In this document: in pieces, positions 1 through 64,000 of the stretch | Position numbering within the stretch: the first letter of the stretch is position 1 | How the letters are laid out: every line of letters begins with the position of its first letter | Assembly (NCBI RefSeq): GCF_000756715.1 | Contig: NZ_CCSE01000001.1 | Location: 434,001 to 498,000 of the forward strand | Source: Jeotgalicoccus saudimassiliensis | Lineage (GTDB): Bacteria; Bacillota; Bacilli; Staphylococcales; Salinicoccaceae | Reading direction: 5' to 3' | DNA length: 64,000 nucleotides | Translations under genes and position numbers: made by a program | Notes under the pieces: model-generated | The model's database searches: none | What the model was told of the DNA's origin: nothing | Seen by the model: the letters and a program-made list of their open reading frames with translations, nothing else

Positions 1-298
1 CGATGCGTTCAGGGAATACTTCATCACTGCCGTATTCGATACCAGTCGGGTAGTAGTGTTTACCCATGTACGGGTCCATCAGCTGCATTGTTGCATTGTT
101 TGCACCAACGTCGCCGTTCACTGCATATCCAGGAAAACGTAAGTAATAAATACCTTCAGGAATTTCGTATTTATAATCGAAAGTCATACGCTCATAATCC
201 CAGCTGCCGCCAAGAACACAACCATTGTGGTTCATAATATCCTGCAGTGAGCCTTGTGGAATGACTATATTTTCAATACCTGAGTTTTCAAAAACCAT
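1..298 (-). CDS. yugN: YugN-like family protein (3' end beyond window)
   Basis: The reverse strand reads about 99 codons beginning MVFENSGIENIVIPQ and continuing off the left edge, so the C-terminus is missing. The pattern of a CVLGGSWDYER stretch, then YLRFPGYAVNGD and GKHYYPTGIEYG fits the YugN-like family of Firmicutes, small cytosolic proteins of unknown function; this is recognition from memory. Two adjacent ATGs exist (301 and 298). The second is preferred because it lies 8 bases after an AGGGGG ribosome-binding site, while the first lies only about 5 bases away. A SigmaA-type promoter is visible just upstream on the same strand. No function can be given. Confidence 0.75.
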   Translation of the reverse strand, partial: MVFENSGIENIVIPQGSLQDIMNHNGCVLGGSWDYERMTFDYKYEIPEGIYYLRFPGYAVNGDVGANNATMQLMDPYMGKHYYPTGIEYGSDEVFPERI

Positions 299-332
299 CA
301 TTTTTGCCCCCTATCATTTATCCATTACCCTA

Positions 333-361
333 ATTTTAATCTATTACAATACCAGTTGCAA
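333..361 (-). promoter_or_regulatory. Candidate SigmaA promoter of the yugN-like gene
   Basis: On the minus strand TTGCAA (356-361) is followed after 17 bases by TAAAAT (333-338), about 30 bases before the start codon of the yugN-like gene. Seen in sequence; not tested. Confidence 0.5.
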
Positions 362-425
362 ATGGTATTTATCATATAGTAACAAATGTATCAATATGAT
401 AAAATGATTGGGGAGAGGTGATTAT

Positions 426-863
426 ATGATAATGACAACAGATTTTGAAATTATGGATTCACTAGACTCTCTAAACGATATGATTACTGAGACAGAAGAG
501 TATTATAACTACTGTAAATATAAAGCACTCCTCGATACGGATGATGAAGTCAGTAAAATGATTAAACATTTTGCACGGTTAAAAGAGGATTTTACCGATG
601 TTGAACGGTTCGGTAAATATCACCCGGATTTCAGTTCGAAACGAAAAGAAATCAACCAGTATAAAAAAGCATTGGATATGCATCCGATTATTATGGAATA
701 CAGAAGAGCGGAATTTCAGCTGCAGTCACTGCTGGATGAAGTGCTTTTTATTATCGGTCAGTCGGTCAGTCCGCATGCTAATATCGTCAGCAGCAATCCA
801 TTTTTCTCAAACAGTTCAAACAGCGGCTGTGCAACAGGCGGAAGCTGCAGCTGCGCAGGTTAA
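426..863 (+). CDS. ylbF: YlbF/YmcA family protein, RicF-like
   Basis: A 145-residue mostly helical protein of the YlbF/YmcA (com_ylbF) family. In Bacillus subtilis, YlbF (RicF) forms the Y-complex with RicA and RicT, binds iron-sulfur clusters and helps RNase Y mature certain operon transcripts. Here the C-terminus carries a cysteine cluster, GCATGGSCSCAG, with Cys135, Cys141 and Cys143, which fits the cluster-binding tail of RicF. The ATG at 426 is chosen because AGAGGTG lies 5 bases upstream; an ATG at 432 is possible and the earlier in-frame ATG at 408 has no ribosome-binding site. A strong terminator follows, so the gene is probably transcribed alone. The family call is firm; the role is by analogy. 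Confidence 0.85.
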   Translation: MIMTTDFEIMDSLDSLNDMITETEEYYNYCKYKALLDTDDEVSKMIKHFARLKEDFTDVERFGKYHPDFSSKRKEINQYKKALDMHPIIMEYRRAEFQLQSLLDEVLFIIGQSVSPHANIVSSNPFFSNSSNSGCATGGSCSCAG

Positions 864-875
864 TATATACTTTAG

Positions 876-910
876 AAGAGCACGTACCGGGATGGTGCGT
901 GTTCTTTTTT
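876..910 (+). terminator. Rho-independent terminator after ylbF
   Basis: Arms 876-888 and 894-906 pair over 13 positions with two G-U pairs, followed by a run of six T. Confidence 0.8.
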
Positions 911-913
911 CTG

Positions 914-940
914 AAAAAAAAGACCCGCTCGATGCGGGTC
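914..940 (-). terminator. Rho-independent terminator of glpQ
   Basis: GACCCGC (922-928) and GCGGGTC (934-940) form a perfect 7-bp stem. Read on the minus strand it is followed by eight T (914-921), directly after the glpQ stop codon. Confidence 0.85.
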
Positions 941-947
941 GGAATTA

Positions 948-1868
948 TTAGTATCTGTCTTTTAACAGGTGGTAGCTGATGTCCGGATAGTCGGTCACAA
1001 TAGTGTGTGCACCTTTTTGGATGAGTTCATCCATCTTATCCATTTTATTAATATTCCAGTAGCCGACTGCGATGTTCAGGCTCGTCAGGAATTCGATAAA
1101 GCCTTTCGTATCCAGGCGGATGCCGTTATATTCTGCCGGAATCTGGAACGTATCTGCCGCAGGTTCATACATATGTCCGAAGCCTGCACGGTGGATAAAG
1201 AATGCACGGCTGACCTGATCAACGCCGGCACCAAGTGCCACAGAATCCTCAGCGTAGAGATTAAACTGTTTAATCTGTGCGTCGTGGAAACTTGTTACAA
1301 GTACACGGTCTTCCGCACCGAGTTCTGTAATTAAACGGTAGAGCAGACTTGGAACAAGGCTGCCCGCGTAGGATTCGGGATCATCTTTAATATCGATGTT
1401 GATTAACGTTCCCGGGTATTCTTCAATCAGTTCGCGGAGTGTAACAATTTTAGCTTTGTCATGTCCGCGGTACGGGTGATTGCCTTCAACATCAGTAAAG
1501 TGGTAACCGAAATCAAGCTCTTTTAAATCTGCGAGCGTCAGGTTGCTTACTTTACCTGCACCGTTGGAAGTTCTGTCTACGTATGCGTCGTGGAAAACGA
1601 CGATTTCTTCATCTTTTGTCAGACGGATATCAATTTCAAATCCCTCAACGTTAAACTCCGATGCTTTGTCAAAAGCGATGCGTGTATGTTCAGGCGCAAG
1701 ACCCATACCGCCGCGGTGTGCAAAAATATACGGTGAACGCTGCTTGAAGTATGGTTTAATATCGCGGACTTTCGTTTCTTTTAATAATTTAGTACCTGCC
1801 CAGAGGCCGAGTGTCAGACCGGTTGCGACGCCGACTGCTGTTGCCATTCTTTTAATACATTTTGCCAT
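948..1868 (-). CDS. glpQ: Glycerophosphodiester phosphodiesterase, membrane-anchored
   Basis: A 306-residue GDPD-family enzyme, expected to split glycerophosphodiesters into glycerol 3-phosphate and an alcohol. Catalytic and metal-binding residues of the family are visible: His51-Arg52 in AHRGGMG, Glu60, Glu78 and Asp80 in FEIDIRLTKD, and His93-Asp94 in VFHD. The first 25 residues hold a positively charged start and one hydrophobic segment (about residues 8-26), so the enzyme is probably anchored in the membrane with its domain outside. The start at 1868 is chosen because GGAGG lies 8 bases upstream; an in-frame ATG five codons earlier overlaps that site. It stands alone, diverging from ylbG. 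Which phosphodiester it prefers cannot be told. Confidence 0.88.
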   Translation of the reverse strand: MAKCIKRMATAVGVATGLTLGLWAGTKLLKETKVRDIKPYFKQRSPYIFAHRGGMGLAPEHTRIAFDKASEFNVEGFEIDIRLTKDEEIVVFHDAYVDRTSNGAGKVSNLTLADLKELDFGYHFTDVEGNHPYRGHDKAKIVTLRELIEEYPGTLINIDIKDDPESYAGSLVPSLLYRLITELGAEDRVLVTSFHDAQIKQFNLYAEDSVALGAGVDQVSRAFFIHRAGFGHMYEPAADTFQIPAEYNGIRLDTKGFIEFLTSLNIAVGYWNINKMDKMDELIQKGAHTIVTDYPDISYHLLKDRY

Positions 1869-1955
1869 GTTGGAAACCTCCATGAGATATTCATTTAAAA
1901 AACATACAGAATATATGTTATTATGATTCTAAAGATTTAGATAGGTGGTCAGTCA

Positions 1956-2219
1956 ATGATAGTCAACCGACTTGGTATATATGTTTATTTTAAACAAAAT
2001 AAATTCATTCGACAATTGAAACGGCACGGACATTTAATTTACGTTAATAAAACGAAGAAATATGTTCTTTTGTATGTCGATGAAGCCGAACTGGATAAGA
2101 CGCTCACAGATCTTGGCAAACTGAAGTTTGTCACGGATATAGTTCTCAGTGAGTACCCGAATATAAAACGCGAATATCACACTGAAGATAAAGAAAAACA
2201 GGATTATCGCGTGATATAG
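1956..2219 (+). CDS. ylbG: YlbG family protein (DUF2129)
   Basis: An 87-residue protein with the YlbG/DUF2129 pattern: a YFKQNKFIRQLKRHG start, a VLLYVDE core and a conserved end around LSEYPNIKREY. The family is widespread in Bacillales next to rsmD, as here, and has no proven function. AGGTGG precedes the ATG by about 8 bases. The gene ends two bases before the convergent gene at 2221, and no terminator is visible between them. Confidence 0.85.
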   Translation: MIVNRLGIYVYFKQNKFIRQLKRHGHLIYVNKTKKYVLLYVDEAELDKTLTDLGKLKFVTDIVLSEYPNIKREYHTEDKEKQDYRVI

Positions 2220-2220
2220 T

Positions 2221-2592
2221 TTATGTCATCGGCAGAATCAGGTGATTCAGTCTTAAAATGCCGGTTAAATACTGGTAGAACTGTTCACGTTCATAAAAAT
2301 CTTCCGGTGATTTTGTTGAGAATTCAACGATGCTGAGGTTTTTATCCTCACACCATGATTTTATTAACTGATATTTTTTACCTTCGCCGTCTTTAATGGC
2401 GATGCCGTTATAAATCGTGTATATTGCCTGCAGGTCCTGTTCAACAGGTTTCATAATCAGCAGGAATGTTGCAGGTGATTTATCGTTGTCTAAAAATATT
2501 GCGTGCCGGACACGTTCATGATTATATTCAATCAATGCCTGCAATTCAAATATTTCGTGGTAACCTTCACCCATCGTGATGAATTTTTGCAT
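2221..2592 (-). CDS. Conserved small protein of unknown function (DUF7147-like)
   Basis: A 123-residue cytosolic protein with no signal peptide or membrane segment. The start MQKFITMGEGYHEIFEL and a middle block with KPVEQDLQAIYTIYNG resemble a Firmicutes family sometimes annotated as methylthioribose kinase and more recently as a DUF; I recognise the family only loosely and see no kinase motif. AGGAG lies 8 bases before the ATG. It is convergent with ylbG and divergent from rsmD, a position in which staphylococci also carry a small gene. The older enzyme name should not be trusted. Confidence 0.6.
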   Translation of the reverse strand: MQKFITMGEGYHEIFELQALIEYNHERVRHAIFLDNDKSPATFLLIMKPVEQDLQAIYTIYNGIAIKDGEGKKYQLIKSWCEDKNLSIVEFSTKSPEDFYEREQFYQYLTGILRLNHLILPMT

Positions 2593-2652
2593 GTAATCAA
2601 CTCCTATAAATTATAATATATGACCAGAGAGCCAAATGAAAGGGCAATACTT

Positions 2653-3192
2653 ATGAGAATTATAAGCGGGAAATATAAAGCGAAGAAACTGAACACATTA
2701 AAATCCAATGATACACGGCCTACAAGCGACAAAGTACGGGAAAGTGTATTCAGTATGCTCGGCTCCATTGAAGGGAGCGTCCTGGACCTTTTCGGGGGGA
2801 CAGGCGGCCTTGCCATTGAAGCGCTGAGCCGCGGGGCGGACAGTGCGATGATAATCGACGGTGCCGGCGATGCAATTAAAATTATTAAGGAAAATACGAA
2901 GGGCATCGATGAGCCTGTGGAGATTTTCAGAAATGATTACCGCCGCGCACTGAAGGCGATGGGAAAACGGGAAAAGTCGTTTGACTTAATTTTCCTGGAT
3001 CCGCCTTACAATAAAAAACTTATCGATAAAAGTCTCGAACTGATAGAAGAGTATAATATTTTACATGACGGCGGCAGAATTGTCGCTGAAGCAGGTAAAA
3101 ATGAAACATTTAAACATCCCGGATTTGAAATCGTCAAGGAACATAATTACGGTTCAATTAAAGTATGGGTGCTTATTAAAGAAGGAAAGTAG
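2653..3192 (+). CDS. rsmD: 16S rRNA (guanine-N2)-methyltransferase RsmD
   Basis: A 179-residue SAM-dependent methyltransferase that modifies G966 (E. coli numbering) of 16S rRNA. Family motifs are visible: MRIISGKYKAKKL at the start, a SAM-binding VLDLFGGTGGL around residues 45-55, and the catalytic DPPY in IFLDPPYNKK. The ATG at 2653 is used because AAGGG lies 8 bases upstream and the family begins with MRIISG; an earlier in-frame ATG at 2620 has no ribosome-binding site. coaD follows after 9 bases, the usual pair. Confidence 0.93.
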   Translation: MRIISGKYKAKKLNTLKSNDTRPTSDKVRESVFSMLGSIEGSVLDLFGGTGGLAIEALSRGADSAMIIDGAGDAIKIIKENTKGIDEPVEIFRNDYRRALKAMGKREKSFDLIFLDPPYNKKLIDKSLELIEEYNILHDGGRIVAEAGKNETFKHPGFEIVKEHNYGSIKVWVLIKEGK

Positions 3193-4813
<1,621 letters not shown>

Positions 4814-4890
4814 ACATAAACCCCCGATAAATGTTATACTAAGTGTATCAAATTATTAGACAGATTGAAGTTATTTGTTAAGAAAAAAAC

Positions 4891-4919
4891 TTGACACTTT
4901 TTCTTTATAATTGTACAAT
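4891..4919 (+). promoter_or_regulatory. Strong SigmaA promoter of yceD-rpmF
   Basis: A perfect -35 TTGACA (4891-4896), a 17-base spacer and TACAAT (4914-4919). It lies about 32 bases before the yceD start codon. Confidence 0.85.
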
Positions 4920-4950
4920 ATCTGTTGTGCTCATAAGAGGTGGAATTTAT

Positions 4951-5472
4951 ATGAAATGGTCACTTTCCCAACTAAGAAAGTATGCCAGTGACAAATTCAC
5001 TTTTAATGAAACTGTTCAGTTAGACACATTGTTGGATCGTGCGGACATACTCGCTGTAGAAGATGTTAATGTCTACGGAGATATGTTTTTCGGACGTCAT
5101 CGAGTAGATGTTGACTTGCATATATCGGCGGTTGTTAAGATGATCGACAGCCGGAGCGGTGATACCGTTAGTCTGCCACTCGAGATACAATCTGTCGAAG
5201 TGTTTGATGAAACACTTGAAGAAGACGAGGAAACAGAAGATGACAACATGCATCCGCTGATCCATACGCTGGATCTCGAGCCTGTAGTCAGAGAACTGCT
5301 GATCGTTAACTTACCGACAGTTTATACTGAGAGTGATGAACTACCCGGGTCATCAGGAGCAAGTGGTTGGACAGTAATGGATGAAGCGGAAGTCAGCGGC
5401 CAAAAGCCGGCTGTGGATCCGAGATTACAAAAACTAGAAGCTTTAAAGCTAAGCGATGAGGAGGAAAAATAA
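4951..5472 (+). CDS. yceD: YceD/DUF177 family protein
   Basis: A 173-residue acidic protein of the DUF177/YceD family, linked in bacteria and plants to 23S rRNA accumulation and almost always encoded just before rpmF. The [12 protein letters not shown] start and the [16 protein letters not shown] block are typical. The ATG at 4951 follows AGAGGTGG; an upstream in-frame start at 4891 would lie inside the promoter. Its stop codon overlaps the rpmF start (TAATG), so the two are probably coupled. The cysteines found in many homologues near the C-terminus are absent. Confidence 0.88.
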
Positions 5473-5645
5473 TGGCAGTACCTAAAAGAAGAACATCAAA
5501 AACACGTAAAAATAAACGTCGTTCACACATGAGACTTTCATTACCAGGAATGGTAGAATGCTCAAACTGCGGTGAAACTAAATTAGCTCACCGTGTATGT
5601 AAAGAGTGCGGAAGCTACAAAGGCGAAGAAGTTGTAGCCAACTAA
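5472..5645 (+). CDS. rpmF: 50S ribosomal protein L32
   Basis: A 57-residue basic protein that begins [18 protein letters not shown] and has a zinc ribbon with Cys30, Cys33, Cys43 and Cys46, so this is the zinc-binding form of L32. GAGGAGG precedes the ATG, which overlaps the yceD stop. The reading frame is clear and highly basic as expected. A long perfect terminator follows 16 bases after the stop. Confidence 0.97.
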
Positions 5646-5660
5646 TTGCCTTTATAAGAA

Positions 5661-5705
5661 AACGGCCTGAAAATCTTAGTACTAAGGTTTTCGGGCCGTT
5701 TTTTT
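5661..5705 (+). terminator. Strong terminator after rpmF
   Basis: A long near-perfect hairpin (AACGGCC at 5661 paired with GGCCGTT ending at 5700, stem about 18 bp) followed by T5. The A-rich left side means it may also stop transcription coming from ylbP on the minus strand. Confidence 0.9.
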
Positions 5706-5817
5706 GCTGTGTGGTCGTATGAAAGTTGTTTATCGAAGCGGATTTCATTATGCGGGTTAATAAAGAAATCCGAAACGGCAAAAGCCATTCCGGACATGAA
5801 AGTATTAAGTATTCTTT

Positions 5818-6270
5818 TTAATTTGGGTACCACATTAATGATTCATCGGCGAGATCACGTTCGATATCGTATTCGTGTGCATCGAAATCATGTTTTTCAA
5901 AAAAGTTGCGGGAATTCTGGAAGCGGCTGATGGCTTTTATAGGAAGGTTGAATGATTTGGCATAGTCGATCAGTTCACTGCCGAATCCTCTGCCCTGATA
6001 TTTTTCCAGCACTTCGAGTTTCCATATTACTAAATAATCTGCTGTATCGTTGTCGATCGGATGATCTGTATCCTCCCGGCGATACAGGCACATGCGTGCA
6101 GCCAGGTCATCTCCCTGGTAGATTCCGTAAAATGGTGAATCGATATTGGCATCGATTACGTTGGCTTCGAGTTCATCAATCATATGCAGTTCCTGAGCAC
6201 CATACTCTCGGAACTTTTTAAATTCTTCTGCTGTTTTGTAATTAATAGCTAAGTTTTTTACTTTTGACAT
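5818..6270 (-). CDS. ylbP: GNAT-family N-acetyltransferase YlbP
   Basis: A 150-residue protein with the GNAT acetyl-CoA-binding pattern (KLEVLEKYQGRGFGSELI, residues about 95-112). The start MSKVKNLAINYKTAEEFKKF and the end SLMWYPN match the YlbP family of Bacillales; the substrate is unknown. The ATG at 6270 is chosen because AGGAG lies 9 bases upstream; in-frame codons further upstream run through the promoter. It diverges from bshC and shares a back-to-back promoter region with it. The neighbourhood with yceD-rpmF is conserved. Confidence 0.88.
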   Translation of the reverse strand: MSKVKNLAINYKTAEEFKKFREYGAQELHMIDELEANVIDANIDSPFYGIYQGDDLAARMCLYRREDTDHPIDNDTADYLVIWKLEVLEKYQGRGFGSELIDYAKSFNLPIKAISRFQNSRNFFEKHDFDAHEYDIERDLADESLMWYPN

Positions 6271-6292
6271 ATGGCAACGCTCCTTTTCATAC

Positions 6293-6321
6293 AGTATATT
6301 CATAATTGCCAAGCCGTTCAA
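6293..6321 (-). promoter_or_regulatory. Promoter of ylbP
   Basis: On the minus strand TTGAAC (6316-6321), 17-base spacer, TATACT (6293-6298). The -35 box abuts that of the divergent bshC promoter. Confidence 0.6.
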
Positions 6322-6350
6322 TTGTTTTATAGTTAAATAAATTTTATACT
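6322..6350 (+). promoter_or_regulatory. Promoter of bshC
   Basis: TTGTTT (6322-6327), 17-base spacer, TATACT (6345-6350), about 32 bases before the bshC start codon. Confidence 0.55.
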
Positions 6351-6381
6351 TTGAATAACGATTAATTGAGGAGAAAGATTT

Positions 6382-7947
6382 ATGCATTTTGAGACTATTG
6401 ATTTTTCAGGGAACATACATAATACAGCTGACAATAAACAATTCTACGGCGGTTTATCGTACGACGAAGCAGGAATCAGAGAAGTGCTTCAGCGTCCGGC
6501 GCACAGTCATACCGGGGAGCTTGGCAGTATTATCGAAGCGGATATGGAGCGGTACGGTCTGACAGATGCCGGGCGGCGTAATATTGAACTGCTTAAAAAA
6601 GGGAACAAGGTTGTTATTGCCGGCCAGCAGGCAGGCCTTTTCATGAGTCCTTCCTATATCATTCATAAGATAGTGTCAATTTTAGTCGTGACTAAAGAGC
6701 TTAAGGAAAAATACGATTACGATGCAGTTCCTGTATTTTGGATTGCAGGTGAGGATCATGATTTCGATGAAGTGAACCATACGCATCTATACGATACGTA
6801 TCACCGCAGGCGTGTGAAAGTACACTACAAGCCGAATTTAACAGTGCCGATGAGCATCGGATTTTATCAGTACGATAAAAAAGCGATGACTGCTGTACTA
6901 GATAAAGTGCTGAAATATCTCGGTGACTCAAATTACACAGCGGATTTAAAAAAGAAAACTGCTGCTGCGATTGAGCGGTGTACAACGTGGACAGAGCTGT
7001 TTCACAGCCTGGTCCACGACACATTTAAAGAAGACGGTCTCGTAATTTTTAATTCGCATCTTGAAGCGGTGAGGGAACTCGAAGTACCGATGCTTAAAAA
7101 TATGTTCGAAAATCACCATAAAATTGATGAAGCATTTAAAACAGGACAGTCAGAATTCTTAAGTGCGGTGAATAAATCCCCGGTGATACAGACGGATACA
7201 GAGGTCCATCTGTTCGGCAATGCATCATCGACACGCGAACTGATAGCAGAAACAGCATCGGGATATGAACTCGGCGGTGAAATATTCAGCGCAGCTGATA
7301 TTATTTCACGTATCGAAAAGACTCCGGCAGAGTTTTCGAATAACGTTGTAACGCGTCCGCTGATGCAGGAAATGCTGTTTAATACAGCAGTCTTTTTAGG
7401 CGGCGGTGCGGAAGTGTCATACTGGGGTGAACTCCACAAAGTCTTTGAAGTGATGCATACGCCGATGCCGATTGTTATGAAGCGTATGGAATTTATGCAC
7501 GTGGATGACCGTCTGGAAAAACTGCTCGACAGATACGGGCTGACACTCGACAATACGATTACCGGACAGATTCAGGAGCGAAAGGAAACGCTTATTGAGA
7601 CGCATACAAATGACGACATAATCGATGAAATTGAACGTGTTAAGGCGACGGTTGAAGAGGCATTTAAACCGCTTTACAATCACGCAGATGAATACTTCAG
7701 CAGCGGCATTATCGACGGCAATAAGAAAATTCATATGAATGAGCTGGATTATTTAAAAAAACGTTACACTGTCGATATTAAACGCAGGTTAAGAACGGAA
7801 TTGAACAATCTGGATGAGTTGAGTGAAAAGCTGATGCCGAATGGAGCGCTGCAGGAACGGCTCTACCATCCATGGCAGTATCTGAACGGAAATTGGGATT
7901 ACTCCCCACTCAGTTACACCGACAAATTAACATTGATAAAAAGTTAA
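6382..7947 (+). CDS. bshC: Bacillithiol biosynthesis cysteine-adding enzyme BshC
   Basis: A 521-residue cytosolic protein of the BshC (YllA) family, which adds cysteine to glucosaminyl-malate in the last step of bacillithiol synthesis. Family blocks are clear: VIAGQQAGLFMSPSY, PVFWIAGEDHDFDEVNH, and FLGGGAEVSYWGEL; a long coiled helix lies near residues 390-470. Length is close to normal. GAGGAG precedes the ATG. The gene lies directly upstream of mraZ, as in Bacillus and Staphylococcus, but is separated from it by a terminator. It shows that this organism uses bacillithiol as its low-molecular-weight thiol. Confidence 0.94.
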   Translation: MHFETIDFSGNIHNTADNKQFYGGLSYDEAGIREVLQRPAHSHTGELGSIIEADMERYGLTDAGRRNIELLKKGNKVVIAGQQAGLFMSPSYIIHKIVSILVVTKELKEKYDYDAVPVFWIAGEDHDFDEVNHTHLYDTYHRRRVKVHYKPNLTVPMSIGFYQYDKKAMTAVLDKVLKYLGDSNYTADLKKKTAAAIERCTTWTELFHSLVHDTFKEDGLVIFNSHLEAVRELEVPMLKNMFENHHKIDEAFKTGQSEFLSAVNKSPVIQTDTEVHLFGNASSTRELIAETASGYELGGEIFSAADIISRIEKTPAEFSNNVVTRPLMQEMLFNTAVFLGGGAEVSYWGELHKVFEVMHTPMPIVMKRMEFMHVDDRLEKLLDRYGLTLDNTITGQIQERKETLIETHTNDDIIDEIERVKATVEEAFKPLYNHADEYFSSGIIDGNKKIHMNELDYLKKRYTVDIKRRLRTELNNLDELSEKLMPNGALQERLYHPWQYLNGNWDYSPLSYTDKLTLIKS

Positions 7948-7964
7948 TAATTGCTGTATACCGC

Positions 7965-7997
7965 GCGATTTCTTCGTTAGAAGAAATCGCTTTTTTT
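7965..7997 (+). terminator. Terminator after bshC
   Basis: GCGATTTCTTC (7965-7975) pairs perfectly with GAAGAAATCGC (7980-7990), followed by T7. Confidence 0.9.
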
Positions 7998-8025
7998 ATT
8001 TGGAAAATTATTTACCAATCTTTTT

Positions 8026-8057
8026 TATAATTTGTGGAGGAAAGTGGGGAGATGTGG
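8026..8057 (+). promoter_or_regulatory. mraZ operon -10 box and triple MraZ operator
   Basis: TATAAT (8026-8031) is followed at once by three GTGG repeats at 8034, 8044 and 8054, spaced exactly 10 bp. MraZ proteins bind short direct repeats with one-turn spacing in front of their own gene (TGGGN in E. coli, AAAGTG[T/G] in Mycoplasma). Here the repeats overlap the expected transcription start, a good position for autorepression. No clear -35 box stands at the normal distance (TTGGAA lies 20 bases upstream of the -10). Confidence 0.7.
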
Positions 8058-8086
8058 TAAATTAATATATATAGCGGGGTGAGAAT

Positions 8087-8518
8087 ATGTTCATGGGTGA
8101 GTACAAACATAATTTGGATACGAAAGGCCGTATAATTGTGCCGAGTAAATTCAGAGAATTACTCGATGAACAATTCGTTATTACGCGTGGCCTCGACCGC
8201 TGTTTATTCGCGTATACAGTGGATGAATGGAGCCGTATTGAAGATAAACTTAAAACACTTCCGCTGACAAAAAAAGACGCGCGTAAGTTTACGAGATTAT
8301 TTTTCTCAGGTGCCACTTCCGTGGAAATCGACAAGCAGGGACGTATTAATATTCCGCAGAATCTGCGTGAATATGCGGGACTGTCGAAAGATTGTACGGT
8401 AATTGGAGTCTCAAGCAGAATTGAAATTTGGGATTCGGCAGCATGGGAAGATTTTTATACAGAATCTGAAGATAACTTTGAAGATATAGCAGAAGATTTA
8501 ATCGATTTTGACCTTTAG
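8087..8518 (+). CDS. mraZ: Transcriptional regulator / division protein MraZ
   Basis: A 143-residue protein with two SpoVT-AbrB-type DNA-binding halves: [21 protein letters not shown] at the start and [17 protein letters not shown] at about residues 80-97. MraZ binds upstream repeats of the dcw operon as a ring-shaped oligomer and usually represses it. The matching repeats are visible at 8034-8057. GGGGTG precedes the ATG. It is the first gene of the cluster and is followed by rsmH after 11 bases. Confidence 0.95.
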
Positions 8519-8529
8519 GATGTGACAGG

Positions 8530-9459
8530 ATGTTCAACCACACTTCAGTTTTACTAAAAGAAACAGTCGATGGTTTAAATATTAAACCCGACGGCATATA
8601 CGTCGATGCAACACTCGGCGGAGGCGGACATACTTCATATTTATTGTCACAGCTTGAAACGGGGCATGTCTATGCATTTGATCAGGATATGACAGCGATA
8701 AATAATGCCCGCGAAAAATTTAAAGATCACAGCAATATAACGTTAATTCATACTAATTTTGAAAATATAACTTCAGCACTAAACGACATCGGTGTGACAG
8801 GCATCGACGGTATTTTATATGACCTGGGTGTTTCAAGTCCTCAGCTCGACGTTACAGAGCGGGGTTTCAGTCACTCAAAAACAGCGAGACTCGACATGAG
8901 AATGGATCAGACACAGGAACTCGATGCTTACGAGATTGTTAATGAGTACTCATACGAAGCACTGGTAAGCATATTTTTCAGATATGGTGAAGAAAAATTT
9001 TCGAAAAAGATTGCACGGGAAATCGAACGCTTACGCAAAATTGAGCCGATTGAAACAACGACGGAACTTGCCGACATTATTAAGTCTCAGATTCCGCAGA
9101 AATTCAGGCGTACAGGCGGACACCCTGCGAAACGTATTTTCCAGGCGCTCCGAATTGCAGTTAACGATGAACTTGGCGTATTTGAACGTTCACTGGAACA
9201 GGCAATTGAACTCCTGAACAAAGATGGACGTGTATCAGTAATTACATTCCACTCGCTGGAAGACAGAATTTGTAAGCAGATGTTCGTAGAATATGAAAAG
9301 GGGCCGGAGCTTCCGAAAAACATGCCGATTATCCCCGAAGGATATGAACCGGTATTAAAAAGGGTGAACCGCAAACCGATTATTGCAGAGGGCGATGATC
9401 TTGAAGCGAACCCGCGCGCGCGCAGCGCGAAGCTTCGAATTGCCGAGAAACAAGTATAG
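8530..9459 (+). CDS. rsmH: 16S rRNA (cytosine-N4)-methyltransferase RsmH
   Basis: A 309-residue SAM-dependent methyltransferase acting on C1402 of 16S rRNA (formerly MraW). The start [17 protein letters not shown], the SAM site [15 protein letters not shown], the [10 protein letters not shown] block and the [17 protein letters not shown] segment are diagnostic. AGGATG lies upstream of the ATG. Second gene of the dcw operon. Confidence 0.96.
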
Positions 9460-9470
9460 GATGTGTTGAC

Positions 9471-9848
9471 ATGGTAGTAGAAAGATATACTGAAGTGAAT
9501 CCCGCGAAGAAAGTATACAGAGAACCTGACCGTCAGCCGAAAACACGTAAAAGAGAAAAAGTAGTTGGTATTAAACGCATGGAAATGGCCGTCTACATAA
9601 TACTTGCCGTTCTGATTGCGGCAGTTTCCATATATGTGCTATCTTTAAAAATGGAAGCGTACAACTATCAGAATGAAAAAACATCATTAGAACAGTCTAT
9701 CGCAGTTAAAAATGGTGAAATCAGTGAGTTGAATACTGAGGTCACTTACCTTGCTTCCTACGATCGTATTTATGAAAAAGCTCAGGAACTGGGCCTTGAT
9801 TTGAATAATAGCAATGTAAAGGTTGTAGAAAAGTATGGCGAAGATTAG
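9471..9848 (+). CDS. ftsL: Cell division protein FtsL
   Basis: A 125-residue bitopic membrane protein: a basic cytoplasmic part (residues 1-37), one membrane segment (about 40-60, AVYIILAVLIAAVSIYVLSL) and an extracellular coiled coil. FtsL forms a complex with DivIB and DivIC at the division septum. The sequence itself is poorly conserved, so the call rests on topology and position between rsmH and the PBP gene. Its end overlaps the pbp1 start by 14 bases. Confidence 0.9.
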   Translation: MVVERYTEVNPAKKVYREPDRQPKTRKREKVVGIKRMEMAVYIILAVLIAAVSIYVLSLKMEAYNYQNEKTSLEQSIAVKNGEISELNTEVTYLASYDRIYEKAQELGLDLNNSNVKVVEKYGED

Positions 9849-11982
9849 ACGGAAAATCAGTCTTAAAAATAGCAAGGTAACAATTGGCGCACTCCTGATA
9901 TATTTCGGTATAGGAGTGCTTTTTCTTTTGATTATCGGTCAGTTTACAAAACTGATGATATTTCAGACGATAGATGAAGAGGATTTAATTGCAAGAGGAC
10001 AGGATAAGTATGCCGTCAGCTCGATCAGTGAACCTGAACGGGGTGAAATACTGGATCGCGAAGGGAATATTCTCGCTGCAGACATGGAGGCATACCGTAT
10101 CGCAATTATTACTGATGAAAATTATCCGAATCACGTAAGCAACCCGGAGGAAACTGCGGCGCTGCTGTCTGAAGTTGTCGATATGGACAAAGCGGAAATA
10201 CAGAAAATGATTGAAAAGAACATTGAGAAAGGCCAGTTCCAAATGGAACTCGGACAGGCCGGACGCAATATATCCTATAACGATAAGAAGTTTCTGGAAG
10301 AATCGGAAGCAACGGGTATAGTTTTTGAACCTGAAACGAGACGCTTTTATCCGAATGGCAAGTTCGCTTCCCATCTTATCGGTTTTGCCGAATTAAATGA
10401 TGAACTCGGCAGACTTGACGGACAGCTTGGATTCGAACGTATATATAACGACCTATTAAAAGGAAAGCCTGGGAGTGTGGATTATGCCCAGGATGTGTGG
10501 GGATACATTGTACCGAATTCGGACAATGTTAAACCGCCGGTTAACGGACATGATGTAAAACTGACAATCGATCCGAATATCCAGCTCTATCTTGAAGAGA
10601 CATTAAATGATATGGATGACCACTTTGAGCCGGAAGAGCTTATAGCTGTCGTTGCAGATGCCGAGACAGGTGAAATTCTTGCAAGCGGCCAGCGTCCGTC
10701 ATTTAACCCGGAAACACGGGAAGGATTTGGTAACAGCTGGCTGAACATGCTTTACGAATATTCATTTGAACCCGGTTCAACTTTTAAAGTCTTCGGACTT
10801 GCCGCAGCTATAGAAGAGGGCGTCTACGATCCGGATGCAGTTTACACGTCCGGCTCTATGGATGTTATGGATGCAACGATTTACGACTGGGAAACTGAAG
10901 GCTGGGGAGACATTACGTATAATGAAGGAATGCAGTATTCTTCGAATGTACTTATGATGATTCTGCAAAATAAAGTCGGAGCAGATAAAATGCTCGATTA
11001 TTATAAAGACTTCGGTTTCGGCCAGACGACAGATTCTGAGTTCCCGACCGAAGTTACCGGACAGCTGGCATGGGATAATGAACTTCAGCAGAAAACAACA
11101 TCATTCGGTCAGACATCCACTGTAACACCGATTCAGCTGATTCAGGGAATGACGGCACTGCTGAATGAAGGCAAGATGAAAAAACCTTACGTCGTCGACG
11201 AAATTACGGACGATTCAGGTGAAGTTGTTTACGACGGTAAGGAAGAAACAGTCAGACAGGTCATTTCAAAAGAGGCGGCCGAAAAAACGATGACTGAGAT
11301 GAATACGCTGATAGACGGTTCACTGGACCATAACCCGCAGTATAAATCCGACGAATATGAAGTGACCGGCAAATCGGGGACTGCACAAATTTACGATCCG
11401 GAAACGGGCGGATACATGGACGGGGACTACCAGTTCTTTACCTCATTTCTCGGTTATGCTCCGAAGGAAGATCCTGAAGTAATCATCTACTACGGTATAA
11501 AACTTGCAAGTAAAAACAAGAGTGAAACTTGGGATAACGGTGTTGCACGAGGATTTAACCCGCTGATGGAACGCACGCTGAAGTATCTTGAAGTATCTGA
11601 AGCTGATGTTTCCGGAGATCAGGGGATCGTTGAAATCGGTGATTACCGGGGTCAGAAAATTGACGCCTTAAATGATGAATTAAATGATACAATTGATGTG
11701 AAAATAGTCGGGAACGGTACAGAGATTACCGATCACTTCCCGCAGGATGACAGACTGCTGCCGTACGACTCACTGTTTGTGAAGACAGACGGGGATCCGA
11801 CACTGCCTGACTTTAAAGGACTGTCGAAGCGGGAAGCACTGCTGCTTGCCGACTTTATGGAAATTAACATTACAGTCGAAGGCGAAGGGTACGTGAAGAG
11901 CCAGTCTCAAAATGCGGGCACAGCTGTAACGGAAGATACAACTGTGGAAATCACTTTATCGTCAAATGACCCGAACGACTAG
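9835..11982 (+). CDS. pbpA: Penicillin-binding protein 1, class B septal transpeptidase with PASTA domains
   Basis: A 715-residue divisome transpeptidase of the PBP1/PBP2B type. In order: a short basic cytoplasmic part, one membrane helix (about 16-42), a dimerisation domain (about 60-220), a transpeptidase domain with the catalytic Ser315 in STFK, SSN at 369-371 and KSGT at 513-516, and about two PASTA modules in the last 120 residues. All active-site motifs are intact, and the KSGT box gives no hint of a resistance-type change. The start overlaps ftsL by 14 bases. Staphylococcal PBP1 has the same arrangement. Confidence 0.94.
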   Translation: MAKIRRKISLKNSKVTIGALLIYFGIGVLFLLIIGQFTKLMIFQTIDEEDLIARGQDKYAVSSISEPERGEILDREGNILAADMEAYRIAIITDENYPNHVSNPEETAALLSEVVDMDKAEIQKMIEKNIEKGQFQMELGQAGRNISYNDKKFLEESEATGIVFEPETRRFYPNGKFASHLIGFAELNDELGRLDGQLGFERIYNDLLKGKPGSVDYAQDVWGYIVPNSDNVKPPVNGHDVKLTIDPNIQLYLEETLNDMDDHFEPEELIAVVADAETGEILASGQRPSFNPETREGFGNSWLNMLYEYSFEPGSTFKVFGLAAAIEEGVYDPDAVYTSGSMDVMDATIYDWETEGWGDITYNEGMQYSSNVLMMILQNKVGADKMLDYYKDFGFGQTTDSEFPTEVTGQLAWDNELQQKTTSFGQTSTVTPIQLIQGMTALLNEGKMKKPYVVDEITDDSGEVVYDGKEETVRQVISKEAAEKTMTEMNTLIDGSLDHNPQYKSDEYEVTGKSGTAQIYDPETGGYMDGDYQFFTSFLGYAPKEDPEVIIYYGIKLASKNKSETWDNGVARGFNPLMERTLKYLEVSEADVSGDQGIVEIGDYRGQKIDALNDELNDTIDVKIVGNGTEITDHFPQDDRLLPYDSLFVKTDGDPTLPDFKGLSKREALLLADFMEINITVEGEGYVKSQSQNAGTAVTEDTTVEITLSSNDPND

Positions 11983-11990
11983 GAGGAGCT

Positions 11991-12953
11991 ATGAACTATA
12001 TATTTTTAGCAGCCGGACTCGTGCTGACTGCAATACTGATACCAATTTTAATACCTTTATTAAAACGCATGAAATTTGGACAGACAGTCCGTGAAGAAGG
12101 GCCGGAAAGTCATTTAATTAAAACGGGCACACCGACAATGGGCGGACTGTCATTTATTTCAGTGACAATTATTCTGTCCGTTATCGGACTGCTGTTCGTC
12201 GATGATATATACAAACTGCTTGTACTGATTATCGTCACTGTCGGTTTTGGGTTAATCGGCTTTATAGATGATTATATTATCGTCGTGAAGAAAGATAACG
12301 CAGGGTTGTCTTCAAAACAGAAGTTTCTTGCACAGATTGCAGTTGCAGTCATTATCTTTATTATTATGATGAACTGGATTCCATCGATTGATGCAGGTAT
12401 TCAGATTCCGGGCACGGAACTGTTTATCCCGCTCGGCATATTCTTTGTCGTATGGATTGTGTTCTGGCTTGTCGGGTTCTCAAACGCGGTTAACTTAACG
12501 GACGGCCTTGACGGACTGTCGACGGGAACATCTATTATTGCGTTCGGTTCATTTCTTGTAATCAGCCTGATTACAGGTGAAACAGAAGTTGCTTTGTTCC
12601 TGTTTATTTTAATCGGTTCTCTGATCGGATTTTTAATTTATAATAAATATCCGGCGAAACTCTTTATGGGTGACACAGGCTCACTTGCACTCGGCGGTAT
12701 TATCGCAACAGTATCGATCCTGTTAAACAGCAGCCTGCTGCTTCTCGTTATTGGTATCGTCTTTGTTATTGAAACAGCGAGTGTAATGATGCAGGTGGCA
12801 TCGTTTAAAACGACGGGGAAACGTATCTTTAAGATGACTCCGATTCATCATCATTTCGAGCTGTCGGGCTGGAACGAATGGAAAATTGTTATCGTCTTCT
12901 GGTCGGCCGGTTTACTTGCCGGTGTGCTCGGTGTAGTACTGGGAGTGATGTAG
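11991..12953 (+). CDS. mraY: Phospho-N-acetylmuramoyl-pentapeptide transferase MraY
   Basis: A 320-residue integral membrane enzyme with about ten hydrophobic helices that makes lipid I from UDP-MurNAc-pentapeptide and undecaprenyl phosphate. Catalytic and substrate motifs are visible: GFIDDYI, NLTDGLDGL, LFMGDTGSLALGG and the TPIHHHFE loop. GGAGGAG precedes the ATG. murD starts one base after the stop codon, so translation is coupled. Confidence 0.96.
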   Translation: MNYIFLAAGLVLTAILIPILIPLLKRMKFGQTVREEGPESHLIKTGTPTMGGLSFISVTIILSVIGLLFVDDIYKLLVLIIVTVGFGLIGFIDDYIIVVKKDNAGLSSKQKFLAQIAVAVIIFIIMMNWIPSIDAGIQIPGTELFIPLGIFFVVWIVFWLVGFSNAVNLTDGLDGLSTGTSIIAFGSFLVISLITGETEVALFLFILIGSLIGFLIYNKYPAKLFMGDTGSLALGGIIATVSILLNSSLLLLVIGIVFVIETASVMMQVASFKTTGKRIFKMTPIHHHFELSGWNEWKIVIVFWSAGLLAGVLGVVLGVM

Positions 12954-12954
12954 G

Positions 12955-14292
12955 ATGAAATCATACAGCGGCTACGAAAATAAAAACGTTATCGTACTCG
13001 GATACGGACGGAGCGGCAAAAGTGCCGTGAATGCACTGGTGACTTTAGGAGCCAACGTTACACTGACAACAAACGAAGTTTTTTCCGATGAAGAAGCGGA
13101 ACAGAAATACAACGCATGGGGTGTTGAAATTGTCGACGGACACCATCCGTCAAACCTTTTAAACCGTGCCGATTTAATCGTTAAAAATCCGGGTATACCA
13201 TACAGCATTCCATTTTTAAAAGAAGCAGCGGAACGGAATATCCCGATTATTACTGAAGTTGAAATTGCCCATCATGTGAGTGAGGCACCAATTTATGCTC
13301 TGACAGGTACGAATGGTAAAACGACGTGTACACATCTGCTCGGGGAGATGCTTGAGCAGGACGGCGGTACACCGGTTTTATGCGGCAATATCGGATACCC
13401 GGCAACAGATGCGGCGATGGAGGCCACGCCGGATGATACGCTGCTGATGGAGATGTCGTCTTTCCAGCTGATGGGCATCGAAGAATTCAGACCGAATATC
13501 GCAGTTATTACGAATATTTATGAAGCGCATCTTGATTATCACGGTTCTGTTGAGGAATACCGACATGCGAAATTAGAAATATTTAAAAATATGACTGCAA
13601 AAGATCTGCTGATTTTTAACAGAAAGCAGGCGCATATGCTGGACGGTCTTGATATAAATTGCCGTGTGCAGTATTTCGATGCAGACAATGAAGCAGATGC
13701 ATATGTAAAAGACGGGAACTTTATCGTGCATGGTGAAGTGATTATGCCGGTTCAGGATGTAGTGCTAAAAGGCGATCATAATATTGAAAATATCCTTGCG
13801 ACACTGCTCACAGCAAAAGCACACGGCGTTGCGAACGGGGCAATCAAACGCACGCTCAGCACATTCAGCGGTATTTCACACAGATTGGAACGCCTGGGTT
13901 CGGTCGATGATGTCGTGTATTACAACGATTCGAAAGCGACAAACAATCTCGCGACTTCATTTGCACTGAAAAGCTTTGATACGCCGGTAATCTGGCTTGC
14001 AGGCGGACTGGACAGAGGACAGTCACTCGATGAACTGATGCAGTATGCGGGACATGTTAAGCGTATAGTGACCTTTGGTGAAACAGCGCAGAAATTCGTA
14101 GCGCTGGCTGACAAGATGAACATTCCCTCGGTAACGACGGAAAACCCGTATACGGGCATTGAACTGACTCAGGCGCACGCAGCACCGGGAGATACAGTAC
14201 TTTTCTCACCGGCATGCGCAAGCTGGGATCAGTATAAAGACTATGAGCAGCGCGGCGATCATTTTAAAGAAGGCTTTGCAAAGCTCAGCTGA
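12955..14292 (+). CDS. murD: UDP-N-acetylmuramoyl-L-alanine--D-glutamate ligase MurD
   Basis: A 445-residue cytosolic Mur ligase adding D-glutamate to UDP-MurNAc-L-Ala. The ATP site GTNGKTT is at residues 118-124; SHRLERLG and YYNDSKATN mark the central and C-terminal domains, and a Rossmann-like N-terminal domain (VIVLGYGRSGKSA) binds the UDP part. It follows mraY directly. murG and ftsW, which come next in Bacillus, are absent here as in Staphylococcus. Confidence 0.96.
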   Translation: MKSYSGYENKNVIVLGYGRSGKSAVNALVTLGANVTLTTNEVFSDEEAEQKYNAWGVEIVDGHHPSNLLNRADLIVKNPGIPYSIPFLKEAAERNIPIITEVEIAHHVSEAPIYALTGTNGKTTCTHLLGEMLEQDGGTPVLCGNIGYPATDAAMEATPDDTLLMEMSSFQLMGIEEFRPNIAVITNIYEAHLDYHGSVEEYRHAKLEIFKNMTAKDLLIFNRKQAHMLDGLDINCRVQYFDADNEADAYVKDGNFIVHGEVIMPVQDVVLKGDHNIENILATLLTAKAHGVANGAIKRTLSTFSGISHRLERLGSVDDVVYYNDSKATNNLATSFALKSFDTPVIWLAGGLDRGQSLDELMQYAGHVKRIVTFGETAQKFVALADKMNIPSVTTENPYTGIELTQAHAAPGDTVLFSPACASWDQYKDYEQRGDHFKEGFAKLS

Positions 14293-14312
14293 CAGAACAG
14301 GAGGTATAGCCG

Positions 14313-15596
14313 ATGAACAAAGATCAGGAAAATATCGATGACATAAAAGAAAAACTTAAAAAGAAACGTCAGGATACAGAATATGTCGGCTATACTGCCA
14401 AAACTCCTGAGCAGAAAGACAGCGGGCAGAAAGAACTGCATCAGGATGTTAAAAAAACTGCGGACAGCAAACCTGTTAACGATAAGAAAAACAATGCTGT
14501 AAAAAAAGATACACCCGCAAGGAAGCGAACCGATAAAAAAACCAGCGGGAAATCTGATGATAAACCCGGTGTAAAAGCAAAAAAAGAACCGACACCGCAC
14601 GATGAACTTGCTTTGAAAATTGAACACTATAAAGATTTTGAAGCACAGGACTCCGGTGACAGCAAAGAAAATAAAACAGTCACAGGAAAAAAAGAGAAAG
14701 CATCAGGAAAGAAAAAGTGGGGCAATAAAACGGCATCAGAAAATGACCGTAAGGGTAAGCCGCTTAAACAAAAAGAAAAATTTGAATTTAAGCGGATACA
14801 TATGTATATCGGGATTGTCGTATTCCTCGTACTGCTCCTTGCAGCACTGCTCTGGTACGTTTTTACGAGTGCGAGTGATGTAAAGGAAATAAAATTTGAA
14901 GGCAACAGCCTGGTAACCGAAGCAGAACTCGAAGAACGCATCGGTTTCAGTAAAGGGGATAAGATGTTCAGTATTTCTGCCGGCAAAGCTGAAGAAAACG
15001 TGGAACTGCTTCCTGTCATTGAAGAGGTTTCAGTAGAGCGTGACTGGCCGAACAGTGTTACAGTTAATGTTAATGAATATAAAGCGATTGCTTACATTAA
15101 TAGTGAAGATCTTTATTTCCCGGTGCTCGAAAACAGCAGAATCCAGCGCGGTTACCCGAGTGCTCCGAGAAATGCACCGATTATTTACAACTTCGAAGGC
15201 GAGGAATTCGACGCCCTGGTTGCAGCGCTGAACGAAATTGAAGTCGACATACTGGAAAGTATTTCAGAAATATATTTCCGTCCGACAGACAATTCAATGC
15301 GGCGCATCCACGTGTTTATGAATGACGGACAGGAAATCGTTGCAGATTATGAAACGTTCAGTGATAAAATGAATTACTATATCGGCATCCGCCAGGAAAT
15401 TGGTGATGACACCGGCGGTATTATCGATATGGAAGTGGGAACGAGCTATCTTCCGTACGACAGTGCCGATGCACGGGAAATTAAAGATAATATTTACAAT
15501 GAACCTTCGCAGGTCGGCTATATTGAGGATATAAATGTGGCGCTCGACGGTGTAAGATCAGCACTTGGTGAAATTGACAGTGCTTCTGATGAATAA
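14313..15596 (+). CDS. divIB: Cell division protein DivIB/FtsQ
   Basis: A 427-residue bitopic protein. The first 165 residues are a very charged, lysine-rich, probably disordered cytoplasmic region; then comes one membrane helix (about residues 168-188) and an extracellular POTRA domain beginning VKEIKFEGNSLVTEAELEER. The C-terminal beta domain follows. DivIB works with FtsL and DivIC in septal wall synthesis. GGAGG precedes the ATG. The long charged N-terminal region is a staphylococcal trait. Confidence 0.92.
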   Translation: MNKDQENIDDIKEKLKKKRQDTEYVGYTAKTPEQKDSGQKELHQDVKKTADSKPVNDKKNNAVKKDTPARKRTDKKTSGKSDDKPGVKAKKEPTPHDELALKIEHYKDFEAQDSGDSKENKTVTGKKEKASGKKKWGNKTASENDRKGKPLKQKEKFEFKRIHMYIGIVVFLVLLLAALLWYVFTSASDVKEIKFEGNSLVTEAELEERIGFSKGDKMFSISAGKAEENVELLPVIEEVSVERDWPNSVTVNVNEYKAIAYINSEDLYFPVLENSRIQRGYPSAPRNAPIIYNFEGEEFDALVAALNEIEVDILESISEIYFRPTDNSMRRIHVFMNDGQEIVADYETFSDKMNYYIGIRQEIGDDTGGIIDMEVGTSYLPYDSADAREIKDNIYNEPSQVGYIEDINVALDGVRSALGEIDSASDE

Positions 15597-15621
15597 AATC
15601 AGATAAAGTGAAACAAATGTT

Positions 15622-15652
15622 TTGAAATAGTTCACATTAATCAGAGTATAAT
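15622..15652 (+). promoter_or_regulatory. Candidate internal promoter of ftsA-ftsZ
   Basis: TTGAAA (15622-15627) and TATAAT (15647-15652) with a long 19-base spacer in the 104-base gap before ftsA. An ftsA-proximal promoter is common in related clusters; the long spacer makes this tentative. Confidence 0.4.
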
Positions 15653-15700
15653 GTAAACTAGAAATAGTATTATGAAAATGGCTGTGTAGGAGGCAATAAG

Positions 15701-17188
15701 GTGAAGGAACATTATTATGTTGCCCTTGATATCGGCTCGTCTAGTGTCAAAGTGGTGGTCGGAGAAAAATTTCACAACGGTGTGAACGTTATTGGTACCG
15801 GCCAAACCTTCACTGATGGGGTTTCTAAAGGGATGATCAATGATTTTGATCAGGCTAAAAATGCAATTACAGATACAATTAAAAAAGCGAAAATCGCTTC
15901 AGGTGTAGATATTGATGAAGTGTTTGTTAAAATTCCAATCGCGGATACTCACATTCACTTTACAGAAGATGCAATACGTTTCGGCGGTGAAGCGACGGAG
16001 ATTACCGGTGAACATATCGAGGAACTGCTCGAAAATGTCCGCATGAATGATCCTGCAGGACAGCATGAGACAGTCAGCGTTTATCCGGTTTCTTTTGTCG
16101 TAGACAGTCTGCACGAAGTTAACGATCCGAAAGAAATGATTGCAGAAGAAAGTCTGGCAGTTAAAGCCGGTGTTGTTTCTGCGAACCGTACGCTGCTTAT
16201 CAACATTGTTAAATGTGTTGAGGCTGCCGGTTTAACTATACTGGATGTATATTCCGATGCGGTTAACTATCAGCATGTGCTGACAGACGCTGAGATTGAA
16301 CTGGGAGCTGTCGTTATTGACATGGGCCTTGACATTACCCAGTTTGCATATTACGAACGCGGTTCATTAAAATATGCAAACAGCGTGGGTATTGCAGGAC
16401 GTGATATTACACTGGACCTGGTTGATGAGTTCAATACATCATACGATGAAGCAGACCAGGCCAAAGAACAATACGGACATGCATTCTTTGATCTTGCAAG
16501 TGATGATGAGAAGATGATGCTTGCACAGAACGATTCAGGCAAGCCTGCTGAGGTGACTTCAAAAGACCTCGCAGATGTTATCGAGCTCGTTGTAGAAGAC
16601 GCGTTTATGGCTGTCTTTGAAGACCTTGCCAAAAACGGCATCAACAATGTCCAGGGCGGTTTCGTTCTGACAGGCGGTTCTGCAAACATCCGGGGCATCA
16701 AAGAACTGATGCAGGACCTTGTTGCTGAAAAAGTAAGAGTCCACATACCGAATCAGATGGGTGCAAGAAAACCTGAATTTACAAGCGCTATCTCAGTACT
16801 GTCAAGCGGAATTATGTTTGATGAGTTACTGGAATATGTTACAATTGATAATCATGATGACTATCCTGAAGCAGATTCACACAATGCAGTGAATGATGAC
16901 CAGGATTCACAGTCTGCAAACTTCTTTACAGGGCTTTTTGCAAAACGTAAAGAAGAGAATGAACTTCAGGTTAACCGGGATGAAGACTCAGCGGAAGATG
17001 AGTACAATTATCCAGAGGAAGACAGCGTTGAAGAATCACAGGCTGATGAAGATGCTGCTGAAGACGAATACGAGGATTACACTTATGATGACGCCGACAA
17101 CCGTTCTGAACGTTCCGAACAGGAACCTAAAGAGCAAGGCGATCTGGGCAGTAAAGTTAAAAAAATATTTAAAAATCTATTTGAGTAG
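15701..17188 (+). CDS. ftsA: Cell division protein FtsA with long acidic linker
   Basis: A 495-residue actin-like protein that links FtsZ to the membrane. The actin-fold ATP site (VALDIGSSSVKVVVGE near the start, VVIDMGLDITQFA in the middle, GFVLTGGSANIRGI late) is intact. After about residue 385 comes an unusually acidic, repeat-like stretch rich in Asp, Glu and Tyr (about 425-475), then a basic amphipathic helix GSKVKKIFKNLFE at the very end, the membrane-targeting sequence. The start codon is GTG, preceded by GTAGGAGG. ftsZ follows after 24 bases. Confidence 0.95.
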   Translation: MKEHYYVALDIGSSSVKVVVGEKFHNGVNVIGTGQTFTDGVSKGMINDFDQAKNAITDTIKKAKIASGVDIDEVFVKIPIADTHIHFTEDAIRFGGEATEITGEHIEELLENVRMNDPAGQHETVSVYPVSFVVDSLHEVNDPKEMIAEESLAVKAGVVSANRTLLINIVKCVEAAGLTILDVYSDAVNYQHVLTDAEIELGAVVIDMGLDITQFAYYERGSLKYANSVGIAGRDITLDLVDEFNTSYDEADQAKEQYGHAFFDLASDDEKMMLAQNDSGKPAEVTSKDLADVIELVVEDAFMAVFEDLAKNGINNVQGGFVLTGGSANIRGIKELMQDLVAEKVRVHIPNQMGARKPEFTSAISVLSSGIMFDELLEYVTIDNHDDYPEADSHNAVNDDQDSQSANFFTGLFAKRKEENELQVNRDEDSAEDEYNYPEEDSVEESQADEDAAEDEYEDYTYDDADNRSERSEQEPKEQGDLGSKVKKIFKNLFE

Positions 17189-17212
17189 AAGTACATTTGG
17201 GAGGAAAGATTA

Positions 17213-18394
17213 ATGTTAGAATTTGAACAAGGTTTTAACCACATGGCGACATTAAAAGTTATCGGTGTTGGCGGTGGCGGTAATAATGCCGTTAACCGTA
17301 TGATCGAGGACGGTATGTCCAACGTTGAATTTATAGCAATTAATACTGACGGACAAGCACTTAACCTTTCAAAGGCTGAGTCAAGAATCCAGATCGGTGA
17401 AAAATTAACTCGCGGTTTAGGTGCAGGTGCAAACCCTGACATCGGTAAAAAAGCTGCGGAAGAATCACGCGAACAAATCGAAGATGCCATCCAGGGCGCG
17501 GACATGGTGTTCGTTACAGCTGGTATGGGCGGTGGAACAGGTACAGGTGCTGCACCTGTAGTTGCTAAGATCGCTAAGGAAATGGGCGCACTTACAGTAG
17601 GTGTAGTTACACGTCCATTCGGCTTCGAAGGAAGAAAGAGACAAACACAGGCTGCTGCCGGTGTTGAGCAGATGAAAGCTGCTGTAGATACTCTGATTAT
17701 TATCCCAAATGATCGCTTATTAGATATCGTAGATAAATCTACTCCGATGATGGAAGCATTTAAAGAAGCAGATAACGTACTTCGCCAGGGTGTCCAGGGT
17801 ATTTCTGACCTTATCGCTGTCAGCGGTGAAGTTAACCTTGACTTTGCAGACGTTAAAACTATTATGCAAAACCAGGGTTCTGCATTAATGGGTATCGGTA
17901 TTTCAGCTGGTGAAAACCGCGCAGTTGAAGCAGCTAAGAAAGCAATCTCAAGTCCGCTTCTTGAAACGTCAATCGTTGGCGCTCAGGGTGTTCTTATGAA
18001 CATCACAGGCGGAGAATCACTGTCACTGTTTGAAGCACAGGAAGCAGCTGACATCGTTCAGGATGCATCGGATGAAGATGTAAATATGATCTTCGGTACG
18101 GTTATCAACCCTGAACTGGAAGATGAAATTGTAATCACTGTAATCGCTACAGGTTTCAATGAGAAGTCACTTCAGCGTTCTGCCGAAAGACCTGCAGAAC
18201 AGCCTGAACCTACACAGACACGTGGCGGCGGAAGCAACTTTAACCAGCCACCTGCATACAATTCAAGAGATATTGCTGAAGATGACGGATTCACTCGTGA
18301 GCCGGACAGATTCGATACACGTTCTCAGGAAGAGCCGGATGTACCGACTTTCCTTAAAGGGAACAGCTCTAGAAGAGAAAGACGCAGAAGATAA
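17213..18394 (+). CDS. ftsZ: Cell division GTPase FtsZ
   Basis: A 393-residue tubulin-like GTPase that forms the Z-ring. The tubulin signature GGGTGTG is at residues 106-112, and the T7-loop region [11 protein letters not shown] is present. A variable linker of about 55 residues leads to the conserved C-terminal peptide DVPTFLKGN, used for binding FtsA and SepF, and a basic tail RRERRRR. GGAGG precedes the ATG. Codon choice is strongly biased, as expected for an abundant protein. Confidence 0.98.
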
Positions 18395-18414
18395 TTTTGC
18401 ATTGTATATATATC

Positions 18415-18448
18415 GGAGATATTGGCGACCCAATATCTCCTTTATTTT
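18415..18448 (+). terminator. Terminator after ftsZ
   Basis: GGAGATATTGG pairs with CCAATATCTCC (stem 11 bp, 18415-18440) followed by TTTATTTT. Probably partial, since downstream division genes follow in the same direction. Confidence 0.75.
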
Positions 18449-18464
18449 ATAGGCGGGAGATAAT

Positions 18465-19247
18465 TTGACTAATAATCATTTATTTAAACTACATAAAAAT
18501 TTCGTTGGAGATATGACGGATGAGCTGACATTCGGTTACACGATGCGTCACGGCGGACAGAGCGCATATCCGGAAAACAGTTTTAATATGGCGCTGTATA
18601 TTGGTGACGACAGTAAAAATGTCCATGCCCATCAGGAACAGCTTGCCGGTGAAATTAACTTCCCGGTCAGTTCGTGGGTGCTGCCGATACAAAAGCATGG
18701 CGGTAATATTGAAGAAGTAACATCAGCAGACAGCGGCACAAATATTAAAACACTCGGCAGCAGTCTGTACGATGTGGATGGACTTTATACGTATGAACGC
18801 GGTGTTCTGTTAACGATGAATTATGCCGACTGTATTCCTGTATACGTTTACAGTGTAACTGACACCTTTACCGGTCTTGCGCATGCGGGCTGGCGGGGAA
18901 CGTCAGAAAGTATTACAAAAAAGCTGATAGACTGTTATAAAGGCAGTAAAGAGGATCTCAGAGTGATTATAGGTGTCGGTATCAACAAGTCGTTCTATGA
19001 AGTGGACGACAGAGTAATCGATGCATTGAAGCCTCTGCCTGACAGTTCTTATGAACAGACAAAAACGGGCTGGCAGCTGGACTTGAAAGAGGTTAATAAG
19101 CACCAGGCACTGTCTGCAGGCATCTATGAAAAACATATAAGCGTAACCGGTCTCGGCACAGAATCGGATGAGTTTTTCTCTTTCAGAATGGAACAGGGAC
19201 AAACCGGCCGTGCACTGGCTTTTATTGGGAGGCGTAATAATGATTAA
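18465..19247 (+). CDS. pgeF: Peptidoglycan editing factor PgeF (YlmD, laccase-domain protein)
   Basis: A 260-residue protein of the multicopper polyphenol oxidoreductase-like family. Members act as peptidoglycan editing factors (PgeF) and are also reported as purine nucleoside phosphorylases. Family residues His, Cys and His of the metal site are seen in PIQKHGGNI, NYADCIPVY and LAHAGWRGT. The start codon is TTG, after GGCGGGAG. The end overlaps ylmE by 8 bases. The place right after ftsZ is conserved in Firmicutes. Confidence 0.88.
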   Translation: MTNNHLFKLHKNFVGDMTDELTFGYTMRHGGQSAYPENSFNMALYIGDDSKNVHAHQEQLAGEINFPVSSWVLPIQKHGGNIEEVTSADSGTNIKTLGSSLYDVDGLYTYERGVLLTMNYADCIPVYVYSVTDTFTGLAHAGWRGTSESITKKLIDCYKGSKEDLRVIIGVGINKSFYEVDDRVIDALKPLPDSSYEQTKTGWQLDLKEVNKHQALSAGIYEKHISVTGLGTESDEFFSFRMEQGQTGRALAFIGRRNND

Positions 19248-19869
19248 GGAAAACTATGAACAGGTAAAAAATGAAACAGGCGACGGTGTTAAAATTATTG
19301 CCGTTACTAAATATCACACGGTGGAAGAAACGCTTAAAGCTTACGCGGCGGGTGTGAGACATTTCGGTGAAAACAGGATTGAAGGGTTCATTGAAAAACG
19401 CGCAGCACTGCCTGACGATGCAGAAGTGCACTTTATCGGTACAATGCAGTCGAGAAAAGTTAAAGAGGTCATCGGTGATCTTCATTATTTACACTCACTT
19501 GAGCGTGAAAGTGTAGCGAAAAAAATTGAACAGGCAGGTCAACATGTTGTAAACTGTTTTATACAGGTGAATGTGTCCGACGAAGCTTCAAAACACGGTC
19601 TTAAGCCGGAAGAGGTTGAAGCGTTCATCGGTAAGCTGAAAGACTACAAATATGTTAAGGTTATCGGCCTTATGACAATGGCACCGAATACTGAAGACAG
19701 TTCAATTATCGAAAACACATTTAAAGGTTTACGTGCACTGCGTGATGAAATTGCAGTCAACTATCCGGAAGTAACGGAACTCAGTATGGGTATGAGCAAC
19801 GACTATCCAATTGCAGTGCAATACGGAGCAACGTACATACGTATCGGCAGTAAAATTATGGGGAGCTAG
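19240..19869 (+). CDS. ylmE: YggS-family pyridoxal phosphate-binding protein YlmE
   Basis: A 209-residue single-domain PLP-binding barrel protein involved in PLP homeostasis. The PLP lysine is in IIAVTKYHTVEE, and family blocks FGENRIEGF, HFIGTMQSRK and LSMGMSNDYPIAVQYG are present. GGGAGG precedes the ATG at 19240, which is preferred over a longer frame beginning inside pgeF. Between pgeF and sepF in the usual order. Confidence 0.92.
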   Translation: MIKENYEQVKNETGDGVKIIAVTKYHTVEETLKAYAAGVRHFGENRIEGFIEKRAALPDDAEVHFIGTMQSRKVKEVIGDLHYLHSLERESVAKKIEQAGQHVVNCFIQVNVSDEASKHGLKPEEVEAFIGKLKDYKYVKVIGLMTMAPNTEDSSIIENTFKGLRALRDEIAVNYPEVTELSMGMSNDYPIAVQYGATYIRIGSKIMGS

Positions 19870-19879
19870 GTGAGTGAAA

Positions 19880-20464
19880 ATGGCTATTACTAAGTTTATA
19901 AAAGATTTATTTGTCGTAGAAGAGGAAGTTCCTGTGAATGATAAGAAGACAGAACAGACAAAAACTCCGGCGAAAGTTACGAATCTGAATACGAATAAAC
20001 AGCCGAATAGCCGTCAAAAAGAGGCGGCACCTAAAAAAGCGGTACAAAGCGGCAAGAAACTACCGGTTGCTAAACAAGGGGCTCAGAAACCGGCGGCACC
20101 TAAAGCACGTGTACAGCAGGATCAGAAAAAAGCAAAAACAAAAGCAGCACCAACACAAAACAGGGAGAGTCGAACAATGCCTGTAAATGACCAGAATACA
20201 AAAGTATGTCTATTTGAACCGAGAGTATTTGCAGAAACACAGGATATTGCAGATGAACTGAAAAGCAACCGTGCTGCATTAGTTAACCTGACTAAAATTG
20301 ATTCGGTTCCGAAGAAGCGTATCGTGGACTTTTTAAGCGGAACAGTTTATGCTTTAGAAGGCGATATTCAAAAGGTAGGTGCGGACATTTTTCTCTGCAC
20401 GCCAAACAGTTTTGGTGTTGAAGGTGAAATCTCCGACAAAGAAGAGTTTTTCGATGAAATGTAA
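19880..20464 (+). CDS. sepF: Cell division protein SepF
   Basis: A 194-residue protein. The N-terminal amphipathic helix ([13 protein letters not shown]) binds the membrane, a long Lys/Ala/Pro/Gln-rich linker (about 20-105) follows, and the C-terminal SepF domain begins near [20 protein letters not shown] and bundles FtsZ filaments. The ATG at 19880 is chosen because AGGTGA lies 6 bases upstream; the GTG at 19874 touches the ribosome-binding site. Part of the ylmE-sepF-ylmG-ylmH-divIVA run. Confidence 0.93.
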
Positions 20465-20475
20465 GGAGAGTTACT

Positions 20476-20781
20476 TTGGATAATTCATTAATTGGAACGA
20501 TATTAATATATGTATGGCAGTTTTTTAACTTCGCATGGCCGATCTTTACATGGGGATTAATTATTTACATATTGTCTTCATGGTTTCCGGCATTACGCGA
20601 ATCATCATTCGGCGAGTTTCTCGGAAAAGTGTACGAACCGCTGCTTGAACCGTTCAGACGCATGATTCCGCCTCTCGGCGGTGTGCTGGATTTATCACCG
20701 ATAATTTTAATTATCATTTTCAATCTGTTCGGCAGAGGTATGAACGAAATCTTCAGAGTGATTTTTAACTGGCTTCTATAA
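20476..20781 (+). CDS. ylmG: YggT-family membrane protein YlmG
   Basis: A 101-residue membrane protein with two hydrophobic hairpins separated by a loop containing YEPLLEPFRRMIPPLGG, the hallmark of the YggT family. Its function is unclear; homologues are linked to division and to membrane protein distribution in plastids. The start codon is TTG, 6 bases after AAGGAGAG. It lies 11 bases after sepF. Confidence 0.9.
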   Translation: MDNSLIGTILIYVWQFFNFAWPIFTWGLIIYILSSWFPALRESSFGEFLGKVYEPLLEPFRRMIPPLGGVLDLSPIILIIIFNLFGRGMNEIFRVIFNWLL

Positions 20782-20793
20782 ACCGGACTGAAC

Positions 20794-20847
20794 AATCCGT
20801 ACGACAGTTTCCTGATGGAACAGCTGGCGTACGGATTATTTATTCCC
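20794..20847 (+). terminator. Hairpin between ylmG and ylmH, possible weak terminator
   Basis: AATCCGTACG (20794-20803) pairs perfectly with CGTACGGATT (20828-20837), with a second smaller stem inside. The following ATTATTTATT is a poor T tract, so it may attenuate transcription or protect RNA ends rather than stop transcription fully. Confidence 0.5.
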
Positions 20848-20882
20848 GGCAGTTTTAAATTATTAATTAAGGTGTGATATTG

Positions 20883-21668
20883 ATGAAAGGTATATACCAG
20901 CATTTCAGACCCGAAGAACGGGAGATGCTTACATTATTAAATAGTAAGTTTGAACAGGCTTCAAATAACTATTATGCTGTGCTGACGGATTTTTTAAATC
21001 CGCGTGAACAGAAGATGATTGAAAGTTTAAGCGGCGGCTATCCGGATATAACAGTCGCGTACTACGGCGGCGGAAATAACAGTGAACGCGAACGGCTCCG
21101 GGCGCTGCTTCTGCCGGAATATTTTGAGCATACGGCGGATGATTTTGAAATTACTGTCTTTGAAGTGTCGTACCCGGATAAGTTTGTGACACTGTCACAC
21201 CGCAACCTGCTCGGTGCAATAATGAGCATCGGAGTGGACCGGGGGATTATCGGTGATATCGTCAACGGGGATACAATCCAGTTTGCTGTTGCATCACCAT
21301 TTAAGGAACTGTTTCAAACTGAACTTGTAAAAATAAAAAATGCACCGCTTAAATTAACCGAAATACCTCACGGTGAGTTTATCGATGCCGCTGTTAATAT
21401 GAAACCTGTGGCTATACTCAGCTCATCATACCGCCTCGACTCAATCGTTTCACTCGTCTTAAAAGAGGGAAGAGCAAAGTCTAAAGAGCGGGTTGAAAAG
21501 GAAAAAGTTAAAGTGAATCATTCGATAGTCGATGAGCCATCGTTTATAATAGAAACCGGAGATATAATTTCGGTACGCGGATTTGGGCGATTTGTCGTTA
21601 CGGAACAAATTGCGGAAACGAAAAAAGGCAAATACAGACTCGAAGTAATGATAGTAACTGATAAATGA
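20883..21668 (+). CDS. ylmH: RNA-binding S4 domain protein YlmH
   Basis: A 261-residue protein with an N-terminal YlmH domain and a C-terminal S4 RNA-binding domain (about residues 180-250, DSIVSLVLKEGRAKSKERVEK onward in two parts). YlmH has been connected to ribosome-associated quality control in Firmicutes, a possible link to rqcH at 33880. The ATG at 20883 lies 8 bases after AAGGTG; a GTG at 20874 overlaps that site. Confidence 0.88.
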   Translation: MKGIYQHFRPEEREMLTLLNSKFEQASNNYYAVLTDFLNPREQKMIESLSGGYPDITVAYYGGGNNSERERLRALLLPEYFEHTADDFEITVFEVSYPDKFVTLSHRNLLGAIMSIGVDRGIIGDIVNGDTIQFAVASPFKELFQTELVKIKNAPLKLTEIPHGEFIDAAVNMKPVAILSSSYRLDSIVSLVLKEGRAKSKERVEKEKVKVNHSIVDEPSFIIETGDIISVRGFGRFVVTEQIAETKKGKYRLEVMIVTDK

Positions 21669-21678
21669 GGTGAACGGA

Positions 21679-22158
21679 ATGAAGAGAGAAGATATTACGA
21701 ATAAAAAATTCTCAACAGTGTACCGCGGACTGGACGAACAGGCGGTAAGACAGCATTTAACAGAAATAGCGGATGCACTGGATAAGAAAGATGCACGTAT
21801 TGCACAGCTGGAAGAGATGCTGAATGAAAGAGAAGAAAACCTGAACAGCTTTAAGAGTGTTGAATCTTCGATTCAGGAAGCTATTTTAAGCGCATCGAAA
21901 GCCGGCGATGAAATTAAACAGCGTGCACAGAATTACGGTGACAGTATTATCCAGAAAGCAGAGACTGAAGGCGAGCAGATTATCAGCCGTGCCCGCCAGC
22001 GTGAAAATCATATGATGGAACACAACGAAGACTTAAAACGCCAGGCTAAAATCTTCAGAGCCCGTTATAAAATGCTGATTCAGGCGCAGCTCGATCTGCT
22101 CGAAACAGAAGACTGGGAAAGATTACTTGAATTTGACGGTGACGATTCCGAAAAATAG
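21679..22158 (+). CDS. divIVA: Cell division protein DivIVA
   Basis: A 159-residue coiled-coil protein. The N-terminal lipid-binding domain is seen in MKREDITNKKFSTVYRGLDE, followed by a long coiled coil to the end. DivIVA marks curved membranes at poles and septa. It is shorter than staphylococcal DivIVA as I recall it (about 205 residues) and closer to the Bacillus length. The ATG at 21679 is preferred because AGGTG lies 6 bases upstream. Last gene of the division cluster. Confidence 0.9.
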   Translation: MKREDITNKKFSTVYRGLDEQAVRQHLTEIADALDKKDARIAQLEEMLNEREENLNSFKSVESSIQEAILSASKAGDEIKQRAQNYGDSIIQKAETEGEQIISRARQRENHMMEHNEDLKRQAKIFRARYKMLIQAQLDLLETEDWERLLEFDGDDSEK

Positions 22159-22168
22159 CAAATTTACA

Positions 22169-22197
22169 TTGACGGATTGTAAGATATTTAGCATAAT
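22169..22197 (+). promoter_or_regulatory. Promoter of the ileS T-box leader
   Basis: TTGACG (22169-22174), 17-base spacer, CATAAT (22192-22197), just upstream of the T-box leader. Confidence 0.7.
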
Positions 22198-22204
22198 TAA
22201 TATG

Positions 22205-22392
22205 TATTATTAGACATGCAAACTTTCATTCGAATGCAGCGACCGGGGGACGGTGGGAGCCCCGGCGACGATGAACGCTTTGAAATCACTAATGATTTAT
22301 AAAAAATATAACAACAAAGTGGACTCTAAGCAGTCAAGAAGGGTGGTACCGCGGTCATTCGCCCCTTAATATGCTTAGAGTCTTTTTATTTT
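22205..22392 (+). promoter_or_regulatory. T-box riboswitch, isoleucine-specific
   Basis: The T-box core GAAGGGTGGTACCGCG sits at 22338-22353. The base of Stem I is ATTAG (22209-22213) paired with CTAAT (22289-22293), and the ATC specifier codon for isoleucine (22285-22287) lies just before the 3' strand, where it belongs. The terminator is GACTCTAAGC (22322-22331) with GCTTAGAGTC (22373-22382) followed by T5. Uncharged tRNA-Ile should favour the antiterminator and so raise ileS expression. Confidence 0.93.
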
Positions 22393-22410
22393 AAAAGAAG
22401 GAGAATCATT

Positions 22411-25149
22411 ATGGACTATAAAGACACTCTATTAATGCCGAAAACAGCATTTAAAATGCGCGGCGGTTTAGTTAACAAAGAACCAAAAATGCAGCAGCAC
22501 TGGGAAGACATCGACCTGTACAACAAAAAACTTGAATTAAACAAAGGCAACACGCCTTTTGTGCTTCACGACGGCCCGCCGTATGCCAACGGTAATCTGC
22601 ATATGGGGCACGCACTGAACAAAATCATCAAGGATTTTATTAACCGCAACAAGCAGATGCAGGGATACTACACACCTTACGTTCCCGGCTGGGATACGCA
22701 CGGTCTGCCGATTGAACAGGCGCTGACAAACAAAGGTGTTGACCGCAAGTCGATGACAATCGAAGAATTCAGAAACAAATGTATCGAGTTTGCCAATTCT
22801 CAGATCGACATCCAGCGCGACGGTTTTAAACGCATGGGTATCGACGGTGAGTGGGATAATCCGTACTTAACGTACAAGCCTGAATTCGAAGCTTCACAGG
22901 TACGCGTGTTAAAAGACATGGTATCAAAAGGTTTAATTTACAAAGGTAAGAAGCCGATCTACTGGTCACCGACAAGTGAATCATCACTTGCTGAAGCGGA
23001 ACTTGAGTATCAGGATAAAAAATCCCCATCAATTTATGTGTCATTTAAAGTTAAAGACGGCAAAGACACTGTTGATGCAGGTGTAAATTTTGTTATCTGG
23101 ACAACAACACCGTGGACAATTCCGTCAAACCTTGCACTCGCTGTACACAAAAACTTAAACTACGTACAGTTTAACTATGACGGTGAGGAATATATCGTAG
23201 CTGAAGATCTGCTCGATACTTTTGCTGAAGAAGTCGAATTCGATAAGGAACAGATTACACGCACGAAAGAGTTTAAAGGATCAGAGCTTGAATATATTAC
23301 TGCATCACACCCGTTATTCGACCGTGAGAGCCTTGTAGTGCTCGGCGACCACGTAACGACTGAAGCGGGTACCGGCGTGGTTCACACAGCACCGGGTCAC
23401 GGTGACGATGACTTTAAAGTCGGTCAGCAGTACGGTCTTGATGTATTAAGCCCTGTCGACCACAAAGGTGTCTTCACTGATGAAGCAGGAAAATACGAAG
23501 GCTTATTCTACGATGATGCAAATAAAGTGATTTCAGAAGATCTGAAAGAAGCAGGCGCATTATTAAAGCTGTCATTCTACACACACTCGTACCCGCATGA
23601 CTGGCGTACGAAGAAACCTGTAATCTTCCGTGCGACACCGCAATGGTTCGCATCAATTGAAGGGGTTCGTGAAGACATTCTGAACTCGTTAATGGAGACG
23701 AAATTCCAGGTTGAATGGAACCGTAAACGCATGTACAACATGATTAAAAACCGCGGCGACTGGGTTATTTCTCGCCAGCGCGTCTGGGGAGTGCCGTTAC
23801 CGTTTTTCTACGGTGAAAACGGTGAGGAAATTATCGATGCTGACGTACTTGAACACGTGGCAACTCTGTTTGAAGAGCACGGCTCCAACATTTGGTTCGA
23901 GTGGGACGCGAAAGATTTACTTCCTGAAGGATTCACGCATGAAAGTGCTCCAAACGGTGTCTTCACTAAAGAAACAGACATTATGGACGTATGGTTCGAT
24001 TCAGGTTCAACGCACCGCGGTGTACTTGACTACAGAGAGAACTTAACATACCCGGCTGACCTTTACTTTGAAGGTTCGGACCAGTACCGCGGATGGTTCA
24101 ACTCATCACTGATTACAAGTGTTGCAACAAAAGGCCATTCGCCGTATAAAGAATTACTGTCACACGGTTTCGTAATGGACGGTCAGGGCAAGAAGATGTC
24201 GAAATCTCTCGGCAACGTGATTCTTCCGACAAAAGTTATGCAGCAGATGGGTGCAGATATTATCCGCCTGTGGGTAATGTCATCAGACTTCCAGGAAGAT
24301 GTCCGTGTATCTGACGACATTCTGAAACAGGTATCGGAAGTTTACCGTAAGATCCGCAACACTTTCAGATTCCTGCTTGGTAACGTCAATGACTTTAATC
24401 CTGCAGAAAACAATGTGGCATACGAAGATTTATACGAAGTCGATAAATATATGTACAACCGCTTTAACGAGCTGAAAACATTTATGCTTGATGCATATGA
24501 CCGTTATGACTATGTAACGATGTATCAGACGGTTCAGAACTTTATCAACGTTGACCTGTCTAACTTCTACCTCGATTACGGCAAGGATATTCTGTACATT
24601 GAAGCTGAAGATGCACCGATCAGACGCAGTCTGCAGACTGTACTGTACAAAATTCTTAAGGAATTAAACTTAGTGCTTGCACCTGTACTTGTTCATACAG
24701 CTGAAGAAATTTATGAGCACACACCGCACACTGAGAAGGAAAGTGTTCACCTCGAGCATTTCCCTGAGCGTGAGGAAACAGATGCTGCCTTAATCGACAA
24801 ATGGCAGAAATTCATGATGGTGCGCGACGATGTTTACAAAGCGCTTGAATCTGCCCGCAATGAGAAGACAATCGGTAAATCTCTAGATGCTAAAGTCACA
24901 CTGACGCAGCCTTTAGACTTTAACCTGGATGATATCCGGGGCAACCTGGAACAGTTCTTCATCGTGTCTCAGGTCGAAGTGGCTGATTCCGTTGAAGGCG
25001 GCACTGAGTACGAAGTAGTTACGGTTAAAGTTGAACACGCTGATGGCGAACGCTGTGACCGCTGCTGGAACTACTCAACTGCAGATTCAATTGTAAACGG
25101 CGAAGATGACATTTGCCCAAGATGCCGTGAAGTAGTGGACGCAAAGTAA
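22411..25149 (+). CDS. ileS: Isoleucyl-tRNA synthetase
   Basis: A 912-residue class I synthetase. The HIGH-type motif is HMGH in [15 protein letters not shown], the KMSKS motif is intact ([10 protein letters not shown]), and an editing domain lies between them ([28 protein letters not shown]). A C-terminal zinc site is formed by CDRCWNY and CPRC. This is the common housekeeping type; the motifs do not suggest a mupirocin-resistant second copy. AAGGAG precedes the ATG. Controlled by the T-box directly upstream. Confidence 0.98.
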
Positions 25150-25152
25150 GCG

Positions 25153-25632
25153 ATGAAACAATACAGAATACTGCCTATGGCTGTCGTTGGAATTATTGTT
25201 CTTGCAATAGATCAGCTGACGAAATATTTAGTGGCAACACGGATGGAACTTGGAGAGTCCATTCCGGTTCTCGGGGAGTTTTTTAAGATAACTTCCCACC
25301 GCAACAGCGGTGCCGCATGGGGGATGTTTGAAGGACGTATGATGTTCTTCTATATCATTACCGTCTTTGTAGTAATATTTTTAGCGTATTTCTATAAGAC
25401 GGAAGCGAAGAATAATTTATTAATGCAGCTCGGCATCACACTGCTGATATCAGGGGCGCTCGGTAATTTTATCGACCGTCTGCTGTTTCAGGAAGTGGTC
25501 GATTTTGCAGACGTACTTCTGATCACTTATGATTTCCCTATTTTTAATGTGGCGGACAGTGCCCTTACTGTCGGCGTGATTATAATGTTAATCGAAGTAT
25601 TTATAACGGGAAGAGGTAAAGAAGAAAAATGA
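25153..25632 (+). CDS. lspA: Lipoprotein signal peptidase (signal peptidase II)
   Basis: A 159-residue membrane protease with four hydrophobic segments that cuts the signal peptide of prolipoproteins. The two catalytic aspartates are in NFIDRLL and NVADSALT, and the HRNSGAAWGMF block is typical. It begins 3 bases after the ileS stop with no clear ribosome-binding site, so coupling to ileS is likely. The end overlaps the next gene by 4 bases (ATGA). Confidence 0.94.
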   Translation: MKQYRILPMAVVGIIVLAIDQLTKYLVATRMELGESIPVLGEFFKITSHRNSGAAWGMFEGRMMFFYIITVFVVIFLAYFYKTEAKNNLLMQLGITLLISGALGNFIDRLLFQEVVDFADVLLITYDFPIFNVADSALTVGVIIMLIEVFITGRGKEEK

Positions 25633-26534
25633 ATGTAACTATAACTGAAGAAAATGCAGGCACAAGACTGGATACAGTACTTGCAGGCATCGTTCCAGAC
25701 ACATCCCGTACAGATATACAAAACCGCGTGAAGTCGGGTCACATTACAGTGAACGGCAAAACGGTTAAACCGAACTATAAAGTAAAAGACGGTGACCATA
25801 TCGAATTCTTTGAACGTGAAAACGTGGAAGCTGATATTGAACCTGAAAATTTAAACCTGGAAATTGTGTATGAAGACGACGACGTCGCGGTCGTTAACAA
25901 AGAACGCGGCATGGTTGTTCACCCTGCGGCAGGACATGCATCCGGTACGCTCGTTAACGGACTGATGGCACAGCTCGATAACCTGTCAGGCATTAACGGC
26001 GAGCTTCGTCCGGGTATCGTTCACCGAATCGATAAAGACACATCAGGTCTCCTGATGGTTGCAAAACACGACGTGTCACACCGTCATTTAGTTGACCAGC
26101 TTGTTGAAAAATCGGTAACGAGAAAATACACAGCACTTGTGCACGGTGTTATCCCGCATAACCTCGGAACGATTGAAGCACCGATCGGCCGCAATCCGAA
26201 AGAGCGTCAGGATATGGCTGTTGTCGATGATGGCAAAGAAGCGGTTACACACTTTAATGTACTTGAGCGTTTTGATAAGTTTACGCTTGTGGAATGCATT
26301 CTTGAAACTGGCCGTACGCACCAGATCAGAGTACACATGAAGTATATCGGTTACCCGCTGGCGGGAGATCCGAAATATGGCCCGAGAAAAACACTGGATG
26401 TCGGCGGACAGCTGCTGCATGCAGGCACACTCGGATTTACACACCCTAAAACAGGCGAGCGTCTGGAATTTAAATCAGAACTGCCTGTATACTTTACCGA
26501 TGTACTGGAAGAAATGCGTCAGGCTGAAAAATAA
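25629..26534 (+). CDS. rluD: RluD-family 23S rRNA/tRNA pseudouridine synthase (YlyB)
   Basis: A 301-residue enzyme with an N-terminal S4 domain (about 12-60, RTDIQNRVKSGHITVNGK) and a RluA/RluD catalytic domain. The catalytic aspartate is in HRIDKDTSGLLMVAKH, and TGRTHQIRVH is the usual late motif. The exact target base is not certain from sequence. Conserved position between lspA and pyrR. The ATG overlaps the lspA stop. Confidence 0.9.
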   Translation: MNVTITEENAGTRLDTVLAGIVPDTSRTDIQNRVKSGHITVNGKTVKPNYKVKDGDHIEFFERENVEADIEPENLNLEIVYEDDDVAVVNKERGMVVHPAAGHASGTLVNGLMAQLDNLSGINGELRPGIVHRIDKDTSGLLMVAKHDVSHRHLVDQLVEKSVTRKYTALVHGVIPHNLGTIEAPIGRNPKERQDMAVVDDGKEAVTHFNVLERFDKFTLVECILETGRTHQIRVHMKYIGYPLAGDPKYGPRKTLDVGGQLLHAGTLGFTHPKTGERLEFKSELPVYFTDVLEEMRQAEK

Positions 26535-26542
26535 ATAACTGC

Positions 26543-26571
26543 TTGACTTAAAACTTCGGGATTGGTATGAT
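26543..26571 (+). promoter_or_regulatory. Promoter of the pyr operon
   Basis: TTGACT (26543-26548), 17-base spacer, TATGAT (26566-26571), placing the RNA start near 26578, just before the PyrR leader. Confidence 0.8.
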
Positions 26572-26607
26572 GATTTCAATCAAATGAATACGAAGTCTTT
26601 AAATTTT

Positions 26608-26741
26608 AGTCCTGTGAGGCTGAGAAGACGTGAACTGCACAAAGACAGTAATCTGGGCCGGAATGGGCAGATTACGGCGATGCTCTGTGCAAAAATATAG
26701 GATAACTATATACTCATGTCTTCTGGCATGAGTATTTTTTT
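26608..26741 (+). promoter_or_regulatory. PyrR-binding attenuator of the pyr operon
   Basis: The PyrR-binding loop AGTCCTGTGAGGCTGAGA starts at 26608. AGAAGACGTGA (26623-26633) can pair with TCATGTCTTCT (26714-26724), one G-U pair, to form the antiterminator. That excludes the terminator, whose arms ATACTCATG (26710-26718) and CATGAGTAT (26727-26735) are followed by T7. A further hairpin (GTAATCTG with CAGATTAC) lies between. PyrR with UMP should hold the first loop and so allow termination. Confidence 0.92.
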
Positions 26742-26764
26742 ATGCAAAAATGGAGGAATTGGAA

Positions 26765-27286
26765 ATGACGGCAAAAACAATTATGGACAGCGTTCAGATT
26801 AAAAGAGCAATTACACGCATGTCACACGAAATACTGGAAAAACATAAAGGCAGCGAAAACATCGTACTGCTCGGCATTAAAACACGAGGTGAACATCTTG
26901 CGGTCCGCATTCAGGAACGCATTGAAGAAATAGAAAGGGTTAAGCTCCCGACGGGCACGATTGATATCAGCGCATTCCGGGATGACCGTCCGGAAGATAT
27001 TAAAGCGGATAACTCGGTAGTGGTCAATGCTGACTTTACGGATAAAGACGTTGTAATAGTGGATGATGTACTGCAGACGGGACGTACGATAAGAGCAGCG
27101 ATTGATGCGATACTCAACACGGCGAGACCGACGACAATCTCACTTGCGATACTCGTTGACAGAGGACACAGAGAGCTGCCGATCAGACCGGATTATATCG
27201 GTAAAAACATTCCAACATCAAAAGCGGAAAAAGTTTCAGTGAAAGTGGAAGAAGTGGACGGGGAAACGAGTGTTACCATACTTTAA
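26765..27286 (+). CDS. pyrR: Bifunctional pyr operon regulator / uracil phosphoribosyltransferase PyrR
   Basis: A 173-residue phosphoribosyltransferase-fold protein that binds pyr mRNA when UMP or UTP is plentiful. The PRPP-binding motif VVIVDDVLQTGRTIRAA is present at about residues 97-113. The ATG at 26765 is used because GGAGG lies 8 bases upstream; the in-frame ATG at 26750 overlaps that site. Its target leader lies directly upstream. Confidence 0.95.
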   Translation: MTAKTIMDSVQIKRAITRMSHEILEKHKGSENIVLLGIKTRGEHLAVRIQERIEEIERVKLPTGTIDISAFRDDRPEDIKADNSVVVNADFTDKDVVIVDDVLQTGRTIRAAIDAILNTARPTTISLAILVDRGHRELPIRPDYIGKNIPTSKAEKVSVKVEEVDGETSVTIL

Positions 27287-27301
27287 TTAAAAGGGGATTG
27301 G

Positions 27302-28612
27302 ATGATGGCAAAGTTTGAAGATGAAATTTTTCAGCGCAGCGTGGAACCTGAGCTTGATGTACACGAAAGACCGAGGTTTTTACAGGGACTGCTCCTAAGT
27401 TCGCAGCACCTGTTTGCAATGTTCGGTGCGACAGTACTTGTACCGTTCCTGACGGGGCTGCCGGTCAGTGCGGCACTCATAGCAAGCGGAATCGGAACGC
27501 TGCTTTACATTCTTATAACAAAAGGCCAGATACCGGCATATCTCGGCTCAAGCTTTGCTTTTATACTGCCGATTACAATCGCACTCGGTGCAAACACACT
27601 GGGTGAAGTGCTGACAGCATTGTTTTTCAGCGGGGTGCTATACGTACTCATCGGGCTCGTTATCAGACTGGCAGGCTCCGGTTGGATAATCAGGCTGCTG
27701 CCTCCGATAGTCGTAGGGCCTGTCATCATGGTAATCGGCCTTGGTCTCGCACCGGTTGCAGTGGATATGGCCATGTATACGGACTCCGGAAATCAGGAAG
27801 GCTACAGTATGACATACATCGCTGTTGCACTGATTACACTGACGATTACAATACTTGCCTCAATTTTTCTTAAAGGTGTGCTCGGCCTGATTCCGATACT
27901 TATCGGTATTATTGGCGGTTACATCGCAGCACTAATGTTTGGCATCGTTGACCTTGAATTGATCAGGGACACCGGCTGGTTTGTTCTGCCTGACCTTTAC
28001 ATTCCTTATCAGGACTATACACCGGCAATGAATATCGGATTGTTTATGGTCATGCTGCCAATCGTCTTCGTTACAATTTCCGAGCATATCGGACATCAGA
28101 TGGTTATAAACAAAATTGTCGGGCGCAACTTCTTTAAGAAACCCGGACTTCACCGTTCGATTATCGGTGACGGTGTCGCAACGATGTTTGCGAGCACAAT
28201 CGGGGGGCCGCCGACGACAACTTACGGTGAAAACATCGGAGTACTCGCAATCACGAGAATCTTCAGCGTCTGGGTGATCGGCGGGGCAGGGGTACTCGCT
28301 GTCATACTCGGCTTTGTCGGCAAGTTCACAGCAGTAGTGCAGAGCATTCCGTCACCGGTGATGGGCGGTGTGTCCATACTGCTCTTCGGAATCATCGCAT
28401 CAAGCGGACTTCGCATGCTGGTCGACGCAAAAATTGACTTTGATAATAAACGCAACCTGGTTATCGCATCTGTGATATTAGTTATCGGGATCGGTAAAGC
28501 ACATTTAGACTTCACAATAGGCAACATTCCTTTCAATCTGGAAGGTATGGCGCTCGCGGCAGTAGCGGGAATTATTCTAAATCTAATTTTACCTGAGAGG
28601 GAGACGAACTAA
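27302..28612 (+). CDS. pyrP: Uracil permease PyrP/UraA
   Basis: A 436-residue NCS2-family transporter with about 12-14 membrane helices. Family blocks: QHLFAMFGATVLVPFLTG near the start, the substrate region ISEHIGHQ and GGPPTTTYGENIGV in the middle. It imports uracil. Start ATG at 27302 or 27305, both behind AAGGGG. No second PyrR attenuator lies on either side, unlike B. subtilis, so the gene depends on the single upstream attenuator. pyrB begins immediately after its stop. Confidence 0.93.
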   Translation: MMAKFEDEIFQRSVEPELDVHERPRFLQGLLLSSQHLFAMFGATVLVPFLTGLPVSAALIASGIGTLLYILITKGQIPAYLGSSFAFILPITIALGANTLGEVLTALFFSGVLYVLIGLVIRLAGSGWIIRLLPPIVVGPVIMVIGLGLAPVAVDMAMYTDSGNQEGYSMTYIAVALITLTITILASIFLKGVLGLIPILIGIIGGYIAALMFGIVDLELIRDTGWFVLPDLYIPYQDYTPAMNIGLFMVMLPIVFVTISEHIGHQMVINKIVGRNFFKKPGLHRSIIGDGVATMFASTIGGPPTTTYGENIGVLAITRIFSVWVIGGAGVLAVILGFVGKFTAVVQSIPSPVMGGVSILLFGIIASSGLRMLVDAKIDFDNKRNLVIASVILVIGIGKAHLDFTIGNIPFNLEGMALAAVAGIILNLILPERETN

Positions 28613-29536
28613 ATGAAAAACTTATTATCTATGGAACATGTCACTCCGAAAGAAATCGAAGCATTAATCACGAGAGCAATCGATATTAAACACGGCAGAC
28701 CGGTAATGAAATTAAACGGCAAAACAGTTGTGAATCTGTTCTATGAGAACTCTACGAGAACAAAGCTGAGTTTTGAAATGGCGGAGAAGAACCTTAACGT
28801 TGAGCGCCTGCCGTTCGATGTGGCGACAAGCTCGGTATCAAAAGGGGAGTCACTGTACGACACATGTAAAACGCTTGAAGCAATCGGCGCGGACGCACTG
28901 GTGATCAGACATCCGGATAATAAGTATTATGAAACACTCGAAAATCTCAACATCCCGGTCATTAACGGCGGTGACGGCAGCGGTTCACACCCGACACAGT
29001 CACTGCTCGATATGATGACAATTTACGAAAATCTCGGTCAAATATGCGGACTGAAAATTGCGATTGTCGGAGACATTAAACATTCGCGTGTCGCAAAATC
29101 AAATGCGCAGGCACTGACTAAAATGGGAGCTGAAGTGTACTTCTCGGGACCTCGTGAACTGCAGGATAATTCACTTCAGATTTCACAAATCAGCATCGAT
29201 GAAGCGGTGGAGGTATGCGATGTTATTATGCTGCTCCGCGTACAGCATGAACGCCATGAATCTTACTCCGAAATGCCGAAAGAAGAATACAATGCATTGT
29301 ACGGCATGAACAAAGCACGTATGGATCAGATGAAACCGCATGCTCTTGTCATGCACCCGGCACCGATTAACCGCGGTGTGGAGATTACTGACGAAGCAGT
29401 AGAAGGCGATAAGAGCGTAATCTTTGAGCAGATGACAAACGGCGTATTTATGCGCATGAGTATTTTAGAATCAGTACTGGACGGAGAGGGGACGAGCATC
29501 AATGCTTTTGAAAAACGCTACGCTGTTACTCAATAA
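28613..29536 (+). CDS. pyrB: Aspartate carbamoyltransferase catalytic subunit
   Basis: A 307-residue enzyme joining carbamoyl phosphate and aspartate. Carbamoyl phosphate residues are seen in [13 protein letters not shown] and the HPTQSLLDM motif, and the aspartate loop in LLRVQHERH. Begins right at the pyrP stop and overlaps pyrC by 35 bases. No regulatory pyrI subunit is present, as usual in Firmicutes. Confidence 0.96.
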
Positions 29537-30764
29537 CAAAGAGCAGGTATCAGATGTGTATATTAAAAACGGTAAGATTGAAAGTGTCGGACAGAACCTG
29601 ACAGGAGACGGTGAAGTTATCGACTGTACAGGGCTGTTGCTGACACCTGGTCTTGTCGATGTCCATGTGCACTTAAGAGAACCGGGATTCGAACATAAAG
29701 AAACGATTAAATCGGGTACGAAAGCAGCGGCGCGCGGCGGATTTACGACAATCTGTCCGATGCCGAATACGAATCCGATTATCGATACACCGGAAATACT
29801 CCGTGATTTAAATGAAAAAATTGAAAGCGATGCTGTCATTAAAGTACTGCCTTACGTGTCGATAACCACGGGTCTTAAAGGCGAGGAACTAGTAGACTTC
29901 GAAAAGTTAAAAGCAGAAGGTGCGTTTGCTTTCACTGACGACGGTGTCGGCGTACAGAGTGCGGATATGATGTACCGCGCGATGCAGAGCGCATCAAAAC
30001 TCGATATGGCGATTGTTGCGCATACCGAAGAAAATTCACTGATATACGGCGGCGCGATACACGAAGGGAAAACGAGTGCAAAGCTCGGTGTAAAAGGTAT
30101 TCCATCAATTACTGAGTCGACGCAGATTGCACGGGATGTGCTGCTTGCCGAAGCGGCTGACTGTCATTACCATGTATGTCACGTTTCAACGAAAGAGAGC
30201 GTCAGAGTAATCCGTGACGCGAAACGTGCCGGTATTAAAGTGACGGCGGAAGTGACGCCTCATCACCTCGTACTCGATGAGAACGATATTACAGAAAAAG
30301 ATCCAAACTATAAGATGAACCCGCCGCTCCGAGCTTCTGAAGACAGGGGAGCACTAATTGAAGGGCTGCTTGACGGCACAATCGACTTTATCGCAACTGA
30401 CCACGCACCGCATCAGGATGATGAAAAAGCGGCAGGCATTGAAACGGCACCTTTCGGTATCGTCGGTATTGAAAATGCATTTCAGCTCATTTTTACAAAA
30501 CTTGTTAAAACAGGGGTGTTTACGCTGCAGCAGCTGGTCGACTGGATGACAGTCAAGCCGAGTGAAGTATTTAAACTGGACAGCGGGACGCTTAAAACAG
30601 GGAGAGCGGCAGACATTACACTGATTGACTTAAACCGCGAGTATATGCTCGATAAAAACGAATTTTTATCGAATTCTAAAAATACGCCGTTCCACGGTGA
30701 GACGCTGTTAAGCGATATCGCGATGACAATCGTTGACGGAAAAGTAGTGTACGAGAATAAGTAA
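29502..30764 (+). CDS. pyrC: Dihydroorotase
   Basis: A 420-residue type I amidohydrolase that cyclises carbamoyl aspartate. Metal-binding residues are visible in [32 protein letters not shown] and ATDHAPHQ. The start lies inside the end of pyrB. In Bacillus and Staphylococcus carA and carB would come next; here pyrK follows after 17 bases. Confidence 0.96.
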
Positions 30765-30781
30765 AATACAGGGGTGCTGAC

Positions 30782-32448
<1,667 letters not shown>

Positions 32449-32469
32449 CACATTAGGAGGAATTTTAAG

Positions 32470-33165
32470 ATGACAGCGAAACCAATTATTGCACTGGATT
32501 TCAGTACGTACGAAGAGGCTAAAATATTTCTTGCCGGCTTCGATGAAAAACTGTACGTCAAAATCGGCATGGAACTGTATATGCAGAGCGGGCCGGCGAT
32601 TATCGATGTAATTAAAGCATACGGGCACGACGTTTTTCTGGACTTAAAATTACACGACATTCCGACAACAGTGGAACGTACAATGTCGGTACTCGGCAAA
32701 CTTAATGTGGATATGGTCAACGTTCACGCATCCGGCGGTTTTGAAATGATGAAACGCGCCGCGGCAGCTTTCAGAAAAGAAAATGCAGATGGTAAAATAA
32801 TTGCGGTGACACAGCTGACAAGCATGGATGAACGGACGATGCAGCGCGAGCAGCAGACACCGCTGTCTCTGACAGACAGCGTGCTTCATTATGCAGAACT
32901 GGCATATAAAGCGGGACTGGACGGTGTAGTATCATCACCGCTTGAAAGCAGACTGATTCATAATGAAATCTCGGAACACTTTTTAACAGTGACACCGGGC
33001 ATCCGTTTACCGGACAATAATAACGATGATCAGGTCCGTGTTGTGACACCGGACAAAGCGAAATTACTCGGTTCCGATTATATTGTCGTCGGGCGGCCGA
33101 TTACACAGAGCAGCAATCCGGCAGAAGCGTATAAAGAAATTAAACATCTGTGGGAGGGTGTATAA
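32470..33165 (+). CDS. pyrF: Orotidine 5'-phosphate decarboxylase
   Basis: A 231-residue TIM-barrel enzyme that converts OMP to UMP. The catalytic Asp-Lys-Asp array is in FLDLKLHDIPTTV, and the phosphate site in TPGIR and VVGRPIT. AGGAGG lies upstream of the ATG. pyrE follows after one base. Confidence 0.97.
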   Translation: MTAKPIIALDFSTYEEAKIFLAGFDEKLYVKIGMELYMQSGPAIIDVIKAYGHDVFLDLKLHDIPTTVERTMSVLGKLNVDMVNVHASGGFEMMKRAAAAFRKENADGKIIAVTQLTSMDERTMQREQQTPLSLTDSVLHYAELAYKAGLDGVVSSPLESRLIHNEISEHFLTVTPGIRLPDNNNDDQVRVVTPDKAKLLGSDYIVVGRPITQSSNPAEAYKEIKHLWEGV

Positions 33166-33166
33166 T

Positions 33167-33772
33167 ATGTATCCGTCAGTTGCACATATACTTTTGGATA
33201 TCGATGCGGTCAAACTGTCACCTGAAGAACCGTTTACGTGGGCGAGCGGCATCAAATCACCGATTTACTGTGATAACAGACAGATTCTCGGTGATGTTGA
33301 AGCCCACCGTAAAGTAATCGAACTGTTTACACAACAGCTGTCAAAATTCGATGAAGCGGATGTTATTGTCGGTACAGCAACAGCGGGTATTCCCCATGCG
33401 ACACTGATTGCCGACAGGCTGAACAAGCCGTCAGCGTATGTGCGCGGTTCTAAAAAAGCGCATGGTACTGCAAGGCAGATAGAAGGGGCTTCGGTAAATG
33501 GCAGACGGGTCGTCGTTATCGAAGACTTAATTTCAACAGGAGGCTCAAGTCTGAATGCTGTCGAAGCACTTCGGGCAGACGGCGCTGAAGTCATCGGTGT
33601 TGCTGCAATATTCTCATACGGCATCGAGGGTGCAAAAGAGAAATTTGAGGAAGCCGAGTGTGCTTACTCTGTGCTGTGCGATCTGGATACGCTGCTTGAA
33701 GTGGCAGAAAAACGTAAGGTACTGGATGCAAAAGGTGCAGACGAGGTACGTCGATTCAGAGACGGGTTATAA
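33167..33772 (+). CDS. pyrE: Orotate phosphoribosyltransferase
   Basis: A 201-residue enzyme joining orotate and PRPP. The PRPP motif VVVIEDLISTGGSS is clear. The ATG at 33167 follows GGGAGGGTG; longer frames reading back into pyrF are not used. Last gene of the operon, followed by a terminator. Confidence 0.96.
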   Translation: MYPSVAHILLDIDAVKLSPEEPFTWASGIKSPIYCDNRQILGDVEAHRKVIELFTQQLSKFDEADVIVGTATAGIPHATLIADRLNKPSAYVRGSKKAHGTARQIEGASVNGRRVVVIEDLISTGGSSLNAVEALRADGAEVIGVAAIFSYGIEGAKEKFEEAECAYSVLCDLDTLLEVAEKRKVLDAKGADEVRRFRDGL

Positions 33773-33779
33773 TAATTGG

Positions 33780-33811
33780 AACCGGCAGACTGATTGGTCT
33801 GACGGTTTTTT
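33780..33811 (+). terminator. Terminator of the pyr operon
   Basis: AACCG and CAGAC (33780-33790) pair with GTCTG and CGGTT (33797-33807), with single-base bulges, followed by T6. Confidence 0.8.
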
Positions 33812-33849
33812 GTTGTGGATTGACTGCGTGTGACCGCCGGCACCGGAAA

Positions 33850-33877
33850 CAAAAAAGCGCCGAATTATCGGCGCTTT
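33850..33877 (-). terminator. Terminator of rqcH
   Basis: AAAGCGCCGA pairs perfectly with TCGGCGCTTT (33854-33877). On the minus strand it runs into six T, 3 bases after the rqcH stop. Confidence 0.85.
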
Positions 33878-33879
33878 CG

Positions 33880-35574
33880 TTAATCCTTTTTCATTTGTTT
33901 AACTTTGTCAGGGTCCGGATCGACGAGTACCGTCGATTGTTCACTGTATGTTACGAAGCCGGGTTTCGTGCCCGGGATATTTTTAACGTGTTTGATTTCC
34001 GTATAGTCAACGGGCACGCCTGCTGACTGGCCCGCTTTCGAGTGAAATGCGGCAAGCATTGCCGCTTCAAGTATGTCTTCTTCCGGTATGTCCGGAGCGT
34101 TATGTGCAATGACGACGTGTGAGCCCGGGATGTCTTTCGTATGGAGCCACAGATGGTTGTTCTGTGCTTTCCGGTTCGTTAAATAGTCGTTCTGTTTATT
34201 GTTCTTGCCGACAAAAACCGGCAGACCGTTCGATGTTTCAAACTCATGCAGCTGAATTTTATGTGTTTTCTTTTTCTTTTTGCCTCTGCCGCGCTCTTTA
34301 ATAATCTTCTGTTCGATTAATTCCTGTCGGACTTCCTCGACTTCATCTGCCGTCGTGATATTTTCCATCTGATGCAGCAGATTACTGTAATACTCAACGT
34401 CCATATGTGCAATTCTAAGCTGTTCTTCCGCAAGCTTCTCACGGTTTTTCAACTTATTGTACATATTGTAGTAGCGTTGTGCATTTTCTGCAGGCGAGAG
34501 CTGTTTATCGAGAGGAATTTCTATATCCTCATTTGTATAGTAATCCATCACGACTGCGGATTCCTGATAATTGCCGATGCTGTGCATATAAGCTGTAATC
34601 AGCTCACCGTATTTCTGGTACTTGTCTTTTTCCGCCGCTTCTGTTAAATCCGCTTCAAGGTTCGTTATTTTACGTACAGTCTTATCGTGCTCACGCTCGA
34701 TGACCTGCAGGTAGTCCGACGATTTCTGGCGGATGGCGCTGATCTGGTTGCGCCGGTGGTAAAACTCATCGAGCAGCCCGCTCAGCGTTTCATACGTCTT
34801 ATCGGGTTCGCCGAGATGTGTCAGCGGCGTAAAGTAAAATACAGGTTTCTTCCGTTCGTAATAAACCGCCTGGATATTCTCAGCCGCTTTAAACGTCTCT
34901 TTAATTGCCGGTACGATATTATCCGTGTTGAAGTATTTTACATGCGATTCCACCTCGTCGATAAACACGGGGCTGAAGCCTTCAATGTTTTTCAATATCT
35001 GGCGTTTCAGCCTGCCTGAGTTAAAGTCGATAAACTTCGGCAGCTCGTCGAGTTCTGCGGTTCTCGGATTCAGCTTCTTATCTGTCGGCGGGCCTTCGTA
35101 TGTGAAGCCCGGCATAATTGTCCGGACATTATTGTTCGGCGTTAAATGTTTAATGCCGTCGATAATTTTATATTCGCTGTCTGTTAAAATAATATTCGAA
35201 TGACGCCCCATAATTTCAAGTATCAGTATGCGTTCAATATCATCGCCGATATCGTTAATTGCACGGATATGAATGTGCACCTGCCGGTCGTTGCCGAGCT
35301 GTTCAATAGACGTAATAAAACCGCCCTCGATATGTTTTCTTAAAATACGTGAAAACATCGGCGGATCAAAAGGGAACTCATATTTCTGTTCTGTGATATG
35401 GAAGCGGGCGTACATCGGGTGACTGCTCATAAGCAGCTGATGGTTTTTACCGCCTGCGCGCATTTTAAATAGAAGAGATGTATTATCCATCTGCTGTATT
35501 TTATTTATTTTACCGCGCACCAGAAACTGGAGTTCATCTACCAGTGCATGTGTAAAATTTCCGTCAAAAGCCAT
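33880..35574 (-). CDS. rqcH: Ribosome quality control protein RqcH (NFACT family)
   Basis: A 564-residue NFACT protein, often annotated as fibronectin-binding protein. RqcH binds stalled 50S subunits and adds alanine tails to trapped peptides. The order is NFACT-N (1-about 180, with Asp96-Arg97 in GNDRQVH, the residues needed for tailing in homologues), two helix-hairpin-helix and coiled-coil parts (about 250-430), and the C-terminal NFACT-R domain (HLWLHTKDIPGSHVVI). The protein is in its usual place upstream of and divergent from gmk. The surface-adhesin name is not supported, since no signal peptide is present. Confidence 0.92.
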   Translation of the reverse strand: MAFDGNFTHALVDELQFLVRGKINKIQQMDNTSLLFKMRAGGKNHQLLMSSHPMYARFHITEQKYEFPFDPPMFSRILRKHIEGGFITSIEQLGNDRQVHIHIRAINDIGDDIERILILEIMGRHSNIILTDSEYKIIDGIKHLTPNNNVRTIMPGFTYEGPPTDKKLNPRTAELDELPKFIDFNSGRLKRQILKNIEGFSPVFIDEVESHVKYFNTDNIVPAIKETFKAAENIQAVYYERKKPVFYFTPLTHLGEPDKTYETLSGLLDEFYHRRNQISAIRQKSSDYLQVIEREHDKTVRKITNLEADLTEAAEKDKYQKYGELITAYMHSIGNYQESAVVMDYYTNEDIEIPLDKQLSPAENAQRYYNMYNKLKNREKLAEEQLRIAHMDVEYYSNLLHQMENITTADEVEEVRQELIEQKIIKERGRGKKKKKTHKIQLHEFETSNGLPVFVGKNNKQNDYLTNRKAQNNHLWLHTKDIPGSHVVIAHNAPDIPEEDILEAAMLAAFHSKAGQSAGVPVDYTEIKHVKNIPGTKPGFVTYSEQSTVLVDPDPDKVKQMKKD

Positions 35575-35680
35575 GGGTTTTCCTCCTCAAAATGATTACA
35601 TATTATTTTAGCATGAATGGGGATTTAATGTCCGGTTTAAGGATGAAATTTTATGCAATCTATGGTACATTAAGAAGTAA

Positions 35681-36327
<647 letters not shown>

Positions 36328-36328
<1 letters not shown>

Positions 36329-36522
36329 TGTTATACCCAGCTGGTCATGAACTTAAAAAAAATGTCGATTCCAAATACCTTGTTGTAACGATGGCGGCTA
36401 AGCGCGCAAGACAGTTACAGGAAAATCCTGAAGGTGCATTACTCGACTCATACCGTTCGAAAACAAATGTCGGCTACTCTCTTGAAGAGATTGCAGCAGG
36501 CAAAGTTACAGTACACAAATAA
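36328..36522 (+). CDS. rpoZ: RNA polymerase omega subunit
   Basis: A 64-residue protein with the omega pattern DSKYLVVTMAAKRARQL. GGAGG precedes the ATG, which overlaps the gmk stop. Omega helps assemble RNA polymerase and takes part in ppGpp effects in some bacteria. The end of the gene carries a promoter for coaBC. Confidence 0.95.
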
Positions 36523-36534
36523 AAGAGATATAAT
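36506..36534 (+). promoter_or_regulatory. Candidate promoter of coaBC inside the end of rpoZ
   Basis: TTACAG (36506-36511), 17-base spacer, TATAAT (36529-36534). The expected RNA start, near 36541, falls in the left arm of the terminator at 36538-36564, so RNA from here would lose most of that hairpin. Confidence 0.55.
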
Positions 36535-36537
36535 GAG

Positions 36538-36564
36538 GCTGACAAGAAATTGTCAGCTTTTTTT
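36538..36564 (+). terminator. Terminator between rpoZ and coaBC
   Basis: GCTGACAA (36538-36545) pairs with TTGTCAGC (36550-36557) through a GAAA tetraloop, followed by T7. It ends only 15 bases before the coaBC start codon. Confidence 0.85.
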
Positions 36565-36579
36565 AAAGAGGTGATTAAT

Positions 36580-37767
36580 TTGGCAAATATTGTCCTCGGA
36601 GTTACAGGGGGAATTGCAAGTTATAAAGCAATCGATTTAACGAGTAAACTCATTCAATCCGGGCATGAGGTCCGCGTTGTCCTGACGGATAATACGCTGG
36701 AGTTCGTGACGCCGCTCGCTTTTCAGGCAATCAGCAGAAACCACGTCTATACCAATACTTTTTTAGAAGAAAATCCAAGTCATATTGCACATATTAATAT
36801 CGGGGAGTGGGCTGACATTATCGCAGTCGTTCCGGTTACGGCAAATACGATCGGTAAATTTGCAAACGGCATCTACGATAACATGCTGCTGAACGTGCTC
36901 GCTGCCAATACGAAACCCGTATTAATGGCGCCGGCAATGAACGTTCATATGCTGCACCAGCCGTCCGTTCAGGAAAACATCGATAAACTGCGCAGCCAGG
37001 GTGTGGAGTTTATCGACTCGGAAACAGGTTTTCTTGCATGCGGATACAACGCAAAAGGCCGTCTGGCAGCCGTGCCTGATATAATGGCGAAAATTAACGA
37101 TATGCTGAATGTAAAACAGACGCTTGCAAATAAACGCGTGCTGGTTACGGCAGGGCCGACGAGGGAACGCCTTGACCCGATCAGATATCTGTCCAATTTT
37201 TCAAGCGGGAAAATGGGTTACAGTATCGCAGACAGTTTTAAACGACGCGGTGCCGATGTTATTCTCGTCAGCGGACCGACAAATCTGCCGGCACCACCGG
37301 GTGTGACGCGCATCGACGTGGAATCCACAGCCGAGATGTTCGAAGCGGTGAAACAGCACATGAATGCGGATATCGGTATCTTTACCGCAGCTGTGTCCGA
37401 CTTTACCGTTAAAGATAAAAGTGAGCATAAAATTAAAAAGCAGGCAGGCAGTGTGCCGGCAATCGAATTAACCGAAACTGAAGATATATTAAAGTATGTC
37501 GGTCATAACAATGAAGACATGTATGTCGTCGGCTTTGCCGCAGAAACAAATAATGTTGAAGAATATGCACAGGGGAAACTAGAGTCAAAAAAGGCTGACG
37601 CAATTATTATGAACGATGTATCGGATACGTCAATCGGCATGAACAGTGACGATAATGAAGTAACGATTATTTATAAAGACGGCGGCAAAGTGCCGCTTCA
37701 AAAAATGGCAAAGACCGAACTTGCAGAAAAAATAGCGGATGAACTGATGAATAAGGTGATGGACTGA
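36580..37767 (+). CDS. coaBC: Phosphopantothenoylcysteine decarboxylase/synthase CoaBC
   Basis: A 395-residue fused enzyme of coenzyme A synthesis. The N-terminal flavoprotein decarboxylase half (CoaC) shows GVTGGIASYKA, the PASANT-like PVTANTIGK and PAMNVHM; the C-terminal synthase half (CoaB) shows VTAGPTRERLDPIRYLSN and the KK residues in KIKKQAG. The start codon is TTG at 36580, 7 bases after AGAGG. Its stop overlaps the priA start (TGATG). Confidence 0.94.
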   Translation: MANIVLGVTGGIASYKAIDLTSKLIQSGHEVRVVLTDNTLEFVTPLAFQAISRNHVYTNTFLEENPSHIAHINIGEWADIIAVVPVTANTIGKFANGIYDNMLLNVLAANTKPVLMAPAMNVHMLHQPSVQENIDKLRSQGVEFIDSETGFLACGYNAKGRLAAVPDIMAKINDMLNVKQTLANKRVLVTAGPTRERLDPIRYLSNFSSGKMGYSIADSFKRRGADVILVSGPTNLPAPPGVTRIDVESTAEMFEAVKQHMNADIGIFTAAVSDFTVKDKSEHKIKKQAGSVPAIELTETEDILKYVGHNNEDMYVVGFAAETNNVEEYAQGKLESKKADAIIMNDVSDTSIGMNSDDNEVTIIYKDGGKVPLQKMAKTELAEKIADELMNKVMD

Positions 37768-40148
37768 TGTTTGCTGCAGTAATCGTCGGAGTCAACAGCA
37801 AAGACGTTAACCGGCTGTTCGATTATAAAATTCCTGACCGCCTCACGGATGTTATTAAAGTCGGGCACCGCGTCTTCGTACCATTTGGTCCAAGACATGT
37901 TCAGGCATACGTTATGAGTATTCATGACGACACCGGTGTCCCTGAGGACAAAGTGAAGGAAATTGTCAAGGTGATGGATGTTGAGCCGGTGCTGACAGAT
38001 GAACTCGTTGAACTCTCGAAAAAGCTCGCGAACTATTACATCGAGCCGTATATATCTGTTATTGAAACGATACTGCCGGTGGCGTTGAAAACAAAGTCGA
38101 AAAAAGTCCTGATGCTTGATGATTCAGCATCAGGTGAAGCAAAATTTATCTATGAAAGTTATGCTGTTAACGGTGAACTGGAAACGAAAAGTCTCCATAC
38201 GCGTGATCTCGCAAAACTGATGCCGTATATCGACACAGGGGAAATTTATGAAGATATTCTGATCAAGCAGCATACGCGTAAAAAAATCCAAAAAGGCGTG
38301 CGCTCACTCTACTTAAATAAAGCACCGCTGGAACGTGCCCCAAAACAGTACGAGGCGCTGCATGTTATCGAAGACAGCAATGAGCCGGTGCTGCTCGCTG
38401 ACCTTAAAGCACAGGGATACTCGGAAGCGCTTGTCCGGGAACTGGAGAAAAAAGGTTACGTGGAAAAACTCGATATGATCGTCGAACGTGATCCGTATGA
38501 ATCAGCAGTGTTTGAAGCGGATTACGAAAAGGAACTGACAGGAGAGCAGACGGCGGCATTTAACAGCATCAATAATGCACTTAACAACAGAGAAGATGAA
38601 ACGTTTCTGCTTCACGGTATTACAGGGAGCGGGAAAACAGAAGTATATCTGCAGCTGATCCAGACTGCATTGAACAACGGCCGGGATGCAATTATGCTCG
38701 TCCCTGAAATCGCACTGACACCGCAAATGGTCAACAGGTTTAAAGCGCGTTTCGGCGACGATGTGGCGGTGCTGCATTCGGCGCTGTCGCATGGTGAAAA
38801 ATACGATGAATGGCGTAAAATCCAGAGTGGGCGCGCACGGGTATCCGTCGGCGCACGTTCTTCAATATTCGCACCGTTTAAAAATATCGGGATTATTATT
38901 ATCGACGAAGAGCACGAAACGACGTACAAACAATCTGAACGTCCGATGTACCATGCAGCAGAAGTCGCGAAACTCAGATCGGAATATCATCATTGTCCGG
39001 TCGTTCTGGGTTCTGCGACACCATCTCTTGAATCATACGCACGGAGTTCAAAAGAAGTGTACAAGCGCTTCGAACTGACGCACCGTCCGGGTATGCAGCA
39101 GGTGCCGAAGGCGGAAATTGTCGATATGAGCGATGAACATAAAGACGGCAACTCAGGTATTTTATCGCGCAGGCTTGAAGCGGCGATACAGGACAGAATT
39201 GACAGAGGCGAACAGACCGTACTGCTGTTAAACAGAAGAGGATTTGCGAATTTCCAGATCTGTCAGAACTGCGGTCATGTGCCGCAGTGTCCAAACTGCG
39301 ATATTTCACTGACATATCATAAAAATAACAGCAGCCTTCTTTGTCATTACTGCAGCTACGAAGAGCAGGTGACACGTAAGTGTGCTGACTGCGGTTCAAC
39401 TGACGTGACATTCAGAGGAACCGGTACACAAAAAGTGGAAGAAATTTTACGCGATGTTTTTAACGTTGATATTATCCGCATGGATGTCGATACAACACAG
39501 CGTAAAGGCGCGCATGAACAGCTGCTCAGCCGTTTTGAAAGCGACAATGTGCCGATACTGCTCGGAACGCAGATGATTGCAAAAGGGCTCGACTATCCGA
39601 ATGTAACGCTCGTTGGCGTACTGAATGCGGATACGATGTTAAATCTGCCGGACTTCAGGGCGAATGAACGGACGTTCCAGCTGCTGACGCAGGTGGCCGG
39701 CCGTGCCGGACGTCATGAGCTGCCCGGTGAAGTGATTTTTCAGACATATAACCCGGAACATTATGCGATTACGCTTGCGATGACGAACAATTATACGGAG
39801 TTTTACGACAGGGAAATGCAGTTCAGAAAGTTCGCGAGATACTCACCGTATTATTTCCATATACTGTTTACCGTATCGGCAGAACGGATTCACGACTGTC
39901 TTGAAGCGACGACCGACATTCATAAAACACTCGTCGACAATGTGAGTGAAAGCTGTATTATTATCGGGCCGTCGCCAAGTCCGATTGAGCGGATTAAAAA
40001 TAAGAACAGATTCCAGATACTGTTGAAATACAAACGGGAACCTGAACTGAAACATGTACTCGACGCACTTGATGAAAAGTATACACAGATTTATAAAAAG
40101 ACAGGATTGTCTTTAAAAATTGACGTCGATCCACAATATATTATGTAG
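37767..40148 (+). CDS. priA: Primosomal protein N' (replication restart helicase PriA)
   Basis: A 793-residue superfamily 2 helicase that reloads the replisome at broken forks. In order: N-terminal DNA-binding domain, Walker A HGITGSGKTEVY (about residues 286-297), Walker B IIDEEHETTYK, a zinc-binding cysteine region (CQNCGH, CPNC, CHYC, CADC at about 498-545) and C-terminal helicase motifs ending AGRAGRHE. In relatives a def gene stands between priA and fmt; here fmt starts 10 bases after priA. Confidence 0.96.
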   Translation: MFAAVIVGVNSKDVNRLFDYKIPDRLTDVIKVGHRVFVPFGPRHVQAYVMSIHDDTGVPEDKVKEIVKVMDVEPVLTDELVELSKKLANYYIEPYISVIETILPVALKTKSKKVLMLDDSASGEAKFIYESYAVNGELETKSLHTRDLAKLMPYIDTGEIYEDILIKQHTRKKIQKGVRSLYLNKAPLERAPKQYEALHVIEDSNEPVLLADLKAQGYSEALVRELEKKGYVEKLDMIVERDPYESAVFEADYEKELTGEQTAAFNSINNALNNREDETFLLHGITGSGKTEVYLQLIQTALNNGRDAIMLVPEIALTPQMVNRFKARFGDDVAVLHSALSHGEKYDEWRKIQSGRARVSVGARSSIFAPFKNIGIIIIDEEHETTYKQSERPMYHAAEVAKLRSEYHHCPVVLGSATPSLESYARSSKEVYKRFELTHRPGMQQVPKAEIVDMSDEHKDGNSGILSRRLEAAIQDRIDRGEQTVLLLNRRGFANFQICQNCGHVPQCPNCDISLTYHKNNSSLLCHYCSYEEQVTRKCADCGSTDVTFRGTGTQKVEEILRDVFNVDIIRMDVDTTQRKGAHEQLLSRFESDNVPILLGTQMIAKGLDYPNVTLVGVLNADTMLNLPDFRANERTFQLLTQVAGRAGRHELPGEVIFQTYNPEHYAITLAMTNNYTEFYDREMQFRKFARYSPYYFHILFTVSAERIHDCLEATTDIHKTLVDNVSESCIIIGPSPSPIERIKNKNRFQILLKYKREPELKHVLDALDEKYTQIYKKTGLSLKIDVDPQYIM

Positions 40149-40158
40149 GAGATTTCAT

Positions 40159-41094
40159 ATGACTAAAATTATCTTTATGGGTACACCGGATTTTTCGGTA
40201 CCGATACTAAAAGAACTTCATAAAGAGTACGGAGTAGACCTGGTGATATCACAGCCGGCACGTCCTGTCGGACGCAAAAAAGTAATGACGGATCCGCCGG
40301 TGGCCGCAGCTGCAAAACTGCTCGGCATAGAACTGTACCAGCCGGAAACGATGAAGTCGGAAGAAGCGTTTAAGATCGTTTCGGACTTAAATCCGGACCT
40401 GATTATTACAGCGGCTTTCGGACAGCTTCTGCCGGAAGAAATTTTAAACATTCCGGCACTGGGGTCGCTGAACGTGCACGCTTCGCTGCTGCCTAAACAC
40501 CGCGGTGGTGCACCGATTCACCGTGCACTGATTGACGGTGATGAAGAAACCGGCGTAACGATTATGTACATGGCTAAAAAGCTCGATGCAGGAGATATTG
40601 TTTCTGCACGCAGCATTAAAATAGAGGACAGTGACAACACGGGAACGCTGTTCAACAAACTGAGCAGTATCGGTGCCTCACTGTTAATGGATACACTGCC
40701 GGCTGTCATCGACGGCACAAACGGACGTACACCGCAAAATGACAGCGAAGCAACGTTCAGTCCGAATATATTAAAGAGCGATGAAGTGATCAGCTTTAAC
40801 AAACCGGCACGGGAAGTGTTTAATCATATACGCGGCCTGGCACCGTGGCCGGTCGGACATACGATACTCGGTGACAAGCGCCTGAAAATATTTGCAGCTG
40901 AACCCGCTGAAGGGAATCCGGGGAAAACACCGGGGACAATTACAGGGAAAAGTGACAACGGCTTCTTTGTCCAGGCAGCGGACGGGCTCGTAAACATTAC
41001 CGAAGTCCAGCTTGCCGGCAGGAAGAAAAATAATGCGCTCGATTTTATTAATAACAACAGTGATTTAATCGGCACGAAACTGGGTGAGAACTAA
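40159..41094 (+). CDS. fmt: Methionyl-tRNA formyltransferase
   Basis: A 311-residue enzyme that formylates initiator Met-tRNA. Start MTKIIFMGTPDFSVPIL, the formyl-THF site SLNVHASLLPKHRGGAPIHRA, and the C-terminal OB-type domain are present. The ATG at 40159 follows AGGAG; a longer in-frame version beginning in priA is not used. rsmB overlaps the stop (TAATG). Confidence 0.96.
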   Translation: MTKIIFMGTPDFSVPILKELHKEYGVDLVISQPARPVGRKKVMTDPPVAAAAKLLGIELYQPETMKSEEAFKIVSDLNPDLIITAAFGQLLPEEILNIPALGSLNVHASLLPKHRGGAPIHRALIDGDEETGVTIMYMAKKLDAGDIVSARSIKIEDSDNTGTLFNKLSSIGASLLMDTLPAVIDGTNGRTPQNDSEATFSPNILKSDEVISFNKPAREVFNHIRGLAPWPVGHTILGDKRLKIFAAEPAEGNPGKTPGTITGKSDNGFFVQAADGLVNITEVQLAGRKKNNALDFINNNSDLIGTKLGEN

Positions 41095-42395
41095 TGACAG
41101 TCAGAGCATTGGCATTGGAATTATATGAAGAAGTAATCGATAATAAAGCATACAGCAATATCGTATTAAACGATGCATTGCGTTTTGAAGAACTGAATCC
41201 GCAGGATAAAGGTCTTCTGACTGAAATTCTGTACGGCACACTGCAGCACAAACTGACACTTGAGTATTATGTCAGACCGTTTATTAAAACGAAACTGCGC
41301 CGCTGGCAGCGGTACCTGCTGCTTATCTCAGTGTATCAGCTGGAGTATCTTGACCGCGTTCCGGATTTTGCTGTGATCAATGAAGCAGTTGAAATCGCAA
41401 AAGAGCGCGGCGGTCTGCAGGCCGGTAAACAGATTAACGGAATTCTCCGCGCGTATTTACGCGGTGAACGGCCGGATATCGACGGCATTAAAAATGATGC
41501 GGCGCGTCTGTCGTTAAAATACAGTATGCCGAAATGGTTAGTAAACCACTGGTTTAAACATTACAGTACAGAAGAAACAGAACGGATTATTTCATCGCTG
41601 AATGAAAAACCGCAAATGTATCTCCGCGTCAATAAAAAGCGTGTCGACCGCAGCAATTTGATCGAAATGCTGCTGGACGAAGGATATGATGTCAGGGAAT
41701 CCGCACTCCATCCGGACGCGATTGAATTCAACGGACAGAACATTACGCACAGCGACAGTTATAAAGACGGCTTTTTTGCGATACAGGATGTCTCATCAAT
41801 GTTCGTCAATCTGGCACTGGATCCGGAAGATAATGACGATATTCTCGATGCATGCAGTGCACCGGGAGGCAAAGGTCTTCATGCGCTTGAATCGATGGAT
41901 GGTGGCAGCGTCTCACTTGGAGATGTGCACGAACATAAAATCACACTGATTGATAATGAAGCGGCGCGGCTGAAACATACTAATTACGAGGCATTTGTTG
42001 CGGACGCAGCAGCATATGACTACGATCGCCGGTACGACCGTATTATTGTTGACGCACCATGCTCCGGACTCGGTGTTGTAAAGCGCAAACCTGAAATTAA
42101 ATACGAGCGCAATGAAAACAGCATTAACGAATTAGTTGAACTGCAGCTTGAAATTTTAGATAATGTTAAAAAGTATTTGAAACCGGGCGGGGTATTAATT
42201 TACTCTACCTGTACAATTCATCAGCTGGAAAATGAAAATGTTGCCTACACGTTTAAAAAACGCCACGACGACATTGAATTTGATAATTTCAGTATCCCGG
42301 CATTTAACTTTACGGGGCCGTACAGACAAATCCTTCCGTATGAACATCACACCGACGGTTTTTTCATTGCGAGATTTAAAAAGTCTGACAGCTAA
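41094..42395 (+). CDS. rsmB: 16S rRNA (cytosine(967)-C5)-methyltransferase RsmB
   Basis: A 433-residue protein with an N-terminal NusB-like domain (1-about 140) and a C-terminal RsmB/NOP methyltransferase domain. SAM binding is in DACSAPGGKGLHALE, and the two catalytic cysteines in DAPCSGLGVV and YSTCTIHQ. In Bacillus and Staphylococcus rlmN follows; here the phosphatase gene follows after 24 bases. Confidence 0.95.
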   Translation: MTVRALALELYEEVIDNKAYSNIVLNDALRFEELNPQDKGLLTEILYGTLQHKLTLEYYVRPFIKTKLRRWQRYLLLISVYQLEYLDRVPDFAVINEAVEIAKERGGLQAGKQINGILRAYLRGERPDIDGIKNDAARLSLKYSMPKWLVNHWFKHYSTEETERIISSLNEKPQMYLRVNKKRVDRSNLIEMLLDEGYDVRESALHPDAIEFNGQNITHSDSYKDGFFAIQDVSSMFVNLALDPEDNDDILDACSAPGGKGLHALESMDGGSVSLGDVHEHKITLIDNEAARLKHTNYEAFVADAAAYDYDRRYDRIIVDAPCSGLGVVKRKPEIKYERNENSINELVELQLEILDNVKKYLKPGGVLIYSTCTIHQLENENVAYTFKKRHDDIEFDNFSIPAFNFTGPYRQILPYEHHTDGFFIARFKKSDS

Positions 42396-42419
42396 TGCCA
42401 CGGAGCAGGAGGGTTAATT

Positions 42420-43166
42420 TTGAAAGTAATTGAAAAAAGTATTTGCGGTAATTACAGAGATACAAATGAAGATTTAACAGGACATTTTTACAACCGGACA
42501 AATCAGCCGCTCCTCTTAATTGCGGATGGTATGGGCGGTCACGAATACGGAGAAGTTGCGAGTAAATTTGTTTACGATAAAGTAAAAGCGGCATGGGAAA
42601 GCAATAATCTGTTTAACATGGACGAAGCGGAACGCTATTTGCGCGACCTCGTGATGAAAACAAATCACGAACTGTACGATTACCAGGAAGAAAATCCAGA
42701 GTATCATGGGATGGGCACGACGCTCGTACTTGTGGCAGTTATCGAGTCATCGATTATCGTTCTAAATGTCGGTGACTCCCGTGCGTTTGTTATGAATAAC
42801 CGTAAGATCGAGCAGGTGACGGAAGATCATACTTTCGTGAACGTTCTCGTCTCGAGCGGTGAAATTACAGAAGAAGAAGCACTGACACATCCGAGACGTA
42901 ATCTGATTACAAAGGCGATGGGCACGGAGAAAGTCATTCAGGCGGATGTATTCCGTCTTCGCGGACGCCAGTATGATTACATCGTCCTCGCAACTGACGG
43001 TCTGACAGATGCAGTCAGAACCGATGAAATACATCATTTAATGTACAGCACGAAACTGACGCTTCAGGAAAAAGCGGAGGAACTGACAAAAACTGCAGAA
43101 ATGAACAATTCACGGGATAATATCAGTGTCGTCCTCGCTGACCTGAAAGCAGGTGGAGACACGTGA
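42420..43166 (+). CDS. prpC: PP2C-type serine/threonine phosphatase PrpC (Stp)
   Basis: A 248-residue metal-dependent phosphatase that reverses PrkC phosphorylation. Metal-binding motifs: RDTNEDL near the start, LIADGMGGHEYGE, NVGDSRAF, LATDGLTD and the late SRDNISVV. The start codon is TTG behind GGAGGG. Its stop overlaps the prkC GTG start, so kinase and phosphatase are made together. Confidence 0.95.
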   Translation: MKVIEKSICGNYRDTNEDLTGHFYNRTNQPLLLIADGMGGHEYGEVASKFVYDKVKAAWESNNLFNMDEAERYLRDLVMKTNHELYDYQEENPEYHGMGTTLVLVAVIESSIIVLNVGDSRAFVMNNRKIEQVTEDHTFVNVLVSSGEITEEEALTHPRRNLITKAMGTEKVIQADVFRLRGRQYDYIVLATDGLTDAVRTDEIHHLMYSTKLTLQEKAEELTKTAEMNNSRDNISVVLADLKAGGDT

Positions 43167-45154
43167 TCGGTACAGTTGTTTCCGAACGTTATAAAATAGA
43201 GAAGTATCTCGGCGGCGGCATGAGTTCAGTTTATCTGGCGACGGATATTATTCTGAACCGTGAAGTTGTCGTTAAGATGATTAAGGCGGATCCGCTGCAT
43301 AAAGAAAAATCAGTCCAGCGTTTCCAGCGTGAAGTGGAAAGTACAATCCAGCTGTCACATCCGAATATCGTCAGCGTGATGGATGTGGATGAAACAGAGG
43401 AGTACCATATTCTCGTTACAGAAGTGGTACACGGTCCGAACTTAAAAGAACATATCGTTAAAAACAGTCCGCTTGATATCGACGAAGTCATCAGCATTGC
43501 AATGATGACACTGCGTGGTATCGAGCACGCACACGACCGGGGTATTATTCACCGTGATATAAAACCCCAGAATATTCTGCTCGATGCTGACGGCAGAGTT
43601 AAAATAACCGATTTCGGTATTGCAAAAGCACTGAGTGAAACACGAATGACAGAGACGAATCAGGTCATCGGTTCCGTCCAGTACATTTCACCGGAACAGG
43701 CGAAAGGTCAGAACACGGATGAACGTACCGATATATACTCTTTTGGTGTTATGCTGTTTGAACTGCTGACAGGTAAACTGCCTTATGAAGCTGAAACAGC
43801 TGTATCGGTAGCACTGAAACATATTTCAGAGCCGTTTCCGGATATTTCCGAGTACCGTGATATTCCAGTCGGTTTAAAAAATATCGTCATGAAATGTACG
43901 GAAAAAGAGCCGATGAACAGATACAGACATGCAGATGATGTACTGTCGGCGCTCGTGTACTATAAAGATGTTTCAAAACCGTATGTACCGGCTAAAAAAC
44001 ACGAGCAGGAAAAAACGAAGGTGACACCGGTTCCTAAAAAAGAAGAGCCTGAAAACAAAGCGCAGGCAGCACCGGTTCCGGTGCATAAACCAAAAGCAGA
44101 ACCCCAGTCTGAACCACCCGCCGGTGAAGAAAAGAAAAAAAGGCGTAAGTGGCCGTGGATAGTGTTCCTCCTGCTGTTTCTCCTGACAGCTGCGGCAGTT
44201 ATCGTCTATCTGCTGTGGCCGAGACAGTCACCGACAGTCAGCCTCGTGAACCTGCAGGATATGACAGTTGAAGAAGCTGAGGAATATCTGCTGTCGGAAG
44301 ATCTCGTTACCGGGAATATTTCTGAAATTTACGACGACAGCTTTGAAGAGGGCAGTATTATAGAAACGTCACCGGTGTCCGGTGCCGAGGTCGAACGTGG
44401 CAGCACTGTGGATATGCTTGTGAGTAAAGGTGAAGAACCGTATACGACAGAAGATTACACAAATCAAATGTATGAAGATGTCGAAGCGGACCTTGAAGCT
44501 GCAGGATTTACAATAGACAGCGAGAATCAGTACAGCAGTGAAATACCTGCCGGTACGATTATCGATCAGGATGTCGCAGCAGGTGAGGCGGTCTATCCGG
44601 ATGAAACTGAAATTACATTTACAGTATCCGACGGTCCCGAGCCGGTCCCGGTTACAAACTATGCCGGGACATCGCTTGAAGCGGCCCGTGCCGAACTTGA
44701 GAGCCGGGGCTTTATCGTCAATGTAACGAATGAAATATACAGCAGTGAAGTGCCTGCCGGCGCAATTGTGTCACAGGATCCGAGTTACGGGGACTTCCTG
44801 CCGGGTTCACATATTAACGTCATCGTATCTCTTGGTGAAGAGCCGCCGAGAGAAACGACATACCAGATTTCGCTGAACATACCGTATCCAAAAGAGACGG
44901 ACAGTTCATCATCATCTTCATCTAAAGATGATGACAAGGAGAAAAAAGACAAGAAACAGAAGCCTGAACCGGTGGAAGCGGAAATCTTTATCGGCGATAA
45001 GGATAATGACGTCAAACAGGTTGCTGAAACGATTGAAATCACCGAAGATACCAACCACACCATTTCTCTGATTCTCCTGGAAGGTGAATCGGGGCAATAC
45101 CGTGTAGAGGTTGACGGAGAAGAAGTAATAAGCGAAACTGTAGATAATAAGTAA
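43163..45154 (+). CDS. prkC: PASTA-domain serine/threonine protein kinase PrkC (Stk1/PknB)
   Basis: A 663-residue membrane kinase. The kinase domain (about 10-270) has the ATP lysine Lys38, HRDIKPQN with Asp132 and DFG at 150-152; a charged linker leads to one membrane helix (330-352). Outside are three PASTA modules (about 356-423, 424-492, 493-560), a Ser/Asp/Lys-rich spacer with six serines in a row (about 583-600) and a small C-terminal beta domain. PASTA modules sense peptidoglycan fragments or lipid II. The start codon is GTG. Length is nearly that of S. aureus PknB. The rsgA gene that normally follows is displaced by the oleT insert. Confidence 0.96.
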   Translation: MIGTVVSERYKIEKYLGGGMSSVYLATDIILNREVVVKMIKADPLHKEKSVQRFQREVESTIQLSHPNIVSVMDVDETEEYHILVTEVVHGPNLKEHIVKNSPLDIDEVISIAMMTLRGIEHAHDRGIIHRDIKPQNILLDADGRVKITDFGIAKALSETRMTETNQVIGSVQYISPEQAKGQNTDERTDIYSFGVMLFELLTGKLPYEAETAVSVALKHISEPFPDISEYRDIPVGLKNIVMKCTEKEPMNRYRHADDVLSALVYYKDVSKPYVPAKKHEQEKTKVTPVPKKEEPENKAQAAPVPVHKPKAEPQSEPPAGEEKKKRRKWPWIVFLLLFLLTAAAVIVYLLWPRQSPTVSLVNLQDMTVEEAEEYLLSEDLVTGNISEIYDDSFEEGSIIETSPVSGAEVERGSTVDMLVSKGEEPYTTEDYTNQMYEDVEADLEAAGFTIDSENQYSSEIPAGTIIDQDVAAGEAVYPDETEITFTVSDGPEPVPVTNYAGTSLEAARAELESRGFIVNVTNEIYSSEVPAGAIVSQDPSYGDFLPGSHINVIVSLGEEPPRETTYQISLNIPYPKETDSSSSSSSKDDDKEKKDKKQKPEPVEAEIFIGDKDNDVKQVAETIEITEDTNHTISLILLEGESGQYRVEVDGEEVISETVDNK

Positions 45155-45157
45155 ATA

Positions 45158-45187
45158 TTGGCATTGGCTTTGCTGTTTATATATAAT
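45158..45187 (+). promoter_or_regulatory. Candidate promoter of oleT
   Basis: TTGGCA (45158-45163), 18-base spacer, TATAAT (45182-45187), 32 bases before the oleT ATG. It begins 3 bases after the prkC stop, so oleT likely has its own transcript. Confidence 0.65.
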
Positions 45188-45219
45188 GGTAAGGTACATT
45201 CGAATTGGAGGAATGAATT

Positions 45220-46488
45220 ATGGCATCACTTAAGAGGGATAAAGGCCTGGATAACACTTTGAAATTAATGAAACAGGGATATCTTTACACGACTAACCAG
45301 CGCAACCGTTTAGACACGACTGTGTTTGAAACGAAAGTATTAGGCGGTAAGCCTTTCGCTGTAGTTACAGGTAAAGAAGGCGCTGAAATGTTCTACAACA
45401 ACGACGTTGTTCAGCGTGAGGGCATGCTTCCGAAACGTATCGTTAATACACTTTTCGGTAAAGGTGCAATCCACACTATCGATGGTAAAAAACACATCGA
45501 CAGAAAAGCATTATTCATGAGTTTAATGACAGAAGGAAACCTTGACTACGTCCGTGAACTGACACGTACTTTATGGCGTGCAAACACTCAGCGTATGGAA
45601 AGCATGGATCAGGTAAACATTTACCGCGAATCTATCGTTCTTCTGACTAAAGTCGGTACCCGCTGGGCCGGAGTCCAGGCACCGCCTGAAGACATCGAAA
45701 GAATTGCAACTGATATGGATATCATGATCGACTCATTCAAAGGTCTCGGGGGCGCGTTCAAAGGATACAAAGAATCCAAAGCTGCACGCCGCCGCGTTGA
45801 AGACTGGCTTGAGGAACAGATTCTTGAAACTCGTAAAGGAAACATTCATCCGCCGGAAGGCACTGCACTTTACGAATTCGCTCATTGGGAAGACTACCTT
45901 GGCAACCCGATGGACTCAAGAAATTGTGCAATCGACTTAATGAACACATTCCGTCCATTAATCGCTATTAACCGTTTTGTGTCATTCGGACTGCTTGCTA
46001 TGCATGACAACCCGATTACACGTGAGAAAATTAAGAGCGAGCCTGACTATGCATACAAATTTGCACAGGAAGTCCGCCGTTTCTACCCGTTCGTGCCATT
46101 CTTACCTGGTAAAGCCAAAGTAGATATCGACTTCCAGGGTGTTACAATTCCTGCGGGTCACGGTCTTGCATTAGACGTATACGGAACAATGCATGACGAA
46201 ACACTTTGGGAAGATCCAAATGAATTCCGTCCGGAAAGATTCGAAGACTGGGACGGTTCACCGTTTGACCTTATTCCACAGGGCGGCGGAGACTACTGGA
46301 CTAACCACCGCTGTGCAGGTGAGTGGATTACAGTAATTATCATGGAAGAAACTATGAAGTACTTCGCAGAAAAAGTAACTTATGATGTACCGGAACAGGA
46401 CTTAACAGTTGATCTTAACAGTATCCCGGGATACGTTAAGAGCGGATTCATCATCAGCAACGTTCAGGAAGTAGTAGACAGAAAATAA
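45220..46488 (+). CDS. oleT: Fatty-acid decarboxylating P450 peroxygenase OleT (CYP152 family)
   Basis: A 422-residue cytochrome P450 that, in Jeotgalicoccus, uses hydrogen peroxide to turn long-chain fatty acids into terminal alkenes and CO2, with some alpha- and beta-hydroxylation. The sequence agrees with published OleT from memory over its full length, including the length itself. Key residues fall at the published positions: Phe79 and His85 in LFGKGAIH, Arg245 in NTFRPLIAIN, which holds the substrate carboxylate, and haem-ligand Cys365 in TNHRCAGEW. His85 separates OleT from the hydroxylating relatives, which have Gln. There is no signal or membrane segment. GGAGG lies 8 bases before the ATG. 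Codon use is strongly biased, like ftsZ and ileS, suggesting high expression. It has its own promoter and terminator, and no ferredoxin or reductase gene is nearby, as fits a peroxygenase. Confidence 0.95.
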   Translation: MASLKRDKGLDNTLKLMKQGYLYTTNQRNRLDTTVFETKVLGGKPFAVVTGKEGAEMFYNNDVVQREGMLPKRIVNTLFGKGAIHTIDGKKHIDRKALFMSLMTEGNLDYVRELTRTLWRANTQRMESMDQVNIYRESIVLLTKVGTRWAGVQAPPEDIERIATDMDIMIDSFKGLGGAFKGYKESKAARRRVEDWLEEQILETRKGNIHPPEGTALYEFAHWEDYLGNPMDSRNCAIDLMNTFRPLIAINRFVSFGLLAMHDNPITREKIKSEPDYAYKFAQEVRRFYPFVPFLPGKAKVDIDFQGVTIPAGHGLALDVYGTMHDETLWEDPNEFRPERFEDWDGSPFDLIPQGGGDYWTNHRCAGEWITVIIMEETMKYFAEKVTYDVPEQDLTVDLNSIPGYVKSGFIISNVQEVVDRK

Positions 46489-46503
46489 TTGTAGTATATA
46501 AAG

Positions 46504-46541
46504 AACGCGCAGCCCGTTTATTCGGACTGCGCGTTTATTTT
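46504..46541 (+). terminator. Terminator after oleT
   Basis: AACGCGCAG (46504-46512) pairs with CTGCGCGTT (46527-46535), with further pairing inside, followed by TTATTTT. It lies between convergent genes and may serve both. Confidence 0.8.
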
Positions 46542-46543
46542 AA

Positions 46544-46846
46544 TTACCGTATATAATTTCTCGGGCCGGTGTATTCCATCATACCGCCTTCAACGTTATG
46601 CGCTTCATAACCGTGTGACTGCATATACTCCTGCACGCGTTTTGAACGTCCCCCGGCTTTACAGACGAGATAATAGCTTTTATCTTTATCAAGAGATGAT
46701 TCATCGAGATTGAACGTGCTCATCGGGTAGTGGACAGCACCCGGCAGAAAGCCTGTTAACTCAAGTTCATCCGTTTCACGAACGTCAATAATAACGCTGT
46801 TGTCATCTTTTTGAACAGTATCAATTTGTGAAATATTTATATCCAT
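46544..46846 (-). CDS. Single-domain rhodanese-like protein
   Basis: A 100-residue rhodanese domain. The sequence has IIDVRETDELELTGFLPGA at the start of the domain and the active-site cysteine in LVCKAGGRSKRV, so it should carry a persulfide and may act as a sulfurtransferase. Partner and pathway are unknown. The ATG at 46846 is chosen because GGAGG lies 8 bases upstream; an ATG five codons earlier overlaps that site. It is convergent with oleT and divergent from rsgA, and forms part of the insert between prkC and rsgA. Confidence 0.85.
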   Translation of the reverse strand: MDINISQIDTVQKDDNSVIIDVRETDELELTGFLPGAVHYPMSTFNLDESSLDKDKSYYLVCKAGGRSKRVQEYMQSHGYEAHNVEGGMMEYTGPRNYIR

Positions 46847-46942
46847 TTTTACATCCTCCATAGTCTAATTTACAAATTCAATATTATCACAGTTAAATTG
46901 TTGTTATAATAAAATAGTATTTAAATTAACCCGAGGTGTTAT

Positions 46943-47803
46943 ATGCAGACAGGAAAAATTATTAAAGCACTGAGCGGCTTTTACTATGTAGAATCAAATG
47001 ATAAAGTGTACGAAACACGCGCTCGCGGCCGTTTCAGAAAAACAGCGGAAAGCCCGCTTGTCGGTGATTACGTTGAATTTCAAATAGAAAACGTCGACGA
47101 AGGGTACATTACAGCCATTAAACCGCGTAAAAACTCGCTTATCCGTCCGCCGGTTGCCAATATTGACCAGCTGCTGTTAACGACGAGTTTAAAATCACCG
47201 GATTTCAGCTTCTATTTGCTGGACCGCTTTATCGCGTACAGTGAAGCAAACGACATTAATCCGGTTATTATCGTGACAAAAAATGATTTAAGCGACGATG
47301 AAGCGCTGATCGAAGAAATTAAATCGGTCTACGGACCGATATATGAAGTTCACTTTACTGATAAAAATCACATTAATGAAGATCTGGCGGATGTGTTTGA
47401 CGGCAAAACGAGTGTGCTTGCAGGGCAGTCCGGTGCAGGGAAATCGACACTTCTGAACACGCTGCTGCCGCATCTGGATTTAAAGACAAATGAAATATCC
47501 AATGCATTAAATCGCGGAAAGCACACGACACGCCACGTTGAACTGATTAATATCAGCGGCGGTTTTATCGCGGATACTCCGGGCTTTGCAACGATCGACT
47601 TTTTAAATATCGATAAGTACAATATTAAATTCTGCTTCATTGACTTTAATGAGTACAGCTGCAAGTTCAGGGAATGTCTGCATATTAACGAACCGAAGTG
47701 CGGCGTTAAGGCGGCTGTTGAAACAGGAGAGCTCGCACAGTCACGCTACGACAGCTATGTAAAAATTTATAATGAAATTGATAACAGAAAAGAGAGGTAT
47801 TAG
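46943..47803 (+). CDS. rsgA: Ribosome small subunit-dependent GTPase RsgA
   Basis: A 286-residue circularly permuted GTPase that helps 30S subunit maturation. In order: N-terminal OB fold, GTPase with the G4 motif TKND before the P-loop GQSGAGKSTLLN (about 161-172), switch GKHTTRHVE and DTPGF, then a C-terminal zinc region with CKFRECLHINEPKC. The ATG follows GAGGTG. rpe begins 2 bases after. Confidence 0.95.
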   Translation: MQTGKIIKALSGFYYVESNDKVYETRARGRFRKTAESPLVGDYVEFQIENVDEGYITAIKPRKNSLIRPPVANIDQLLLTTSLKSPDFSFYLLDRFIAYSEANDINPVIIVTKNDLSDDEALIEEIKSVYGPIYEVHFTDKNHINEDLADVFDGKTSVLAGQSGAGKSTLLNTLLPHLDLKTNEISNALNRGKHTTRHVELINISGGFIADTPGFATIDFLNIDKYNIKFCFIDFNEYSCKFRECLHINEPKCGVKAAVETGELAQSRYDSYVKIYNEIDNRKERY

Positions 47804-47805
47804 AC

Positions 47806-48450
47806 ATGGTTAAAATTTTACCATCATTACTTGCAGGTGATTTTTCAAAACTTGGTGCGGATATTAAAGCGATGGAAGCAGCAGGTGCGGACATTTTCCA
47901 CCTGGATATAATGGACGGTCAGTTTGTGCCGAATATTTCATACGGTATTCCCGTATGTGAGGCGATTGCCAAAGAAGCAACGATTCCTCTTGATGTTCAT
48001 TTAATGACTTATGATCCTACACAATTTGTCGATGATTTTAAAAATATGGGTGTCGATATGCTGTCGTTTCACATTGAGGCTACACCGCATGCACACCGCG
48101 CGGTGCAGCTGATTAAAAGTAAAGGTATGAAGGCGGGAATTGCATTGAACCCGCAGACACCGGTAGAAGCAGTCCGACATCTGCTCGGCGACGTTGATTT
48201 TGTCCTGATTATGACAGTTAATCCGGGCTTCGGCGGACAGGGCTTTATCGATTCGTGCGTTGAAAAACTCGATGAGCTTGTTGAGCTCAGAAAAAACATG
48301 GACAACAAGTTTGATATTGAAGTCGACGGCGGCATTAACGGTGAAACGGCAGAAATCGTTAAGACACACGGTGCAAACCTGCTGGTGAGCGGTTCATATT
48401 TATTTAAAGCAGACGATAAAGCTGCTGTAATCAGTGCTTTAAAAGGATGA
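47806..48450 (+). CDS. rpe: Ribulose-phosphate 3-epimerase
   Basis: A 214-residue TIM-barrel enzyme of the pentose phosphate pathway. Motifs: SLLAGDFSKLG, HLDIMDGQFVPN, DVHLM, MTVNPGFGGQGF and EVDGGI. Follows rsgA closely, as in Bacillus. Confidence 0.96.
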   Translation: MVKILPSLLAGDFSKLGADIKAMEAAGADIFHLDIMDGQFVPNISYGIPVCEAIAKEATIPLDVHLMTYDPTQFVDDFKNMGVDMLSFHIEATPHAHRAVQLIKSKGMKAGIALNPQTPVEAVRHLLGDVDFVLIMTVNPGFGGQGFIDSCVEKLDELVELRKNMDNKFDIEVDGGINGETAEIVKTHGANLLVSGSYLFKADDKAAVISALKG

Positions 48451-48454
48451 TTTT

Positions 48455-49069
48455 ATGAGACGTATGAACGTGCTGCTGAGGGACGTACCTTTTACTCCAG
48501 AACACGATGCACCGTGGACGGGTGTGGATGGAGGAGTGAAAGGGCTGCTTGGTGCAGGAATTAAAGTGGAAAAAGCATACGGAGACTTTGACAGCGTGAC
48601 CCCGGATGATATAGAATTGTTCAGGCAAAGTTTAGCACTCGATATTGTACCGAGTGCTAAAAATTTTACCGACAGTGAACTGGCGCTGCTGTCTCTCGCG
48701 GAACTCGGATACACTGCAATTGATGTATATGGTGCGCTCGGCGGCAGAAAAGACCATGAACTTATGAACATCCAGCTGCTCGCACATGAGAAATTACGGA
48801 CGCTCGATATCCGTCTCCTGAATGAAACGAACGAAATCACGCTGCTGACAGCAGGTGAACATATGATTGAAGCGGATGGTACGAAGAAATATGTGTCGTT
48901 TATTCCGCTTCATGATCAGACGCAAGTTTCTCTGAAAGGTTTTAAATATGATATAGAGGATACATATCTGTATATCGGAAAAACTTTAACAGTGAGCAAT
49001 GAGTTTGAAAAACCGTCGGTAACAGTCAGGACGGATAAAGATATATTGATGATTAAATCAACAGATTAG
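48455..49069 (+). CDS. thiN: Thiamine pyrophosphokinase
   Basis: A 204-residue kinase that turns thiamine into thiamine pyrophosphate. The pattern GVDGGVKGLLGAG, YGDFDSV, KNFTDSELAL and GALGGRKDHELMNI is that of the family. The ATG is 5 bases after the rpe stop. Conserved neighbour of rpe. Confidence 0.92.
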   Translation: MRRMNVLLRDVPFTPEHDAPWTGVDGGVKGLLGAGIKVEKAYGDFDSVTPDDIELFRQSLALDIVPSAKNFTDSELALLSLAELGYTAIDVYGALGGRKDHELMNIQLLAHEKLRTLDIRLLNETNEITLLTAGEHMIEADGTKKYVSFIPLHDQTQVSLKGFKYDIEDTYLYIGKTLTVSNEFEKPSVTVRTDKDILMIKSTD

Positions 49070-49079
49070 AGGTGAGTGA

Positions 49080-49781
49080 ATGATATTTGCAGGTGCTCTC
49101 GCTAACTCGTTAGCGATTATTATCGGCGGTGCGCTCGGGATGATATTTACATTTATTCCGGAGCATATCAAAGACGCGATTATGAAAATACAGGGATTAT
49201 TTATTATTACGATGGGTATTCAGATGGTCGTCGGGGCAACCGATATTTTGACGACGCTTATATCACTCATCATCGGGGTAGTTATCGGGGAAGTCGTTAA
49301 ACTCGAAGAACTGCTCAACCGTTTCGGGCACTTAATGGAGGTCCGGCTCGGTGACAAACACGGCGGTAATATTTCCCAGGGACTGATTTCCGGGATGTTG
49401 ATCTTTATTGTCGGGGCAATGGGAATTGTCGGCGGTCTGGACGCCGGACTGCAGGGCAGCAATGACGTTCTGTATACGAAAGCGACAATGGACTTCTTCA
49501 TCGCACTCGTAATGACCACAGCGTATGGACGTGGTGTTATACTGTCCAGTATTCCGACATTCCTGTACATTGCGGCAATTATTATCAGTGCAAGACAGAT
49601 TGCGAACTTTATACCGGCAGATATACTTGATATGATGGTCGACCAGGTCAGTGCGACAGGCGGGGTTATCCTTCTTGCAATCGGGCTGAACATGCTTAAC
49701 GTAACACACATGCGTGTCGGCAACATGATACCGGCGATATTTATCGGCATGTTTATCGTCTGGCTGCTGTCATTCTTTTGA
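49080..49781 (+). CDS. DUF554 family membrane protein
   Basis: A 233-residue membrane protein with about six to seven hydrophobic segments and many glycines (GALANSLAIIIGGALG, VGAMGIVGGLDAGLQG). The pattern is that of DUF554, related to B. subtilis YdfK and YqgA; members are thought to be transporters or channels but this is not proven. GAGGTGAGTG precedes the ATG. It follows thiN after 10 bases and ends in a strong terminator. This gene is not in this place in Bacillus or S. aureus as I recall. Confidence 0.85.
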   Translation: MIFAGALANSLAIIIGGALGMIFTFIPEHIKDAIMKIQGLFIITMGIQMVVGATDILTTLISLIIGVVIGEVVKLEELLNRFGHLMEVRLGDKHGGNISQGLISGMLIFIVGAMGIVGGLDAGLQGSNDVLYTKATMDFFIALVMTTAYGRGVILSSIPTFLYIAAIIISARQIANFIPADILDMMVDQVSATGGVILLAIGLNMLNVTHMRVGNMIPAIFIGMFIVWLLSFF

Positions 49782-49785
49782 ACGT

Positions 49786-49821
49786 AACAACCCCTTCTGA
49801 TTTTTCAGAAGGGGTTGTTTT
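49786..49821 (+). terminator. Strong terminator after the DUF554 gene
   Basis: A perfect 15-bp stem (49786-49800 with 49805-49819) around a TTTT loop, followed by TT. Confidence 0.9.
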
Positions 49822-49876
49822 GTTGCGGCCGGAAGGAGGGAATTAATCGGGGTTCCGAAAGATCAGTATATATCTA

Positions 49877-49917
49877 TAAAAAAACTGGTATCACTTCTAT
49901 AAGTGATACCAGTTTTT
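49877..49917 (-). terminator. Terminator of rpmB
   Basis: AAAACTGGTATCACTT pairs perfectly with AAGTGATACCAGTTTT (49881-49916) and gives a U-rich end on the minus strand; it could act in both directions. Confidence 0.85.
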
Positions 49918-49928
49918 AAATTGAAGTA

Positions 49929-50114
49929 TTAAACACGTTCAACTTTACCTGATTTTAGCGCGCGAGCAGAAACCCAAACTTTTTTAGGTTTGCCGTCAAC
50001 CAAAATTCTAACTTTTTGAAGGTTTGCACCAAAAGTTCTTTTGCTTGAGTTAAGCGCGTGAGAACGGTTGTTACCAGATCTTGATCTGCGTCCTGTTACA
50101 TAACATTCTTTCAC
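49929..50114 (-). CDS. rpmB: 50S ribosomal protein L28
   Basis: A 61-residue basic protein beginning [14 protein letters not shown], with [11 protein letters not shown] and the conserved end [21 protein letters not shown] start at 50114 gives the usual length and lies 11 bases after AAAGGAG; another GTG at 50126 would overlap that site. One cysteine remains, so this is close to the zinc-free form. Opposite in direction to its neighbours, as is common for rpmB in Bacillales. Confidence 0.95.
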
Positions 50115-50181
50115 CTTGTATCCCACTCCTTTAATTTAATTTACATAATCATGTTCATCTCTTCTTTATGCATACTCCAAT

Positions 50182-50210
50182 ATGATACATTAATTCACTG
50201 TTATTGTCTA
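50182..50210 (-). promoter_or_regulatory. Promoter of rpmB
   Basis: On the minus strand TAGACA (50205-50210), 17-base spacer, TATCAT (50182-50187), about 68 bases before the rpmB start. It lies in the 323-base gap 50115-50437, which otherwise holds only the candidate promoter at 50330. Confidence 0.6.
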
Positions 50211-50329
50211 TATATTTCGTACAAAATCAGCACCTCGGAAACGTCCGTGAACAGAGGTTCAGTTACTGATGTGAATTTATTTACAATCAATTTATACCTC
50301 ATATTATATGCTGTACGTAAAATTAATCA

Positions 50330-50357
50330 TTTACGCAGGCTTTGTAAATGGTACAAT
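50330..50357 (+). promoter_or_regulatory. Candidate promoter of the SPFH gene pair
   Basis: TTTACG (50330-50335), 16-base spacer, TACAAT (50352-50357), about 80 bases before the first start codon. Moderate match. Confidence 0.4.
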
Positions 50358-50437
50358 AGTCAGGTGCAGAGAAGGAATGATTCAGTTCAGGAACTATCTT
50401 TAAAGATTTTTAAATCGCCGGGAGGAGGGACAAATAA

Positions 50438-50704
50438 ATGTTGAAATTGCTGCTGTTTGCAGGAATTATGCTGGCCATATTAGTCATTGCACTGGCTTAT
50501 ATTTTCCGTCATGAGCTTGGGACACTGGGGCATAAATACGAAGAGCGTGACAGGATTAAAAAGCTCAGGCATGACATTAAACGTAAAAATATTACGTATG
50601 ATGCACACATAAAAAAGTTCGGAGCCACGGTTGAAGCAGAGATGCTCGAAGAGGAAATAAAAGAACTGAAACAACTTAAGAGAGAATTGGAGCAGAAAAA
50701 ATGA
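50438..50704 (+). CDS. Small membrane-anchored coiled-coil protein, unknown function
   Basis: An 88-residue protein I do not recognise. Residues 1-24 form one hydrophobic helix (LLLFAGIMLAILVIALAYIF) and the rest is a charged Lys/Glu-rich helix, probably a cytosolic coiled coil (about 36-87). GGGAGGAGGG precedes the ATG. Its stop overlaps the start of the SPFH gene (ATGA), so the two are almost certainly made together and may form a complex; this is inferred from coupling only. Confidence 0.7.
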   Translation: MLKLLLFAGIMLAILVIALAYIFRHELGTLGHKYEERDRIKKLRHDIKRKNITYDAHIKKFGATVEAEMLEEEIKELKQLKRELEQKK

Positions 50705-51525
50705 AGAAAATGTATTCGGCAATAGCTGTCGGGGTGCTTGTCCTCGCGGGTCTGGTTATCGGACTGATTTTAATGATTTCAAAAGTTGAAAACGGACACG
50801 TCGGTGTAATTTACAGTATTAACGGCGGAGTGCAGGATGAAGTGCTCGGTCAGGGATGGCACATCGTTTATCCGACTGAGCGCGTGATTGAATATCCGGT
50901 CCGTACGCAGAACAAAAACTACGAATCGCTTGCAGTTGCAACGATTGACGGTAAAACAATCAACATGCCGGTATCTCTGAACTACCACGTGGACAGCGAA
51001 AAAGCGGCTGCTGTGTATAAGAAATTCGGTAACGTCACAATTGAAGACCTGGAAGAAGGTTACATAAAAACCCGTATTAATGACGCACTGCGTCAGACGG
51101 TGTCAGAGTATACTGTAATTGAAGCGTTCGGTGAACGCATCGGAGACATTAAACTAGAAACGATTGATGTCGCTAAAGCGGATCTTGAAAATGACGGTAT
51201 TATTATTGAGGATATCATGCTGAGCGCGCCGCAGCCTGATGCGGAAACTCAAAAAGCAATCGACGACCGTGTGAAAGCAACTCAGGAACTGGAACGTAAG
51301 AAAACCGATAAACTGATTGCAACAGAAGAGGCAGAACGTAAACGTATTGAAGCTGAAGGTGAAGCAGAAGCAAACAGAGTGATTCAGGAATCGCTTAGTG
51401 AGGAAGTGCTGATGCAGCAGCTGATCGAAAAATGGAGCGGCACTCAGCCGATATCAATCGGCGGCGAAGGTGTAATGATTGATTTACCGGCACCGCAGAC
51501 AGAAGAAGACAAGTCGGAAGAATAA
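50701..51525 (+). CDS. SPFH/prohibitin family membrane protein
   Basis: A 274-residue protein with an N-terminal membrane helix (about 5-27), then an SPFH (Band 7) domain (about 30-190, NGHVGVIYSINGGVQDEVLGQGWH onward in two parts) and a long Glu/Ala/Lys-rich coiled coil (about 195-240, TEEAERKRIEAEGEAEA). Prohibitin-type SPFH proteins form large membrane-bound rings that organise the membrane or control proteases such as FtsH. It differs from FloA, which has a different membrane anchor. Coupled to the small coiled-coil gene upstream. Its cellular role here is unknown. Confidence 0.85.
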   Translation: MKKMYSAIAVGVLVLAGLVIGLILMISKVENGHVGVIYSINGGVQDEVLGQGWHIVYPTERVIEYPVRTQNKNYESLAVATIDGKTINMPVSLNYHVDSEKAAAVYKKFGNVTIEDLEEGYIKTRINDALRQTVSEYTVIEAFGERIGDIKLETIDVAKADLENDGIIIEDIMLSAPQPDAETQKAIDDRVKATQELERKKTDKLIATEEAERKRIEAEGEAEANRVIQESLSEEVLMQQLIEKWSGTQPISIGGEGVMIDLPAPQTEEDKSEE

Positions 51526-51539
51526 ACTTGACGAAAAAT

Positions 51540-51584
51540 ATACCTGTATTCAGCAGTTTAAAAAGCTGGATGCAGGTATTTTTT
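51540..51584 (+). terminator. Terminator after the SPFH gene
   Basis: ATACCTGTATTCAGC (51540-51554) pairs with GCTGGATGCAGGTAT (51565-51579), with G-U pairs, followed by T6. Confidence 0.85.
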
Positions 51585-51693
51585 ATACCGGCGGATATAT
51601 GTGTGTTTAAGCAAAATGCAGTATGATATAATATTAACGATGAAGAACATTGGAAAAGGTTCATTTGCAGCCGGGGAAATACGATAATAACAC

Positions 51694-51723
51694 TTGTATT
51701 TCCGCACGGTATTTGCTTATAAT
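51694..51723 (+). promoter_or_regulatory. Promoter of yloU-fakA
   Basis: TTGTAT (51694-51699), 18-base spacer, TATAAT (51718-51723), 27 bases before the yloU start. A second TATAAT occurs near 51626 without a clear -35 box. Confidence 0.55.
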
Positions 51724-51750
51724 TAAATGATGTATTGGGAGGCGAAATAA

Positions 51751-52119
51751 ATGGCGCTGGAAATTGAAAATGAATTAGGTAAAATTGAAATTTCTACAGA
51801 CGTAATAGCAAACATTGCCGGGGGTACTGTCGTAGAATCATACGGCGTAGTCGGTATGGCATCTAAAAACCAGGTCCGTGACGGATTTGCGGAGCTGCTT
51901 GGTAAAGAAAATTATTCACGCGGTGTTATCGTTGAACACAACGAAGACAAGCTGAAAATCGATTTATACATTATCGTAGGTTACGGTGTGAAAATTTCGG
52001 AAGTGGCATCAAACGTACAATCAACTGTAAAATATAAACTTGAAAAAACACTAGGCTTAAGTATTGAAGCTGTAAACATACACGTACAGGGTGTACGTAT
52101 TATCGGCGGAGACGAATAG
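51751..52119 (+). CDS. yloU: Asp23/Gls24 family protein YloU
   Basis: A 122-residue protein of the Asp23/Gls24 (DUF322) family, with IEISTDVIANIAGGTVVESYGVVGM at the start of the domain (given here as one block of the pattern ISTDVIANIAG then VVESYGVVGM) and YGVKISEVASNVQ. The family is linked to envelope stress and to fatty-acid kinase FakA, next to which it is nearly always encoded. GGGAGG precedes the ATG. No membrane segment. Confidence 0.9.
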   Translation: MALEIENELGKIEISTDVIANIAGGTVVESYGVVGMASKNQVRDGFAELLGKENYSRGVIVEHNEDKLKIDLYIIVGYGVKISEVASNVQSTVKYKLEKTLGLSIEAVNIHVQGVRIIGGDE

Positions 52120-52140
52120 TTGGGGAGGATTTACAATACA

Positions 52141-53796
52141 ATGGATAAGATAGATGGCTTGATGTTCCGCCAGATGATTTTGAGCGGGGCGCGTAATCTG
52201 AAAAAAAATGCTGATTATGTAGATTCATTAAACGTTTTCCCCGTTCCGGACGGTGATACGGGTACGAACATGAATCTTTCGATGTCTTCAGGTGCAGCAG
52301 AGGTTGAACCGTTAAAAGACGCGCATATCGGTAACGTAGGAAAACATTTCTCTAAAGGACTGCTTATGGGTGCACGCGGTAACTCGGGTGTAATTCTGTC
52401 GCAATTATTCAGAGGGTTCTCTAAAGCGATTGAATCCAAGGAATTTATCGATGCAGAGGAATTTATCGAAGCATTAAGACAAGGTGTAAACACTGCATAT
52501 AAAGCAGTCATGAAACCTGTTGAAGGTACAATTTTAACAGTCGCTAAGGATGCGGGCACAAAAGCGGAAGAATTTAAAGACAGCGGTGCATCGATGATCG
52601 ATGTGATGACTGCGACGCTTGAAGAGGCAAAAGCTGCACTTCAGCGCACGCCGGACCTGCTGCCGGTACTGAAAGAAGTCGGCGTTGTCGATTCGGGCGG
52701 CCAGGGACTTGTGTACGTTTACGAAGGATTTCTGAGTGCAATGACAGGTGAGGAAATTGAGGAAGACCCTGCACAGGCAGAGGCATCTTTTGCAGCTGAC
52801 GCACATGATCACGACCACGATAATGATTTTAACGATTTTATGAGCGTTGATGATATCGAGTTCGGTTACTGTACTGAGTTTATGGTTCGCTTTGAAGACG
52901 ATAAACGCAAATTCAACGAAGACGAATTCCGCAGTGAAATGAGCGAATTCGGTGACTCGCTGCTTGTAATCAACGATGACGAAATCGTTAAAGTTCACGT
53001 TCATACAGAGACTCCGGGTGAAGCATTTACGTATGCTGCAACATACGGAGAGCTCATCAAGATGAAAGTTGAAAACATGCGCGAACAATTCAGAACTGTT
53101 CACGGGGAAACGAATACAGCTGCAGTCGAAAAGCAGTCTTACGACACAGCGATTATTACGATTTCTACAGGTGACGGAATTAACGAACTCTTCAAGAGCA
53201 TCGGTGTGACGCACGTGATCAACGGCGGACAGACGATGAACCCGGCAACAGAAGACATCGTTAACGTTATTAAAGACGAAGATGTGAAGCAGGTTATTAT
53301 ACTGCCGAACAATAAAAATATTATTATGGCAGCTGAACAGGCTGTAGAAGTATTGGATATTCCTGCAGCAGTGGTTGCTTCAACATCTATTCCGGAAGGA
53401 CTTGCAAGTATGTTAAGCTTTAATCCGGAAGCTTCACTTGAAGACAACAAAGCTGCAATGAGCGAGTCGCTGGAGCATGTCCAAACAGGACAGGTGACAT
53501 ATTCGGTCCGTGACACTAAAATAGACGGTGTCGACATAAAGAAAGATCAGCATATGGGTATTGCCGAAGGTAAGATTATTACTGCCAACGACTCTAAAAA
53601 AGATACGCTTCACACATTAATCACCGGGATGATTGATGAAGATACTGAAATCATTACGATTCTTATCGGTGAAGACGGCTCTGAAGAGGAAGTTGAAGCA
53701 GTAGTTGAAGATATTGAAGGCACGCATGAGGATGTTGAATTTGAAATTCATAATGGTGCTCAGCCAGTCTACAGTTATCTAATATCTGTTGAATAA
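52141..53796 (+). CDS. fakA: Fatty acid kinase subunit FakA (DAK2 domain, YloV)
   Basis: A 551-residue kinase that phosphorylates fatty acids held by FakB, making acyl phosphates for PlsX/PlsY. The ATP-binding DAK2 domain (1-about 200) shows NVFPVPDGDTGTNM and GARGNSGVILSQL; the middle domain has the catalytic-type histidines in KVHVHTETPG. Between them lies a His/Asp-rich linker, HDHDHDND. GGGGAGG lies 12 bases before the ATG at 52141; a TTG at 52120 is part of that site. No fakB is in the window. Its product feeds PlsX, encoded at 59194. Confidence 0.94.
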   Translation: MDKIDGLMFRQMILSGARNLKKNADYVDSLNVFPVPDGDTGTNMNLSMSSGAAEVEPLKDAHIGNVGKHFSKGLLMGARGNSGVILSQLFRGFSKAIESKEFIDAEEFIEALRQGVNTAYKAVMKPVEGTILTVAKDAGTKAEEFKDSGASMIDVMTATLEEAKAALQRTPDLLPVLKEVGVVDSGGQGLVYVYEGFLSAMTGEEIEEDPAQAEASFAADAHDHDHDNDFNDFMSVDDIEFGYCTEFMVRFEDDKRKFNEDEFRSEMSEFGDSLLVINDDEIVKVHVHTETPGEAFTYAATYGELIKMKVENMREQFRTVHGETNTAAVEKQSYDTAIITISTGDGINELFKSIGVTHVINGGQTMNPATEDIVNVIKDEDVKQVIILPNNKNIIMAAEQAVEVLDIPAAVVASTSIPEGLASMLSFNPEASLEDNKAAMSESLEHVQTGQVTYSVRDTKIDGVDIKKDQHMGIAEGKIITANDSKKDTLHTLITGMIDEDTEIITILIGEDGSEEEVEAVVEDIEGTHEDVEFEIHNGAQPVYSYLISVE

Positions 53797-53803
53797 CAAT
53801 ATC

Positions 53804-53835
53804 AGCCGCATCGGTTAATACCGATGTGGCTTTTT
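53804..53835 (+). terminator. Terminator after fakA
   Basis: AGCCGCATCGG (53804-53814) pairs with CCGATGTGGCT (53821-53831), followed by T5. Confidence 0.85.
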
Positions 53836-53856
53836 GTACTTTAGGAGGGGGAAACT

Positions 53857-54522
53857 ATGAAATTTAAAAGCGTTTTTGATATAATCGGTCCAGTTATGGT
53901 CGGACCGTCATCATCACATACAGCAGGTGCAGCCCGCATCGGACTGCTTGCAAGAAGTCTGTTCGGCGGTCAGCCGGACAAAGTGGACATTTACCTGTAC
54001 GGCTCATTCCGCGACACTTACCAGGGACACGCAACAGACGTGGCGCTGCTCGGCGGAATTTTAGGCTATGACACAGACGACGAAAGAATAATAAATGCAA
54101 AACAGGAAGCTGCGGACAATGATCTTACGTATAACTTCATCGAAATGAACGAGGAACGCTCGCACCCGAATACGGCAGTGCTGCATCTTTATAAAGGAGA
54201 AGAAGAGCTCGTCATCGAAGGCGTGTCCATTGGTGGCGGTAAGATAGAGCTCGTGAGCATTAACGGTTACAACATTAATATTTCAGGTAACTATCACGCG
54301 CTTCTGGTGTTCCACAAAGATGAATTCGGTACGATTGCACGCGTCACGACGAAACTCGGCGATGAACAGCTGAATATTTCCCAGATGAGTGTGTCCCGTA
54401 AAGAAAAAGGACAGGTCGCATTAATGACTGTCGAGCTCGACGATACAATTTCAGTGGAAGCATTAGAGGAAATCAGAGCGGTTAAAGGTGTAGACCGTGT
54501 AATTGAAATGACAGGAGGCTAA
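53857..54522 (+). CDS. sdaAB: L-serine dehydratase, iron-sulfur-dependent, beta subunit
   Basis: A 221-residue subunit with the N-terminal serine dehydratase beta domain (SVFDIIGPVMVGPSSSHTAGA) and a C-terminal ACT domain (about 147-220). With the alpha subunit it deaminates serine to pyruvate using a [4Fe-4S] cluster. TAGGAGGGGG precedes the ATG. sdaAA follows after 3 bases. Confidence 0.95.
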   Translation: MKFKSVFDIIGPVMVGPSSSHTAGAARIGLLARSLFGGQPDKVDIYLYGSFRDTYQGHATDVALLGGILGYDTDDERIINAKQEAADNDLTYNFIEMNEERSHPNTAVLHLYKGEEELVIEGVSIGGGKIELVSINGYNINISGNYHALLVFHKDEFGTIARVTTKLGDEQLNISQMSVSRKEKGQVALMTVELDDTISVEALEEIRAVKGVDRVIEMTGG

Positions 54523-54525
54523 TCC

Positions 54526-55401
54526 ATGTTTAACAGTATTAATCAATTAACAGAACGTGCACTGTCAGAAGGCATTTCACTGTCGGAAGTTATGATCAGA
54601 CAGGAAATGGAAGCGACGGGGCAGAGTTATCTCGATATATACAATTTAATGAAAACAAACTTAACGACGATGGAAGGTGCTGTTGCAGAAGGGCTTGAAG
54701 GTGTTCATTCAACGACAGGCCTGACGGGTATGGATGCAGTGAAGATGCAGAAGTACATCGAATCCGGTAAAGGGTTAAGCGGTGAGCTGAACTTACTGGC
54801 GATTGCGAACGCAGTCAGCACGAACGAAGTCAATGCGGCAATGGGTAAAATCTGTGCCACACCGACAGCCGGCTCTGCAGGCGTTGTGCCGGGTGTACTG
54901 TTTGCGATGGTGAAAAAAGACCCGTCTATTACAGAAGAACAGAAAATCCGTTTCCTGTTCACGTCGGGTGCATTCGGTTTTGTCGTAGCAAATAACGCAA
55001 GCATCTCGGGTGCTGCAGGCGGCTGCCAGGCGGAAGTCGGCAGTGCCAGCGCAATGGCGGCAGCCGCCCTCGTGGAACTTGCAGGCGGAACGCCGGAGAT
55101 GAGTGCGCACGCATTTGCGATTGCCATGAAGAATATGCTCGGACTCGTCTGCGACCCGGTCGCAGGACTGGTCGAAGTGCCGTGTGTTAAGCGTAATGCT
55201 GCAGGTGCAACAAATGCACTGACTGCTGCAGATATGGCACTCGCGGGTATCGAATCACGTATTCCTGCCGATGAAGTCATCGAAGCAATGTACAAAATCG
55301 GCTTAACGATGCCGTCGGCATTACGCGAAACAGGACGCGGCGGTCTGGCTGCAACTCCGACGGGAGAACGCTTAAAAGCTGAACTGTTCGGTGCGAAATA
55401 A
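54526..55401 (+). CDS. sdaAA: L-serine dehydratase, iron-sulfur-dependent, alpha subunit
   Basis: A 291-residue subunit that carries the [4Fe-4S] cluster. Cysteines are in KICATPTAGSAG, GAAGGCQAEVGSA, LGLVCDPVAG and EVPCVKRNA, as in the family. GGAGG precedes the ATG. The stop overlaps the recG start. Confidence 0.95.
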   Translation: MFNSINQLTERALSEGISLSEVMIRQEMEATGQSYLDIYNLMKTNLTTMEGAVAEGLEGVHSTTGLTGMDAVKMQKYIESGKGLSGELNLLAIANAVSTNEVNAAMGKICATPTAGSAGVVPGVLFAMVKKDPSITEEQKIRFLFTSGAFGFVVANNASISGAAGGCQAEVGSASAMAAAALVELAGGTPEMSAHAFAIAMKNMLGLVCDPVAGLVEVPCVKRNAAGATNALTAADMALAGIESRIPADEVIEAMYKIGLTMPSALRETGRGGLAATPTGERLKAELFGAK

Positions 55402-57368
55402 TGAGCGGCATTCATGTCGTGCAAAGTCCTGACAGAAGTATTAAAGAGCTGAAGGGCGTCGGCGACAAAGTAGCGGAAAAATTGTCCGGCATCGGCATTA
55501 CGGGTATGAACGATGTACTCTTTACGCTGCCTGCCGGCTACATAGATCACAGCGTGGTCAATTTAAATGAAGCACCGGACGGTGCGAATATTACGATTGA
55601 AGGTACGGTGAAAACAGAACCGCAGGTTGCTTTTTTTAGAAAAGGCAAAAGCCGTCTGACATTCTTTATGGATGTCGACGGCATTTACGTTAAAATTACT
55701 TTCTTTAATCAGCCGTACTTAAAGAGCAAAATTATCAACGGTGAATTTGCACGTCTGTACGGTAAATTTAACCGCAACAAACTTGAAATTAACGGCACAA
55801 AACTGATCTTTGAAGCGGGCGGCGGCTATCAGGTGAAGTATCCGCTCGGCGGTGTCATGCAGGCGAAGACATTCCAGAAAATTGTCCGTTCGGCATTTGA
55901 GACGGCAACGTTTAACAACGATCTGCCGGATACGCTGAAAGCGAAATATAAACTGATGCCGATTAAAGACGCGCTGCACGCACTGCATTTTCCGGACAGT
56001 CCGGATACGGTCAAAGCAGCGCGCCGCACTATTAAATTTTATGAGCTGTATCACTACCAGCTTAAAATTATGGAACGCCGTCAGAAAGAACGTGTCAGAA
56101 GCGACCGTTTTATCGTCGACTATGATATTGATAAGCTTAAGCTCTTTATCGATACGCTGCCGTTTGAACTGACGGGCGATCAGAAAAAAAGTGTCAACGA
56201 CATATGCCGCGATTTTAAGCAGAATATTTCCATGCACCGCCTTTTGCAGGGGGATGTGGGAAGCGGTAAAACGATTGTTGCCGGTATTTGTGTATACGCG
56301 GTGAAGACAATCGGCGAGCAGAGTGCCGTGATGGTACCGACAGAAGTGCTCGCAAACCAGCATTATGAAAGCTTTAAAGATACTTACGGTGATGAACTTG
56401 TGATTGCGAAATTGACGGGGACCACGAAACCGGCGGAGAAACGGGACATTCTGGCACGGCTTGCTGCCGGTGAAATCGACCTGCTCGTCGGTACGCATTC
56501 ACTGATTGAAGACGATGTGCTGTTCGACCGTCTGTCGTTTATAATTATCGATGAGCAGCACCGGTTCGGTGTGAATCAGCGCGATAAACTGAATAATAAG
56601 GCATACCGTAAAAACGTGCTGTACATGACGGCGACACCGATACCGAGAACTTTATCGATTACATCATACGGCGATATGGACGTCTCAGTTATTCGTGAGA
56701 TGCCTGCCGGACGCATTCCGATTGAGACGGAGTGGCGCCGCTTTAAAGAACTTGACTACGTGCTCGGTTTCGTTAAATCTGAAATCGATAAAGGGCACAG
56801 CGCCTACATCGTCGCGCCTCTAATTGAAGAGTCGGAGACGCTCGATTTAAAAAACGTCTACGAAATTCATGAGATTTTTGAAGAGTATTTCAGTCCGGAA
56901 GATGTCGTGCTCGTGCACGGGCGGATGAAGGCTGAAGAGAAAAATGAAGCGATGCGTTCGTTTGAAGCACTTGAAAAACCACTGCTCGTATCGACAACGG
57001 TTATCGAAGTCGGTATTAACGTGCCGAACGCAACGGCGATTGTAATTTTTAACGCCGAGCGCTTCGGACTGTCAACGCTGCATCAGCTGCGCGGACGGGT
57101 CGGACGAAGCAGTAAAAAGAGTTACTGTGTACTGGTCAGCGACCCCGCAACGGAAAACGCCAAGCAGCGTATGGATATTATGACGAGTACGACGGACGGC
57201 TTTGTCTTAAGCGAACGCGACCTCGAAATGCGCGGACCCGGAGATTATTTCGGAGTGCGCCAGAGCGGTCTGCCGCAGTTTAAAGTGGCCGATATTACCG
57301 AGGACTACAGAATACTTGAAGTCGCGCGCGATGAAGCAGTTAAAGTATATGAGAGTAATAATTTATAG
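55401..57368 (+). CDS. recG: ATP-dependent DNA helicase RecG
   Basis: A 655-residue helicase that reverses stalled forks and works on Holliday-type junctions. N-terminal wedge/OB domain (about 1-150), Walker A QGDVGSGKTIVAG (about 283-295), DEQHRFG Walker B, and late helicase motifs with QLRGRVGRSS. Slightly shorter than usual (about 680) at the N-terminal side but complete in motifs. No strong ribosome-binding site; coupling to sdaAA (TAATG) is likely. Confidence 0.95.
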   Translation: MSGIHVVQSPDRSIKELKGVGDKVAEKLSGIGITGMNDVLFTLPAGYIDHSVVNLNEAPDGANITIEGTVKTEPQVAFFRKGKSRLTFFMDVDGIYVKITFFNQPYLKSKIINGEFARLYGKFNRNKLEINGTKLIFEAGGGYQVKYPLGGVMQAKTFQKIVRSAFETATFNNDLPDTLKAKYKLMPIKDALHALHFPDSPDTVKAARRTIKFYELYHYQLKIMERRQKERVRSDRFIVDYDIDKLKLFIDTLPFELTGDQKKSVNDICRDFKQNISMHRLLQGDVGSGKTIVAGICVYAVKTIGEQSAVMVPTEVLANQHYESFKDTYGDELVIAKLTGTTKPAEKRDILARLAAGEIDLLVGTHSLIEDDVLFDRLSFIIIDEQHRFGVNQRDKLNNKAYRKNVLYMTATPIPRTLSITSYGDMDVSVIREMPAGRIPIETEWRRFKELDYVLGFVKSEIDKGHSAYIVAPLIEESETLDLKNVYEIHEIFEEYFSPEDVVLVHGRMKAEEKNEAMRSFEALEKPLLVSTTVIEVGINVPNATAIVIFNAERFGLSTLHQLRGRVGRSSKKSYCVLVSDPATENAKQRMDIMTSTTDGFVLSERDLEMRGPGDYFGVRQSGLPQFKVADITEDYRILEVARDEAVKVYESNNL

Positions 57369-57397
57369 CACAGGATGCTGACGGGAGGGAATATCTG

Positions 57398-58024
57398 TTG
57401 AGAATCTTTATAAGAAGTCTTGGAATACTGATGATACTGGCTGCGATTGTACTGTTTTTCTGGCAGGACATCCGCGAGTATTTTACAGATCAGGTCAATG
57501 ACCGGTTAATTACAGCCTATCAGGACGGTGACGATGATGTGAAGCTGAATCCGATAGAAACGCTCGTCACCGGTGTCGAACAGGATACTAAAGGCATTAA
57601 TATCGGTGAAAACATGGCCGGTGTACTGGAAATTGCCAGTGCAGATATTCTTGAGCCCCTGTACTATGGCCCGCTGACAGAAGAAAAACTCCGTAACGGC
57701 GTCAGCATGCTTGAAGAAACGGATCACCTCGATATGCAGAACATACCGATTGCCGGTCACCGGGTTGAAGGAGCCGGCATCCGGTTCAACTATATCGACC
57801 GAGCTGAAGTCGGCGATGAAATTAATCTAATTACCCGTGACGAAACGCGCGTCTATAAAATAACCGAAATGTTCGAAGTTGAGCCGTCGGAAGTAAGTGT
57901 GCTGGACCAGAACGAAGGCGACGTCCAGGAGCTGACGCTTGTGACGTGTGAAGATTATAATCCGGACACACTATTATTTGAGAAACGGCTGATTGTAACA
58001 GCCGAGCTTGTTGAGGCAGAATAA
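57398..58024 (+). CDS. srtA: Class A sortase (SrtA)
   Basis: A 208-residue membrane transpeptidase that joins LPXTG-type surface proteins to peptidoglycan. One N-terminal membrane helix (about 5-24) is followed by a linker and the sortase domain. Catalytic residues are at His121 (IAGHRVEG), Cys184 (LTLVTCEDY) and Arg197 (FEKRLIV), nearly the same numbers as S. aureus SrtA (120, 184, 197); the blocks YYGPLTEEKLRNGVSM and SVLDQNEGD also match. The start codon is TTG behind GGGAGGG. This gene normally lies elsewhere; here it is in the recG-fapR gap. No sortase substrate is encoded in the window. Confidence 0.93.
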   Translation: MRIFIRSLGILMILAAIVLFFWQDIREYFTDQVNDRLITAYQDGDDDVKLNPIETLVTGVEQDTKGINIGENMAGVLEIASADILEPLYYGPLTEEKLRNGVSMLEETDHLDMQNIPIAGHRVEGAGIRFNYIDRAEVGDEINLITRDETRVYKITEMFEVEPSEVSVLDQNEGDVQELTLVTCEDYNPDTLLFEKRLIVTAELVEAE

Positions 58025-58028
58025 ACTA

Positions 58029-58068
58029 ACATCCAAATCCGTATTATGGGCGGGTTTGGGTGTTTTTT
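58029..58068 (+). terminator. Terminator after srtA
   Basis: A 13-bp stem, 58029-58041 with 58051-58063, containing two G-U pairs, followed by T6. Confidence 0.85.
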
Positions 58069-58087
58069 GTTGTTTTGGCAGGGCGAC

Positions 58088-58449
58088 ACTGTCAGTCAAG
58101 TCCGTTTGAGTGGCAGTGTCGTTTCCATATTGTCCGACAACCCCATTTATAGGACAGTGTCGTTTCCACATTGTCCGACAACCCCATTTATCGGACAGTG
58201 TCGCTTCCACATTGTCAGTCAAAACCATTTAAGTGACAGTGTCAGTTCTACATTGTCAGTCAAGTCCGTTTGAGTGACAGTGTCGGTTCCACATTGTCAG
58301 ACAAGTCCGTTTGAGTGACAGTGTCGCTTCTGCATTGTCAGTCAAGTCCGTTTGAGTGACAGTGTCGCTTCCACATTGTCCGACAACCCCATTTATCGGA
58401 CAGTGTCGCTTCTACATTGTCAGTCAAAACCATTTAAGTGACAGTGTCG
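58088..58449 (+). repeat. Array of nine 41-bp tandem repeats with conserved hairpin
   Basis: Units start at 58088, 58129, 58170, 58211, 58252, 58293, 58334, 58375 and 58416, exactly 41 bp apart; the last is cut at about 34 bp. Each holds an inverted repeat. Three arm types occur: TGTCAGTCAA with TTTGAGTGACA (units 1, 5, 6, 7; unit 1 has GTGGCA), TGTCCGA with TCGGACA (units 3, 8; unit 2 has TAGGACA), and TGTCAGT with AGTGACA (units 4, 9). A second inverted repeat (GACAGTGT and ACATTGTC) spans each unit border. Paired changes keep the stem. The array lies between the srtA terminator and the fapR promoter. No coding function: the period is not a multiple of three. The 602-base gap 58025-58626 also holds a G-poor stretch (58450-58505) and the fapR control region. 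Confidence 0.95.
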
Positions 58450-58544
58450 CCCCCCATCCCTCCTACCTCAAGACCCATCCACCCCCAAAATCATTCATCT
58501 ACCGCCAATTTTAACGCTAATATAAAAATACTTTCCCAAATTAA

Positions 58545-58573
58545 TTGAAATCATGAGCCAGGTTTTATATACT
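58545..58573 (+). promoter_or_regulatory. Promoter of fapR operon
   Basis: TTGAAA (58545-58550), 17-base spacer, TATACT (58568-58573); RNA start expected near 58580, just before the FapR box. Confidence 0.65.
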
Positions 58574-58596
58574 GATTCTAGTGTTATATATAGATA

Positions 58597-58613
58597 TTAA
58601 TACCAACTACTAA
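58597..58613 (+). promoter_or_regulatory. FapR operator
   Basis: TTAATACCAACTACTAA is a 17-bp imperfect palindrome close to the FapR consensus (TTAGTACCnnnTACTAA type). It lies just after the expected RNA start of fapR, so FapR would repress its own operon until malonyl-CoA or malonyl-ACP releases it. Confidence 0.85.
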
Positions 58614-58626
58614 AAGAGGAATCAGA

Positions 58627-59190
58627 ATGGTGAAGCTAAAAAAACAGGAACGTCAATCGAGTTTGGAGTCTCATATTTCCGAGGACCCGTTTTTAACGGA
58701 TGAGCAGCTTGCAAATATTTTCGGTGTATCGATTCAGACGATACGTCTCGACCGGCTGGAACTGAACATTCCTGAGCTGCGTGCACGCATTAAAAATGTA
58801 GCGCGTGAAGGTGTCGACAAGATCCGCTCACTGTCTATTCAGGAAGTAGTCGGAGAAATTATCGATATTGAACTGAATGAGAGCGCGCTGTCGCTGTTTA
58901 TCATAGAAGAGGGTCACGTGTTCGAAAAGAATCACATCGCACGGGGACACTTCCTGTTCGCCCAGGCGAACTCGCTTTGTGTCGCGCTGATCGATGAGCC
59001 GCTTGCGTTAACGCAAAGTGCGGCTGTGGATTTCAAGCGTCCGGCGAAGCTGCATGATAAAGTAATTGCAAAAGCGAAAGTTACAGCGATGGATAATAAT
59101 AAAGCGCACATCGAAGTGGAATCAAAAGTCGATGGCAAAGTAATTTTTACTGGTAAATTTGAAATGTATTATAAAGACGAAGGTGAATAA
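58627..59190 (+). CDS. fapR: Fatty acid and phospholipid biosynthesis regulator FapR
   Basis: A 187-residue repressor with an N-terminal helix-turn-helix (about residues 20-55, LTDEQLANIFGVSIQTIRLD) and a C-terminal hot-dog domain that binds malonyl-CoA (GHVFEKNHIARGHFLFAQAN). It controls fatty-acid and phospholipid genes including its own operon. AGAGGA precedes the ATG. Its operator is just upstream. Confidence 0.95.
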   Translation: MVKLKKQERQSSLESHISEDPFLTDEQLANIFGVSIQTIRLDRLELNIPELRARIKNVAREGVDKIRSLSIQEVVGEIIDIELNESALSLFIIEEGHVFEKNHIARGHFLFAQANSLCVALIDEPLALTQSAAVDFKRPAKLHDKVIAKAKVTAMDNNKAHIEVESKVDGKVIFTGKFEMYYKDEGE

Positions 59191-59193
59191 ACG

Positions 59194-60177
59194 ATGGCTA
59201 AAATTGCTGTAGATTTAATGGGTGGAGATAACGCCCCGAAAGCGATAGAAGAAGGTATACTTCAGGCGGTGGACACGTTTGAAGATGTAGAGATTCTGGC
59301 ATACGGCATGGCGGGAAGCTACAGCGGAAACCATCCGCGGGTTACTTTCATCGAAGTGACGGAAAAAATCGAATCGGAAGATGATCCGGTCAAATCTGTC
59401 AGACGCAAAAAAGACAGCTCGCTTGTCAGAGCGGTTAAAGCTGTTGAGGACGGTGAAGCAGAAGCAATCGTTTCAGCGGGGAACACCGGTGCGATTATGA
59501 GTGCGGGGCTCTTCGGCGTCAAACGGATTAAAGGAATCGAACGACCTGCAATTACGACGATGCTCCCGACAACATCCGGCAAAGGTATGCTGATGCTTGA
59601 TATGGGTGCGAACTCTGAAAACAAACCGAACCATTTACTCCAGTTTGCACAGATGGCAAGCGTGTACATGGAAAATATTGAAGGGCGTAAAAATCCGACA
59701 ATCGGTTTAATTAACAACGGCAGCGAGGAAATTAAAGGCACAGAACTGACGAAAGAAACTTATCAGCTGTTAAAACACAGCGGACTGAACTTCGCCGGGT
59801 TCTTTGAAACGCGTGATATTTTAACAGGTGATGTGGATATCGCAGTGACTGACGGTTTTACAGGGAACGTCGTATTAAAAACAATTGAAGGTACATCATC
59901 AAGCCTGCTCGGCGAAGTGAAGAAAATCATGATGAAGAATCCGGTGAACAAACTTGCGGCACTGGCAATGAAAAATGATTTCCAGGAGCTTAAAAACATG
60001 CTCGACTACAGACAATTCGGCGGTGCACCGCTGATGGGGCTGCAGGGCAACGTCATTAAAGCCCACGGTTCTTCGGATGCGACTGCGATTGTCAACGCGG
60101 TTAAACAGGCTAAGATTATGGCTGACTCAGGCACGATCGACAAAATTAAAGATTTGATAGGTGAAACAAATGAGTAA
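59194..60177 (+). CDS. plsX: Phosphate acyltransferase PlsX
   Basis: A 327-residue enzyme that exchanges acyl-ACP and acyl phosphate. Start AKIAVDLMGGDNAPKA, SAGNTGAIMSAGLF and DGFTGNVVLKTIEG are typical. It links FakA (acyl phosphate from exogenous fatty acids) to PlsY and to ACP. Overlaps fabD by 8 bases. Confidence 0.96.
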   Translation: MAKIAVDLMGGDNAPKAIEEGILQAVDTFEDVEILAYGMAGSYSGNHPRVTFIEVTEKIESEDDPVKSVRRKKDSSLVRAVKAVEDGEAEAIVSAGNTGAIMSAGLFGVKRIKGIERPAITTMLPTTSGKGMLMLDMGANSENKPNHLLQFAQMASVYMENIEGRKNPTIGLINNGSEEIKGTELTKETYQLLKHSGLNFAGFFETRDILTGDVDIAVTDGFTGNVVLKTIEGTSSSLLGEVKKIMMKNPVNKLAALAMKNDFQELKNMLDYRQFGGAPLMGLQGNVIKAHGSSDATAIVNAVKQAKIMADSGTIDKIKDLIGETNE

Positions 60178-61078
60178 ATTAATTATTTTTCCGGGACAGG
60201 GTGCCCAGTACGGAGGAATGGCTAAAGATTTATATGAACAGAACGATAAATCCCGCGCCGTACTCGATGAAATTTTTTCATATGTTAACTTTGACTTAAA
60301 AGAGATTATGTTCAGCGAAGATGATGCGCGTTTAAACGATACGAAATACACGCAGCCGGCATTATTCGCACACAGCCTGGCGGTTCTTGCAGCAACAGGT
60401 CTTAAAGGTAATTACCTGCTCGGTCATTCACTTGGTGAACTTCCGGCACTTGTACACGCAGGTGTCGTGTCACTGGAAGACGGGGTTAAGCTTGTAACGA
60501 CCCGCGGTGAACTGATGAGTCAGGCGGACAGCGGTGCAATGGCAGCTGTAATCGGCATGGGCTTTAAAGATCTTGAAGAAGCGTGTATCAGCGTATCGGA
60601 CGACAACTCCAAAGTTGCACCGGCAAACATCAATGCACCGGACCAGGTCGTTGTGTCAGGTGATACTGATGCAGTTGAACGCTTTAAGGAACTTGCGAAA
60701 GAACGCGGTGCACGCCGCATCATCCCATTAAAAGTATCGGGTGCATTCCACTCCCACTTAATGGAGCCGGCACGCGCCGAGTTTAAATCATTCGTCGATA
60801 CGATTGACTTTAAAGATGCACAAATTCCGGTCATTCAAAACGTCAGCGCGAAAGCTGAAACGGATGCGTCGGTAATCAAACATCAGTTCGTTGAGCAGAT
60901 TACACATCCGGTACGTTTTGTTGAGTGTGTGGAAACTGCTGCCGAGCTTGGTGTGACAGAAGCAGTGGAGGTCGGACCGAAGAAAGTCCAGTCCGGTCTG
61001 GTGCGTAAAATTACAAAAGAAATATCTACTTCAAATATCGATACATTCGAACAGGCAGAGGTGTTTTTAAATGAGTAA
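60170..61078 (+). CDS. fabD: Malonyl-CoA:ACP transacylase FabD
   Basis: A 302-residue enzyme loading malonyl groups on [14 protein letters not shown] at the start, the catalytic Ser87 in GHSLGE and the catalytic His in SGAFHSHLM are present. The ATG at 60170 follows AGGTG and lies inside the end of plsX; a GTG three codons earlier touches that site. Overlaps fabG by 8 bases. Confidence 0.96.
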
Positions 61079-61808
61079 AATTGCATTGGTTACAGGTGCA
61101 TCTCGCGGTATCGGCCGTGAGATTGCATTAACACTGGCTGAAGACGGCCATACGGTAATCGTGAACTATTCAGGATCAAAAGACAAAGCGGACGACGTTG
61201 TCAAAGAAATCGAAGCAAAAGGCGGCACAGCTGAAAGCTACCAGTGCCACGTGCAGAACGCAGACGACGTTAAAGCGATGATTAAACACATTACGGATAC
61301 GTACGGCTCAATCGACATCGTTGTTAACAACGCGGGCATTACACGCGACAATCTGTTAATGCGCATGAAAGAAGAAGAATTCGATGATGTAATCGACGTC
61401 AATCTTAAAGGTGCATTTAATGTAATTAAGAGCGTGTCGCGTCCGATGATCCGTCAGAAATCAGGACGTATCGTCAACATTTCGAGCATTGTCGGTTCAC
61501 TCGGCAACGCCGGACAGACGAACTACGTTGCAACGAAAGCTGCAATTGACGGCATGACAAAATCCGTTGCCCGTGAACTGGCTTCGAAAAACATTACAGT
61601 GAACGGTGTTGCGCCGGGCTTCATCAAGAGCGATATGACAGACGTCCTCGGAGATGATATTAAAGACGGCATGATGCAGCAGATTCCATTGAAACATTTC
61701 GGTGAAACGAAGGATATTGCAAACGCTGTAAGCTTCTTAACAAGCGACAAAGCATCGTACATTACAGGTCAGATATTACACGTCAACGGCGGTATGTACA
61801 TGGGTTAA
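61071..61808 (+). CDS. fabG: 3-oxoacyl-[ACP] reductase FabG
   Basis: A 245-residue short-chain dehydrogenase that reduces 3-oxoacyl-ACP with NADPH. NADPH site [10 protein letters not shown] at residues 8-17, catalytic Ser139, Tyr152 and Lys156 (NYVATKAA). Translationally coupled to fabD. Confidence 0.96.
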
Positions 61809-61844
61809 AAGCTGTGATATTATTTAAGGGAGGTGAATTTAACA

Positions 61845-62084
61845 ATGGCTAATATTGATAAAATCAAAGACATCATCGTTGACAAACTTGGCATCGATGA
61901 AGAAAAAGTAACAAGAGAAGCATCTTTCAAAGATGACCTTGGAGCAGACTCACTTGACATCGCTGAATTAGTGATGGAACTTGAAGATGAGTTTGATATG
62001 GAAATCCCTGATGAGGAAGCTGAAAAAATCAACACAGTAGGCGACGCATTAGATTTCATTGACAAAATTGAAAAAGAACAATAA
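61845..62084 (+). CDS. acpP: Acyl carrier protein
   Basis: A 79-residue acidic protein. The phosphopantetheine attachment serine is Ser36 in [12 protein letters not shown]. The ATG at 61845 follows GGGAGGTG by 10 bases; an earlier in-frame start at 61833 overlaps that site. It carries growing acyl chains for the Fab enzymes. A terminator follows. Confidence 0.97.
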
Positions 62085-62091
62085 AACACTT

Positions 62092-62126
62092 GAAAAATCC
62101 ACTTATGATGAAGTGGATTTTTCTTT
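62092..62126 (+). terminator. Terminator after acpP
   Basis: GAAAAATCCACTT (62092-62104) pairs perfectly with AAGTGGATTTTTC (62111-62123), followed by TTT. Confidence 0.8.
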
Positions 62127-62168
62127 GTGGATAAATACAAAAAATAGTAAAATAAATGAGGTGGATAT

Positions 62169-62930
62169 ATGGATTTTAAAGTAGTGCTGGACAAAGTTAA
62201 AACCGATGCTTCGGCACAAAATAAACTCGATAATTTTAACGTTATATTTAAAGAATTCGCGGACAAAATTAATATTAAAGTCGATAAAACAGGTCTTTAT
62301 CAGCAGGCGTTTATGCACAGCTCTTATATTAATGATCTCGGGCTCGATAAGAGATACAACAACGAGCGTCTCGAATTTCTCGGCGATGCAGTACTAGAAT
62401 TGATGGTATCAGATCATATTTTTAACAAGTACGAAGAACTTCCTGAAGGCAGGCTGACTAAACTTCGTGCGAATATCGTGTGTGAACCTTCACTTGTAGT
62501 ATTTGCCTCGAAACTCGATATGCCGGCATTAATTCTGCTCGGACGCGGCGAAGAAAAGACCGGGGGCAGAAACCGCCCGTCAATCGTCAGTGATGCGTTT
62601 GAAGCATTTCTCGGTGCACTGTATCTCGACCAGGGAAGCGCCGGTGCGTGGAAATTTTTAGAGGACTTTGTTTTCCCGCACATCGTTTCAAAAGACTATA
62701 ATGCAGTCATCGACTATAAGACGATGCTGCAGGAATATTCGCATCAGGCGTTTTCCGAAAGTGTCACATATGAACTGGTGAGCGCATCTGGACCGAGCCA
62801 CCACCGCAAGTTTGATACGGAAGTATCCATCGGCGGCAAAGTGCGCGGTACGGGGACAGGTTTATCGAAAAAAGAATCAGAACAACAAGCAGCGAGAAGC
62901 GCATTACATGCGCTCGGCCAAGAGGTGTAG
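62169..62930 (+). CDS. rnc: Ribonuclease III
   Basis: A 253-residue double-strand-specific RNase. The signature NERLEFLGDAVLELMVSD is at about residues 61-78, the second catalytic acidic residue lies in SDAFEAFLGALYLD, and a C-terminal dsRNA-binding domain (about 180-250) ends ESEQQAARSALHAL. GAGGTGG precedes the ATG. smc starts 6 bases after the stop, as in Bacillus. Confidence 0.96.
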   Translation: MDFKVVLDKVKTDASAQNKLDNFNVIFKEFADKINIKVDKTGLYQQAFMHSSYINDLGLDKRYNNERLEFLGDAVLELMVSDHIFNKYEELPEGRLTKLRANIVCEPSLVVFASKLDMPALILLGRGEEKTGGRNRPSIVSDAFEAFLGALYLDQGSAGAWKFLEDFVFPHIVSKDYNAVIDYKTMLQEYSHQAFSESVTYELVSASGPSHHRKFDTEVSIGGKVRGTGTGLSKKESEQQAARSALHALGQEV

Positions 62931-62936
62931 GGACAA

Positions 62937-64000
62937 ATGGTATTTTTAAGGCAGATCGATGCACATGGTTTTAAATCATTTGCAGACAAAGTCAATATAA
63001 AGTTCGACAGCGGTGTGACTGCTGTCGTTGGTCCCAACGGGAGCGGCAAAAGTAATATTACCGACGCTATCAGATGGGTACTGGGTGAGCAGTCGGCACG
63101 CGTGATGCGCGGTGCGAAAATGGAAGACATCATCTTCGACGGTACGGAAAACCGTACACCGATGAACTACGCTTCGGTCAGTCTGATTTTAAACAACGAC
63201 GACCGTGTGCTCGGTGAATCAGCAGAAGTCGTTATTTCAAGAAATCTGTACCGGAGCGGTGACAGCGAGTACTTTATCAACAATGAAAAGTCGAAGCTGA
63301 AAGATATTACGGAACTGTTTTTAGATTCCGGGCTCGGCAAAAATGCATATAATATTATCAGCCAGGGCCAGGTCGATGAAATACTGAAAGCAAAACCGGT
63401 TGAACGCCGTAAAATTATCGAAGAAGCAGCAGGCGTTATGAAATATAAAAACCGCAAGCACGAGTCTGAAAAACGTCTCGATGAAACAAAGCAGAACCTT
63501 GCGCGTGTTCACGACATCATCGAGGAAATCAGTTCCCGCGTCAACCGTCTGGAGCGCGAAAGTGCGATAGCAGAAGAGTACCTGGCACTGAAAGAGGAAA
63601 TGACACAGAGCGATATCGAAGTGAATGTCTTCGATACGATGCAGCTGTTAACAGAACTCGATGAAATTACCGCGCGGATTAAAAAAGAAGAGACAAATCT
63701 TGAAACTGCACGGGAAACGTTAAAAGAAGTACTGACTGCACTGGATGCACTGGAAAAAGAACGCGATGCCCTGCAGCAGGAAGAACGGACGCAGAATCAG
63801 CAGCTCCTTGAAACGACGCGTGAACTTGAGAAAATCGAAGGACGTATAGCATTGTATGCAGAGCGTGAAACGAACAAGGAAACGCTGAAACAGGATCTTA
63901 AGAAGCGTCTCACAGGTTACGAAGAAGAACTGGAAACTTTAACAGCTTCACTGCAGCAGGAAGAACAAAAAAAGAACGGTATGACAGAAAAGCAGAGTAT
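62937..64000 (+). CDS. smc: Chromosome partition protein Smc (N-terminal part, runs off window)
   Basis: The open frame continues beyond the right edge; 354 codons are visible. The start FLRQIDAHGFKSFADKV, Walker A VGPNGSGKSNITDA at about residues 32-45 and the SQGQVDEILKAKPVERR block are those of bacterial SMC. The long Glu/Lys-rich region from about residue 165 is the start of the coiled coil. Smc with ScpA and ScpB organises and segregates the chromosome. Confidence 0.96.
   Translation, partial: MVFLRQIDAHGFKSFADKVNIKFDSGVTAVVGPNGSGKSNITDAIRWVLGEQSARVMRGAKMEDIIFDGTENRTPMNYASVSLILNNDDRVLGESAEVVISRNLYRSGDSEYFINNEKSKLKDITELFLDSGLGKNAYNIISQGQVDEILKAKPVERRKIIEEAAGVMKYKNRKHESEKRLDETKQNLARVHDIIEEISSRVNRLERESAIAEEYLALKEEMTQSDIEVNVFDTMQLLTELDEITARIKKEETNLETARETLKEVLTALDALEKERDALQQEERTQNQQLLETTRELEKIEGRIALYAERETNKETLKQDLKKRLTGYEEELETLTASLQQEEQKKNGMTEKQS

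Follow-up and report, generated by a model that had tools for sequence, protein, structure and literature searches.

The oleT gene that lies between prkC and rsgA in Jeotgalicoccus saudimassiliensis very probably is an ancestral, vertically inherited positional ortholog encoding a probably well-expressed fatty-acid decarboxylase. It occupies positions 45220 to 46488 on the + strand of the window, by which we mean the whole stretch of 64,000 nucleotides that was analysed, and appears in the window's list of open reading frames as an intact ORF of 422 aa with an ATG start. A PDB search with its CYP152L product returned 4L40 (OleT_JE) as the best match, at 918.7 bits and covering residues 1–421, with 388 of 421 residues (92%) identical. 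Judging by this match and by its place in a clade of OleT proteins (SH-aLRT 100), the gene is the Jeotgalicoccus ortholog of OleT (CYP152L1), an enzyme that is already known together with its reaction.

The distribution and position of oleT were surveyed in 157 genomes of the order, including 33 of the own family. A CYP152 match was obtained in 73 of the 157 genomes, two of which (G118 and G132) carried other CYP152 lineages only, leaving 71 genomes with OleT. These comprised 33 of 33 genomes of the own family, the single genome of family f2 and 37 of the 108 genomes of family f4, while family f3 had it in 0 of its 15 genomes. Going by matching contigs, we take f4 to be Staphylococcaceae, its genus g14 to be Staphylococcus, and f3 to be Gemella-like. 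Within f4, OleT was found in all genomes of g10 (9/9), g11 (6/6), g12 (8/8) and g13 (1/1), and in 13 of the 84 genomes of g14. Outside the own family, five genera of the order, g10 to g13 included, had OleT in every sampled genome (25).

Among the 71 OleT genomes, prkC was located upstream of oleT on the same strand in 70, with other genes between them in some; the exception is a contig that begins 2.99 kb upstream of oleT and does not hold prkC (G063). Likewise, rsgA followed downstream, on the strand of oleT, in 68 of the 71 genomes, the exceptions being two genomes in which the contig ends first (G009 and G058) and one (G067) in which rsgA lies ~760 kb away and the prkC-oleT arrangement is kept. 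A scan of genome contigs yielded 40 oleT loci, and prkC and/or rsgA adjoined oleT in 39 of these, the remaining locus (L030) containing neither within its 10.2 kb. Empty prkC-rsgA sites were seen only outside the own family, in which every genome has oleT. A presumed second oleT copy in S. sediminis was rejected, as L013 and L035 proved to be one gene on two overlapping contig ends (1540 bases, 100% identity).

The codons of oleT were highly biased, in agreement with the earlier note. Its Nc of 41.4 ranked third and its CAI of 0.767 second among 60 window ORFs, the mean CAI of the reference ORFs themselves being 0.753; this reference consisted of 27 ORFs from the genome's own ribosomal-protein region, a few non-ribosomal ORFs included. 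For comparison across loci, four non-ribosomal ORFs were removed from the reference, and oleT then had the highest CAI in 29 of 29 family loci (from 28 genomes, with two pieces of one S. sediminis genome included and the window itself left out), against 4 to 9 neighbours each. In other families, it came first in 25 of 44 loci and was among the top two in 41, duplicate loci included. These near-ribosomal codons suggest high expression. OleT was also the most conserved protein among its neighbours, with a mean identity to the window protein of 80.6% in the own family (versus 53.2–77.7% for nine neighbours) and 60.6% in other families (versus 36.7–53.4% for eight neighbours).

The prkC stop codon ends at 45154 and is followed, after 3 bases, by a predicted oleT promoter (TTGGCA-18-TATAAT, 45158 to 45187, + strand) that agrees with the consensus at 11 of 12 positions and was one of the two best among 24 sites found by a consensus scan of 10 kb. 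Because shuffled sequences yielded a similar 19.4 sites (sd 5.2), a single promoter match proves little. Alignment of 28 family upstream regions, however, revealed that TTGGC[A/G]-18-TATAAT was exact in 22 rows while its flanks varied, and it is this conservation rather than the single match that bears out the proposal of the earlier note that oleT has its own promoter. Five Lacicoccus-group rows carried TTGGTA and, as counted by eye, a spacer of 19 bases, and one Salinicoccus row carried GTGGCA in place of TTGGCA. Together with the Shine-Dalgarno sequence GGAGG (45207 to 45211, + strand), the two promoter hexamers formed the main conserved blocks of these 28 regions. The promoter was not kept in 32 upstream regions viewed from other families, and inspection of the footprint by eye revealed nothing convincing for a FapR, PerR or other operator.

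The terminator that had also been proposed for oleT is likely present as a hairpin of 13 pairs (9 GC) in the oleT/rhodanese intergenic region (46504 to 46535). The scan called this hairpin on the – strand, but its + strand tail contains 6 T in 10, suggesting that the hairpin is probably shared and may end transcription of oleT as well as of the convergent rhodanese gene. Of 21 further family loci, all 21 had a hairpin of some kind within 130 bases of the oleT end (a count without shuffle control); these hairpins were mostly unrelated in sequence, and those of L005, L008, L015 and L028 were weaker, more distant or without a T-rich tail. Transcription of oleT is probably separate and at a high level. 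Its conservation at one locus, footprinted promoter, ribosomal-like codons and top conservation among neighbours together argue that oleT matters to the cell.

In the literature searched, we came across no explanation of what cells gain from making terminal alkenes. At 5.6 kb downstream of oleT, and listed as context only, the window contains a gene for a fakA-like fatty-acid kinase subunit (52120 to 53796, + strand; PF13684, PF02734 and PF21645). Further downstream, genes at 58627 to 61808 are presumably fapR-, plsX-, fabD- and fabG-like, with Pfam returning nothing but thioesterase-superfamily matches for the fapR-like gene. The presence of these fakA- and fab-like genes makes free fatty acids a natural theme for OleT, and a link between OleT and the fab region, 5.6 to 15.3 kb off, is no more than suggestive. 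We infer that OleT may serve either the disposal of free fatty acids or the supply of long-chain alkenes to the envelope. More broadly, terminal-alkene formation could be a core trait, ancestral and highly expressed, of the entire Salinicoccaceae-Staphylococcaceae line, retained for the homeostasis of free fatty acids or of the envelope in salty, lipid-rich habitats and dropped by the OleT-lacking Staphylococcus branches, a tentative proposal to which we give slightly less than an even chance. If true, comparing species that keep OleT with species that lose it could reveal its physiological role.

A role in which abundant OleT mainly removes peroxide or free fatty acids, with the alkene being incidental, would be compatible with oleT as an ancestral positional ortholog, but we consider it rather unlikely. 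The fatty-acid kinase and the fapR-, plsX- and fab-like genes 5.6–15.3 kb downstream fit such a role, as does the finding that 33 family genomes gave no oleate hydratase match above 30 bits. However, the linkage to the fab genes is loose, and the genome already holds two catalase genes and one superoxide dismutase gene. Moreover, oleate hydratase, counted at >300 bits (three of these with an internal stop), occurred within f2 and f4 in 6 of 38 genomes with OleT and in 18 of 71 without it, next to 0 of 33 in the own family and 5 of 15 in f3, and thus displayed no clear trade-off with OleT in f2 and f4. Oleate hydratase as an alternative to or companion of OleT was rejected on these same counts, which show no clear association either. 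With regard to the electron source, OleT_JE can work with redox partners in vitro, and cellular H2O2 has been argued to be far below the optimum (both from passages of PMC3937522). No redox-partner gene was recognised among the neighbours from 37.8 to 62.9 kb (part assigned by Pfam, the rest named by eye), as the earlier note had stated for the vicinity of oleT. A lactate-oxidase-type peroxide source was considered and dropped, since FMN_dh gave only three partial weak matches in the own genome.

Upstream, oleT is flanked by prkC, encoding a PASTA Ser/Thr kinase (43163 to 45154, + strand; PF00069 and three PASTA stretches), and downstream by rsgA (46943 to 47803, + strand; PF03193, 4e-53), with a convergent gene for a rhodanese-domain protein of 105 aa located between oleT and rsgA (46544 to 46861, – strand; PF00581, 1.1e-12). 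This prkC-rsgA run had been regarded as very stable, which turned out not to be the case: between aligned ends, the prkC-rsgA distance in relatives varies from 152 bases to 10.8 kb, with differing gene content. Gaps with oleT (67, duplicate loci included) measured 1456 to 10800 bases, and gaps without oleT (38 stretches with both flanks) 152 to 4476 bases, all lengths spanning alignment ends and some including a poorly conserved prkC end (L120 and L145). The 38 stretches are those that hold both prkC and rsgA among 42 stretches from OleT-lacking genomes (40 of the 71 such f4 genomes and two of f3), and no oleT remnants could be detected in these empty gaps at E up to 1. The run is permissive, with oleT as an old tenant.

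Several other genes share this region. The rhodanese gene, too, has long stood next to oleT, being present in many family loci (not those of Nosocomiicoccus) and in the Macrococcus group, and was not found beside oleT in Staphylococcus, Mammaliicoccus or f2 loci. In 25 stretches (duplicates included) from the Macrococcus group, the Mammaliicoccus group and family f2, a gene for a 401-aa protein without Pfam family is located between prkC and oleT (e.g. L086:5104-6309, – strand); an initial guess that it encodes a peptidase was abandoned, as Pfam gave no family. In some lineages oleT is followed by further genes, including potassium-uptake-like and histidine-kinase-like ones (by eye).

In the OleT tree, from which two partial OleT rows (L026 and L035) and four fragments of other CYP152 proteins (L153, L157, L167 and L170) were left out, the 66 OleT rows grouped as a single clade (SH-aLRT 100), with the 16 other CYP152 rows outside it. 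Inside this clade, the own family made up one group (95) and the other families another (84). A core tree was built from stp, rsgA and rpe of 108 loci, leaving out four loci without markers and nine duplicates, and shared its family- and genus-level clades with the oleT tree. The presence of oleT on the core tree could be explained by one gain and at least three losses in Staphylococcus; the computed count of six changes came down to one gain and three losses after two rows had been relabelled by hand, their genomes having oleT (L088, where rsgA is relocated, and L107, at a contig end, in the order reported). As 40 of the 71 OleT-lacking f4 genomes were sampled, this number of losses is a minimum.

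The two trees, both quick, were compared without a formal congruence test, the core tree resting on three proteins and having long branches, and they differed in some of their branching. Jeotgalicoccus grouped with Phocicoccus and Nosocomiicoccus in the oleT tree (97) and with Salinicoccus and Lacicoccus in the core tree (85), and the f2 row was placed with f4 in one tree (84), whereas in the other it had a very long branch and belonged to neither family. The trees likewise disagreed on how the Macrococcus, Mammaliicoccus and Staphylococcus groups branch, which the oleT tree did not resolve. In the history that we regard as very probable, oleT reached the prkC-rsgA gap before the divergence of Salinicoccaceae and Staphylococcaceae, has since been passed on mainly by vertical descent with strong conservation, and was lost at least three times in Staphylococcus.

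The earlier note had instead interpreted oleT as a cassette put into a stable core operon. As a recent or mobile insertion into the prkC-rsgA operon of Jeotgalicoccus, such an event is highly improbable, even though oleT comes with a promoter of its own and probably a terminator, the gap takes different genes in relatives, and the genus branching order differs between the oleT and core trees. Indeed, positional orthologs occur order-wide, the position being held in 33 of 33 family genomes, in the 25 genomes of the five further genera and in 13 of 84 g14 genomes. The earlier note had reasoned that the same gene in this gap across all Staphylococcaceae would speak against a cassette, and this is largely what we found, yet oleT is absent from most g14 and from 15 of 15 f3 genomes. 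Furthermore, family- and genus-level clades are the same in both trees, and the oleT codons resemble those of the host's ribosomal-protein region rather than being foreign. Although 119 of 72,556 plasmid records contained a CYP152 match, all were below 60% identity; phage records gave two matches among 50,697, at 32% identity, and outside the order no match exceeded 44% identity (398 class genomes, E up to 1e-60). Because other genes enter the gap in many lineages, the first arrival of oleT may well have been an insertion. Such an insertion is probable, although it would predate the split between the two large families, and an ancient single insertion is the likely origin of oleT at this locus. 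The idea of a recent cassette is corrected in this sense.

With respect to activity, orthology with OleT_JE, for which the mechanism has been published, would imply that Arg245 holds the carboxylate of a free long-chain fatty acid, that the haem-thiolate peroxygenase forms compound I with H2O2, and that compound I takes the beta hydrogen, yielding CO2 and a terminal alkene. For OleT_JE, part of PMC5377825 describes that Arg245 holds the carboxylate, that His85 and Phe79 shape the haem pocket, and that decarboxylation is H2O2-driven. Alignment of the window protein with 4L40 revealed that Phe79, His85, Ile170, Leu176, Arg245, Pro246 and Cys365 are the same in both, so that the earlier assignment of a CYP152 matching OleT by Phe79, His85, Arg245 and Cys365 stands. 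The haem-thiolate Cys365 aligns with the 4L40 cysteine, and the Arg245-Pro246 replacement of the acid-alcohol pair is present. Position 85 holds His and not Gln. A survey of 88 distinct rows (68 of the OleT clade, 16 of other CYP152 lineages and four fragments of the latter) showed Phe79, His85 and Arg245 in 68 of 68 OleT-clade rows, while all but three of the 16 complete rows of other lineages had Gln85, the three carrying Leu79 and His85. Since the H85Q variant of OleT_JE still favours alkene (PMC5377825, in part), His85 should be viewed as a marker and not as proof. The window protein scored 477.9 bits with NF053744, the CypC equivalog model for CYP152 hydroxylases, and this score below the 600-bit cut-off fits OleT rather than a BS-beta hydroxylase.

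Rude et al. (as cited in part of PMC5818669) reported terminal olefins from Jeotgalicoccus sp. ATCC 8456 as well as from further species of this genus. OleT_JH, OleT_SQ and OleT_SA are described as decarboxylases in PMC6452516, which also gives this name to CYP-Sm46 of S. massiliensis (PMC5588734), and OleT_LA is described as one in part of PMC12284513. With OleT_JE, OleT_SQ, OleT_LA and CYP-Sm46 as decarboxylases, known activities bracket the clade of the window protein from both sides, and the window protein has its place with proven decarboxylases and not with the hydroxylase type. By orthology, we infer that the window OleT would make terminal alkenes from fatty acids with H2O2. That it could be a BS-beta-type CYP152 hydroxylase releasing alkene as a by-product only is very unlikely given its 92% identity to a proven decarboxylase and the Phe79, His85 and Arg245 of its clade against the Gln85 of most other-lineage rows, even if OleT-type enzymes also yield hydroxylated by-products (PMC6452516, in part) and BS-beta makes some alkene (PMC5377825, in part).

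Other CYP152 genes were encountered as well. The own genome contains a decayed second CYP152 of the Gln85 type (C1, ~950985-951683 and 954446-954613; L153:4986-5684 and 8447-8614), of which an in-frame 232-aa fusion of residues 1–135 and 316–416 is 84–86% identical to the intact gene of a sister species, and a third fragment lies beside two ORFs that by eye resemble an IS21-type pair. Sister genomes hold intact copies of this Gln85-type second CYP152. The three rows with His85 and Leu79 (L158, L159 and L172) belong to genus g3 (the Lacicoccus group) and fall outside the OleT clade. In oleT of S. massiliensis (L042 and L102), what had looked like an inserted intein or domain was dismissed, the 573-base in-frame stretch before Arg245 being a run of N. 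For OleT_SA (WP_049319149), Staphylococcus aureus is given as the source and 69% as the identity to OleT_JE (PMC6452516, in part), a value that suits Mammaliicoccus better than Staphylococcus. Identity to the window protein amounted to 54–62% for g14 OleTs and 65–67% for those of the genus holding M. lentus, and from these identities the strain name of OleT_SA may be wrong.

OleT homologs above 60% identity have been noted mostly from Jeotgalicoccus, Staphylococcus and Salinicoccus (PMC6452516, in part). Among the matches listed, judged by titles and the starts of abstracts, no open-licence paper dealt with the genomic position of oleT or its order-wide conservation, which makes this positional conservation a modest new point for an enzyme studied for biofuel. 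The independent losses in Staphylococcus moreover provide a natural comparison for testing its function.

Compared with OleT_JE of Jeotgalicoccus sp. ATCC 8456 (CYP152L1; PDB 4L40 and 5M0N-5M0P), the window protein is identical at all residues named catalytic and differs by 33 substitutions, including those at positions 47 (Ala here, Val in OleT_JE) and 259 (Leu here, His in OleT_JE). OleT_LA (Lacicoccus alkaliphilus), OleT_SQ (CYP152L8) and CYP-Sm46 (CYP152L2, S. massiliensis S46) display 62–78% identity to the window protein. Salinicoccus qingdaonensis, the source of OleT_SQ, we take to be the same as Lacicoccus qingdaonensis, and the loci of L. alkaliphilus, L. qingdaonensis and S. massiliensis CCUG 55927 agree with the window oleT in both clade and prkC-rsgA position. 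P450 BS-beta (CYP152A1, PDB 1IZO) has the P450 family, the Arg-Pro motif and the use of peroxide in common with OleT (parts of PMC5818669 and PMC5377825), but carries Gln85 and is mainly a hydroxylase (PMC5377825, in part), and it scores 337.2 bits with the window OleT versus 918.7 for OleT_JE.
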